From Lysobacteraceae bacterium (GTDB lineage: Bacteria; Pseudomonadota; Gammaproteobacteria; Xanthomonadales; Xanthomonadaceae), in the NCBI GenBank assembly GCA_018333835.1, contig JAGXSL010000131.1:1-43503 (forward strand): DNA of 43,503 nucleotides, written 5' to 3'. The translations under genes and the position numbers were made by a program. Below, piece after piece: positions 1 to 43,503 of the stretch. Position 1 is the stretch's first letter. Every line of letters starts with the position of its first letter. The notes below the pieces were generated by a model. That model did not search any database and had not been told where the DNA came from. It worked only from the letters and a program-made list of their open reading frames with translations.

Positions 1-1
1 C

Positions 2-877
2 TCGGTCCTGCCCGCCACTGCCGCCACGCCGGCGGCCAGCGGCTGGTCCGGGCCCGACATCGCCGCGCTGATGACCGAGGCCCGGCTCACCGAGACGAGC
101 GGCCTCGCCCCCGCCCGCCAGCCCGGCCACTGGTGGGTGCTCAACGACAGCGGCCACCCACCCGAACTGCACCTGATGGACGGCCGTGGCAAGCGGGTGG
201 CCAGCGTGCTCGTCGAGGGCGTCCGCAACACCGACTGGGAGGACCTCGCCGCCTTCACGCTGGACGGCCGCCGCTACCTGCTGATCGCCGACACCGGCGA
301 CAACGGTGGCATCCGCAGGACGCTCGCCCTGCACGTGGTGGCCGAACCGGAGACGGTACGCGATGGCGACCGCCTGCCGGTGGCCTGGACCCTGCGCTTC
401 CGCTGGCCGGACGGTGCTCGCGACTGCGAGGCGGTGGCGGTGGACGCGGCGCGCGGCGAAGTGTTGCTGGTCTCGAAGAAGCGGGTGCCGCCGGAACTGT
501 TCCGGCTGCCGCTGCGCCCGCCGGGCGACGGCCTGCTGGTGGCGGAGCGCATCGGCCTGCTCGCCGGGATCGCCCAGCCGACCGCCGAGGATCTCGCCCG
601 CAACCCGGTCTACGGCCGTTTCCGCGCCCAGGTCAGCGCCGCCGACCTGAGCCCGGACGGCCGCACCCTCGCGGTGCTCAACTACCGCGCGGCCTACCTC
701 TACACCCGCGGTGCCGACGGCGACTGGGCGCCGGCGCTGGCCGCCCCCGCCCGCCTCGACTTCCCCTGGATGCCGCAGGCCGAGGCGATCGCCTTCGGCC
801 TCGACGGCCGCTCGCTCTGGATCGCCGGCGAGCAGACGCCCAGCCCGATGATCCGGTTCCGCCTCCAAGGCCCTTGA
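2..877 (+). CDS. Secreted propeller-like protein of unknown function (5'-truncated by window edge)
   Basis: The reading frame is open from the first complete codon of the window, so the true start lies upstream; an internal ATG at 71 is not convincing because the frame before it reads like the end of an Ala-rich leader (ATAATPAASG). The 291 visible residues hold short strand-like modules with recurring small motifs (WVLNDSG, LIADTGDNGG, SPDGRTLAVLNYRAAYLY, FGLDGRSLWIAGEQ), as in beta-propeller proteins that sit in the periplasm or outside. No catalytic signature is recognised. The next gene starts 20 bp downstream on the same strand, so they may share a transcript. The fold is inferred from repeat style only; the function is unknown. 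Confidence 0.7.
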   Translation, partial: SVLPATAATPAASGWSGPDIAALMTEARLTETSGLAPARQPGHWWVLNDSGHPPELHLMDGRGKRVASVLVEGVRNTDWEDLAAFTLDGRRYLLIADTGDNGGIRRTLALHVVAEPETVRDGDRLPVAWTLRFRWPDGARDCEAVAVDAARGEVLLVSKKRVPPELFRLPLRPPGDGLLVAERIGLLAGIAQPTAEDLARNPVYGRFRAQVSAADLSPDGRTLAVLNYRAAYLYTRGADGDWAPALAAPARLDFPWMPQAEAIAFGLDGRSLWIAGEQTPSPMIRFRLQGP

Positions 878-897
878 CCACCCCTGAGGTCGTCCCC

Positions 898-1221
898 ATG
901 CCCGAGAAGTTCCTCGCAGCCCTCGTCCTCGCCATCGCCGCGATCCCACTGTTCGCCATCGGCTGGCGGTTCCGCAGCGGGAAAGCCCTGCACCTGCTGG
1001 CCGGGGTCGATCCGAACAAGGTGCGCGACAAGGCCGGACTGGCCCGGCATGCCGGCAACGGCCTGATCCATCTGGGCCTGCTGCAGCTGGGCTTCGGCGT
1101 GGCAGTGGCCCTGCTGCCCGAAACCATGCTGGCGATCGCCATCCTGGCGTTCGTCGCCCTGGTCTCGGTGCTCATCGTCCGCCTCGTGTCCGGGATGTCG
1201 CGCTTCAGCTCGCCGCCGTGA
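898..1221 (+). CDS. Small membrane protein, DUF3784-like
   Basis: A 107-residue protein with three hydrophobic segments, near residues 4-22, 55-75 and 78-98. Between the first two is a cytoplasmic-type stretch (FRSGKALHLLAGVDPNKV, then GLARHAGNGL). The pattern of a membrane segment, then LLAG, then a GLARxxGN motif and two further segments resembles DUF3784 membrane proteins, whose role is unknown. The ATG at 898 follows the previous stop by 20 bp. Its stop overlaps a GTG start of the next gene (GTGA), which suggests translational coupling. Family assignment is from remembered motif style and is moderate. Confidence 0.7.
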   Translation: MPEKFLAALVLAIAAIPLFAIGWRFRSGKALHLLAGVDPNKVRDKAGLARHAGNGLIHLGLLQLGFGVAVALLPETMLAIAILAFVALVSVLIVRLVSGMSRFSSPP

Positions 1222-2099
1222 GTGGAAAGAAGGCCGATCGGACCGTGGCGACGCGCCGCATGCCCCTCCTGCTGCTCAACACCCCGGCGATCGAACTGTG
1301 GCCGGCCCGGCTGTGCCGGGCGAAAGCGAACACCGAGGCGCGTGCCATCGCCGCAGCCACCACCGTGCTGCGCCGCAAGCACGACGGCCGCTGGCTCGCG
1401 GCGGCAGGCCGGCGCGGCATCCGCCCGCTGCTGCCCGGCCTCGTGCGCGAACCCGGCCTCGAGGCCGCGATCGCCGCCCTCGACCTGCTCGACGCCCGCG
1501 ACCCGGCGGCCCTCGCCGCCGGCGAACTGCCCGGCGATGCCGTCCTCGCCGACAACGCCGCCCTCGGCCTGCCGGCCGACTACGCAGCGACCAGCGGCCT
1601 GCCCTTCCACGCCGAGCCGCGGGTGTTGCACTTCGCCGGCCGCGACCGCTGGCGTCGCCCACTGTGGCTGCTGGCCCCGGCCGCCCGCGCCTGGCGGGGC
1701 ATGCGTGAAGCCGCCATGGGCGAGGGCATCGTGCTGGAGGCGATCTCCGGCTACCGCAGCCATGCCCACCAGCGCGGCATCGTGGTCCGCAAGCTGGCCC
1801 GCGGGCTGGCGCTGGAGGCGGTGCTGCGGGTCAACGCCGCACCGGGGCACTCCGAGCACCACAGTGGAAGGGCGCTCGACCTCGGCACGCCGGGCGAGCC
1901 GGCGGCCGAGGAGGGTTTCGCGGCCACGCCGGCCTTCGACTGGTTGCAGCGCCGTGCCGGTGAGTTCGGCTTCGCCCTGAGCTACCCGCGCGACAACCCT
2001 CACGGCATCGTCTTCGAACCCTGGCACTGGTGCTGGCATCCACCGGCCGCACCGACCCCGACGCGCCTGTGGGGCACGGGGGCGCTGGAGGCACGGTAA
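1218..2099 (+). CDS. VanY-type D-alanyl-D-alanine carboxypeptidase (M15B family)
   Basis: A 293-residue protein whose C-terminal half (about 150-280) matches zinc D,D-carboxypeptidases that trim the terminal D-Ala of peptidoglycan stem peptides. Visible signatures are the loop ISGYRSHAHQ, the metal motif SEHHSGRALDLG (SxHxxGxAxD) and EPWHW with the last zinc histidine. The N-terminal 140 residues are Ala/Leu/Arg-rich and unassigned. No clear signal peptide is seen, which is odd for a periplasmic enzyme; a lipid anchor is also absent. The GTG at 1218 overlaps the previous stop, but a GTG at 1245 (11 nt after AGAAGG) and an ATG at 1260 are real alternatives. Enzyme family is confident; start is not. 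Confidence 0.8.
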   Translation: MSGKKADRTVATRRMPLLLLNTPAIELWPARLCRAKANTEARAIAAATTVLRRKHDGRWLAAAGRRGIRPLLPGLVREPGLEAAIAALDLLDARDPAALAAGELPGDAVLADNAALGLPADYAATSGLPFHAEPRVLHFAGRDRWRRPLWLLAPAARAWRGMREAAMGEGIVLEAISGYRSHAHQRGIVVRKLARGLALEAVLRVNAAPGHSEHHSGRALDLGTPGEPAAEEGFAATPAFDWLQRRAGEFGFALSYPRDNPHGIVFEPWHWCWHPPAAPTPTRLWGTGALEAR

Positions 2100-2130
2100 G
2101 GAAAGTGCGCTCGGAAGGGTGCGCTCGGCA

Positions 2131-2232
2131 GGGCGAGCCTGGCGGCGGATCGAACTGCCGGACCTCGTGGGGCGAGCCTGTCGGCGGATCGGATCGTTCG
2201 GCCTCGGGAGGGCGAGCCTGTCGGCGGATCGG
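2131..2232. repeat. Three imperfect direct repeats, period 39-40 bp
   Basis: Copies begin at 2131, 2170 and 2210. Each begins GGGCGAGCCTG, followed by (t/g)CGGCGGATCG; the second and third copies agree over 23 bp and the first has one substitution (GGCGG instead of TCGGCGG). The unit spacers differ. A shorter duplicate GTGCGCTCGG lies just before, at 2106 and 2120. The rest of 2100-2361 holds no supportable gene. The array separates convergent transcription units (VanY gene plus, glycosylase gene minus). Confidence 0.75.
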
Positions 2233-2361
2233 GCCACCTGCTTCCCGCGCGATCGGGCGTCCTGCCCTCACGCGCGGCGCTCGGCTCCTGCCTCGCTGCC
2301 GCAGGTCGGCCCTCACCACCGCGGCTCGCCCACCAGGCACCGCGAAGGCAGGCGCGCTCGA

Positions 2362-2994
2362 TCAGGCGCCCTCGCCGTCGGCGATCCGCCACAGGTACAG
2401 GCTGGCCAGGGTCCGGTACGGCCCCCAGGCCTCGCCGCGGGCCAGCACGGCCTTCGGCGGCGGGATCGCCTCGAGGCCATCAAGGACCTGCACGCCCTTG
2501 CGCACGCCGAGGTCGTCGCAGGGCAGCACGTCCGGCCGGCCGAGGCGGAAGATCAGCAGCATCTCGACGGTCCAGCGGCCGATGCCGCGCACCGCGGTCA
2601 GGCGGGCGAGCAGTTCCGCGTCGTCCAGCGCGGCCATGCGCCGTGCGCCCGGCACCTCGCCGGCCACGGCGCGGCGGCAGAGGTCGCGCAGGGCGAGGCA
2701 CTTGTTGCCGGAGACCCCACAGGCGCGCAGCGCGGCGTCGTCGATGCCGGAGAGCGCCGCCGCGGTGAGCCGTTTCGCGCCGGTGGCCGCCTCGACGCGG
2801 GCGACGATGGTGGCCGCGGCCTTGCCGGAGAGCTGCTGGTGGAGGATGGAACGGGCCATGGCGTCGACCGGCTCGAAGGGTCGCCGCCAGCCCTCCGGTT
2901 CGACCGGGCCGATCCGGTCCATCCACCGGGCCAGCGCAGGGTCGCGGCGGGCGAGGTGGGCGTGGGCAACGGCGAGGTCGAAACCGCGGGGCAT
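2362..2994 (-). CDS. DNA-3-methyladenine glycosylase II-like (HhH-GPD family)
   Basis: A 210-residue base-excision enzyme that removes alkylated bases from DNA. The helix-hairpin-helix is seen in LTAVRGIGRWTVEMLLIF, and the catalytic aspartate lies downstream in LPCDDLGVRKG, the canonical HhH-GPD order. The N-terminal part (ARSILHQQLSGKAA) matches the first helices of the AlkA/MAG core. It is shorter than E. coli AlkA because it lacks the N-terminal beta domain, like many stand-alone 200-220 residue homologues. The frame continues far upstream, but the ATG at 2994 begins the first family-like sequence. It lies 26 bp after the stop of the DUF4340-like gene, so it is probably the last gene of that operon. 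Confidence 0.87.
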   Translation of the reverse strand: MPRGFDLAVAHAHLARRDPALARWMDRIGPVEPEGWRRPFEPVDAMARSILHQQLSGKAAATIVARVEAATGAKRLTAAALSGIDDAALRACGVSGNKCLALRDLCRRAVAGEVPGARRMAALDDAELLARLTAVRGIGRWTVEMLLIFRLGRPDVLPCDDLGVRKGVQVLDGLEAIPPPKAVLARGEAWGPYRTLASLYLWRIADGEGA

Positions 2995-3020
2995 GACGGG
3001 CGATCCGGCCGGTGCAGGGT

Positions 3021-3911
3021 TCAGGGCGAAGCGCCGGCTTCCGCCGACGGCGGCCAGAGCGGCACCGCCACGTCGTGCGGCAGGCGGAACTCGCGCCCGG
3101 CGTAACGCGGCTCGGTGGCATCGACCCGCGCCCAGGCGGCTTCCGGGCTGCCGCGCAGTTCGATCACCCGCTCGCGGCCGTCGGCGGCGCGCAGGTGCAG
3201 ACGGCGCACGGGAGGCGGCAGCGGCTCGGCCAGCGGCCGGAAGGCGATCTGGCGCAGGGCGGCGGCGGCGGACCAGGCTGCGGCGTCTTCCACTGCCTCT
3301 TGCCGCAACCAGCGCACCGGGCCGTCCGCGTCGGCGAGCCCGATCGCCTCCGGTGCCTGCCAAGGCGGGTCGAGCAGCGCCGGCTCCCGCCATTCGTCGG
3401 GGGTCGCCGGCAGGCGCAGATCGGCGTGGGTCAGGCAACTGCCGGGCACGCCCTCGACCCGGACGAAGGTACCGCCCCGCGGGTGCGGGTAGCCGATGAC
3501 CAGCCGGGTCGGTTGGGCGTCGAAATGGAAGCCGAGGCGGCCGGTCGGACGGGCGAAGGCCGCTCCCGTCGCCGGGACCGGCGAGGCCGGCGGTCCGTCG
3601 AGGCCGAGCCGGGCGAAATGCTCGGGGCGGGCCGTGCGCGGCTCGTCGCAGCGTGCATCGAGCAGGGCGACCAGGAGGGGATCGAGCCAGCGTCGGGCGA
3701 CCGGCCATTCCTCGCCCTCGATCCACCAGCGGTCCTCGCGACGCACCATCACCCGTTCCGTGCCGCCCTGCGCCAGGGTGATCCGCTCCAGCTCCCCGGC
3801 ACGTTCGGCCAGTTCCGGCAGGAGCCGGGCCGGACCCTCCGCGGCGGGGCGGCAGGCGGCCAGCAGCAGGCCGCCCAGCAGCAGGGCCGCGAGCGCCTCA
3901 GGCCGTGGCAT
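3021..3911 (-). CDS. DUF4340-like lipoprotein of a Gld-type ABC system
   Basis: A 296-residue protein with a short lipoprotein leader: hydrophobic ALLLGGLLLAAC with the lipobox LAAC, so Cys20 is the expected lipidated residue. The remainder is strand-rich with motifs such as DRWWIEGEEWPVA, in keeping with DUF4340 domains found next to GldG-like proteins. It has no catalytic signature. The start overlaps the GldG-like gene end by 14 bp, which supports co-translation. It is expected in the periplasm on the inner or outer membrane. Family naming relies on context plus the WxI motif near residue 57 and is moderately sure. Confidence 0.75.
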   Translation of the reverse strand: MPRPEALAALLLGGLLLAACRPAAEGPARLLPELAERAGELERITLAQGGTERVMVRREDRWWIEGEEWPVARRWLDPLLVALLDARCDEPRTARPEHFARLGLDGPPASPVPATGAAFARPTGRLGFHFDAQPTRLVIGYPHPRGGTFVRVEGVPGSCLTHADLRLPATPDEWREPALLDPPWQAPEAIGLADADGPVRWLRQEAVEDAAAWSAAAALRQIAFRPLAEPLPPPVRRLHLRAADGRERVIELRGSPEAAWARVDATEPRYAGREFRLPHDVAVPLWPPSAEAGASP

Positions 3912-5751
3912 GGCGGCGCCGGCGCAGGCGCCAGAGGCCGCCCAACGCGAAACCGAGGGCCAACAAACCGGGCAGCACGACGATGGTGAGCAGCTTGAGC
4001 CGCGCTTCCAGAGCGTCGATGTCGGCGTTGAGCTGGTGCTGCAACTCGCGCAGGTCGCGACGGACTTCGGCCTTCTCGGCGAGGAAGCCGCGCAAGCGCT
4101 CCTGCTGCTCGGCACCGAGGGTGGCGGGGGCGGCCCCCTCGCCGCCGCGCTGCAGGTCGGCGAGTTCGCCCTCCAGCTCGGAGAGGCGCTGCTCCAGGGC
4201 CTGCTGGCGGGCCAGCCCGGCCTGCTCGGCCTGGCGGCGCAGGGCCTCGACCCGGTGGAAGGGCCGGGTCGCCACCATGCGGGTGCGCAGGGCGATCAGG
4301 TCGGCCTTGCCGGAAAGGTTCTCGACCGCGTTGTAGAGCAGGTCGCCGTTGTTGGCGAAGGGTTGCGCGAAGCCCCCGGGCAGCAGGGCCGGCTCGGTCC
4401 AGAAGGCATCGGCGAGCAGGTCGGTGTCGGCGAAGACGATGGCCGCGAGGTCGCGCTGGCTTTCCGCGAGGTGGCCGGGGCTGCCGGCGCGTTCCGGGAA
4501 GGCCGTGCGCACCGGGCCGGACAGGCGCGCGCCGAGCACCCGCGGGCCGCCTTCGGCGCGGAAGGCGCGCAGCAGCAGGGCCGGGGTGGCGCCGGCGGTG
4601 CCGAGCACCCCGACCGGCAGTTCGCCGCCCTGCGCGGAAGTCTGCAGCAGCGGCTCGAAGCGGGTGCCGGCCCCTTCGCGCGGGCGCAGCACGCCGGCGG
4701 AACTGAGGTGGAGCTTCTCCAGCTGCGCGGTGACGACGTCGTGCTGCGACATCGCCTCCGAGCCCAGTCCGAGCAGGGTGACGAGCGGTTCCTGCGGGCC
4801 GCCCTCACGGGTCTGCACCGGCAGGGCGTGGGCGGGATCGGCGGCCACCCGGTCGGGATCCCAGTCCACGCCCCAGGCGGCCAGCAGCGGGCCGAGGTCG
4901 GAAGGCTGCGGCGCGGTGCCGGCGAAGGGGTCGTCGACCACCTGGTGCTCGGCATCGGGGTCGATGAAGGCCAGCACCCGGCCGCCGCGCAGGGCGAACT
5001 GGTCGATGGCGTAGAGGCTGTCCTCGGCGAGCTCGCGCGGGTGGACCAGCAGCAGCAGGTCGACGTCCGGTTCGATCGCGCTGAACCCGGGCTCCAGCCG
5101 GCGCAGGTCGAACAGCTCGCGCAGCTGCTGGTCGACCACCCAGCCCGGCGAGGGCGCACCGGCTGCCGGGTCGAAGGCCGGGGCCATCGGCAGGCCCGAC
5201 CACAGCGCCACCACCGGCCGCTCGCCGGGGCCGAGGGCGGCGATCAGCCGGGTCAGGTTGTATTCGAGGAAGGCCTCGCGGCCCGGTTCGAGGAAGGGGA
5301 TCGGCAGCTCGCCGTCGAGGCGGTTGCGGCCGACGATGCCGAAGAAGAAGTTGCCACCACCCGGCAGCGGCACGGCGGTCAGGCCGGAGGCCTGGGCGCG
5401 GTCTTCCTCCTCGGAGAACGGCTCGGGATCGACCACCTCGACCAGCAGCCGGCCGTCGGAACGCGCGGCCATCGCCCGCAGCAGCTCCTGCACGCGCTGG
5501 GCATAGGCCTGCACCTGCGGGAAGTCGCGGGCGGCACGGGCCGAGTAGTAGAGGCGCAGGGTCACCGGCTCGTCGAGGCCCTGCAGCAGGGCGATGGTGG
5601 CCGGGGCGAGAGTGTGCTCGCGGGCCTCGGTGAGGTCGAGCTGCACGCCGCGCAGCAGCGGCAGGCCGAGGCCGAGCAGCACCAGCAGGCCGGCCGCCAG
5701 GGCCAGCAGGCGGAGCAGCGGTGCATGGAGGCGGGGGGTCGGGCCGGACAT
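3898..5751 (-). CDS. GldG-like ABC auxiliary protein
   Basis: A 617-residue membrane-anchored protein. A hydrophobic segment at about residues 13-35 is followed by LDLTEAREHTLAPAT, the typical opening of GldG-type proteins, then a long IFT52/GldG-like extracytoplasmic domain (for example VTLRLYYSARAARDFPQVQAYAQRVQELL). A Gln/Glu/Arg-rich coiled-coil stretch near 520-580 precedes a second membrane segment near 590-608 and a basic tail. This end-anchored architecture is standard for GldG homologues that work with an ABC-2 ATPase and permease. The substrate is not evident from sequence. It begins 3 bp after the permease stop. Assignment to the family is confident. Confidence 0.87.
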   Translation of the reverse strand: MSGPTPRLHAPLLRLLALAAGLLVLLGLGLPLLRGVQLDLTEAREHTLAPATIALLQGLDEPVTLRLYYSARAARDFPQVQAYAQRVQELLRAMAARSDGRLLVEVVDPEPFSEEEDRAQASGLTAVPLPGGGNFFFGIVGRNRLDGELPIPFLEPGREAFLEYNLTRLIAALGPGERPVVALWSGLPMAPAFDPAAGAPSPGWVVDQQLRELFDLRRLEPGFSAIEPDVDLLLLVHPRELAEDSLYAIDQFALRGGRVLAFIDPDAEHQVVDDPFAGTAPQPSDLGPLLAAWGVDWDPDRVAADPAHALPVQTREGGPQEPLVTLLGLGSEAMSQHDVVTAQLEKLHLSSAGVLRPREGAGTRFEPLLQTSAQGGELPVGVLGTAGATPALLLRAFRAEGGPRVLGARLSGPVRTAFPERAGSPGHLAESQRDLAAIVFADTDLLADAFWTEPALLPGGFAQPFANNGDLLYNAVENLSGKADLIALRTRMVATRPFHRVEALRRQAEQAGLARQQALEQRLSELEGELADLQRGGEGAAPATLGAEQQERLRGFLAEKAEVRRDLRELQHQLNADIDALEARLKLLTIVVLPGLLALGFALGGLWRLRRRRHATA

Positions 5752-5754
5752 GCG

Positions 5755-6489
5755 TCAGCCGGCCTTCTTGGCATCGACCACCACCACCGTGGCGGCAAGC
5801 CAGGCGGCGATGGTGGCGAGGAAGAACAGCAGATCGCCGAGCGCGAACACGCCGCGGGTGATGCCCTGGAAACGGGTGAGGAAGCTGAGCTGGGCCACCG
5901 CATCCAGCAGGGCCGCCGGCGCCCAGCCGCGCAGGGCCTCCTGCACCAGCGGCTGGCCCGCCAGCATGATCAGCAGGCACAGCACCACCGCCAGTACGAA
6001 GGCCACCACCTGGCTGCGGGTGCAGGCCGAGAGCGCGCCGGCCACCGCCAGCAGGGCCCCGGCCAGCAGCCAGGCACCGAGGTAGCTGGCGACGATCACG
6101 CCGTGGTCGGGCTCGCCGAGCCAGGCGATGACCGCCCACAGCGGCGTGGTCAGCAGCAGGGCAAGCCCGAGCAGGAGCCAAGCGGCGAGGAACTTGCCGA
6201 GCACCGCCTCAAAAGTGGTCACCGGCAAGGTCAGCAGCAGTTCGAGGGTGCCGGTCTTGCGCTCCTCGGCCCAGAGCCGCATGCCGACCGCCGGCACCAG
6301 CACCAGCAGCAGCCAGGGCAGGAAGCCGAAGAACGGCCGCAGGTCGGCCTGGCCGCGGTCGAACAGCGCGCCTGGGTAGAAGGCGAACGCCGCCGACGCG
6401 GCAGCGAACAGCACCAGGAACACCGCCGCCAGCGGCGAGGCGAAGGCGGCGGCGAACTCGCGGCGGGCGATGGCCACGGTGGCGTTCAT
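5755..6489 (-). CDS. ABC-2 type permease, GldF/NosY-like
   Basis: A 244-residue integral membrane protein with six predicted hydrophobic segments. It opens with VAIARREFAAAFASPLAAVF, the usual N-terminus of ABC-2 permeases of the GldF/NosY group, and has the coupling-helix style sequence RLWAEERKTGTLELLLTLPV near residue 75. It is expected to form the inner-membrane channel with the ATPase encoded just upstream, overlapping it by 4 bp, and to act with the GldG-like protein downstream. Length and motif order match the family. The transported substrate is unknown. Confidence 0.9.
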   Translation of the reverse strand: MNATVAIARREFAAAFASPLAAVFLVLFAAASAAFAFYPGALFDRGQADLRPFFGFLPWLLLVLVPAVGMRLWAEERKTGTLELLLTLPVTTFEAVLGKFLAAWLLLGLALLLTTPLWAVIAWLGEPDHGVIVASYLGAWLLAGALLAVAGALSACTRSQVVAFVLAVVLCLLIMLAGQPLVQEALRGWAPAALLDAVAQLSFLTRFQGITRGVFALGDLLFFLATIAAWLAATVVVVDAKKAG

Positions 6490-7418
6490 GCCACCTCCGG
6501 CAAGCCGGTGGTGAGGCTGCGGAACACCTCGTCGAGGCGGCCGCGCTCGATGCGCAGCCCGGAATGGGCGATGCCGCGGGCCTCGAGCCGGCGCAGCACC
6601 GCCGCCGGATCCGGCGGGTTGGGGTCGGCGAACAGCAGGATGCGGCCGTCTCGCGGGTCGATGGCGTGGTCGCCGAGGCCGGGCAGGCCCTCCAGCGCGG
6701 CCAGTGCGGCGACGCTGTCGGTGGCCAGGAAGGAGACCGCGCCATGGTGGCGGGAGCGGGCCAGCAGGCCCTCCGGCGTGTCGTCGGCGCGCAGCCGTCC
6801 GGCGGCGATCAGCAGGGCCCGGGTGGCGATGGCCTCGACCTCCTCCAGCAGGTGGGTCGAGAGCAGGATGGTGCGGCCCGGCGCCAGTTCGCGGATCAGG
6901 CCGCGCACCTCGTGCTTCTGGTTGGGGTCGAGGCCGTCGGTGGGCTCGTCGAGCATCAGCACCGGCGGGTCGTGGAGCACGGCGGCGGCCAGCCCGACGC
7001 GGCGGCGGAAGCCCTTGGAGAGGGTGTCGATCGGCTGCCGCAGCACCCCGCGCAGGGCCAGCCGGCCGATGGCGAAATCGAGCCGCGGGGCCCGTGCCGG
7101 ACCGCGCAGGCCGTGCAGGTCGGCGATGAAGCCGAGGAAGTCGGCGACTTCCATCTCGCCGTAGCCGGGCGCCCCTTCCGGCAGGTAGCCGAGGGCCCGG
7201 CGTGCCGCCACCGGGTACCGTGCGACGTCGTGGCGGGCGATACGGGCGCGGCCGGCATCGGCGCTGAGGTAGCCCGCCAGCATCTTCATGGTGGTGGACT
7301 TGCCCGCCCCGTTCGGGCCGAGCAGGGCCACCACCTCGCCCGGCCCGGCCACGAAGCCGAGCTGGTCGACCGCGAGCCGGGCGTCGAACCGCTTGGTCAG
7401 CCCTTCGGCTTCGATCAT
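6486..7418 (-). CDS. ABC transporter ATP-binding protein, GldA-like
   Basis: A 310-residue cytoplasmic ATPase. Walker A is at residues 34-41 (GPNGAGKS), the Q-loop region follows, and the signature helix is the relaxed LSKGFRRRVGLA with Walker B in VLMLDEPTDGLDP and the H-loop in LLSTHLLEEV. The C-terminal 90 residues form the extra regulatory domain common in GldA/CcmA-type ATPases. It precedes the permease with a 4-bp overlap. The unusual LSKGF in place of LSGGQ is common in this subgroup and does not imply loss of function. It powers the GldF/GldG-like complex. Confidence 0.92.
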   Translation of the reverse strand: MIEAEGLTKRFDARLAVDQLGFVAGPGEVVALLGPNGAGKSTTMKMLAGYLSADAGRARIARHDVARYPVAARRALGYLPEGAPGYGEMEVADFLGFIADLHGLRGPARAPRLDFAIGRLALRGVLRQPIDTLSKGFRRRVGLAAAVLHDPPVLMLDEPTDGLDPNQKHEVRGLIRELAPGRTILLSTHLLEEVEAIATRALLIAAGRLRADDTPEGLLARSRHHGAVSFLATDSVAALAALEGLPGLGDHAIDPRDGRILLFADPNPPDPAAVLRRLEARGIAHSGLRIERGRLDEVFRSLTTGLPEVA

Positions 7419-7461
7419 CGTCGGCGGGCGCCGGTGACGGGCGAGGTCGGCGGGCGCGCGC

Positions 7462-8604
7462 TCAGGGGGCCGCGGGCGCGGCGGCGACGAGCGGCGCGGT
7501 CGCGGCCGCCAGCGGCACGAAGGCCTGGAACTCGGCCTCCGGGCCCAGCATGTCGGCGATGGCCACGCGGTAGTCGTCGAAGCCCTGCGCGCCCGGCTCC
7601 GGCACCAGGCCGCGCACCAGTGCCCAGGCGCGGATGGTGTCGCGGACCCGCTGCAGGCCCGGCGCCGGACCGATCCACTTGGTGCTGGCGGCGCGCAGCG
7701 GCGGGGTCTGGGCGAAGGTGACGGTGTTGCCCTCGCCGGTGATCGCGACCTGGAGTGCCGGCAGTTCGGCCACGCTGGGTGCCGAGGAGGCCCCCTCCGG
7801 CGCCTCGGCGTCGCGCACCGGGAGTTGCATGATGAAGGTGTAGGACTCGCTGCTGCGGTCGAGGGTGACGATCCGCAGCGGGCCGTCGGCGACCAGGTTG
7901 TTGGCGGCCATGACCCGGTCCATCCACTGCCGCTGGTTGGTCATCGAGACCGCCACGCCGTCGTCGGCCAGCGGCGCCTGGACCTCGACCTGCAGCACGT
8001 TGCGGGCCGGGAGGTCGACCACCTCGAAGGGATGCGGGTAGAGCGTGTAGTCGACGCGCGGGATGCCGGCGAGCGCGTTGTTCAGGGTGCGCAGGCTGAG
8101 CTGCACCTGGCGGCCCATGTTGCTGGCCACGTAGATGCCGGCGAAGCGGCCGATCAGGTTCCAGCCGTACTCGACCCGGTAGCGCTTGGAGATCTCGACG
8201 TTGCGCTGCTGGCGGCCGGTGCGCTCGAAGCGGAAGCGCATGGTCTTGTTGTGGCCCATGGTCGGCGTGTCGAGGGCGAACACGATGCGCTCGCCCGGCA
8301 CGCTCTCGATGATCTCCCAGCTGCCCGAGCCGATGCGCGGGTTGCTGGAACGGAACTCGAGGCGGGCACCGACCCCGGAAGCCGGGCCGGAAAGGGTGAA
8401 CTGGACGTTCGGGTCGATGACCTTCATGTGGTTCCAGTCGTTGAAGCGCTGGAAACCGTTCAGCATGTCGAACACGACGTTGATCGGGCGGTTGGTCTCC
8501 ACCGCGTGCGTGTAGCTGCGGTGCGATGGCAGGAACAGGGCCACGACGACGCCGAGCGCCGCCACCAGCAGGAACGCCACCACGATTTCAAGGAATCGAG
8601 CCAT
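7462..8604 (-). CDS. Membrane-anchored SRPBCC (START-like) domain protein
   Basis: A 380-residue protein. One N-terminal membrane anchor (about residues 5-26, VVAFLLVAALGVVVALFL) is followed by a START/SRPBCC-type ligand-binding domain (about 30-185) with the usual pattern NRPINVVFDMLNGFQRFNDWN and SGSWEIIESVPGERI. The C-terminal half (about 190-370) looks like an effector-binding-type module, a combination also seen in transcription-regulator effector domains, but no DNA-binding part is present. It lies 43 bp upstream of the GldA-like gene on the same strand and may belong to that operon. Its Shine-Dalgarno is buried in a hairpin (8613-8634). The ligand is unknown. Confidence 0.75.
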   Translation of the reverse strand: MARFLEIVVAFLLVAALGVVVALFLPSHRSYTHAVETNRPINVVFDMLNGFQRFNDWNHMKVIDPNVQFTLSGPASGVGARLEFRSSNPRIGSGSWEIIESVPGERIVFALDTPTMGHNKTMRFRFERTGRQQRNVEISKRYRVEYGWNLIGRFAGIYVASNMGRQVQLSLRTLNNALAGIPRVDYTLYPHPFEVVDLPARNVLQVEVQAPLADDGVAVSMTNQRQWMDRVMAANNLVADGPLRIVTLDRSSESYTFIMQLPVRDAEAPEGASSAPSVAELPALQVAITGEGNTVTFAQTPPLRAASTKWIGPAPGLQRVRDTIRAWALVRGLVPEPGAQGFDDYRVAIADMLGPEAEFQAFVPLAAATAPLVAAAPAAP

Positions 8605-8612
8605 TCATCAGT

Positions 8613-8634
8613 CTCCGGGGATTCGGCCCCGGAG
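8613..8634 (-). promoter_or_regulatory. Hairpin that contains the ribosome binding site of the SRPBCC gene
   Basis: A perfect 8-bp inverted repeat, CTCCGGGG and CCCCGGAG, with a 6-nt loop. On the minus strand the 3' arm ends in GGAG, placed 8 nt before the ATG at 8604, so the ribosome binding site is in the stem. Such a stem would be very stable and could limit translation unless it is opened by a protein, a change in temperature or an upstream ribosome. Confidence 0.5.
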
Positions 8635-8760
8635 GGCAGGCGGCCGCACCGGGGAGCGGCGAAGGATAGCAGCCCGGCAGGCGCCGGGTAAGCGTCTGCC
8701 CGAAGACCGATGCGCCGGCGCGGCGGACCGGCGGGCAGCGCCGACCGCATAACGACGTCT

Positions 8761-9402
8761 TCACACCAATTTGAGCTCGAAGGCGCGCAGCACCGCGCGG
8801 GTGCGGTCGCGCACGCCGAGCTTGGAGAGGATGTTGGAGACGTGGTTCTTGATGGTGCCCTCGGCCACGCCCAGCGAGTTGGCGATCTCCTTGTTGGAGA
8901 ACCCGCCGGCCATCAAGCGCAGGATCTCGGTTTCGCGCTCGGTCAGCGGGTCGGGCTGTTCCAGGCTGTGGAAATCGTTCTGCAGGCCCTCGAGGCCGGA
9001 AAGCAGGCGGGCGGTGACCGCCGGCTGCACCAGCGAACCGCCGGCGGCCACGGTCTGGATCGCCGAGACCAGCTGCTCCAGGGTGACGTCCTTCAGCAGG
9101 TAACCCCGGGCCCCGGCCTTGATGCCGGCCAGCACCAGCTGGTCGTCGTCGAAGGTGGTGAGGATGATGGTCGGCGGCAGCGTGCCGGACGCGGCCAGCG
9201 CGCGCAGGGCCTCCAGCCCGGACATCACCGGCATCCGCATGTCCAGCAGCAGCACGTCGGGGCGGACCTGCGGCACCTGCTCGACCGCCTGCCGGCCGTC
9301 GGCGGCCTCGGCCACCACGGCGATGCCGTCGGCGAGTTCGAGCAGGGAGCGGACCCCCTGGCGCACCAGAGTCTGGTCGTCGACGAGCATCACGCGGATC
9401 AT
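8761..9402 (-). CDS. NarL/LuxR-family response regulator
   Basis: A 213-residue two-domain regulator. The receiver domain (1-120) has the acidic pair D8/D9, phospho-acceptor D54 in LLLDMRMPVM, the switch threonine at 82-83 and K104 in YLLKD. The C-terminal LuxR-type helix-turn-helix spans about 150-205 (LTERETEILRLMAGGFSNKE, then GVAEGTIKNHVSNI). It should bind DNA when phosphorylated by the histidine kinase whose gene overlaps it by 4 bp at the 5' side. Target promoters are not apparent. The length is typical of the NarL family. Confidence 0.93.
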   Translation of the reverse strand: MIRVMLVDDQTLVRQGVRSLLELADGIAVVAEAADGRQAVEQVPQVRPDVLLLDMRMPVMSGLEALRALAASGTLPPTIILTTFDDDQLVLAGIKAGARGYLLKDVTLEQLVSAIQTVAAGGSLVQPAVTARLLSGLEGLQNDFHSLEQPDPLTERETEILRLMAGGFSNKEIANSLGVAEGTIKNHVSNILSKLGVRDRTRAVLRAFELKLV

Positions 9403-10562
9403 GCGGCGGCCTCGAGTGGAAGGTGGATGTCGATGTGGAAGCCCCGGCCGGGCGCGGTCGACACCTCGACCCGGCCACCGAAGGCGAGCAGCCGCTCGCG
9501 CATGCCCGACAGGCCGTTGCCGGCCCGCACCGCGTCGCTGCCGACGCCGTCGTCGCGGGCCGAGAGCCGGATCGCCGTACCCTCCTGGCGCAGGCTGAGC
9601 CAGAGCCGCCGCGCCTGGGCATGGCGCAGGGCGTTGGTGATGATCTCCTGGGCGCAGCGCAGCAGCACCTGGGCGCGCTCGGCCTCGTGCGCCGGCAGGG
9701 CGGCGTCGATCTCCAGCACCACCTCGAGCGCCGGCACGCCCTCGGCCAGGGTGCGCAGCGCGGCGGCGAGGTCCATGCGGTCCTCGCCGCGCATCGCCGA
9801 GACCGCCTCGCGGACGTCGGTGAGCAGCAGCCGGGCCAGGGTATGGGCCTGGCGCACGTGCTCCTGGGCGCGTCCCTCGCTCAGGTGGCCGGCCACCTCG
9901 AGGTTCAGGCTGAGCGCGGTCAGGTGGTGCCCGAGCAGGTCGTGCAATTCGCGCGAGATGCGCAGGCGCTCGCCGACGCGGGCGCTGTCGGCCAGCAGGG
10001 AGCGGGTGGCGCGCAGCTCGGCGTTGAGCCGGCGCTGCTCCTCGCGGGCCTCGGCCTGCTGCTTGGCGACCAGCCCGGCCACGTAGACGAAGCCGGAGAC
10101 GCCGGCGTAGAGCAGCGATTGCAGCAGCGCCTCGACCAGGCGGAACTCCAGCCCCTGCATGAAGATGCCGACCAGCGGCAGGTGCTGGAGCACCAGCCAG
10201 GCGACACCCGGCCAGCCCGGCAGCAGCCAGGGCACCACGGCGGCCATCACCATCATCAGGATCGCCCCGAGGCCGCTGTCGGTGAGCAGGCTGACCGCCA
10301 GCGCGGAAGCGGTCATGGCGAGCAGCAGCCCGATCGCGCCGATGCCGCCGCGGGCGCGGGCCAGCGATTCGGTGGCCAGCCAGAAGGCGATGCCGAACAG
10401 CAGGTAGGCCGCCACCGGCATCGCGAAGGCGGCGAACCCCAGCCCCTCCGGCCGGTTCTCCAGCAGGAACAGCGCGTTCATCACCAGCCCGCTGCCGACC
10501 ATGGCCCAGGTGACGAGACCGGCGTAACGGAGCAGCTGGGTATGGTCGAGGCGCGTCGGCAT
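9399..10562 (-). CDS. DesK/NarX-like sensor histidine kinase (HisKA_3)
   Basis: A 387-residue inner-membrane kinase. The N-terminal 165 residues contain about five or six hydrophobic segments with no large periplasmic loop, so the stimulus is probably sensed in or at the membrane. A short coiled coil (168-190) leads to the HisKA_3 dimerisation helix with the phospho-accepting H207 in SRELHDLLGHHL. The HATPase part has the N box in QEIITNALRHAQA and glycine-rich loops in DDGVGSD and GNGLSGMRERL. The start is the ATG at 10562, where the family-like sequence begins. It is co-transcribed with the response regulator. Confidence 0.9.
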   Translation of the reverse strand: MPTRLDHTQLLRYAGLVTWAMVGSGLVMNALFLLENRPEGLGFAAFAMPVAAYLLFGIAFWLATESLARARGGIGAIGLLLAMTASALAVSLLTDSGLGAILMMVMAAVVPWLLPGWPGVAWLVLQHLPLVGIFMQGLEFRLVEALLQSLLYAGVSGFVYVAGLVAKQQAEAREEQRRLNAELRATRSLLADSARVGERLRISRELHDLLGHHLTALSLNLEVAGHLSEGRAQEHVRQAHTLARLLLTDVREAVSAMRGEDRMDLAAALRTLAEGVPALEVVLEIDAALPAHEAERAQVLLRCAQEIITNALRHAQARRLWLSLRQEGTAIRLSARDDGVGSDAVRAGNGLSGMRERLLAFGGRVEVSTAPGRGFHIDIHLPLEAAA

Positions 10563-10665
10563 CACCGGCCATGCTACGCCCGGGCGGGGCCGGGCGGTTG
10601 GCCCGGAAGTCACGCGGCGGCGGCCCGTGCGATACTGCGCCATCCCCCTCGCGAATCCGCCCGGA

Positions 10666-11262
10666 ATGCCGTTCCAGATCCGTGACGTCCGCGACGACGA
10701 GCTGGAACAGGTCGTCGCGCTGAACAATTCGGCCGGTCCCTCGATCCTGCCGATGGACCTCGGCAAGGCCCACCTGTTCTGGGAGCACGCCGACTACTTC
10801 CGGGTCATCGAGCAGGACGGCCTGCTGGGCGGGTTCCTGGTCGGCTTCAGCGACCGGGCCGAGCACGGCAGCCCGAACTTCCGCTGGTTCCGCGAGCGCC
10901 ACGACAACTTCCTCTACATCGACCGCATCGTCATCGACGCCAAGCGCCGCGGCAGTGGCCGCGGCCGCGCCTTCTACGCCGACGTGATGAGCTTCGCCGA
11001 GCCGCGCTGGGCCAGCCTCTGCTGCGAGGTCTTCCTCGGCGTCGGCTACGACCCCGCCCTGCTCTTCCACGGCGCCTTCGGTTTCCGCGAGGTCGGCCAG
11101 CAGACGATGCCGGGCACCAAGCTGCGCGCCAGCATGCTGATGAAGGACCTGTGCAGCCACGCCTGGATCGCCGAGACCTACGGCGGCCGGCTCCCCGACG
11201 AGCCCTGGCTGGCGCCCAGGCGGCGCCCGGCCAGCGGTCCCACCCCGCCCCGGGGCGCCTGA
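10666..11262 (+). CDS. GNAT-family N-acetyltransferase
   Basis: A 198-residue cytoplasmic protein with the GNAT order: an N-terminal strand-helix (FQIRDVRDDELEQVVALNN), central strands ending in LYIDRIVID, the acyl-CoA pyrophosphate loop AKRRGSGRGRAFYADV, and a C-terminal strand with FHGAFGFREVGQQ. The acceptor substrate cannot be inferred. It resembles GNAT proteins in which a PSILPMD-type motif follows the first helix. The ATG at 10666 gives the standard N-terminus. It lies 2 bp before minC, so it may share the min transcript. A GATACT -10-like element is at 10631. Confidence 0.85.
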   Translation: MPFQIRDVRDDELEQVVALNNSAGPSILPMDLGKAHLFWEHADYFRVIEQDGLLGGFLVGFSDRAEHGSPNFRWFRERHDNFLYIDRIVIDAKRRGSGRGRAFYADVMSFAEPRWASLCCEVFLGVGYDPALLFHGAFGFREVGQQTMPGTKLRASMLMKDLCSHAWIAETYGGRLPDEPWLAPRRRPASGPTPPRGA

Positions 11263-11264
11263 GC

Positions 11265-12056
11265 ATGGCCACGGCCCGCCGCCCCGCCGCGCACCCGGAC
11301 CACGAACCGGCCGGCGAACTGAAATTCGGCCAGGTCGGCATCGCCAACCTGCGCGTCCGCACGCTCGACGTGCCGCGGCTCGCCGCCGAGATGCGCGAAC
11401 GCATCGGCCGCGCGCCGAAGCTGTTCGCGCGGGCGGCGCTGATCCTCGACTTCGGTGGCCTGGCGCGGTTGCCGGAAGACGCCAGCGCGGAGGCGCTGGT
11501 CCGCGCCCTGCGGGATGCCGGCGTGCATCCGCTGGCGCTGGCCTACGGCACGCCGGAGAACGACGCGCTGGCCGAGCGCCTCGGCCTGCCGGTGCTGGCC
11601 AAGTTCCGCGCCCAGTACGAGCGCCAGGCCGACGCCGCCGAACCGTCCCCGCCCCCGCCGCCGGTCCACGGCGCCAGCGCGGCCCCGGTCCGCGAGCCCC
11701 TGCCCGCGGCACCCCTCGACGCCGCGCCCGGCCTGGTGCACACCCTGCCCGTCCGCTCCGGGCAGCAACTGTTCGCCGCCCACCGCGACCTCACCGTGCT
11801 CGGCATGGTCGGGGCCGGTGCCGAGGTGATGGCCGACGGCTCGATCCACGTCTACGGCGCGTTGCGCGGCCGCGCCCTGGCCGGCGCCTCCGGCTTCACC
11901 GGCGCCCGCATCTTCTGCCGCGAGTTCCACGCCGAGCTGGTGGCCATCGCCGGGCACTACAAGGTGCTCGACGACGTGCCGAAGGCGCTGCACGGCAAGA
12001 CCGTGCAGGTCTGGCTCGACGCCGACGACATCCTGCAGATCCAGCCGCTGGCCTGA
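11265..12056 (+). CDS. minC: Septum site-determining protein MinC
   Basis: A 263-residue inhibitor of FtsZ ring assembly. The N-terminal domain (about 15-110) has the LKFGQVGIANLRVRTLDVP opening. A Pro/Ala-rich linker (about 128-160) leads to the beta-helical C-terminal domain with the MinC hallmarks GAEVMADGSIHVYGALRGRA and ARIFCREFHAELVAIAGHY. The last domain binds MinD and dimerises. It stands first in minC-minD-minE, in the standard order. The ATG at 11265 lies 2 bp after the GNAT stop. Together the trio places the division site at midcell. Confidence 0.96.
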   Translation: MATARRPAAHPDHEPAGELKFGQVGIANLRVRTLDVPRLAAEMRERIGRAPKLFARAALILDFGGLARLPEDASAEALVRALRDAGVHPLALAYGTPENDALAERLGLPVLAKFRAQYERQADAAEPSPPPPPVHGASAAPVREPLPAAPLDAAPGLVHTLPVRSGQQLFAAHRDLTVLGMVGAGAEVMADGSIHVYGALRGRALAGASGFTGARIFCREFHAELVAIAGHYKVLDDVPKALHGKTVQVWLDADDILQIQPLA

Positions 12057-12083
12057 GTGCCGGCCCCACACGGAGAAACGACC

Positions 12084-12893
12084 TTGGCGGAAATCCTCGT
12101 CATCACCTCGGGCAAGGGCGGCGTCGGCAAGACGACCACCTCGGCCAGCATCGCCATGGGCCTCGCCCGCGCCGGCAGGAAGACCGCCGTCATCGACTTC
12201 GACGTCGGCCTGCGCAATCTCGATCTCATCATGGGCTGCGAGCGCCGCGTGGTGTACGACTTCGTCAACGTCGTGCACGGCGAGGCCTCGCTGAAGCAGG
12301 CGCTGATCAAGGACAAGCGCTTCGACAACCTCCACGTGCTCGCCGCCTCGCAGACCCGCGACAAGGACGCGCTGACGAAGGAAGGCGTGGAGAAGGTGCT
12401 GAAGGACCTCGCCGAAGACGGCTTCGACTTCATCGTCTGCGACTCGCCGGCCGGCATCGAGAAGGGCGCCTTCCTGGCGATGTACTTCGCCGACCGCGCC
12501 CTCGTGGTGGTGAACCCGGAGGTGTCCTCGGTGCGCGATTCCGACCGCATCCTCGGCCTGCTGCAGAGCAAGACGCGGAAGGCCGAGGGCGGCCAGCGCG
12601 TGCAGGAGCACCTGCTGCTGACCCGCTACAACCCCGAGCGCGTCGAGCGCGGCGAGATGCTCTCGATCGCCGACGTCGAGGAGATCCTCGGCCTGAAGGT
12701 GATCGGCGTGATCCCGGAATCGCCGGACGTGCTGCAGGCCTCGAACGCCGGCAACCCGGTGATCCTCGACGAGCAAAGCGCCGCCGGCCAGGCCTACACC
12801 GACGCCGTGGCCCGCCTGCTCGGCGAGGAGCGGCCGATGCGCTTCACCACGGCCGAGAAGAAAGGTTTCTTCGCCAAGATCTTCGGGAACTGA
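12084..12893 (+). CDS. minD: Septum site-determining ATPase MinD
   Basis: A 269-residue membrane-associated ATPase that recruits MinC and responds to MinE. The deviant Walker A motif GKGGVGKT is at residues 10-17, followed by VIDFDVGLRNLD and CDSPAGIEKGA. The C-terminus (FTTAEKKGFFAKIFGN) is the amphipathic membrane-targeting helix. The start is inferred as TTG at 12084, since AEILVITSGKGGVGK is the invariant MinD N-terminus and GGAG lies 8 nt upstream. An in-frame GTG at 12057 would add nine residues unlike the family. Length agrees with E. coli MinD (270). Confidence 0.96.
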   Translation: MAEILVITSGKGGVGKTTTSASIAMGLARAGRKTAVIDFDVGLRNLDLIMGCERRVVYDFVNVVHGEASLKQALIKDKRFDNLHVLAASQTRDKDALTKEGVEKVLKDLAEDGFDFIVCDSPAGIEKGAFLAMYFADRALVVVNPEVSSVRDSDRILGLLQSKTRKAEGGQRVQEHLLLTRYNPERVERGEMLSIADVEEILGLKVIGVIPESPDVLQASNAGNPVILDEQSAAGQAYTDAVARLLGEERPMRFTTAEKKGFFAKIFGN

Positions 12894-12896
12894 GCC

Positions 12897-13154
12897 ATGG
12901 GCCTGTTCGATTTCCTGACCGGCAAGAAGCCCGCCACGGCGAGCCTCGCCAAGGAGCGCCTGCGCATCATCGTCGCGCAGGAGCGCAGCACCCGCGGCGG
13001 TCCCGACTACCTGCCCCTGCTGCGGCGCGAGCTGCTCGAGGTGATCCGCAAGTACGTCAACGTCGACGCCGAGGCAGTCAAGGTTGACCTCGTCCGCGAC
13101 GGCGAGCACGACGTGCTCGACATCTCCGTCTCGCTGCCCGACCGGACGCCCTGA
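12897..13154 (+). CDS. minE: Cell division topological specificity factor MinE
   Basis: An 85-residue protein. Residues 1-10 ([10 protein letters not shown]) form the membrane-binding start, the next 25 or so ([17 protein letters not shown]) form the anti-MinCD helix that stimulates the MinD ATPase, and the rest is the topological specificity domain ([20 protein letters not shown]). It starts 3 bp after minD. Its stop codon overlaps a CTG codon that opens the next gene (CTGA). Confidence 0.96.
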
Positions 13155-13618
13155 GGACCCTCGCCGACATCGGCTGGGACGCGCCGCGCGCCCTGCTCGC
13201 CCGCTTCGGCCTCGACCTGGTCGAGATCGCGCCCGGCGAGCCCATCCCCGGCAGCTACTGGGGCGACCCCGAGGCCGGGATCATCGGCAACCGGGTCTAC
13301 GCCCGCACCGACACGCCGCTGCATTCGCTGCTGCACGAGGCCGGGCACCTGATGGTGATGCCGCCGGAACGCCGCGCCGGCGTGCACACCGATGCGGCCG
13401 ACACGCAGCGCGACGAGGACGCCGTCTGCTACCTGCAGCTGCTGCTGGCGGACGAGCTTCCCGGCTTCGGCCGCGAGCGCGCCTTCGCCGACATGGACGC
13501 CTGGGGCTACAGCTTCCGGCTCGGCTCGGCCAAGGCCTGGTTCGAGCACGACGCCGAGGACGCCCGCGCCTACCTGTTCGCCCGTGCCCACCTCGGCGGC
13601 CTGCTGCCACCGGCCTGA
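13151..13618 (+). CDS. Small HEAGH metallopeptidase-like protein, probable CTG start
   Basis: A 155-residue protein with the zinc-protease-type motif LHEAGH (H62, E63, H66) after [12 protein letters not shown], and a conserved-looking C-terminal part ([33 protein letters not shown]). Similar proteins follow minE in Xanthomonadales as I recall, but no substrate is known. The frame upstream of the first ATG (13349, after the HEAGH motif) is clearly coding. It has no ATG, GTG or TTG between a stop at 13085 and that ATG, so a CTG at 13151, overlapping the minE stop, is the most likely initiator. The 3' end overlaps the convergent MFS gene by 49 bp. Confidence 0.78.
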
Positions 13619-14805
13619 CGCCACTCGCCCCAGGCCCAGAGCAGGGCCGCCGAGAGGGTCAGCAGCAGGGCCATCGCCGCGAGGCCGCCGGGATGGGCCG
13701 AAAGCAGCGGCGACAGCAGCCCGGCCACCCCGGCCTGGAACATCAGCGACAGGAAGGCCTGCATCGACGAGGCGCTGCCACGCTGCGCGGGGTAGAGATC
13801 GAGCAGTTGCAGCATCACCTGCGGGAACACCAGCGCCACCCCGAAGGACAGCAGCACCAGCGGTGCCACCGCCCAGGGCCAGGCGTAGTCGTCGGCGAGA
13901 AAGGCGTAACCGGCATTGGCGAGCGCCGCCAGCAGGCCGCAGGCGAAGCCCCAGCCGAGCATCCGGCGGGCACCGTGGCGGCCGGCCGCGCGCCCGGTCA
14001 CCCAGGCCCCGGCCAGCATGCCGCCGATCACCGGCACGAAGAACCAGCCGAAATCCTGTTCGCCGAGGCCGAGGTGCTGCAACACCACCACCGGCGCCGA
14101 GGCGATGTAGAGGAACAGCGCGGCGAAGTTCAGGGTCGAGACCGCCACCAGCCAGAGGAAGCGGCGGCGGCGCAGCATCCCGGCATAGCCGCCGAGCAGC
14201 GGTGCGGCGCGCAGCGGCAGGCGGCGCTCCACCGGGTGGGTCTCCGGCAGCAGGCGATGGACCAGCACGAGCAGCAGCACGCTGAAGGCCACCAGGAACC
14301 AGAAGATCGCCTGCCAGTCGGCAAGGCCGAGGATCCAGCCACCGACGATCGGCGCCAGCGCCGGGGCGATGCTGAAGATCATCGAGACCTGGCTCATCAG
14401 CCGCTGCGCTTCCTCGCCGTCATGGAGGTCGCGGATCACCGCGCGACCGACGATCAGGCCGACGCCGGCGCACAGGCCCTGCACGAAACGGAAGGCCAGC
14501 AGGGTCGGCAAGTCGGTGCTGAGGGCGCAGCCCACCGAGGCCAACCCGAACAGGGCGATGCCCCAGAGGATCACCGGGCGGCGGCCGATGGCGTCCGAGA
14601 TCGCGCCGTGGAACAGCGACATCAGGCCATAGCCCAGCAGGTAGACGCTGATGGTCTGCTGCACGGCAGCCGGGCTGGTGGCGAAATCGCGGCCGATCGC
14701 GGCGAAGGCCGGGAACACGGTATCGATCGAGAACGGGCCGAACATGGCCAGCGCGCCCAGCACGAAGGCGAGCCGGGCGCGCGAGGGAACGGTGGAAGGG
14801 CTCAT
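13570..14805 (-). CDS. Bcr/CflA-family MFS drug-efflux transporter
   Basis: A 411-residue inner-membrane protein with about 12 hydrophobic segments. It starts LAFVLGALAMFGPFSIDTVF, followed by the family-typical ATSPAAVQQTISVYLLGYG and LFHGAISDAIGRRPVIL (MFS motif A) in the loop between segments 2 and 3, and RFVQGLCAGVGLIVGRAVIRD further on. Members export drugs such as bicyclomycin, chloramphenicol or sulfonamides; the substrate here is not known. Although the frame extends upstream, the ATG at 14805 begins the family-like sequence and overlaps the UMF1 stop by 4 bp, so the two transporters are co-translated. Confidence 0.9.
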   Translation of the reverse strand: MSPSTVPSRARLAFVLGALAMFGPFSIDTVFPAFAAIGRDFATSPAAVQQTISVYLLGYGLMSLFHGAISDAIGRRPVILWGIALFGLASVGCALSTDLPTLLAFRFVQGLCAGVGLIVGRAVIRDLHDGEEAQRLMSQVSMIFSIAPALAPIVGGWILGLADWQAIFWFLVAFSVLLLVLVHRLLPETHPVERRLPLRAAPLLGGYAGMLRRRRFLWLVAVSTLNFAALFLYIASAPVVVLQHLGLGEQDFGWFFVPVIGGMLAGAWVTGRAAGRHGARRMLGWGFACGLLAALANAGYAFLADDYAWPWAVAPLVLLSFGVALVFPQVMLQLLDLYPAQRGSASSMQAFLSLMFQAGVAGLLSPLLSAHPGGLAAMALLLTLSAALLWAWGEWRQAGGSRPPRWARANR

Positions 14806-16121
14806 GCGCCGACGCGGCCCGCCTCCACGCGCCCACGCGCCACATCGACCCGGGCCAGCAGCACGAGGCCCAGCACGAAGAACAGCGCGGTGGCCCCGAG
14901 CGCGACCTCGTGCCGGCCATCGGCCATCCAGTTGATGGCCCCGTAGGCGAGCGGCCCGAGGATCATCGCGGTCTTGACCGCCAGCCCCCAGAGCCCGAAC
15001 ACCTCGGCCTCGCGCCCGGCCGGGCACAGGCTGCCGACCATGGCGCGACCGGCCGACTGGCTGGCCCCCATGCAGATGCCGGCGAGGTTGGCGGCGACCC
15101 AGACCACGGCGCGGGCGTCGGAAACCGCGAGCAGGCCGATCGCCAGCAGCCAGCCGAGCAGGGCGAGCGCCAGCGTGTTGCGGTGGCCGATGCGGTCCTG
15201 CAGGTGGCCGAAGGCGGCCGCGCCCAGCGCTGCCGTGATGTTGACCACCAGCACGAGCTGAATGCTCTCGGCGGCGGTGAAGCCGAGCGCCTGCTGGGTG
15301 TAGATCGCGGCGATGGTGATGACCGTGCCGACGCCGGCCTGGAAGGCGACGATGCAGGCGAGGAAGCGCCGCAACTGCGGCAGGTCGCTGACACCGCCCA
15401 GCATGCCGCGCCAGCGCTCCAGCGAGGTCGCCCAGATCGCGGCGAACGGCCGCGGCGCGGACGGCGTGCGCTCCCTGAGCAGCCAGAACGTGGGCAAGGC
15501 CGCCAGCAGCACGGTGGCACCGGTGAACAGCAGGGTTTCCCGCACCGCCGTCACCGTGTCGCTGCCGCGCCCGTCGGCACCCTGCACCCACCACAGGCAG
15601 ATGGCGAGCAGCAGCACCGCGCCGCCGTAGCCGAACGCCCAGCCGTAGCCGGAGAGCCGGCCCATGCCCTCGTCGCGGGCCAGTTCGGGCAGGAAGGCGG
15701 CGATCAGGTTCTCGCCGGTGCCGAAGGCGGCATTGGTTACCACGATCAGGGCCAACGCCAGCGCCACGTCGCCGGGGCCGCAGAACCACAGCGCCGCCGT
15801 ACCGGTGGCGCAGAGCAGCGTGGTCGCCACCAGCAGCCGGCGCTTGCGGGCGTGGGCGTCGGCATAGAGTCCGATCAGCGGTGCGCTGGCGACCACGATG
15901 GCGTAGGACAGCGAGAGCGCCGCGGTCCAGGCGAAGGTCGCCCAGTCGGCACCGGCCGCCACCACGCCGACGAAGTAGGCGTTGAAGATGGCGGTGATGA
16001 CCACCGTGGTGTAGCCGGAATTGGCGAAGTCGAAACCGGCCCAGGCCCACAGTTCGCGGCGCCGGACCGGGGGGACCCCGGGATCGGCATAATGGCGGCG
16101 GAGCGGGTGCCGGACGGCCAT
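14802..16121 (-). CDS. UMF1-family MFS transporter
   Basis: A 439-residue inner-membrane protein with 11-12 hydrophobic segments. The opening RRELWAWAGFDFANSGYTTV is the hallmark of the UMF1 (Atg22-like) MFS family. The loop YADAHARKRRLLV (motif A type) and SGYGWAFGYGGAVLLL also fit. Substrates in bacteria are poorly known; in fungi the relatives export amino acids from the vacuole. The start is taken as the ATG at 16121. It diverges from srkA with a 76-bp spacer that holds both promoters. Confidence 0.87.
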   Translation of the reverse strand: MAVRHPLRRHYADPGVPPVRRRELWAWAGFDFANSGYTTVVITAIFNAYFVGVVAAGADWATFAWTAALSLSYAIVVASAPLIGLYADAHARKRRLLVATTLLCATGTAALWFCGPGDVALALALIVVTNAAFGTGENLIAAFLPELARDEGMGRLSGYGWAFGYGGAVLLLAICLWWVQGADGRGSDTVTAVRETLLFTGATVLLAALPTFWLLRERTPSAPRPFAAIWATSLERWRGMLGGVSDLPQLRRFLACIVAFQAGVGTVITIAAIYTQQALGFTAAESIQLVLVVNITAALGAAAFGHLQDRIGHRNTLALALLGWLLAIGLLAVSDARAVVWVAANLAGICMGASQSAGRAMVGSLCPAGREAEVFGLWGLAVKTAMILGPLAYGAINWMADGRHEVALGATALFFVLGLVLLARVDVARGRVEAGRVGA

Positions 16122-16197
16122 GCAGGGGATCCGTATCGAAGACCACGCCACTCTAGCAGCGACCCGCGACCACGATACCGGCACCGACGCCAGCCCG

Positions 16198-17229
16198 ATG
16201 AAGACCCTCGACCACGCGCGCCCCGGTGGATGGCACCGCCAGGCCGGGGCCGCTCCCGCGGCCGGGCCCGGCGAAGCCTTCCGCGACCTGACGCCCGATG
16301 CGGTGGTCGATGCGGTCGAATCGCTCGGCCTGCGGGCCGATGGCCGCGTGCTCGCCCTCAACAGCTACGAGAACCGCGTGCTGCGCGTCGGCCTCGAGGA
16401 CGCAGGCGCGGTGGTGGCGAAGTTCTACCGCCCGGCGCGCTGGAGCGACGCGCAGATCCGCGAGGAGCACGCCTTCGTGGCCGAATCGCACGAGGAAGGG
16501 CTGTCGGTCGTGCCACCGCTGGCCTTCGACGGCGAAACCCTGCACGCCCTGCACGGCCTGCGCTTCGCCCTGTTCCCGGTGCAGGGCGGGCACGCGCCGG
16601 AGATGGACCGCGCCGAGGTCCGCCTCGCGCTGGGCGAGACCCTCGGACGCCTGCACGCGGTCGGTGCGCGCACGCCGTTCCGCCACCGCGAGGCGATCGA
16701 CATCGACCGGCTCGGCTGGACCTCGCTGGACACCCTGCTCGAAGGGCCGTGGATCGAGCCCGCGCTGCGGAGGAGTTTCGAGGATGTCGGCAGCGCCCTG
16801 CTCGAGGCCGTCGAGGACGCCTTCGACGCCACCGGGCCCACCACCGGCCGACGCCTGCACGGCGACCTGCATCCCGGCAACGTGCTGTGGCGCGATGGCC
16901 GGCCCCACCTGGTCGATTTCGACGACGCCCGCAGCGGCCCGGCGGTGCAAGACCTGTGGATGCTGCTCGATGCCGATCCGCGCCGGCGCGAACGCCAGCT
17001 CGAGGAACTGCTGGCCGGCTACGAACGCTTCTGCGACTTCGACCAGGGCGAGTTGGCGCTGATCGAGGCCCTGCGCGCCTTGCGCATCGTGCACTTCCAC
17101 GCCTGGGTCGCGCGGCGCTGGGAGGACCCGGCCTTCCCCGCGGCGTTCCCGCAGTTCGCCGATCGCACGCACTGGGAACGCGTGCTGGGCGAATGGCGCG
17201 AACAGCTGGCCCTGCTGCGTGGTGCCTGA
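16198..17229 (+). CDS. srkA: Stress-response protein kinase SrkA (YihE/RdoA-like)
   Basis: A 343-residue cytoplasmic kinase of the APH/choline-kinase fold. The nucleotide-binding part (NSYENRVLRVGLEDAGAVVAK) is followed by the catalytic loop RRLHGDLHPGNVLW and the metal loop HLVDFDDARSGPAVQDLW. The length and the YENRV motif match SrkA, which in E. coli protects against programmed death caused by oxidative stress and acts with DsbA-linked envelope stress. The first ATG of the frame is at 16198; an upstream GTG-type extension is unlike the family. The next gene follows within 55 bp. Confidence 0.9.
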   Translation: MKTLDHARPGGWHRQAGAAPAAGPGEAFRDLTPDAVVDAVESLGLRADGRVLALNSYENRVLRVGLEDAGAVVAKFYRPARWSDAQIREEHAFVAESHEEGLSVVPPLAFDGETLHALHGLRFALFPVQGGHAPEMDRAEVRLALGETLGRLHAVGARTPFRHREAIDIDRLGWTSLDTLLEGPWIEPALRRSFEDVGSALLEAVEDAFDATGPTTGRRLHGDLHPGNVLWRDGRPHLVDFDDARSGPAVQDLWMLLDADPRRRERQLEELLAGYERFCDFDQGELALIEALRALRIVHFHAWVARRWEDPAFPAAFPQFADRTHWERVLGEWREQLALLRGA

Positions 17230-17283
17230 GCCGCGAGTGGCATCCCCTTGGGGCGCCCCACCCCCTCCGGATCGTCCGTTCGC

Positions 17284-18975
17284 ATGCAGACCGCGACGCC
17301 GATCTCGCAAACTCGGCGGTGCTTCCCCTTGAAGAACCCTCGCCCTCCCGTGCCTGATCGTTCCGCGCCGCTCGATCACCTCCTCGACCTCCTGCCCGAG
17401 GCGGTCGTGCAGACGGACGCGCGATGGGTGGTCACCTACGTGAATCCGGCATGGCAGAAACGGACGGGGCATCCACCGGGCGGGACCCTCGGGGAGTCCT
17501 TGCTGACCTTCGTCCACCCGGAGGACCAGGGGACGCTGCGATCGGGGATGCCCGTGTTCCGCCTGCGCCTGGCCAACGACGAACACCGCTGGGTGCGCTT
17601 GCAGCTGCAGGCCCAGACCGATGCGGCAGGCCGGCTGCTCAGTCGCCAGGGCGTCCTGATCGAAGTCGCCGAGGCCACCGAGCAGGTCCTGGTCGAAGTG
17701 CGCCAGCGTTTCCTGCGCCTGCTTGAAACCATCGACGGCGTGGTCTGGGAAGCGGAACGCGGCGTGGGCAACACCTTCCTCAGCCCGCAGGTCGAACGGC
17801 TTTTCGGCTACACCGTCGAGGAATGGCGGGCCGATCCGAACTTCTGGCGCTCGCACGTGCATCCCGACGACTTCCCGGCGGCACTGGCCATCGACGAAGC
17901 CGCCTACAATGCGACGCGGAGCTACGCCTACGAGATGAACTATCGACTGTTCGCCAAGTCGGGCGAGGTCATCTGGGTGCGCGACCTGTGCCGTGCGATC
18001 GTCGAGGAAGGACGCCCCAACCGCATGATCGGGCTGATGATCGACGTCAGCCGGATGAAGCACACCGAACTGAGGCTGGTGCAATCGGAGAGCCGCTACG
18101 AACTCGCCACCCGCGGGTCCAACGACGGGATCTGGGAGTGGGACCTGCAGACGGGTGCCTGGCACGTGTCCCGTCGTTTCCACGAGATCCTCGGGCTCGA
18201 TGACACGCACGATCCGCATGGCGGGGGCTGGCAGTTGCTCGAACCGTTCATCGACCCGGAGGATCGCGGGCGCGTGCAGGCGGCCTATCGGCGGCACCTT
18301 GCAGGTGGCAACGCGAATTTCTCGGTGGATTTCCGTGCCCGCCATCCGTCCGGGCGGCTGCTGTGGGTCAACTGGCGCGGCGCCGCCCAGTTCGCGAACG
18401 GCATCCCCGTGCGCATGGGTGGCTCGCTCACCGACCTCGCGGAACGCAGCAGTTCCTACGATGCCTTGACCAACCTGCCCGGCCGGCCGCTGTTCCGCGA
18501 TCGCCTCGAGCATGCCATCGCGATGCAAGCCGAGGCCGCTTCGAGGACGGATGCCGCCCGGACGGAAAGCGGAACGGCCGCGTTCGCCGTACTGCTGCTG
18601 GACCTCGATGACTTCAAGACCGTCAACGACACCCTCGGGCACCACGTCGGCGACCAGTTGCTGCAGCAGGTCGCCCGCCGCCTGGAATCCTGCGTGCGCA
18701 GCGGCGATCTCGTCGCCCGCATGAGCGGCGATGAATTCAACGTGCTGCTCGAATCCGTCGATCTCGCCACGGCCACCGCGCGGGCGGAAAGCATCGCCGC
18801 AGCACTTGCGGCGCCCTATCGGCTGGGAGCGCATACCGTGACCCTTGGCGCGAGCATCGGGGTGGTCGGCAGCTGGACGGGCCTCGCCACCGCCGATGAG
18901 TACCTGCGCGCGGCGGACTCCGCCATGTACCGGGCCAAGAGCAGGCGATCGGGAGTCTGTGTTTTCTCGGGATGA
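17284..18975 (+). CDS. Triple-PAS diguanylate cyclase
   Basis: About 563 residues, soluble, with no membrane segment. Three PAS-like domains are seen: one near the start (LLPEAVVQTDARWVVTYVNP), one in the middle (LLETIDGVVWEAE, VERLFGYTVEEW, HPDDF) and one before the cyclase domain (SNDGIWEWDLQTG). The GGDEF domain has LLLDLDDFKTVNDTLGHHVG and the active site written SGDEF, which is compatible with activity, plus an RSGD I-site five residues ahead, so product inhibition by c-di-GMP is likely. No EAL domain follows. Start is uncertain: TTG 17248, ATG 17284 and TTG 17329 are all in frame and no strong ribosome site decides. Confidence 0.85.
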   Translation: MQTATPISQTRRCFPLKNPRPPVPDRSAPLDHLLDLLPEAVVQTDARWVVTYVNPAWQKRTGHPPGGTLGESLLTFVHPEDQGTLRSGMPVFRLRLANDEHRWVRLQLQAQTDAAGRLLSRQGVLIEVAEATEQVLVEVRQRFLRLLETIDGVVWEAERGVGNTFLSPQVERLFGYTVEEWRADPNFWRSHVHPDDFPAALAIDEAAYNATRSYAYEMNYRLFAKSGEVIWVRDLCRAIVEEGRPNRMIGLMIDVSRMKHTELRLVQSESRYELATRGSNDGIWEWDLQTGAWHVSRRFHEILGLDDTHDPHGGGWQLLEPFIDPEDRGRVQAAYRRHLAGGNANFSVDFRARHPSGRLLWVNWRGAAQFANGIPVRMGGSLTDLAERSSSYDALTNLPGRPLFRDRLEHAIAMQAEAASRTDAARTESGTAAFAVLLLDLDDFKTVNDTLGHHVGDQLLQQVARRLESCVRSGDLVARMSGDEFNVLLESVDLATATARAESIAAALAAPYRLGAHTVTLGASIGVVGSWTGLATADEYLRAADSAMYRAKSRRSGVCVFSG

Positions 18976-19081
18976 TGGCGAGGTACACGCGCCGCGGACG
19001 GTTCCGCAGCAGGCACGTTGCCGCGGCCACCCGACCCGGTGTCTGATCGGGTAGCCGACATCGCCCCCCCGGGAGCCTGCC

Positions 19082-20014
19082 ATGCCACGACCCCTTCTTT
19101 CCCTCGGTATCGCCGTGCCGCTGGGCGCCCTGCTCGCCGCCCTCCCCGCGGACGCGGAAGCCGCGGTACCGGAGCCGCGCACGATGGACGCGATCCTGGC
19201 GCAGGCCCCCGCGGGCGACTGGCGCAGCCCCGACCCGGAGAACCTGCTGGTGATGACGCTGGACGCCGGCCGGGTGGTGATCGAACTCTCCCCCGACCAT
19301 GCGCCCGAGCATGTCGCCAACCTGCGCATCCTCGCGCGGGAAGGCTACTTCGACGGCCTGAGCATCAACCGGGCACAGGACAACTTCGTCGTGCAGTGGG
19401 GCGACCCCTACGGCGACGACCCGGCCAAGGCCAGGCCGCTCGGCAGCGCGAGAACGAGCCTCCCGGCGGAGTTCAGCACGCCGATCCGCGACGAGCTGCC
19501 CTTCGTCCGCCTGCCCGATGTGGACGGCTGGGCCCCGGAGGTCGGCTTCAGCGACGGCTTCCCGGTCGGCCGCGATCCAGCCGCCGGCATCCAGTGGCTG
19601 GCGCATTGCTACGGCATCGTCGGGGCCGGCCGCGGCAACGCGCCGGACTCCAGCAACGGCACCGGGCTCTATGTCGTGATCGGCCAATCGCCCCGGCAGC
19701 TGGACCTCAACATCACCACGGTCGGCCGGGTGCTCGAGGGCATGCCCCTGCTCGCGGCGCTGCCCCGCGGCCAGGGGCCCGGCGGCTTTTACGAAGAACC
19801 GGCCCTGCGGACCCCGATCCGGCGTATCGCGCTCGCCGCCGCCCTGCCCGAGGCCGAGCGGCCCCGGCTTGAACGGCTCGACACCGCCAGCCCCAGCTTC
19901 GCCGCGCTGGTCGAGGCGAGGCGCAACCGCGCCGAGGCCTGGTACCTGCGGCAGGCCGGCCACATCGATCTGTGCAACGTCCCGCTGCCGGTGCGCGAGA
20001 GGCCGGGGCGCTGA
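19082..20014 (+). CDS. Periplasmic cyclophilin-type peptidyl-prolyl isomerase
   Basis: A 310-residue protein with a signal peptide (residues 1-27, cleavage after ADAEA or nearby). The cyclophilin domain starts at [20 protein letters not shown] and goes through [35 protein letters not shown] and a later [14 protein letters not shown]. Standard bacterial PpiA proteins are about 165-190 residues; here there are a large insert between the two halves (about 110-185) and a 60-residue C-terminal extension, so it is a long variant. It would help fold envelope proteins. The ATG follows a GGGAG sequence 9 nt upstream. Confidence 0.85.
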
Positions 20015-20086
20015 AACGCCGATGCGTACCTGAATGCCGGAGGTGAGGGCATAATCGGGAGTCGCTTCCGCTCCCGAGGTATGGCC

Positions 20087-20668
20087 ATGCTCGACGTTGG
20101 TGCTTCGATCCCGGACTTCTCGCTCAAGGCCAGTGACGGCCGCATGGTCTCCGCCGAGGGCCTGCGCGGCCAGCGCTACCTGCTGTTCTTCTACCCGAAG
20201 GACGACACGCCCGGCTGCACGAAGGAAGCCTGCGGCTTCCGCGACCAGCGCGCCGCCTTCGCCACCGCCGGGGTGGCGGTGTTCGGCGTCTCGGCCGACA
20301 CCGACGCCTCGCACCAGAAATTCGCCGCCAAGTACCAGCTCGACTTCCCGCTGCTCGCCGATCCCGAGCTGACCCTGCTCAAGGCGGTCGGCGCCTGGGT
20401 GCAGAAGAGCATGTACGGCAAGACCTACATGGGCGTGGCCCGCTGCACCCTGCTGGTGGATCCGGACGGCCGGATCGAGAAGGTCTGGCCCAAGGTCAGC
20501 CCCGACGGCCATGCCGAGGAAGTGCTGGCCCACCTCGGCGTCCCGGCCGCCCCGGCGAAGAAGGCCACCCCGGCGAAGAAGGCCACCCCGGCGAAGAAGG
20601 CCACCCCGGCGAAGAAGGCCGCCCCGGCGAAGAAGGCCGCCCCGCCCGGGAAGAAGCCCGGGCGCTGA
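20087..20668 (+). CDS. bcp: Bcp-type peroxiredoxin with lysine-rich repeat tail
   Basis: A 193-residue thiol peroxidase of the PrxQ/BCP family. The thioredoxin fold carries FYPKDDTPGCTKEACGFRD with the peroxidatic C44 and resolving C49, as in atypical 2-Cys members. The enzyme core ends near residue 153; the remaining 40 residues are five PAKKAT/PAKKAA repeats plus PPGKKPGR, encoded by an 18-bp tandem repeat at 20552-20641. The tail resembles histone-H1-like DNA-binding tails, so the enzyme may be held on DNA. Two ATGs compete, 20081 and 20087; the GAGG at 20076 gives sensible spacing only for 20087. Confidence 0.9.
   Translation: MLDVGASIPDFSLKASDGRMVSAEGLRGQRYLLFFYPKDDTPGCTKEACGFRDQRAAFATAGVAVFGVSADTDASHQKFAAKYQLDFPLLADPELTLLKAVGAWVQKSMYGKTYMGVARCTLLVDPDGRIEKVWPKVSPDGHAEEVLAHLGVPAAPAKKATPAKKATPAKKATPAKKAAPAKKAAPPGKKPGR
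20552..20641 (+). repeat. Tandem 18-bp repeat encoding PAKKA(T/A)
   Basis: Five tandem units, three of ccggcgaagaaggccacc followed by two ending gcc instead of acc. They are in frame and each gives six residues. Slipped-strand variation by whole units would change tail length without a frameshift. Confidence 0.9.
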
Positions 20669-20739
20669 GCGTCGGGCGGCTTCCCGTCGCCTCCCGGCTG
20701 TGCGAGGCTTGCCGGGGTCGCCCGGAGGGACCCACCGCC

Positions 20740-21285
20740 ATGCGCCTGCTCGACCGCCTCAAGCGCTTCCTCGCCCAGACGCCCCCCAGCGGCCGCCCCG
20801 AGGACGCGATCAACCGCTCCGAGCTGGAGGACGAGGGCAGGCCGCGCGGCGGGCCGGAGCGCCGCCAGCACGACCGCCGCAACGCCCGCGACGGCACCCG
20901 CGCCCTGATCATCGACGACTCGGCCACCGTCACCGCGGCGCTGGGCCGCATGCTGCTGCAGAACCGCTACCACCTCGACACCGCGGCCGACGCCGAGAGC
21001 GGGCTCGCCAGGATCGCCACCGATCCGCCCGAGATCGTCTTCCTCGACATCGTGCTGCCGGGCATCAACGGCTTCGAGGCGCTGCGCCGGATCCGCCGCG
21101 ACGCCGCCAGCCGCGACATCCCGGTCATCATGATGTCGGGCAACGAGCAGGCCACCGAGCAGTTCTACGCCCAGCGCATCGGTGCCGACGATTTCATGAA
21201 GAAGCCGTTCTCGCGCTACGAGGTGTTCGCCCGGGTCGAGAAGCTGCTCGATGCCGAGGCGCGGCCCCGGCGCGCCACGTCCTGA
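20740..21285 (+). CDS. Stand-alone receiver-domain response regulator
   Basis: A 181-residue protein with one CheY-like receiver domain (about 53-178) and a 50-residue basic N-terminal extension ending PERRQHDRRNARD. The receiver has the acidic pair D59/D60, phospho-acceptor D103 in FLDIVLPG, the switch serine in MMSGN and K155 in KKPF. No output domain is present, so it works through a partner protein, as in PilH/CheY-type relays. The partner kinase is not in the window. The ATG at 20740 is preceded by GGAGGG 12 nt upstream. Confidence 0.85.
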   Translation: MRLLDRLKRFLAQTPPSGRPEDAINRSELEDEGRPRGGPERRQHDRRNARDGTRALIIDDSATVTAALGRMLLQNRYHLDTAADAESGLARIATDPPEIVFLDIVLPGINGFEALRRIRRDAASRDIPVIMMSGNEQATEQFYAQRIGADDFMKKPFSRYEVFARVEKLLDAEARPRRATS

Positions 21286-21347
21286 GCGCCGCTTGACGGC
21301 GCCGGCCATCGCGCCGACGATCCGCTGCCCTTTCCCTGCCGATCGCG

Positions 21348-22235
21348 ATGATGCTCCTCGACATCCTGCGCCGCGCCGCCAACCCGATGGCCCTGCTCGC
21401 CCACCGCCGCGCCGTGCGGGAGGCGCGCCATGACGGCCGTGGCGACCTCGAGTTGCAGTTCTACCAGGCCTGCTTCGGCAACGACTACCTGCACGCCGGC
21501 TACTTCGACCCCATCCCGCAGGATCCGGAGACGATCAGCCTCGCCAGCCTCAAGGCGGCGATGCAGGCCTACACCGACCTCGTCAACCGGCGGGTGCCCG
21601 ACGGCGCGCGGGTGCTCGACGTCGGCTGCGGCACCGGCGGCCTGCTCGGCCAGTTGCGCGCCCGCGGCCTCGAGGCCACCGGCCTGACGCCGAGTTCGGC
21701 GCATGCCCGCTACGTGCGCGAACGCCACGGCTGCGAGGTGATCGAATCGCCGCTCGAGGCCATCGAACTGGAGCGTTGGCGCGGCCGCTTCGACGTGCTG
21801 ACCAGCATGGAGTCCTTCCACAACGTGCCGCTCGACCGCGGCGTGCCGGTGATGCGCGAGCTGCTGGCGCCAGGCGGGCGCTGGATCAACATCGACTACT
21901 ACCGGCTGAAGGAGCAGACCCGCAACCGCTCGGGCCGGCTGCTCGCCGACTACCGCGCCGCCATCGCCGCCAGCGGCTTCACGGTGGTCGAGGAGATCGA
22001 CGTGAGCGCCAACGCCGCGCCCTCGATGGCCTTCGCCCACCTGCTGGCCTCGCGGATCGGCCTGCCGATGCTGGATTTCGGCATCGGCCGCTTCTTCTTC
22101 AAGAACCCGACCCTGCACTACCTGCTGCAGGACGTCGTCGCCAAGCGCCGCGCCCGCATCGACCTGGGCGCGCTCGACCCGGCCGTGCTGCTGGCCGAGA
22201 AGCGCTACCTGCTGCAGGTGCTGGCACCACGCTGA
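21348..22235 (+). CDS. SAM-dependent methyltransferase
   Basis: A 295-residue class-I methyltransferase. The SAM motif is VLDVGCGTGGLLG (residues about 88-100), with later LTSMESFHNV and APGGRWINIDYY motifs. The N-terminal part (LELQFYQACFGNDYLHAGYF) recalls small-molecule methyltransferases of the cyclopropane-fatty-acid-synthase/UbiE style, which act on lipids or quinone-like compounds. The acceptor is not identifiable. Adjacent ATGs occur at 21348 and 21351. It converges on hutU. Confidence 0.8.
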   Translation: MMLLDILRRAANPMALLAHRRAVREARHDGRGDLELQFYQACFGNDYLHAGYFDPIPQDPETISLASLKAAMQAYTDLVNRRVPDGARVLDVGCGTGGLLGQLRARGLEATGLTPSSAHARYVRERHGCEVIESPLEAIELERWRGRFDVLTSMESFHNVPLDRGVPVMRELLAPGGRWINIDYYRLKEQTRNRSGRLLADYRAAIAASGFTVVEEIDVSANAAPSMAFAHLLASRIGLPMLDFGIGRFFFKNPTLHYLLQDVVAKRRARIDLGALDPAVLLAEKRYLLQVLAPR

Positions 22236-22237
22236 GG

Positions 22238-22285
22238 GCGGCGCGCGGCAGAGCACGCCGAGGACCGCGGCCGGCAGCGCGCCGC
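22238..22285. terminator. Possible structure between convergent genes
   Basis: A perfect 9-bp inverted repeat (GCGGCGCGC at 22238-22246, GCGCGCCGC at 22277-22285) spans the gap between the methyltransferase and hutU stops. The 30-nt loop and lack of a T tract make it a poor classical terminator; it could act as a transcript-end stabiliser. Confidence 0.3.
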
Positions 22286-22297
22286 GAGCCCAGGCTT

Positions 22298-23968
<1,671 letters not shown>

Positions 23969-24000
23969 GGCGGCGCGCGAAAGGCAGGAACAGTTCGTGA

Positions 24001-24006
24001 AGTATA
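24001..24006 (-). promoter_or_regulatory. Candidate -10 element of hutU
   Basis: On the minus strand this reads TATACT, 33 bp before the hutU start at 23968. No convincing TTGACA-like -35 is seen at 16-18 bp further. It lies in the 113-bp divergent spacer shared with mrpA. Confidence 0.4.
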
Positions 24007-24081
24007 GGGAGGCGCCCGGCGTTGCGATTTGCTACCCTCGGAGGCCTTTTGGAAGCCGACCGACCGCCCGGAGCCCGCTGC

Positions 24082-26351
<2,270 letters not shown>

Positions 26352-26355
<4 letters not shown>

Positions 26356-26780
26356 ACCAGGACGTGGTGATCCTGCGGCTGGCGGTGCGCCTGCTCTACC
26401 CGATCATCCTGCTCGCCTCGGTCTGGCTGCTGCTGCGCGGCCACAACGCCCCGGGCGGCGGCTTCATCGGCGGCATGACGGCAGTGGCCGCCACCACCCT
26501 GCTGGCGCTGTCGGCCTCGTCGCAGGCGGCGCTGGCCCGGTTGCCCGGCGGTGCCGCCCGGTTGACCTCCGCCGGCGTGCTGCTGGCCCTGCTGAGCGGC
26601 CTGCCCGGCCTCGCCGTCGGGGCCTACATGACCCACCTCTGGGCCACCGTGCCGCTCGGCTTCACCGAGCTCAAGGTCTCGACCGTGCTGCTGTTCGACC
26701 TCGGCGTCTACCTCGCGGTCTGGGGTGCGCTCGGCGGCCTCTGCGCCCACGCCATCGACCTCGACGAGGACACCCCATGA
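26352..26780 (+). CDS. mrpB: Na+/H+ antiporter subunit B
   Basis: A 142-residue protein with four hydrophobic segments. The opening [20 protein letters not shown] and the motif [13 protein letters not shown] are the hallmark of MrpB/MnhB. A later stretch, [20 protein letters not shown], is the second conserved block. It overlaps mrpA and mrpC by 4 bp each, in a coupled operon. Confidence 0.94.
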
Positions 26781-27160
26781 GCCTCCTGCTCGCCCTCTGC
26801 ATCGGCCTCGCCATCGGCGTCGGCATCCATCTTGCGCTCTCGCGCGACCTGCTGCGGGTGGTGATCGGGATTTCACTGATCGGCTCCGGTGCCAACCTGA
26901 CGGTCCTCGCCGCCAGCGGCTTCCGCTTCCTCGCCCCGCCCATCGTCCCCGGCGAAGCCACCGTGCTCGCGGCGGCCGCCGACCCGCTGCCGCAGGCGCT
27001 GGTGCTGACCGCCATCGTGATCGGCTTCGCCCTGGTCTGCCTCTCGATCGTGCTGATGCTGGCCGTGCGCGCCGCCGCGGCCAGCGACGACATCGACGCG
27101 CTGCGCGCCTCGGAGCCCGAGGACGGCAGCGACGGCAAGCCGGTGGTGCTCAAGGACTGA
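26777..27160 (+). CDS. mrpC: Na+/H+ antiporter subunit C
   Basis: A 127-residue NuoK-like membrane protein with three hydrophobic segments. Conserved blocks are [20 protein letters not shown] and [18 protein letters not shown], which match MrpC. The C-terminal 30 residues are acidic and soluble. It overlaps mrpB by 4 bp. Confidence 0.94.
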
Positions 27161-27163
27161 TCG

Positions 27164-28639
27164 ATGGCCCTGCTCGACGTACAGATCCACGCGCTGGTCG
27201 CGGCCCCCCTGCTGCTGCCGATGATGGCCGGCCTGCTGGCGGCCCTGCTGCCACGCTGGGCCGCCGCCATCAGCTTCGCCGGCGCGCTGGCGCTCGCCGC
27301 CGCGGCCGCCCTGCTGGTCGCCGCGGTCGCCCTGCACGGCACCCTGCGTACCACCTTCGGCGACTGGCCGGCACCGTTCGGCATCGAGTTCGTGGCCGAC
27401 CCGCTCGGCGTGGCGATGGTGGCGGTGACCGCGCTGATGGCCGTGGTCTGCCTGCTGTTCCAGCGCAGCGGCATCGACGCCGCCCCGGAGTCGGACGTCC
27501 TGCACCCGCTGCTGCAACTGCTGCTGGCCGCGGTCTGCGGCGCCTTCCTGACCGGCGACATCTTCAACCTTTACGTCTGGTTCGAGCTGATGCTGGTGGC
27601 CGCGGTCGGCCTGCTGGCGCTCGGGCGGCGCCGCGACCAGCTGGAGGGCGCGCTCAAGTACTTCGTGCTGAACGCGCTTGGCACGATGCTCTTCCTGATG
27701 GCCATCGGCTGGCTGTACGCGCGCACCGGGCACCTCAACTTCGCGGCCCTGGAAGCCGCCGCCGGGGGGCTCGCCGCCGCCGAACTCGGCTTCTTCGCGG
27801 CCGCGCTCTGCCTGGGCTTCCTGCTCAAGGCCGGCGCCTTCCCGCTGTTCGCCTGGTTGCCGGCGGCCTACCACACCCTGCCCGCGCCGCTCTTGGCGCT
27901 GTTCGCCGGCCTGCTGACCAAGGTCGGCGTCTACGCCGTGCTGCGGGTGCTGGGCGATGTCTTCGCCACCGCGCCCGATGTCATGTTCGAGGTATTGGGC
28001 TGGGTCGCGGTCGCCACCATGGTGACCGGCGTGCTGGGGGCCGCCTTCCACTGGGACATGCGGCGCATCCTCGCCTTCCACATCGTCAGCCAGATCGGCT
28101 ACATGCTGCTCGGCATCGCCCTCGACTCGGCCGCCGGGCGCACCGGCACGGTGTTCTACATCGTCCACCACATCATCGTGAAGGCGAACCTGTTCCTGGT
28201 CGCCGCGCTGGTCGCCCGCGAGGTCGGCAGCTACGACCTGCGCCGCGCCGGCGGGCTGTGGGCGAAGCGGCCGATGCTGGCCCTGTTCTTCGCCATCCCG
28301 GCGCTGTCCCTGGTCGGTATCCCGCCGCTGTCGGGGTTCTGGGCGAAGTTCATCCTGGTGCGCGAGTCGATCGTGCTGGAGCACTGGACCTGGGCCGCCG
28401 CCATGCTGCTGGTCGGCTTCCTCACCCTGTACTCGATGATGAAGATCTGGTTCGAGGCGTTCTGGAAGCCGCTGCCGGCCGACCTCGCGCCGCACGATCC
28501 GGGCCCGCGCGGCCCGGCGTTCGCGGCCATCGCCGCCAGCGCCCTCCTCGCCGCCCTCACCCTGGTGCTCGGCCTGCTGCCGGAGCCCTTCCTCGACTTC
28601 GCCGCGGCGGCCAACGCCGCCATGGAGGCCGTGCCGTGA
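27164..28639 (+). CDS. mrpD: Na+/H+ antiporter subunit D
   Basis: A 491-residue NuoM/N-like subunit with about 14 hydrophobic segments. Family marks are GDIFNLYVWFELMLVAAVGL (the conserved Glu), LKAGAFPLFAWLPAAYHT and ILAFHIVSQIGYMLLGIAL. It forms the second proton channel of the antiporter with MrpA. The ATG at 27164 follows the mrpC stop by 3 bp, and its stop overlaps the GTG start of mrpE. Confidence 0.95.
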   Translation: MALLDVQIHALVAAPLLLPMMAGLLAALLPRWAAAISFAGALALAAAAALLVAAVALHGTLRTTFGDWPAPFGIEFVADPLGVAMVAVTALMAVVCLLFQRSGIDAAPESDVLHPLLQLLLAAVCGAFLTGDIFNLYVWFELMLVAAVGLLALGRRRDQLEGALKYFVLNALGTMLFLMAIGWLYARTGHLNFAALEAAAGGLAAAELGFFAAALCLGFLLKAGAFPLFAWLPAAYHTLPAPLLALFAGLLTKVGVYAVLRVLGDVFATAPDVMFEVLGWVAVATMVTGVLGAAFHWDMRRILAFHIVSQIGYMLLGIALDSAAGRTGTVFYIVHHIIVKANLFLVAALVAREVGSYDLRRAGGLWAKRPMLALFFAIPALSLVGIPPLSGFWAKFILVRESIVLEHWTWAAAMLLVGFLTLYSMMKIWFEAFWKPLPADLAPHDPGPRGPAFAAIAASALLAALTLVLGLLPEPFLDFAAAANAAMEAVP

Positions 28640-28992
28640 AACGCCTGTTCGCCGCCATCGAACTGCTGCTGCGCTTCGCCTGGCAGGTGGTGGTGTCCGG
28701 GGTCACCACCGCCCGGATCATCATCGCCCCCCGGCTCGGTGCCCACCCGGTGGTCGCCCGCTTCCACTACGCCGGCCTCGACGAGCGCGGCGCCGCCATC
28801 CTCGGCTGCCTGATCACGCTCACCCCCGGCACCACCACGCTCGACATCACGCCCGACCGGCGCGAACTGCTGCTGCACGTGCTGGACGGTCGCCACCTGG
28901 CCGATGCGGCGGCCTCGATCCGCCACGAGTTCGAACGGCCGCTGCAGCGGCTGTTCCCGGACACCGGCACCCGCGCGGAGGATCGGCGATGA
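28636..28992 (+). CDS. mrpE: Na+/H+ antiporter subunit E
   Basis: A 118-residue protein starting with GTG at 28636, overlapping the mrpD stop (GTGA). The N-terminal hydrophobic segment (LFAAIELLLRFAWQVVVSGV) and the ITLTPGTTTLDITPDRRELL block are typical of MrpE. It is shorter than the usual 150-160 residues, having only one clear membrane segment, like the short form in many proteobacteria. It ends in a charged tail. Confidence 0.9.
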   Translation: MKRLFAAIELLLRFAWQVVVSGVTTARIIIAPRLGAHPVVARFHYAGLDERGAAILGCLITLTPGTTTLDITPDRRELLLHVLDGRHLADAAASIRHEFERPLQRLFPDTGTRAEDRR

Positions 28993-29273
28993 GCCTCCTC
29001 TCGGTGGCGGTGGCCCTGATCGTCGCAGCCTCGACGCTGGCCCTGATGCTGGCGATCGCCCGCATGTTCAAGGCCCCGAGCGTGGCCGACCGTATCATCG
29101 CCCTCGACGTGCTGCTGAGCGCCGCCATCGCGCTCTGCATCGCCGCCGGGCTGGCGAGCGGCCGGGTGCTGTTCATGGACGTCGCCATCGGGCTCGCCCT
29201 GGTCGGCTTCGTCGCCACCATCGTCTGGGCCCGGGTGGTCGACCGCTCGGGCGATGCGGAGGACCGCCGATGA
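28989..29273 (+). CDS. mrpF: Na+/H+ antiporter subunit F
   Basis: A 94-residue protein with three hydrophobic segments and the MrpF motif PSVADRIIALDVL (the conserved Asp pair). It overlaps mrpE and mrpG by 4 bp. Small and typical in length. Confidence 0.92.
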   Translation: MSLLSVAVALIVAASTLALMLAIARMFKAPSVADRIIALDVLLSAAIALCIAAGLASGRVLFMDVAIGLALVGFVATIVWARVVDRSGDAEDRR

Positions 29274-29605
29274 GCCTGCTCGGCCTGCTGTTCGTCGTGC
29301 TCGGCGCCGCCCTGCTGGTGGTGGCCGCCCTCGGCCTCTGGACCCTGCCGGACGCGCTGGCGCGCCAGCACGCGGCCACCAAGGCCGGCACCCTGTCGCT
29401 GGCCCTGCTGCTGGTCGGCGCCGGCCTGCTGGCCGGGGTCGAGGGCTGGTGGTGGCGGATCGGCGTGGTGGTGGTGCTGCTGGTCTGCACCCTGCCGGTG
29501 GCCTCGCACATGCTGGCCCGCGCCGCCGCACGCCGCGGCCTGACGCCGCGGCAGATCGCCGAGGCGAAGCCGATGGAACCGGCGCGATCCGACCAGGGGG
29601 ATTGA
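29270..29605 (+). CDS. mrpG: Na+/H+ antiporter subunit G
   Basis: A 111-residue protein with three hydrophobic segments. The motif GLWTLPDALARQHAATKA (normally LPDxYxRxHAxTKAxTLG) marks MrpG. The last 25 residues are soluble. It is the final gene of the seven-gene operon and converges on the ligase gene with a 15-bp gap. Confidence 0.92.
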   Translation: MSLLGLLFVVLGAALLVVAALGLWTLPDALARQHAATKAGTLSLALLLVGAGLLAGVEGWWWRIGVVVVLLVCTLPVASHMLARAAARRGLTPRQIAEAKPMEPARSDQGD

Positions 29606-29620
29606 ACCCGCGCCGGACGC

Positions 29621-30784
29621 TCAGGCCCGGGTGTCGATCCGTTCGTCGCTGCCGATCGCCTGCGTCGTCCGCACGATCAACCAGTCGACCACGGCACGCA
29701 GGGCTTCCTCGAGGCTGGCCCCCTGGCTGCGGGCGTGGTGGTAGGCCTGCAGCTGGGCGTGCGCGCTGGTGCCTCGCGAAAGCAGGGTCGGCAGCCGTTG
29801 CAGCACGCGGTCGGCACCCAGCGCGGCACGGTCCGGCGCGGTGATGGCGAGCAGCTCGTCGATCCAGCGCGTCACCGGCCGGACCGTGCCGTCGCGCTCG
29901 TCGATGAACTCCGCTTCGAGCCCGTCGCGCTTGGCGCGCCAGCGGTTCTCGTCGATGAGCCGGCGGGTCTGCGGCTCGTGCGGCACGGCGAGGGTGGGGT
30001 CGCGGACCAGGGCGCGCACCAGGCATCGGTACAGGGCGGCGATGATCAGCGCATCCTCGGCCCGGGTGCAGGCATCGGCGATCCGGAGCTCGAGGGTCGG
30101 GTAGCGCGCCGCGGGGCGGATCGCCCACCACAGGAAGCTCGCGTCGCGCATCGCCCCGGCCGCGACCAGGCGGGCGACGAAGGCATCGTAGTCGGCCTGG
30201 TCGCGGAAGAACTCGGGGATCCCGGTGCGGGGCCACTCGTCGTAGGCGACCTGGCGGTAGCTCATCAGGCCGGTGACGTGGCGGTTCCAGAACGGCGAGG
30301 AAGTGGACAACGCGAGGAACAGGGGCAGCCAGCGCATCACCCCGTTCATCACCCGCACCCGGTCGATGCCCGCCGGCACCGCGACATGGACATGGAGCCC
30401 GCACAGCACGTTGCGGCGGCCGACGATGCCGAAGTCGGCGACCAGCCGCTCGTAACGGGGCTTCCTGGTGATCTCGAGCTGCGCCCAATGCGAACTGGGG
30501 TGGGTGCCAGCGGCGACCAGGCGGTAGCCCATCGTCCGGGCGACGTCCGCGAGACCGGTACGGTAATGGTCGAGCACGCGGGCGGCCTCGTCGAAATCGT
30601 GCAGGACCGGGGTCGCGGCCTCGATCTGCGCCTGCAGCAGTTCAGGGGCCACGACCTGGCCCAGGCGCCGGCGACAGGCATCGAGGTAGGCCTTGGGCAC
30701 GCGCGCCATCAGGCCGCGGGTCTCCGGGTTGACGAGGAAGAACTCCTCCTCGATGCCGAACGTGAAAAGCGTCGTGTCGTCCAT
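29621..30784 (-). CDS. Carboxylate-amine ligase, YbdK/GCS2 family
   Basis: A 387-residue ATP-grasp-like ligase related to gamma-glutamylcysteine synthetase type 2. The opening FTFGIEEEFFLVNPETRGLM has the conserved acidic ATP/metal residues. Further marks are GLHVHVAVPAGIDRVRVMNG and PTLELRIADACT. YbdK-type enzymes join glutamate to cysteine weakly in vitro; a second biological substrate is possible. The start is the ATG at 30784 because the family consensus begins there. It diverges from the homoserine dehydrogenase gene. Confidence 0.9.
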   Translation of the reverse strand: MDDTTLFTFGIEEEFFLVNPETRGLMARVPKAYLDACRRRLGQVVAPELLQAQIEAATPVLHDFDEAARVLDHYRTGLADVARTMGYRLVAAGTHPSSHWAQLEITRKPRYERLVADFGIVGRRNVLCGLHVHVAVPAGIDRVRVMNGVMRWLPLFLALSTSSPFWNRHVTGLMSYRQVAYDEWPRTGIPEFFRDQADYDAFVARLVAAGAMRDASFLWWAIRPAARYPTLELRIADACTRAEDALIIAALYRCLVRALVRDPTLAVPHEPQTRRLIDENRWRAKRDGLEAEFIDERDGTVRPVTRWIDELLAITAPDRAALGADRVLQRLPTLLSRGTSAHAQLQAYHHARSQGASLEEALRAVVDWLIVRTTQAIGSDERIDTRA

Positions 30785-30804
30785 CCCGCGACGATACGAT
30801 ATGC

Positions 30805-30824
30805 CGAAGGGCAATTATCCTTCG
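30805..30824. repeat. Inverted repeat in a divergent promoter region
   Basis: CGAAGG, 8 nt, CCTTCG, lying 21 bp upstream of the ligase start and 45 bp upstream of the dehydrogenase start. The loop contains ATTATC, which reads GATAAT on the minus strand, a good -10 match but with no -35. It could be an operator for either gene. Confidence 0.4.
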
Positions 30825-30868
30825 ATGCGAATGGAGCGATATCTTGGCCACCCCAAGGAGGCGACCGC

Positions 30869-31981
30869 ATGCTCCACGATTCCCGCATCGACCTGCTGCT
30901 GCTCGGCGCCCGCGGCCGGGTCGGCAGCGCCTTCCGCGAGCGGCTGGCGGCACGCCAGGCCGCGCTCCGCCGGGAGGCCGGGCTCGACCTCCGGCTGCGG
31001 GCCGCCTGGGATCGGCGTGGCCTGGCCGAGGCCAGCGAGGGCCTGCCGCCGCTGGCCCTGGAGGCGCACCTTGACGTCTTCGACGCCACCGCGCTGGAGG
31101 CCGCCATCGCTGTCGTCACCGCCCCCGGCAGCGCGCCTTGCCTGCTCATCGACTGCAGCGCCTGCCCGGCGGTGGCCGACCGCTACCCGGACTGGCTGGC
31201 CCGGGGCATCGGCATCGTCACCGCCAACAAGGGGGCCAATGCCCGCGAACTGGACTTCTACCGGCGGCTCGGGCGGATCGCCCGGCAGACCGGCACGCCC
31301 TACCGCTTCGAGACCACGGTGGGGGCGGCGATCCCGCTGCTCGGGCCGCTGCGCGACCTCGCCCTGCGCGGCGAGCGGGTGCGCGCCGTGCAGGGCGTGC
31401 TCTCCGGTTCCCTGGGCTTCCTGCTGGAGCGGCTGCACGCCGGCGCGGCCTTCTCCACCGCCCTGGCCGAGGCGGAGAGGCTGGGCTACACCGAGCCCGA
31501 CCCCGGCGAGGACCTGCGCGCCGCCGACCTCGTCCGCAAACTGCTGGTGCTGGCCCGCGAGGCCGGCTTCGGCATCGAGGCCGGGGCGGTCGAGGTGACG
31601 CCCTTCAGCGCCGCGGCGGCGGCGCATCGCGCCGACTGGCGCGAGCGGCTCGCCGCCGAGGACGCGCTCTGGGCACAACGCATCGCCGCGGCCCGGGCGG
31701 CCGGACAGCGCTGGGTCATGCTCGCCGAGGTCGATGCCGATGCCGCGCGGGTCGGTCTGCGCCTGCTGCCGCAGGACCACCCCTTCGCGCGGCTGCCGGC
31801 CGGGCAGAACCTGGTGCGCATCGAGACCGAACTGCAGCAGGAACGCCCCCTCTGGCTGGGCGGCCCCGGCGCCGGGCCGGCGGTCACCGCCGCCGGCCTG
31901 CTGAGCGACGTGATCGCGGCGGCAGAGGCCCTGGCGGGGCGCGCTCAGGCCGAAAGCAAACGCCGCAGCGTGGCGGCGTAG
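30869..31981 (+). CDS. Stand-alone homoserine dehydrogenase, ThrA-type
   Basis: A 370-residue NAD(P)-dependent oxidoreductase that reduces aspartate semialdehyde to homoserine in the threonine/methionine pathway. An N-terminal Rossmann glycine motif (LLLGARGRVG) is followed by the lysine block TANKGANARELDFY, the catalytic region VQGVLSGSLGFLLERL and ERLGYTEPDPGEDLRAADLV with KLLVLARE. These match the C-terminal half of bifunctional ThrA, but there is no aspartokinase domain and no ACT domain. A strong ribosome site (AAGGAGG, 30855-30861) lies 7 nt before the ATG. Confidence 0.9.
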   Translation: MLHDSRIDLLLLGARGRVGSAFRERLAARQAALRREAGLDLRLRAAWDRRGLAEASEGLPPLALEAHLDVFDATALEAAIAVVTAPGSAPCLLIDCSACPAVADRYPDWLARGIGIVTANKGANARELDFYRRLGRIARQTGTPYRFETTVGAAIPLLGPLRDLALRGERVRAVQGVLSGSLGFLLERLHAGAAFSTALAEAERLGYTEPDPGEDLRAADLVRKLLVLAREAGFGIEAGAVEVTPFSAAAAAHRADWRERLAAEDALWAQRIAAARAAGQRWVMLAEVDADAARVGLRLLPQDHPFARLPAGQNLVRIETELQQERPLWLGGPGAGPAVTAAGLLSDVIAAAEALAGRAQAESKRRSVAA

Positions 31982-31988
31982 GGGCGGC

Positions 31989-32753
31989 TCAGATCATCCG
32001 CAACACGGGGCGCGCCAGGGCCTCGAGCCGTCCCGGATCGAGCAGCTGGACATCGCGCTGGCGGACTTCGATGACCCGTTCCGACCGGAACCGCTTGAGG
32101 ATCCGGCTGACCGTCTCGGGGGCCAGTCTCAAGTAATTGGCGATGTCGGCCCGGGCCATCGTCAGGGTGAAGCGGGTGGCCGAGAAACCGCGGGCGGCGT
32201 AGCGCTGCGAAAGCAGCACCATGAAGGCGGCCAGGCGCTCGTCGGCACTGTGGTCGCCCACCAGCAGCGAGGCCTTGCCGATATCGAGGCTGAGCAGCTT
32301 GAACAGCTGCTGCTGCAAGTTGGGCACCCGGGCGGCCAGCAACGACAGCTGGTGGAAGGAGAACCGGCACAGGGTCACGGTGTCGAGGGCGATCGCGTTG
32401 CAGGGGTAGCGCTCGGGGTGGATGGCGTTCAACCCAATCACTTCGCCGGGCAGATGGAAGCCGAGCACCTGCTCGTTGCCGGCGACGTCGGTGATGAAGG
32501 TCTTGACCGTGCCACCGCGCACGGCGGCAATGGCATTGAACGCATCGCCCTCGCGGAAGATGTATTCGCCCGGCTTGAAGGGGCCGACGTGGTCGATCAG
32601 GGCCTGGAATGCGGTCAGGTCCGGCTTGGCGTAGCCCTGCGAGAGGCAGGCCTGGGAGAAGGCGCAGGTGGTGCAGAAGCGGAATTCGTCGCCGTCATCC
32701 GCCGCCGCCGGGTTGTGCGGTTCGCGGCGGCTGGGGGGTGAACTTGCGCGCAT
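31989..32753 (-). CDS. fnr: FNR-type oxygen-sensing transcriptional regulator
   Basis: A 254-residue CRP/FNR regulator. The iron-sulfur cysteines are all present: C27, C30 and C36 in FCTTCAFSQAC, and C118 in RYPCNA, matching C20/23/29/122 of E. coli FNR. The cyclic-nucleotide-like domain has FKPGEYIFREGD. The recognition helix reads RLAPETVSRIL, with the Glu-x-x-Ser-Arg that reads TTGA-type half-sites. It therefore should bind the palindromes found in this window when oxygen is absent. The start at 32753 is the only sensible one and lies within the HemN-like gene, overlapping it by 59 bp. Confidence 0.94.
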   Translation of the reverse strand: MRASSPPSRREPHNPAAADDGDEFRFCTTCAFSQACLSQGYAKPDLTAFQALIDHVGPFKPGEYIFREGDAFNAIAAVRGGTVKTFITDVAGNEQVLGFHLPGEVIGLNAIHPERYPCNAIALDTVTLCRFSFHQLSLLAARVPNLQQQLFKLLSLDIGKASLLVGDHSADERLAAFMVLLSQRYAARGFSATRFTLTMARADIANYLRLAPETVSRILKRFRSERVIEVRQRDVQLLDPGRLEALARPVLRMI

Positions 32754-34080
32754 GGGTCCGGTTCCAGCGGTCGAAGCAACAGGCGACCGCTCGCGCCGAG
32801 AGGCGGGCGATCCGGTCGAGTTGGATGGTACGCCCATCCGGGACGAGCGAGCCCTCCTCGAACAGGGGGGCAAGGCGCAGGAGCGCCTCGGCGAAGTGTT
32901 CGCGGAAGTCCAGGCCGAACTGCTCCTCGATCACGGCGGTCGAGATCCGTCCGTGGCAGAGGATCTCCTGGATGACGGCGGCGCGGATGCGGTCGTCATC
33001 CTCCAGCTCGATGCCGTGGTCGACGGCGCGCTGGCCGCGATCGAGCCGCGCTTCCCAGGTGGCGAGATCGAGCGGGTTCTGGGCGTGGCAGCCCCCCATC
33101 TGGCTGATGGCGGCGACGCCGAAGCCGATCAGATCCACCGCGCCATGCACGCCGTAACCGAGTGCGTCGCGGTGCAGGCTGCCGTGCTTCCGCGCCGCGA
33201 TCAGCGGGTCCTGGGGCCGGGCGAAGACGTCGAGGCCGACATGGAGGTATCCGGCTTCTTCCAGCCGATCGGCGGCGCGCAGCAGCAGGCGCGCCTGCAT
33301 GGGCTCCGGGACGCCACTGGAAAGGCCGTCTTCCGTGCCGATGGCGCAGTTGCGCACGCCGATCCGGTCGGGTTCCGCGGCGATCGTCGCGGCAAGCAGG
33401 GATTCAAGGGCCGATTCGCACTGCCCCGGGAGGCCATAGGGCACTTCGACCCGGAGGTTCGAAAAACCGGCCGCACGCACCGACTCGACCCCGCCGATGA
33501 TCGCCCCGGCGTCGAACGCAGCGGGCCCGCCGGGTTCGACGACGCCGGCCAGCCCGATGCCGACCCGACCAAACCCCAGTCCCGCCCAGTCACGCAGCGG
33601 CGTGGTCCCCAGGGTGTCGAGGTCGAGAGTCATGGCGAAATCGACGGCGTCCGCGGAACGGAGATGGAAATGGCGGTCGAGACTCTCGATCAGTTCCCCC
33701 ACCTGCCCGGCATCCATCCAGCGCGTCATGCCGGGGGCAAGGCTGACCTGCACCACGTCGCGATCGCGGTCGAACAGACTGCCGACCAGCCCGATCTCGC
33801 GGACGAGACGATCGCGATAGGCATCGGCGCGCGCCTGGCCCACCCCGTGGCGCGGGCGGTCCAGGCCGCAGAAACCGCTTCGCTGGATCGCCGGGATATC
33901 GAAATGCAGGGCGATCGGAGCGGGAATCGGATCGCCGTTGCTCGCCTTCACCGCCGCACGGAACTCGGCATCGGTGAAGGGGCGGAAGGCACACGGCGCG
34001 GGATACAGCGCGTAGCGCCCCCCGCCGCGCCGCAGGTTGGCGGCGAGGCGATCGAGCGGCGACAACATCGGGTCCGGCAT
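32695..34080 (-). CDS. HemN-like protein lacking radical-SAM motifs (probable pseudoenzyme)
   Basis: A 461-residue protein clearly related to oxygen-independent coproporphyrinogen III oxidase over its full length: RYALYPA near residue 22, VPYGLPGQ near 213, HRDALGYGVHGAVDLIGFGV near 303 and the C-terminal winged region. The residues that make HemN a radical-SAM enzyme are gone. HIPFCxxxCxxC is replaced by FDIPAIQRSGFCGLDR (only C71 remains) and GGGTPT by SLAPGMT (113-119), while the SAM-binding EVDPR becomes TLDLDT and GVQDF becomes GLAGVV. The frame is intact and conserved blocks persist, so it looks selected, not decaying. It is probably expressed with the peptide upstream and with fnr. Confidence 0.85.
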   Translation of the reverse strand: MPDPMLSPLDRLAANLRRGGGRYALYPAPCAFRPFTDAEFRAAVKASNGDPIPAPIALHFDIPAIQRSGFCGLDRPRHGVGQARADAYRDRLVREIGLVGSLFDRDRDVVQVSLAPGMTRWMDAGQVGELIESLDRHFHLRSADAVDFAMTLDLDTLGTTPLRDWAGLGFGRVGIGLAGVVEPGGPAAFDAGAIIGGVESVRAAGFSNLRVEVPYGLPGQCESALESLLAATIAAEPDRIGVRNCAIGTEDGLSSGVPEPMQARLLLRAADRLEEAGYLHVGLDVFARPQDPLIAARKHGSLHRDALGYGVHGAVDLIGFGVAAISQMGGCHAQNPLDLATWEARLDRGQRAVDHGIELEDDDRIRAAVIQEILCHGRISTAVIEEQFGLDFREHFAEALLRLAPLFEEGSLVPDGRTIQLDRIARLSARAVACCFDRWNRTHARKFTPQPPRTAQPGGGG

Positions 34081-34091
34081 CGTCGACGGCC

Positions 34092-34214
34092 TCAGGCGCA
34101 AGCGCCGCCGCCGCAGCAAGCGCCGCCGCCGGCGGCGACGACCTTCATGCCAAGACCCAATCGCTCGCCGGCCAGGGCCTCGGCATCGGTGACATTGGGA
34201 AGCTGCGCGAACAT
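34092..34214 (-). CDS. 40-residue Cys/Gly-rich peptide of unknown function
   Basis: A short frame, ATG at 34214, stop at 34092, giving 40 residues: an ordinary first half (MFAQLPNVTDAEALAGERLG) and a C-terminus of eleven glycines and alanines around three cysteines (GGGACCGGGACA). It has no signal peptide or membrane segment. It ends 11 bp before the HemN-like gene and starts 61 bp from an FNR-like box, so it is likely the first gene of an anaerobic operon. The CC-x-x-x-x-C arrangement could bind a metal or be a substrate for modification. Coding status is inferred from position and composition; a fully chance frame in GC-rich DNA is possible. Confidence 0.6.
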   Translation of the reverse strand: MFAQLPNVTDAEALAGERLGLGMKVVAAGGGACCGGGACA

Positions 34215-34274
34215 GGGCGGGCCTGCGGCGGGGAGTCGGACCGGCAGTCTCCGCCCGTATCGACCGTGGTCGCA

Positions 34275-34288
34275 CTGACGCAGGTCAA
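34275..34288. promoter_or_regulatory. FNR-like box, divergent promoter
   Basis: CTGACGCAGGTCAA, one change from TTGA-N6-TCAA. A TAGACT hexamer at 34312-34317 lies 33 bp right of its centre, and GAGACT (minus strand, 34246-34251) lies 33 bp to the left. Starts follow at 62 bp (34344 plus) and 67 bp (34214 minus). Class II spacing fits both, so one site may serve both genes. Confidence 0.6.
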
Positions 34289-34343
34289 ATCCGGGCTCAG
34301 GGAGATCGGCCTAGACTGGCGGGCACCCTGCCCTCGCGTCCCC

Positions 34344-34748
34344 ATGGAAACCTTCGACGATCTTCTTGCCGCCGCCCGCCAGCAGGCCGAACCGCAGCGC
34401 CTGCTGCTGGTGTTCACCCGTGCCGAGTGTCCAGCGGATGCCTCGCCCGCCGAGCGGGCGGCCTTCGAACGCGGCGAGGGCGGTGCCCTGGTGCCGGCCG
34501 TCTGCGTCGACAAGCTGCCCGCCGACATCGCGTCCTTCGAGGCCCTGGCGGCGGAGTCGAAGGCGGCGATCGACGACTGGCGCATCCTGTTCGTCGCGGC
34601 GATGGACGGGCGCGGCGGCCACGCGCCGAATGCCGACGAAGCGGTGCAACCCCTGCGCATGATGGTCGAACAGATCAAGGGCGGACGGATCGCCCGCTTC
34701 CTGGCCGTTGACCGTGATGGGCGGCTGGTGAACCTGGCCAGAGGCTGA
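34344..34748 (+). CDS. Conserved 134-residue protein of unknown function
   Basis: A soluble protein beginning METFDDLLAAARQQAEPQRLLLVF, with conserved-looking blocks GEGGALVPAVCVDK and QPLRMMVEQIKGGRI. Relatives are often labelled ribonucleotide reductase subunit alpha in databases, as I recall, but it has none of the features of that 700-residue enzyme, so the label looks wrong. The two visible Cys residues are at 30 and 54. An FNR-like box and a TAGACT -10 precede it. Its last 74 bp overlap the end of nadB on the other strand. Confidence 0.82.
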   Translation: METFDDLLAAARQQAEPQRLLLVFTRAECPADASPAERAAFERGEGGALVPAVCVDKLPADIASFEALAAESKAAIDDWRILFVAAMDGRGGHAPNADEAVQPLRMMVEQIKGGRIARFLAVDRDGRLVNLARG

Positions 34749-36183
34749 TCGGCACCGCGACCGGGGCGTCGGCGGCGTGCCACTGGTGGGCACCGAGGTT
34801 GCCGCGCTGGGCGAGGGTCGCGATCACCAGGGCACGGGCGATCGTGTGCTGGCGGGTGTCGGCGGCGAGCGTCGGCAGCAGGCGCAGCAGTTCGCTGCGC
34901 CGGCGCACCGGGCCCAAGGCCGCGGACAGCCGAAGACGGAGCGTGGCGAGCGCCTCGGGTTCGGCACCGGGGGCGAAACGGCGGGTCGCCGACGGACGCG
35001 GGCGCGAAGTGGCAGCGGCCAGCGCCGCGGCCGCGCGACGGCCGTAGACCACGCCTTCGAGCAGGGAGTTGCTGGCCAGGCGGTTGGCCCCGTGCGCGCC
35101 GTTCGCGGCGCATTCGCCGACGGCGAACAGGCCGGGCACCGAGGTGGCGCCGTCGAGGTCGCTGGCCACCCCGCCCATGTGGAAATGCTGGGCGGCGCAG
35201 ACCGGCAGGGGATCGCCGATGGCAAGGCCGTGGCGGGCGATCGCGGCCACCGTCGACGGAAACGCCGCCGGCCAGTCGGGCGCGCAGGGCGAGGTGTCGA
35301 GCCAAGGGCCGTCGGCAGCGGCCACCGCACGGGCGACCTGATCGCGCGGTGCCAGGTCGCCCAGCGGGTGCGCGGCCATCAGGCGCTGCCCACGGCGGTC
35401 GCGAAGCACCGCGCCGGCACCGCGCAGGGCCTCGGTGATGAGGCTGCGGCGACCGTCGCTGGCGCGGGCTTCGAGCGCCAGCGCGGTCGGGTGGAACTGG
35501 ACGAAGGGCAGGTCGCGCAGCCGGGCACCGACCGCCTGGGCCACGGACAACCCGAGGCCCTGCAGCCCGGCCGGCCCGGTGCGGTCGGCGAACAGGCCGG
35601 CGATGCCGCCGCAGGCCAGGAGCACGGCGGCACCGTCGAGGGCGTGGCGCACGCCGGCCGCGTCGAGGGCGAGCACGCCGCAGACCCGCCCGTCGGTGCC
35701 GAGGCGGACACCATCGACGCGCAGACCATCGAGCACGCGGATCGAAGGCGTGGCCCGCGCCGCCGCCGCCAGGCTGCGGGCGATCGCCGCGCCGGTGGCG
35801 TCGCCACCCGCGTGCAGGATGCGCGCGCGCCGATGGCCGCCCTCGCGGCCGAAGGCGTAGCGGCGGTCGGCCGCGCGATCGAAGCGGACGCCCTGCGCTT
35901 CCAGCCAGGCCACCGCGTCGGCCGCGCCCGCCACCAGAACCCGCACCGCTTCGCGGTCGTTGCCGTGGCCGGCGAGCAGGGTGTCTTCGGCGTGGTCGGC
36001 GACGCTGTCGCCGGCAGCGAGGGCTGCCGCCAGCCCGCCGGCGGCCAGCGGCGTGGCACCGCCCTCGCCGGGCGGCCGCTCGCAGACCAGCAGCACCGGG
36101 CGCGGTGCCAGCGCCAGCGCGGCGCTGAGCCCGGCAACACCGGCCCCGACCACCACGATCGGCGGCGTCGGACGGACGCTCAC
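34675..36183 (-). CDS. nadB: L-aspartate oxidase
   Basis: A 502-residue FAD enzyme that oxidises aspartate to iminoaspartate, the first step of de novo NAD synthesis. The FAD motif is VVVGAGVAGLSAAL; substrate-site marks are LPFVQFHPTAL, RDQVARAV, HFHMGGV and ANRLASNSLLEGVVYG. It can use fumarate instead of oxygen, which suits an anaerobic setting. The GTG start at 36183 overlaps the nadA stop (GTGA). The C-terminal RSRGxH region reads QRGNLGAHQW, slightly divergent, and the end overlaps the 134-residue gene by 74 bp. Confidence 0.93.
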   Translation of the reverse strand: MSVRPTPPIVVVGAGVAGLSAALALAPRPVLLVCERPPGEGGATPLAAGGLAAALAAGDSVADHAEDTLLAGHGNDREAVRVLVAGAADAVAWLEAQGVRFDRAADRRYAFGREGGHRRARILHAGGDATGAAIARSLAAAARATPSIRVLDGLRVDGVRLGTDGRVCGVLALDAAGVRHALDGAAVLLACGGIAGLFADRTGPAGLQGLGLSVAQAVGARLRDLPFVQFHPTALALEARASDGRRSLITEALRGAGAVLRDRRGQRLMAAHPLGDLAPRDQVARAVAAADGPWLDTSPCAPDWPAAFPSTVAAIARHGLAIGDPLPVCAAQHFHMGGVASDLDGATSVPGLFAVGECAANGAHGANRLASNSLLEGVVYGRRAAAALAAATSRPRPSATRRFAPGAEPEALATLRLRLSAALGPVRRRSELLRLLPTLAADTRQHTIARALVIATLAQRGNLGAHQWHAADAPVAVPISLWPGSPAAHHGQRPGSGRSVRP

Positions 36184-37208
36184 CGGCGCGCGGCGGGCGG
36201 CACGTCGAGCATGCGCTCCAGGGCCCGGCGGGCGCGCCCGGCCACCGCCGGCTCGATCTCGACCTGCGGAGTGAGATCGCGCAGGGCGGCGTAGACCCGC
36301 GGCAGATCGACCAGGCGCATATGCGGGCAGAGCTGGCAGGCCCCGACGAACTCGATGGCGGGGAAATCGGCGCGCAGGTTGTCGGCCATCGAGCATTCGG
36401 TGACCAGGGCGACGCGCTCGGGGCGGTGGCGGCCCAGCCAGCCGGCGAGCGCACTGGTGGAGCCGACGAAATCGGCCTCGGCGCAGACCTCGGCCGGGCA
36501 CTCCGGGTGGGCGATGACCTTGAGCCGCGCATCGTCCTGCTTCCAACGCCGCAGATCCTCCGCCGAGAACGCCTCGTGCACCTCGCAGGCCCCCGGCCAG
36601 GCGATCAACTCGACGGCGGTCGCCTTGGCGACTTCGGCGGCGAGGTGGCGGTCGGGCAGGAACAACACCCGCGGTACGCCCAGCGATTCGACCACCTCCA
36701 CGGCATTGCCCGAGGTGCAGCAGACATCGGACTCGGCCTTCACCGCCGCCGAGGTGTTGACGTAGCTCACCACCGGCACGCCGGGATGACGCTGGCGCAG
36801 GCGGCGCACGTCCTCCGCGGTGATCGCACTGGCCAGCGAGCAGCCGGCCTCGGGGGCCGGCAGCAGCACGGTCTTCTCCGGCGAAAGCAGCTTGGCGGTT
36901 TCGCCCATGAAGCCGACCCCGCACAGCACCAGCACCTCGGCGTCGGCCTCGCGACCGGCACGGGCCAGGGCGAGCGAGTCCCCGGTCATGTCGGCCACGC
37001 CGTGGAAGATCAGCGGATGCTGGTAGTTGTGGGCCAGGATCAAGGCACCGCGCTGCGCCTTGAGGCGGCGGATGGCGTCGATCCAGGGCAGGTGGAAATC
37101 GAGCTCGGTGCAGGCGGCGGCACCGGCAAGGCGCGGCCGAAGCCAGGCGTAGCGCCCGGGGAGATCATCGTCCCAGGCCGGGGCGGCGATGGCAGTGTCG
37201 ATCGGCAT
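36180..37208 (-). CDS. nadA: Quinolinate synthase
   Basis: A 342-residue [4Fe-4S] enzyme that condenses iminoaspartate with dihydroxyacetone phosphate. Three cluster cysteines are seen at the expected places: C96 in LCGVGFMGE, C208 in WPGACEVH and C291/C294 in GACQLCPHM. LILAHNYQHPL, SYVNTSAAVKAESD and HPECPAEV complete the family pattern. The start is the ATG at 37208. It is followed by nadB with overlapping stop and start. Confidence 0.95.
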   Translation of the reverse strand: MPIDTAIAAPAWDDDLPGRYAWLRPRLAGAAACTELDFHLPWIDAIRRLKAQRGALILAHNYQHPLIFHGVADMTGDSLALARAGREADAEVLVLCGVGFMGETAKLLSPEKTVLLPAPEAGCSLASAITAEDVRRLRQRHPGVPVVSYVNTSAAVKAESDVCCTSGNAVEVVESLGVPRVLFLPDRHLAAEVAKATAVELIAWPGACEVHEAFSAEDLRRWKQDDARLKVIAHPECPAEVCAEADFVGSTSALAGWLGRHRPERVALVTECSMADNLRADFPAIEFVGACQLCPHMRLVDLPRVYAALRDLTPQVEIEPAVAGRARRALERMLDVPPAARR

Positions 37209-37248
37209 CGGAGTCCGGCCACGATGGCCTGTCGCGCCGGGAGCCGCC

Positions 37249-37262
37249 ATGACCCAGGTCAA
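37249..37262. promoter_or_regulatory. FNR-like box between nadA and narK
   Basis: ATGACCCAGGTCAA, one change from TTGA-N6-TCAA. Its centre is 47 bp from the nadA start, so a class II arrangement would leave almost no leader. It could instead be an upstream second site for narK, about 115 bp before the inferred narK transcription start. Confidence 0.4.
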
Positions 37263-37322
37263 GCCCTCCCGAAGCCCGGCGAGGGCCTTCGTTGCGGAAA
37301 TCCGGCGCGGCGAGGCCCTTCG

Positions 37323-37336
37323 TTGATGCAGGTCAA
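37323..37336 (+). promoter_or_regulatory. FNR box of narK
   Basis: TTGATGCAGGTCAA is a full TTGA-N6-TCAA palindrome. The hexamer TAGTCT at 37358-37363 lies 31 bp downstream of its centre, which places the site near -41.5 of a start around 37371. The narK ATG follows at 64 bp. Confidence 0.8.
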
Positions 37337-37393
37337 TGTGATCGCGCCATGAAACCGTAGTCTGCCCCAGCCATCCCCAACCGGAGTCGAGAC

Positions 37394-38791
37394 ATGGCCG
37401 CCCAACCCGGCAACCCCACCCCCAGCGAGTCGCCCAAGGGGGGCGGCTTCTTCGACGTGCAGACCTGGTTGCCGGAGGACCCGGTGTTCTGGAAAGCCAA
37501 CAAGTGGCTGGCGATCCGCACCCTGGTCATCGCCTTCCTCGCCCTGCACCTCGCCTTCGCGGTCTGGTTCACCTGGAGCGCGCTGGTCGTGCGCCTGCCG
37601 GGACTGGGTTTCGACCTCAGCGTCGAGCAGCGCTTCTGGTTGCCGGCGATGGCCCTGTTGATGGGTGCGGTGGCGCGATTCCCGCACAGTTTCCTGGTCC
37701 TGAAGATCGGCGGCATGTGGACCACCCTGATCTTCACCCTGGCCTTGCTGATTCCGATCTTCGGCATCGGCCATGTGGTGCAGGATCCGAACACGCCGTT
37801 CTCGACACTGCTGTTCTGGGCCGGTGTGGCCGGCCTGTGCGCGGGCGGGCAGATCTCCTCGACCGCCGCCAACATCAGCCTGTGGTTCCCGAAGCGGATC
37901 GGCGGCACCGCCCTCGGCTTCACCATCGGTTTCGGCAACCTCGGCGCCTCGACCGCCCAGTTCCTGGTGCCGCTGGTGATCGGCGTCGGCCTGTTCGGCG
38001 CGGTCGCCGGCGAATCGATGGTCTTCCGGGTGTTCGGCCCGGAGGCCGGCGTCGTACTGCGCGAAACCCTGATGTACCCGCAAAACGCGGTCTACATCTG
38101 GCTGATCCCGACCCTGGTCCTGAGCGTGCTCGTGCTCTTCGGCATGAAGAACCACCCCGCGCGCGGCTCCTTCAGAGAACAGCTTCAGGTCGTCAAGCTC
38201 AAGCACACCTGGATCCAGACCATCCTCTACACCTTCACCTTCGGCACCTTCTCGGGTTTCGTCGCCTCGACCCCGCTCCTGATCCGCGAGGTCTTCGGCA
38301 AGCTGCCGGACGCGCCCGATCCCCTGGCCTGGGCCTGGATCGGCCCGCTGGTCGGTGCCCTGATCCGGCCGCTCGGCGGCATCCTGTCGGACAAGTTCGG
38401 CGGCTCGAACATGACGATGGTGGTGTTCCTGATCATGGGCGGCTCGGCCGTTGGTCTCACCTTCCTCACCGCGCCGACCTCGGTCGAGCAGTTCCAGCTG
38501 TTCTTCATCGTCCTGCTCGGCATCTTCCTCGGTGCTGGCATCGGCAACGCCAGCGTGTTCAAGCAGATCGTCATGATCTTCGACCCCAAGCAAGGCGGCC
38601 CGGTGCTCGGCTTCACGGCGGCCGCGGCGGTGCTGCTGCTCGGCTTCTTCGTGCCGATCCTGTTCGGCCGCTCGTTCGCCGCCACCGGCAGCCCGAACGC
38701 CGCGCTGTGGTTCTTCGCCTTCCTCTACGCCGTCGGCATCGTGCTGAACTACTGGTACTACTGGCGCAAGGGGGCGGAAAAGCCCTGCTGA
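37394..38791 (+). CDS. narK: Nitrate/nitrite transporter NarK
   Basis: A 465-residue MFS protein with 12 hydrophobic segments. The nitrate signature is seen in AGGQISSTAANISLWFPKR and in GFTIGFGNLGASTAQFLVP, together with the arginine pair of nitrate-binding proteins (R in RFPHSFLVLKIGG). It brings nitrate in and nitrite out to serve a cytoplasm-facing nitrate reductase, which is not encoded in this window. The N-terminal 30 residues are soluble. It has an upstream FNR box and is followed by a strong terminator. Confidence 0.95.
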   Translation: MAAQPGNPTPSESPKGGGFFDVQTWLPEDPVFWKANKWLAIRTLVIAFLALHLAFAVWFTWSALVVRLPGLGFDLSVEQRFWLPAMALLMGAVARFPHSFLVLKIGGMWTTLIFTLALLIPIFGIGHVVQDPNTPFSTLLFWAGVAGLCAGGQISSTAANISLWFPKRIGGTALGFTIGFGNLGASTAQFLVPLVIGVGLFGAVAGESMVFRVFGPEAGVVLRETLMYPQNAVYIWLIPTLVLSVLVLFGMKNHPARGSFREQLQVVKLKHTWIQTILYTFTFGTFSGFVASTPLLIREVFGKLPDAPDPLAWAWIGPLVGALIRPLGGILSDKFGGSNMTMVVFLIMGGSAVGLTFLTAPTSVEQFQLFFIVLLGIFLGAGIGNASVFKQIVMIFDPKQGGPVLGFTAAAAVLLLGFFVPILFGRSFAATGSPNAALWFFAFLYAVGIVLNYWYYWRKGAEKPC

Positions 38792-38820
38792 ACCGCGAGA
38801 CCCCATCGCCCCGGTTTCGA

Positions 38821-38848
38821 AGAACGCCCCGCGAGGGGCGTTCTTTTT
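38821..38848 (+). terminator. Intrinsic terminator after narK
   Basis: A 10-bp perfect stem (AGAACGCCCC, loop GCGA, GGGGCGTTCT) followed by a run of T. It is 30 bp after the narK stop. On the other strand no T tract follows, so it acts for narK only. Confidence 0.92.
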
Positions 38849-38857
38849 GCCGCGCGA

Positions 38858-38871
38858 TTGACTTGGATCAG
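38858..38871 (+). promoter_or_regulatory. FNR-like box of modABC-modE
   Basis: TTGACTTGGATCAG, one change from TTGA-N6-TCAA. TAGCGT at 38894-38899 is 32 bp from its centre, the class II distance. It lies just after the narK terminator. Confidence 0.65.
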
Positions 38872-38896
38872 AACGCCGGGCGCGGGCGGCCGGTAG

Positions 38897-38920
38897 CGTT
38901 GTATACCCGGCTTTATTCCG
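38897..38920 (+). promoter_or_regulatory. Candidate ModE operator in the modA promoter
   Basis: Half-sites CGTTGTATA and TTTATTCCG separated by six bases (CCCGGC). They resemble the CGnTATA-N6-TATAnnCG shape of ModE sites with several mismatches. It overlaps the inferred -10 and start of modA, where a repressor would block transcription when molybdate is present. Confidence 0.45.
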
Positions 38921-38945
38921 CCTTCCGCCCGCAAGGAAACCGCCC

Positions 38946-39704
38946 GTGCGCATGCCCCCCCGGTTCTGGGCCCTGCTGCTGCTCGCCATCGGCAGCGCCG
39001 GCTTCGCTGCCCCGCCACGCGAGATCATCGTCTCGGCCGGGGCCAGCCTCACCGAGGTCTTCACCGAGGCCGCGCGGCAGTACGAGGCCCGCCACCCCGA
39101 CGTCCGCGTGCTGCTCAATTTCGGTGCCTCGGGCAGCCTGCTCCAGCAGATCGCGATGGGGGCCCCGGTCGATGTGTTCGCTTCCGCCGACCAGGAAACC
39201 ATGGACCGCGCCGCCCGGAAGGGCCTGATCCGGCCCGGACAGCGCCACGACTTCGCCGGCAATGCCCTGGTCGTCGCGGTGCCGCGGGACTCGCGCCTCG
39301 CCATCGGCACGCTGGCGGACCTGCATCAGCCGGCGGTCCGCCGCATCGCCATCGGCAACCCCGCCACCGTGCCGGCCGGCCGCTACGCCCACCGCGCCCT
39401 GCGCGATGCCGGCCACCAGGAGGCCCTGTCCGGCAAGCTGATCGCCACGCAGAACGTGCGCCAGGCGCTGGACTACGTCGCCCGCGGCGAAGTGGAGGCC
39501 GCCTTCGTCTACCGCACCGACGTGCTCGTCATGCCCGAACGCGTTCGCCAGGCCTTCGTGGTGCCCTTGGCGAAGCCGATCCGCTACCCGATCGCGGCGG
39601 TCGCCGACTCCCGGCATCCCGACGACGCCGCCCGCTTCATCGCCTTCGTGCGCGGCGAGGAAGGCCAGGCGCTGTTGCGCCGCCACGGCTTCCTGTCGCC
39701 CTGA
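38946..39704 (+). CDS. modA: Periplasmic molybdate-binding protein
   Basis: A 252-residue solute-binding protein. A signal peptide (about 1-22, FWALLLLAIGSAGFAA) is followed by SAGASLTEVFTEAARQYE, FGASGSLLQQIAMGAPVDVF and GNPATVPAGRYA, the ModA pattern with the oxyanion-binding Ser residues. It delivers molybdate to ModBC for the molybdenum cofactor of nitrate reductase. GTG at 38946 is preferred because AAGGA sits 8 nt ahead; ATG 38952 is the alternative. Confidence 0.95.
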   Translation: MRMPPRFWALLLLAIGSAGFAAPPREIIVSAGASLTEVFTEAARQYEARHPDVRVLLNFGASGSLLQQIAMGAPVDVFASADQETMDRAARKGLIRPGQRHDFAGNALVVAVPRDSRLAIGTLADLHQPAVRRIAIGNPATVPAGRYAHRALRDAGHQEALSGKLIATQNVRQALDYVARGEVEAAFVYRTDVLVMPERVRQAFVVPLAKPIRYPIAAVADSRHPDDAARFIAFVRGEEGQALLRRHGFLSP

Positions 39705-39716
39705 GGCCTTGCGATC

Positions 39717-40406
39717 TTGCCGTCGATCGCCGCCGTGGACGCCCTCTGGCCCGCCCTGGCCTTGTCGCTCCAGGTCGCGCTGTGGTCCTGCGCCATCACC
39801 CTGCTGCTGGGCGGCGGGCTCGGCCTGCTGATCGCGCGGACCCGCTTTCCCGGCCGCGAACTGCTCGACACCCTGCTGACCCTGCCGATGGTGCTGCCGC
39901 CCACGGTCATCGGCTATTACCTGTTGGTCGTGATCGGCCGGCGTGGCTGGCTCGGCAGCTGGCTGGACGAAACCTTCGGCATCCAGTTGGTCTTCACCTG
40001 GCAGGGGGCGGTGATCGCCGCGGCCCTGGTCACCTTCCCCCTCGTGTTCAAGCCGGCACGGGCGGCGTTCGAATCGGTGGACAGCCAACTCGAACAGGCC
40101 GCCCGGACCCTGGGCCTGCCCGAGTGGGCGGTGTTCCTGCGCGTCACCCTGCCCCTGGCCTGGCGCGGCATCTTCGCCGGCCTGCTGCTGAGCTTCGCGC
40201 GGGCGATGGGGGAATTCGGTGCCACCCTGATGGTGGCCGGCAGCCTGCCGGGCAAGACGCAGACCCTGTCGGTGGCGGTCTACACCGCCGTGCAGGCCGG
40301 TGACGATGCCGGTGCCGCCACCCTCGCCCTGGTCACCGCCAGCGTCTGCGTGGCCGTGCTGCTTGCCGCCAACCGGCTCAATCCCTCCCGGCCGAGCGCG
40401 CCATGA
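39717..40406 (+). CDS. modB: Molybdate ABC transporter permease
   Basis: A 229-residue membrane protein with five to six hydrophobic segments. The EAA loop is AARTLGLPEWAVFLRVTLPL, and the middle has LPMVLPPTVIGYYLL, both typical of ModB. The proposed start is TTG at 39717, with GAGG 10 nt ahead; GTG at 39735 is an in-frame alternative. It overlaps modC by 4 bp (ATGA). Confidence 0.93.
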   Translation: MPSIAAVDALWPALALSLQVALWSCAITLLLGGGLGLLIARTRFPGRELLDTLLTLPMVLPPTVIGYYLLVVIGRRGWLGSWLDETFGIQLVFTWQGAVIAAALVTFPLVFKPARAAFESVDSQLEQAARTLGLPEWAVFLRVTLPLAWRGIFAGLLLSFARAMGEFGATLMVAGSLPGKTQTLSVAVYTAVQAGDDAGAATLALVTASVCVAVLLAANRLNPSRPSAP

Positions 40407-41092
40407 CGATGCCAGGGCCACTGCTCGACGTCGCGATCCGCAAGACCCTGCGCTCCGGCCCCCGGGTCTTCGAACTCGATGTGCGCATCCGCTCGGACCG
40501 CGAACGGCTGGTCGTGCTGGGCCCCTCGGGGGCCGGCAAGACCCTGCTGCTGCAAGCCATCGCCGGCTTGCTGCCACCGGATGCCGGTCACATCCGGCTG
40601 CGCGGGCGGACCCTGTTCGACCGGCGACTCGGGGTGTGCCTGCCGGCCCGCGCCCGGCGCATCGGCTACGTGTTCCAGGACTACGCCCTGTTCCCGCACC
40701 TCGATGTGCGCCAGAACGTCGCGTTCGGCCTGAATCGCCACGCCTTGAACCCCGGCCGCAACGCACGATTCCCCGAAGTCGAAGACTGGTTGGCGCGATT
40801 CGGTCTTGCCACCATGGCGCACCAGCGGCCGGCTGAACTCTCCGGGGGCCAACGCCAGCGCGTCGCCCTGGCCCGGGCCTTGGTCACGGAGCCGCAGGCC
40901 CTGTTGCTCGACGAGCCTTTCGCGGCCCTCGACCCGGCCTTGCGCCAGGACCTGCGCGACGAACTCGACCAGCTGCAACGCCGCCTCGGCATCCCGATGC
41001 TGCTGATCACCCACGACCCCGAGGACGCCGCGCGTTTCGGCGAGACGATCCTCCAGCTCGAAGGTGGGCGCGCCGTGGAGTCCACGCCGTGA
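40403..41092 (+). CDS. modC: Molybdate ABC transporter ATPase, short form
   Basis: A 229-residue ATPase with Walker A GPSGAGKT (40-47), signature ELSGGQRQRVALARAL, Walker B LLLDEPFAALD and H-loop LLITHDPED. Most ModC proteins have about 350 residues with a C-terminal molybdate-binding (TOBE) domain; that domain is absent here. The stop overlaps the GTG start of modE, so sensing may rest with ModE alone. It energises ModB. Confidence 0.92.
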   Translation: MTMPGPLLDVAIRKTLRSGPRVFELDVRIRSDRERLVVLGPSGAGKTLLLQAIAGLLPPDAGHIRLRGRTLFDRRLGVCLPARARRIGYVFQDYALFPHLDVRQNVAFGLNRHALNPGRNARFPEVEDWLARFGLATMAHQRPAELSGGQRQRVALARALVTEPQALLLDEPFAALDPALRQDLRDELDQLQRRLGIPMLLITHDPEDAARFGETILQLEGGRAVESTP

Positions 41093-41889
41093 GCGACTTC
41101 ACCCTGCACGCGGCGCTCTGGATCGCCGTCGGCGGCACCCGTTTCGGCGGGAGCGACCGCATCGCCCTGCTCGCCGCCCTCGGCGAACACGGCTCGATCA
41201 CCCGCGCCGCCAAGGCCGTGGGCATCAGCTACAAGGCCGCCTGGGACGCCGTCGAGGCGATGAACAACCTCGCCGGCGAAGCGCTGGTGGCGCGCACGAC
41301 GGGCGGCCGCGGCGGCGGCGGCACCCGCTTGACGGCGCGCGGCGAGAAGCTGGTCCGCAACTTCCGCGCCCTCGAGCGCGAACACCGGCGCTTGCTGGAT
41401 GAACTGGCCCGGCCGTCCACCGGCATCGCCGACGATGCCCTGCTGATCAGGAGAATGACCTTGAAGACCAGCGCGAGAAACCAGTTCCAGGGGCGCATCC
41501 TCGCCCTGGCGCGTGGTGCGGTGAACGACGAGGTGACGATCGCGATCGCCGGCGGCAACCCGCTGGTCGCAGTACTGACCCGCAGCAGCACCGCCAGCCT
41601 CGGCCTCGCGGTGGGGCGCGAAGTCTTCGCTCTGGTCAAGGCCAGCTCGGTGGTCCTCGTGACCGGCGCTGCCGAGGCGCGCTTTTCCGCCCGCAACCAG
41701 TTGACCGGCACGATCCGCCGGATCGAGCGCGGCGCGGTCCACAGCGAAGTGGTGCTCGATCTGCCCACCGCCGGCAGCCTCGCTGCCGTCATCACCAACC
41801 GCAGCCGGGAGGCGCTCGGCTTGACGGTCGGCATGCCGGTCACGGCCCTGTTCAAGGCCTCCAGCGTGATCCTCGGCACCACGGACTGA
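41089..41889 (+). CDS. modE: Molybdate-dependent regulator ModE
   Basis: A 266-residue regulator. The winged helix spans about 20-85 (GEHGSITRAAKAVGISYKAA, then AMNNLAGEALVAR). Two tandem Mop/TOBE domains follow, each with SARNQ(F/L)xGxI near 125 and 196, ending in KASSVVL and KASSVIL. It represses modABC when molybdate is bound. The GTG start at 41089 overlaps modC. Having modE at the end of the operon makes a simple feedback unit. Confidence 0.95.
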   Translation: MSDFTLHAALWIAVGGTRFGGSDRIALLAALGEHGSITRAAKAVGISYKAAWDAVEAMNNLAGEALVARTTGGRGGGGTRLTARGEKLVRNFRALEREHRRLLDELARPSTGIADDALLIRRMTLKTSARNQFQGRILALARGAVNDEVTIAIAGGNPLVAVLTRSSTASLGLAVGREVFALVKASSVVLVTGAAEARFSARNQLTGTIRRIERGAVHSEVVLDLPTAGSLAAVITNRSREALGLTVGMPVTALFKASSVILGTTD

Positions 41890-41905
41890 CGAAGAATACG
41901 CCGGC

Positions 41906-41919
41906 TTGACCTGCGGCAA
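41906..41919 (+). promoter_or_regulatory. FNR-like box of the porin gene
   Basis: TTGACCTGCGGCAA, one change from TTGA-N6-TCAA. AAAAAT at 41942-41947 is 32 bp from its centre and the ATG is 64 bp away, the same distance as at narK. It sits in a wider imperfect inverted repeat (GCCGGCTTG, CAAGGCGGC) that could also mark the modE end. Confidence 0.45.
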
Positions 41920-41976
41920 GGCGGCCATCGCGGCACCCCGGAAAAATGCACGGCGAATCCCACACTGGAGCACGCC

Positions 41977-43194
41977 ATGCGCCTCGCACTCGCCATCCTG
42001 CTGGCCCTTCCCTACGCCGTCACGGCAACGGCCCAGACGGCCCCGGCCCCAGCCCCAGCGGCCACGCCAGCGGCCACGCCACCCAAGCCCTGGACCTTCC
42101 AGTGGCGCTACCGCCACGAGGCGGTGCAGGACGCCGCCTTCGCCCGCGACGCCGCGGCCGACACCCTGCGCCTGCGCGTGGGCTTCCAGCACGCTTTCGG
42201 CCACGGCTGGAGCAGCATGGTCGAAGCCGAGGGCGTGGTCGAGCTGAACGACCGCTTCAACTCCGGGGCCAACGGGCAAACCCAATTCCCCCCGGTGCCG
42301 GATGCCCGCGCGCTGGAAATCAACCAGGCCTTCGTCGACTGGCGCGGCGGAGCCTGGGGCACCCGCCTCGGCCGGCAGGTCATCGCCCTCGACAACGCCC
42401 GCTTCATCGGCAACGTGGACTGGCGGCAGAACATGCAGAGCTTCGACGCGGCGCAGGTGCAATGGCGGCCGAACGCCCAATTCGACCTGCAGGCCTACTG
42501 GCTGGGCCGGATGCACCACCCGGTCGGCGACAACGCCCGCGACCCGCTGGCCCGCGAGCGTGAGCTCGACGGCCGCTTGCTGCGCGGCCAGTGGGCCGTG
42601 CCGGGCGGCAGCCTGGTCGGTTACGGCTACTGGATCGAGGACCGCGACGTGGCCAGCGCCTCCACCCGCACCTTCGGCCTGCGCTATGCCGGTGCCTGGC
42701 CCCTGGAGGCCGGGTGGCGGCTGGGCCTCACCGCCGAAATGGCGAACCAGGCCGCCTATGCCCGTGCCACCGGCGGCGACACCCGCTACCACTTGATCGA
42801 GCCTCGCCTCGAACGCGGCCCGCTGGTGCTCCGGGCCGGTTTCGAGCGTCTCGGTGCCGGCAGCGACCGCGCCTTCCAGACCCCGCTCGCTACCCTGCAC
42901 GCCTTCAACGGCTGGGCCGACAAGTTCCTGACCACGCCGATCAACGGCCTGGAGGACCGCTACGTTTCGGTGCAAGGGGCCTTCAACGTGGCCGGAAAGG
43001 CCGCCACCTGGCTGCTCAGGGCGCACGACTTCCAGTCCGACCGCGGTGTCGACTACGGCCAGGAGTGGAACGCCCAGCTCGGCGTCACCCTTCGCCCGGG
43101 CCTCAACACCCTGTTGAAGTGGGCCGACTACGAGAGCGAGGGTTTCGCCCGCGATACCCGCAAGCTGTGGTTCCAGGTGGAATGGACGCATTGA
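41977..43194 (+). CDS. Alginate-export-type outer-membrane porin
   Basis: A 405-residue beta-barrel protein. The signal peptide is about 1-20 (cleavage near ATAQ), followed by a Pro/Ala linker (residues 21-36). The rest has alternating amphipathic strands with FQWRYRHEAVQDAAF, RLGRQVIALDNARFIGNVDW and SLVGYGYWIED, which match the Alginate_exp family. It ends WFQVEWTH. Members form small-solute channels; nearness to narK and modABC suggests nitrate or other anion entry, which is inference. Confidence 0.85.
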   Translation: MRLALAILLALPYAVTATAQTAPAPAPAATPAATPPKPWTFQWRYRHEAVQDAAFARDAAADTLRLRVGFQHAFGHGWSSMVEAEGVVELNDRFNSGANGQTQFPPVPDARALEINQAFVDWRGGAWGTRLGRQVIALDNARFIGNVDWRQNMQSFDAAQVQWRPNAQFDLQAYWLGRMHHPVGDNARDPLARERELDGRLLRGQWAVPGGSLVGYGYWIEDRDVASASTRTFGLRYAGAWPLEAGWRLGLTAEMANQAAYARATGGDTRYHLIEPRLERGPLVLRAGFERLGAGSDRAFQTPLATLHAFNGWADKFLTTPINGLEDRYVSVQGAFNVAGKAATWLLRAHDFQSDRGVDYGQEWNAQLGVTLRPGLNTLLKWADYESEGFARDTRKLWFQVEWTH

Positions 43195-43224
43195 AGCGCC
43201 GTGCCGGTCGGCATGAGAGATGGA

Positions 43225-43503
43225 TCAGAGAGGGATCACGAGCTCGGAGTAGCCCGAAAGCCTCGAATCCGCCGTCACCAGGCGCAGCGGCTCGGTGAGC
43301 GCCTGGGCCACGAGAAGCCGATCGAAGGGATCGGCATGGAGGGGCGGGAGCCGAGCGACGCGCCCCGCGTGAGCGTCGGTGATGGGCAGTGCGATGAAGC
43401 CGGCGGCTTCGACCGCGTCCGCGAAAACCTCGGGGCCTGGCGAGATTTTGCCGAGCGAATGCTTGATGGCGATCTCCCACACCGAAGCCGCGGAGACGTA
43501 GGC
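43225..43503 (-). CDS. VapC-like PIN-domain toxin (5'-truncated by window edge)
   Basis: The last 92 residues of a PIN-domain ribonuclease. The frame runs off the window; the first visible residues AYVSAASVWEIAIKHSLGKI belong to the middle of the domain. Acidic site residues are seen in the WE and in LHADPFDRLLVAQAL, LVTADSRL. The N-terminal DTH motif and the expected antitoxin gene lie beyond the edge. Confidence 0.85.
   Translation of the reverse strand, partial: AYVSAASVWEIAIKHSLGKISPGPEVFADAVEAAGFIALPITDAHAGRVARLPPLHADPFDRLLVAQALTEPLRLVTADSRLSGYSELVIPL

Follow-up and report, generated by a model that had tools for sequence, protein, structure and literature searches.

A HemN-like protein without the radical-SAM motifs, encoded beside an FNR-type regulator in Lysobacteraceae

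The window analysed here is a stretch of 43,503 nucleotides of Lysobacteraceae DNA (contig JAGXSL010000131.1), taken from a draft assembly of 2.55 Mb in 211 contigs with 90.4% completeness. A cluster-less HemN-like gene is located on the minus strand at complement(32698..34080), with the ATG at 34080 and the stop codon at 32695-32697, and encodes 461 residues in an intact frame; a longer open frame is also possible, starting from a GTG at 34275. A preceding inspection of the letters by a model (hereafter the sequence-only reading) had placed the gene correctly at 32695-34080, without giving its strand. The next gene downstream (31989..32753, minus strand) encodes an FNR-type regulator with Cys 27, 30, 36 and Cys 118, 129. 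With the start of fnr picked by homology to L010, the two genes share 59 bases at the 3' end of the HemN-like gene, stop codon included. On the other side, a NarK-like MFS transporter (37394..38791, plus strand), 42% identical to the narK of the nar island in a genome of the same genus (G004), opens a stretch of narK and mod-type genes up to 43503, in which genes reading as modA, modC and ModE and a modB-like frame are present.

The TIGR00538 (HemN) profile aligned with the window protein over positions 12-447 of 454 with 220.4 bits, and residues 18-449 of E. coli HemN (1olt) did so with an E value of 1.4e-50, in agreement with the earlier description of an intact frame similar to HemN from end to end. 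The score is below the curated cut-off of TIGR00538 (324.95 bits), as are those of all ten core members of the orthologous clade described below (197.7-256.4 bits). In the Fe-S region, IPAIQRSGFCGLD of the window protein stands against IPFCHKLCYFCGCN of HemN, and only one cysteine, C71, is left, as had been noticed from the letters; C71 pairs with HemN Cys69 in the pairwise alignment to 1olt, and a larger alignment moves it by one place. Residues 59-73 (HFDIPAIQRSGFCGL; 33862..33906, minus strand) occupy the place of HemN Tyr56 and the Fe-S cysteines. Alignment of this region across relatives, proposed beforehand as a check for newly conserved residues, identified H59 in all ten core members and C71 in nine. 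Residues 109-121 (VVQVSLAPGMTRW; 33718..33756, minus strand) occupy the place of the SAM-binding GGGTP, which reads LAPGM in nine core members, the window protein included, and LSPGT in one. HemN Tyr56, Glu145, Phe310 and Gln311, which we take to be SAM-contact residues, align with H59, T151, A306 and L307 of the window protein, and T151 is conserved in ten and A306 in nine of the ten clade rows. The replacement of GGGTP and the changes in the SAM-site blocks, both claimed by the sequence-only reading, are thus present.

No match of Radical_SAM (PF04055) to the window protein was found at E up to 1, and the HemN-like gene was not one of the nine places found by a PF04055 search of the window genome. 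The model of the C-terminal domain, HemN_C (PF06969), gave 22.2 bits (E 1.5e-4) against a gathering score of 24. A set of 141 positions shows the same residue in 97% or more of 62 canonical HemN rows. Counting as kept those retained in at least 8 of the 10 clade rows, the clade preserves 28 of the 88 that precede residue 250 and 28 of the 53 that follow it; the C-terminal half, said to be well kept, is so in relative terms. The chemistry of HemN requires the cluster and binds two SAM molecules (PMC10548856), and should therefore be unavailable to the window protein. We regard it as almost certain that radical-SAM chemistry has been lost. By the tested features the window protein is not HemN proper, and its descent from HemN is clear.

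The AlphaFold2 model of the window protein (pLDDT 86.6, pTM 0.87) matched 1olt in Foldseek with an E value of 9.5e-31, and superimposed on it with a Z score of 39.2 (rmsd 2.8 across 413 residues), whereas the second-ranked chain reached Z 10.6. The comparison with HemN by structure prediction, which had been proposed, gave a retained HemN fold. No other family was listed near the score of HemN in the fold searches, although a family missing from these lists is not thereby excluded. With HemN the window protein has in common the end-to-end homology, the fold and, as shown below, a frequent hemN-fnr gene order; it differs by the absence of CxxxCxxC and GGGTP, the changed SAM-site positions and a score under the curated cut-off. 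Two further families are related to it by weak profile matches: HemW (TIGR00539) matched at 18.9 bits, far below its cut-off of 205.4, and HutW/ChuW (TIGR04107) at 20.7 bits, far below 400. HemN-related non-iron proteins are a kind already known, PsgB (TIGR04419), with the model title "HemN-related non-iron pseudo-SAM protein", being a precedent that we cite by this title only. The window protein does not match the PsgB model (cut-off 300 bits) at E up to 10, a level at which HMMER filters drop most very weak matches, and its membership of PsgB was rejected. Among the titles and abstract openings listed by searches of an open-licence library, none describes this family of cluster-less HemN-like proteins.

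By a search of 60 related genomes, an orthologue 61% identical to the window protein was identified in G004, with an FNR gene also next downstream; within the genus, the gene is present in two of eight genomes. Among the matches listed at E up to 1e-70, at least 10 of 395 family genomes are carriers, nine including the window at 427.8 bits or more and a divergent member (G090) at 305.6 bits. The next rows score 294.9 bits or less; 20 of them were fetched, and all 20 proved to be canonical HemN bearing the cysteine motif. The motif check covered the fetched loci, and below the 1e-70 line there are further copies, more eroded than these. The ten carriers belong to one family and bear four genus labels. 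Neither CxxxCxxC nor GGGT is retained in any of the ten, which share the signature LHFD[IV]PA..R..FC plus LFDRDRdVV.V.LAPGM.RW, least complete in G090. Orthologues that keep CxxxCxxC, which the sequence-only reading had named as evidence against its own view, were thus absent from this set. A second collection was scanned with two exact peptide patterns, by which copies without them are missed, and a total of 19 loci were identified: eight of the clade (from Silanimonas, Thermomonas, Lysobacter pythonis and other Lysobacteraceae or Lysobacterales), four of canonical HemN and seven of other degenerate copies.

A tree of 78 rows places the ten orthologues together in a single clade (SH-aLRT 99), separate from the 62 canonical HemN, and the branches of the clade are longer than those of canonical HemN; the HemN-like and FNR trees of this study are short searches with SH-aLRT as the only support value. 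All ten genomes also encode a HemN above the curated cut-off with both CxxxCxxC and GGGTP (those of G163 and G381 were examined through the records of L095 and L093). One may then ask if the window protein is itself a working HemN with unusual cluster ligands. The end-to-end homology, the retained fold and the one conserved cysteine would fit such an enzyme, but CxxxCxxC, GGGTP and the positions of Tyr56, Glu145, Phe310 and Gln311 are all changed and a HemN with intact motifs is already at hand in every carrier, so that we consider this very improbable. The proposal that the protein is non-catalytic as HemN agrees with these results: the parts required by a HemN-type radical-SAM enzyme are missing from a gene that is intact and conserved.

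Conservation was estimated from pN/pS, which ranged from 0.21 to 0.60 in eight of nine clade pairs, with both halves of the gene alike in those eight. The ninth pair (G142/G212) gave about 1.0 with few changes; G212 carries a run of odd substitutions that may be an assembly error. Canonical HemN gave 0.10-0.51 in five pairs, and when five genome pairs were matched, the value for the clade was below that for canonical HemN in two and above it in three. The FNR pair G000/G004 gave 0.25. In a neutral simulation of 400 frames, 12.8% remained open at 0.1 changes per site, 0.25% at 0.3 and 0% at 0.6, where about 9.6 stops are expected and none of the 400 frames was still open. A sequencing error or a fresh pseudogene is ruled out by the ten open orthologues together with this simulation, and the indel or read error that had been raised as a possible objection is excluded by the same orthologues. 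As a separate observation, the HemN-like genes of G142 and G212 (L050/L051) differ with a pS of 0.03 versus 0.32 for their canonical hemN; the island may have moved between the two genomes, or one assembly may be contaminated.

The positions lost from canonical HemN are in part occupied by new conserved residues. At a total of 32 positions, a residue near-invariant in canonical HemN (at least 90% of rows) is swapped for another that is near-invariant in the clade (at least 9 of 10 rows). Among these are H59, D61, R67, R120, W121, T151, R210, E212, R243, C245 and H280, several of the replacements being Arg or His, and 20 of the 32 are located at the ends of barrel strands with the strand limits as we set them. 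Part of this enrichment follows from the choice of sites, since positions invariant in canonical HemN gather around the active site. When lost canonical positions that were re-fixed (32/120) were compared with invariance elsewhere (30/177), P was 0.058, and after thinning of near-copies (34/100 versus 32/175) P 0.005, so that re-fixation is only moderately above background. New polar residues at strand ends would fit a rebuilt barrel that catalyses another, non-radical reaction, for instance one by which heme or ubiquinone is metabolised in the anaerobic island, and UbiM, UbiD, UbiU and UbiV are among the neighbours in some islands. No known catalytic set was recognised among the conserved residues, however, and the neighbours vary among genomes; a new enzyme of this kind is an unlikely reading.

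The FNR gene is located directly 3' to the HemN-like gene and in the same direction in eight of the ten core loci, and the eight FNR proteins form one clade (SH-aLRT 95). Within the genus, FNR at 80% identity or more is present only in the two gene-bearing genomes of the eight, the others having matches at 30-34% identity or none. This linkage would be explained if the HemN-like protein were a partner or modulator of the adjacent FNR, binding to it or relaying tetrapyrrole status, with the two genes travelling as a unit. The same order, however, is common for canonical HemN, since 38 of 53 fetched canonical loci hold FNR at 57% identity or more by BLAST (a narrow text pattern that demands one variable pentapeptide saw an FNR frame in 5 of the 53, and the BLAST count was used), and the pair may simply descend from this common arrangement. 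In addition, G110 and G381 retain the HemN-like gene with FNR elsewhere in the genome, which also argues that the gene is not only a leader for fnr. Even with the nine further loci given below, in which the gene again precedes FNR, we rate a direct FNR partner as unlikely.

Nine further degenerate HemN-like loci, two of them in one genome, were identified directly before FNR, that is, in 9/9 of those with a readable flank (L109, cut by the contig end, was left out of the judgement). Degenerate copies before FNR were found in Tahibacter, other Rhodanobacteraceae, G046, a Steroidobacteraceae MAG (L108), a gammaproteobacterial MAG (L104) and the genus g29. In the genome of L108, no HemN above the cut-off was found. 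The gene of L104 (5899-7251) has broken cysteine spacing and GGGST in place of GGGTP, yet its score of 400 bits exceeds the cut-off for HemN; it may be an intermediate. In g29 (L186, L190, L191), a far more eroded HemN-like gene is located after the narK of a nar island and before FNR, the HemN match being confined to the C-terminal part in both copies scanned; in a fourth genome of the genus (G244) no HemN-like gene was found within the stretch fetched. In the 78-row tree, from which g29 was excluded, 16 degenerate rows are on one side of one branch with support of 76 and with long branches meeting there, so that the degenerate copies may have one origin or several.

The strongly eroded genes of g29, the Tahibacter-type loci and Steroidobacteraceae, which precede FNR in each locus read, together with the longer branches of the clade and the overlap with fnr in the window, could also indicate a slowly decaying remnant, kept through translational coupling to fnr or as the carrier of the fnr promoter. 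Against such decay, pN/pS is below 1 in eight of nine pairs and even across both gene halves there, the frame is open in ten genomes, and two of them keep the gene with no FNR gene adjacent. A remnant is likewise an unlikely account, about as much so as a direct FNR partner.

The second linkage is to nitrate respiration. In nine of the ten genomes, narG (identified by TIGR01580) is located on the same contig as the HemN-like gene, at a distance of 5.5-23 kb, while narG is present in 64 of 395 family genomes; the association of narG with the HemN-like gene gave a Fisher P of 4e-7 over the 395 genomes, shared ancestry not being corrected. The islands contain MoaE-like, narGHJI, PpiC-like and narK genes, of which narH, narJ and narI were recognised by place and sequence, and some contain UbiM, UbiD, UbiU and UbiV as well; gene calls for the islands came from a home-made GC3 script, by which some genes were merged or missed. 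Against a general rule, nine stretches of 14-19 kb that hold narG in other genomes of the family (L192-L200) gave no match to a HemN-like protein or to FNR. The window genome differs from the other carriers in that no narG was found in its assembly, which is 90.4% complete, and the sole match of the molybdopterin family (PF00384) in that assembly reads as NuoG, with a NuoH-like frame after it. A nitrate island in the window genome was rejected on these two grounds. With fnr overlapping the 3' end of the gene and with relatives close to narG, the tie to FNR and nitrate genes is tighter than the letters alone could show; in the window, "nitrate module" means narK plus the mod-type genes.

Regulation of the HemN-like gene by FNR was also proposed. 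An FNR-like palindrome (TTGACCTGCGTCAG; 34275..34288, minus strand) with three mismatches to the E. coli consensus TTGATNNNNATCAA is located upstream of the gene. Palindromes of the type TTGACYTNNNTCAR are present upstream in six of ten loci, 162-374 bases before the start, with two to three mismatches to that consensus in five loci and one in the sixth. Another FNR-like site (TTGATGCAGGTCAA; 37323..37336, plus strand) with one mismatch is located between nadA and narK. In the whole window, five FNR-like matches with up to two mismatches were counted versus 2.08 expected, and 4 of 100 shuffles reached five; single sites therefore prove little, and recurrence across loci is the better argument. 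In Sphingopyxis, an Fnr box is described before hemN2 (PMC7713065). The case for FNR control is drawn from these palindromes in the HemN-like loci, most of which depart from the consensus at two or three bases.

Taken together, the HemN-like protein probably does another job than HemN in this FNR and nitrate setting. The explanation we favour, though tentatively and with rather less than full conviction, is that a HemN paralogue has become fixed in the FNR/nitrate unit, where it would work without radical chemistry and have an accessory or regulatory role related to tetrapyrroles. According to this scheme, an ancestor of these Lysobacteraceae would have carried a hemN-fnr pair that joined a nar island. 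Since each of the genomes has a motif-bearing HemN at another locus, the island copy could have lost the [4Fe-4S] and SAM sites while retaining the barrel fold and the C-terminal domain, and other residues would have been fixed at or near the barrel-strand ends (H59, D61, R67, C71, R120-W121, T151, R210, E212, R243, C245, H280 and D305). The product would be a non-radical protein, produced under anaerobic, FNR-linked control. The gain of Arg and His points to an anionic ligand, for which a tetrapyrrole with its propionate groups would be the natural candidate in a descendant of HemN, most likely coproporphyrin(ogen) or heme. Instead of oxidising coproporphyrinogen, the protein may then assist or regulate the supply of heme to the respiratory chain for nitrate. 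If so, a radical-SAM fold would have been reused without iron in a unit joining heme supply, oxygen sensing and nitrate respiration.

A more specific version of this scheme, which we regard as quite unlikely as it stands, is that a tetrapyrrole-sensing pseudo-HemN signals how much coproporphyrin(ogen) or heme is available to its co-encoded FNR via the rebuilt barrel with its new Arg and His. In that case, nitrate respiration would be switched on only in the absence of oxygen and with heme synthesis possible, and the eroded copies before FNR in other lineages would show that a biosynthetic enzyme was converted, perhaps more than once, into the partner of a regulator. Independent of its function, the gene could be labelled hemN by homology annotation, and any genome-based prediction of heme synthesis under anaerobic conditions that counts it would be misleading.

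Two small genes are located upstream of the HemN-like gene in the window. A conserved protein of 134 residues is encoded divergently (34344..34748, plus strand), preceded by TAGACTG (34312..34318, plus strand), which was read by eye and may be its -10 element; TAGACTG is found in four of six loci compared and TACACTG in a fifth. Relatives of this protein, 77-85% identical, are present in five other core genomes, and that of G004 gave no Pfam or NCBIfam match. Its gene adjoins the HemN-like gene in four of the nine other core loci, diverging from it across the same FNR-like site, and is farther away in a fifth. Between the two genes of the window, a short frame of 40 aa ending in a Cys-containing tail (34092..34214, minus strand) is related, as read by eye, to a 78-aa protein (tail CCGGCGCG), of which it is an internally shortened version with the middle missing in frame. 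The gene for the 78-aa protein sits just upstream of the G004 orthologue, and its product gave only sub-threshold matches (CopZ-type, 18 bits of 85; EH, 14.2 of 22). Several genomes encode a small protein with such a Cys-rich tail immediately before the HemN-like gene, for example at 14573-14809 on the plus strand of L172.
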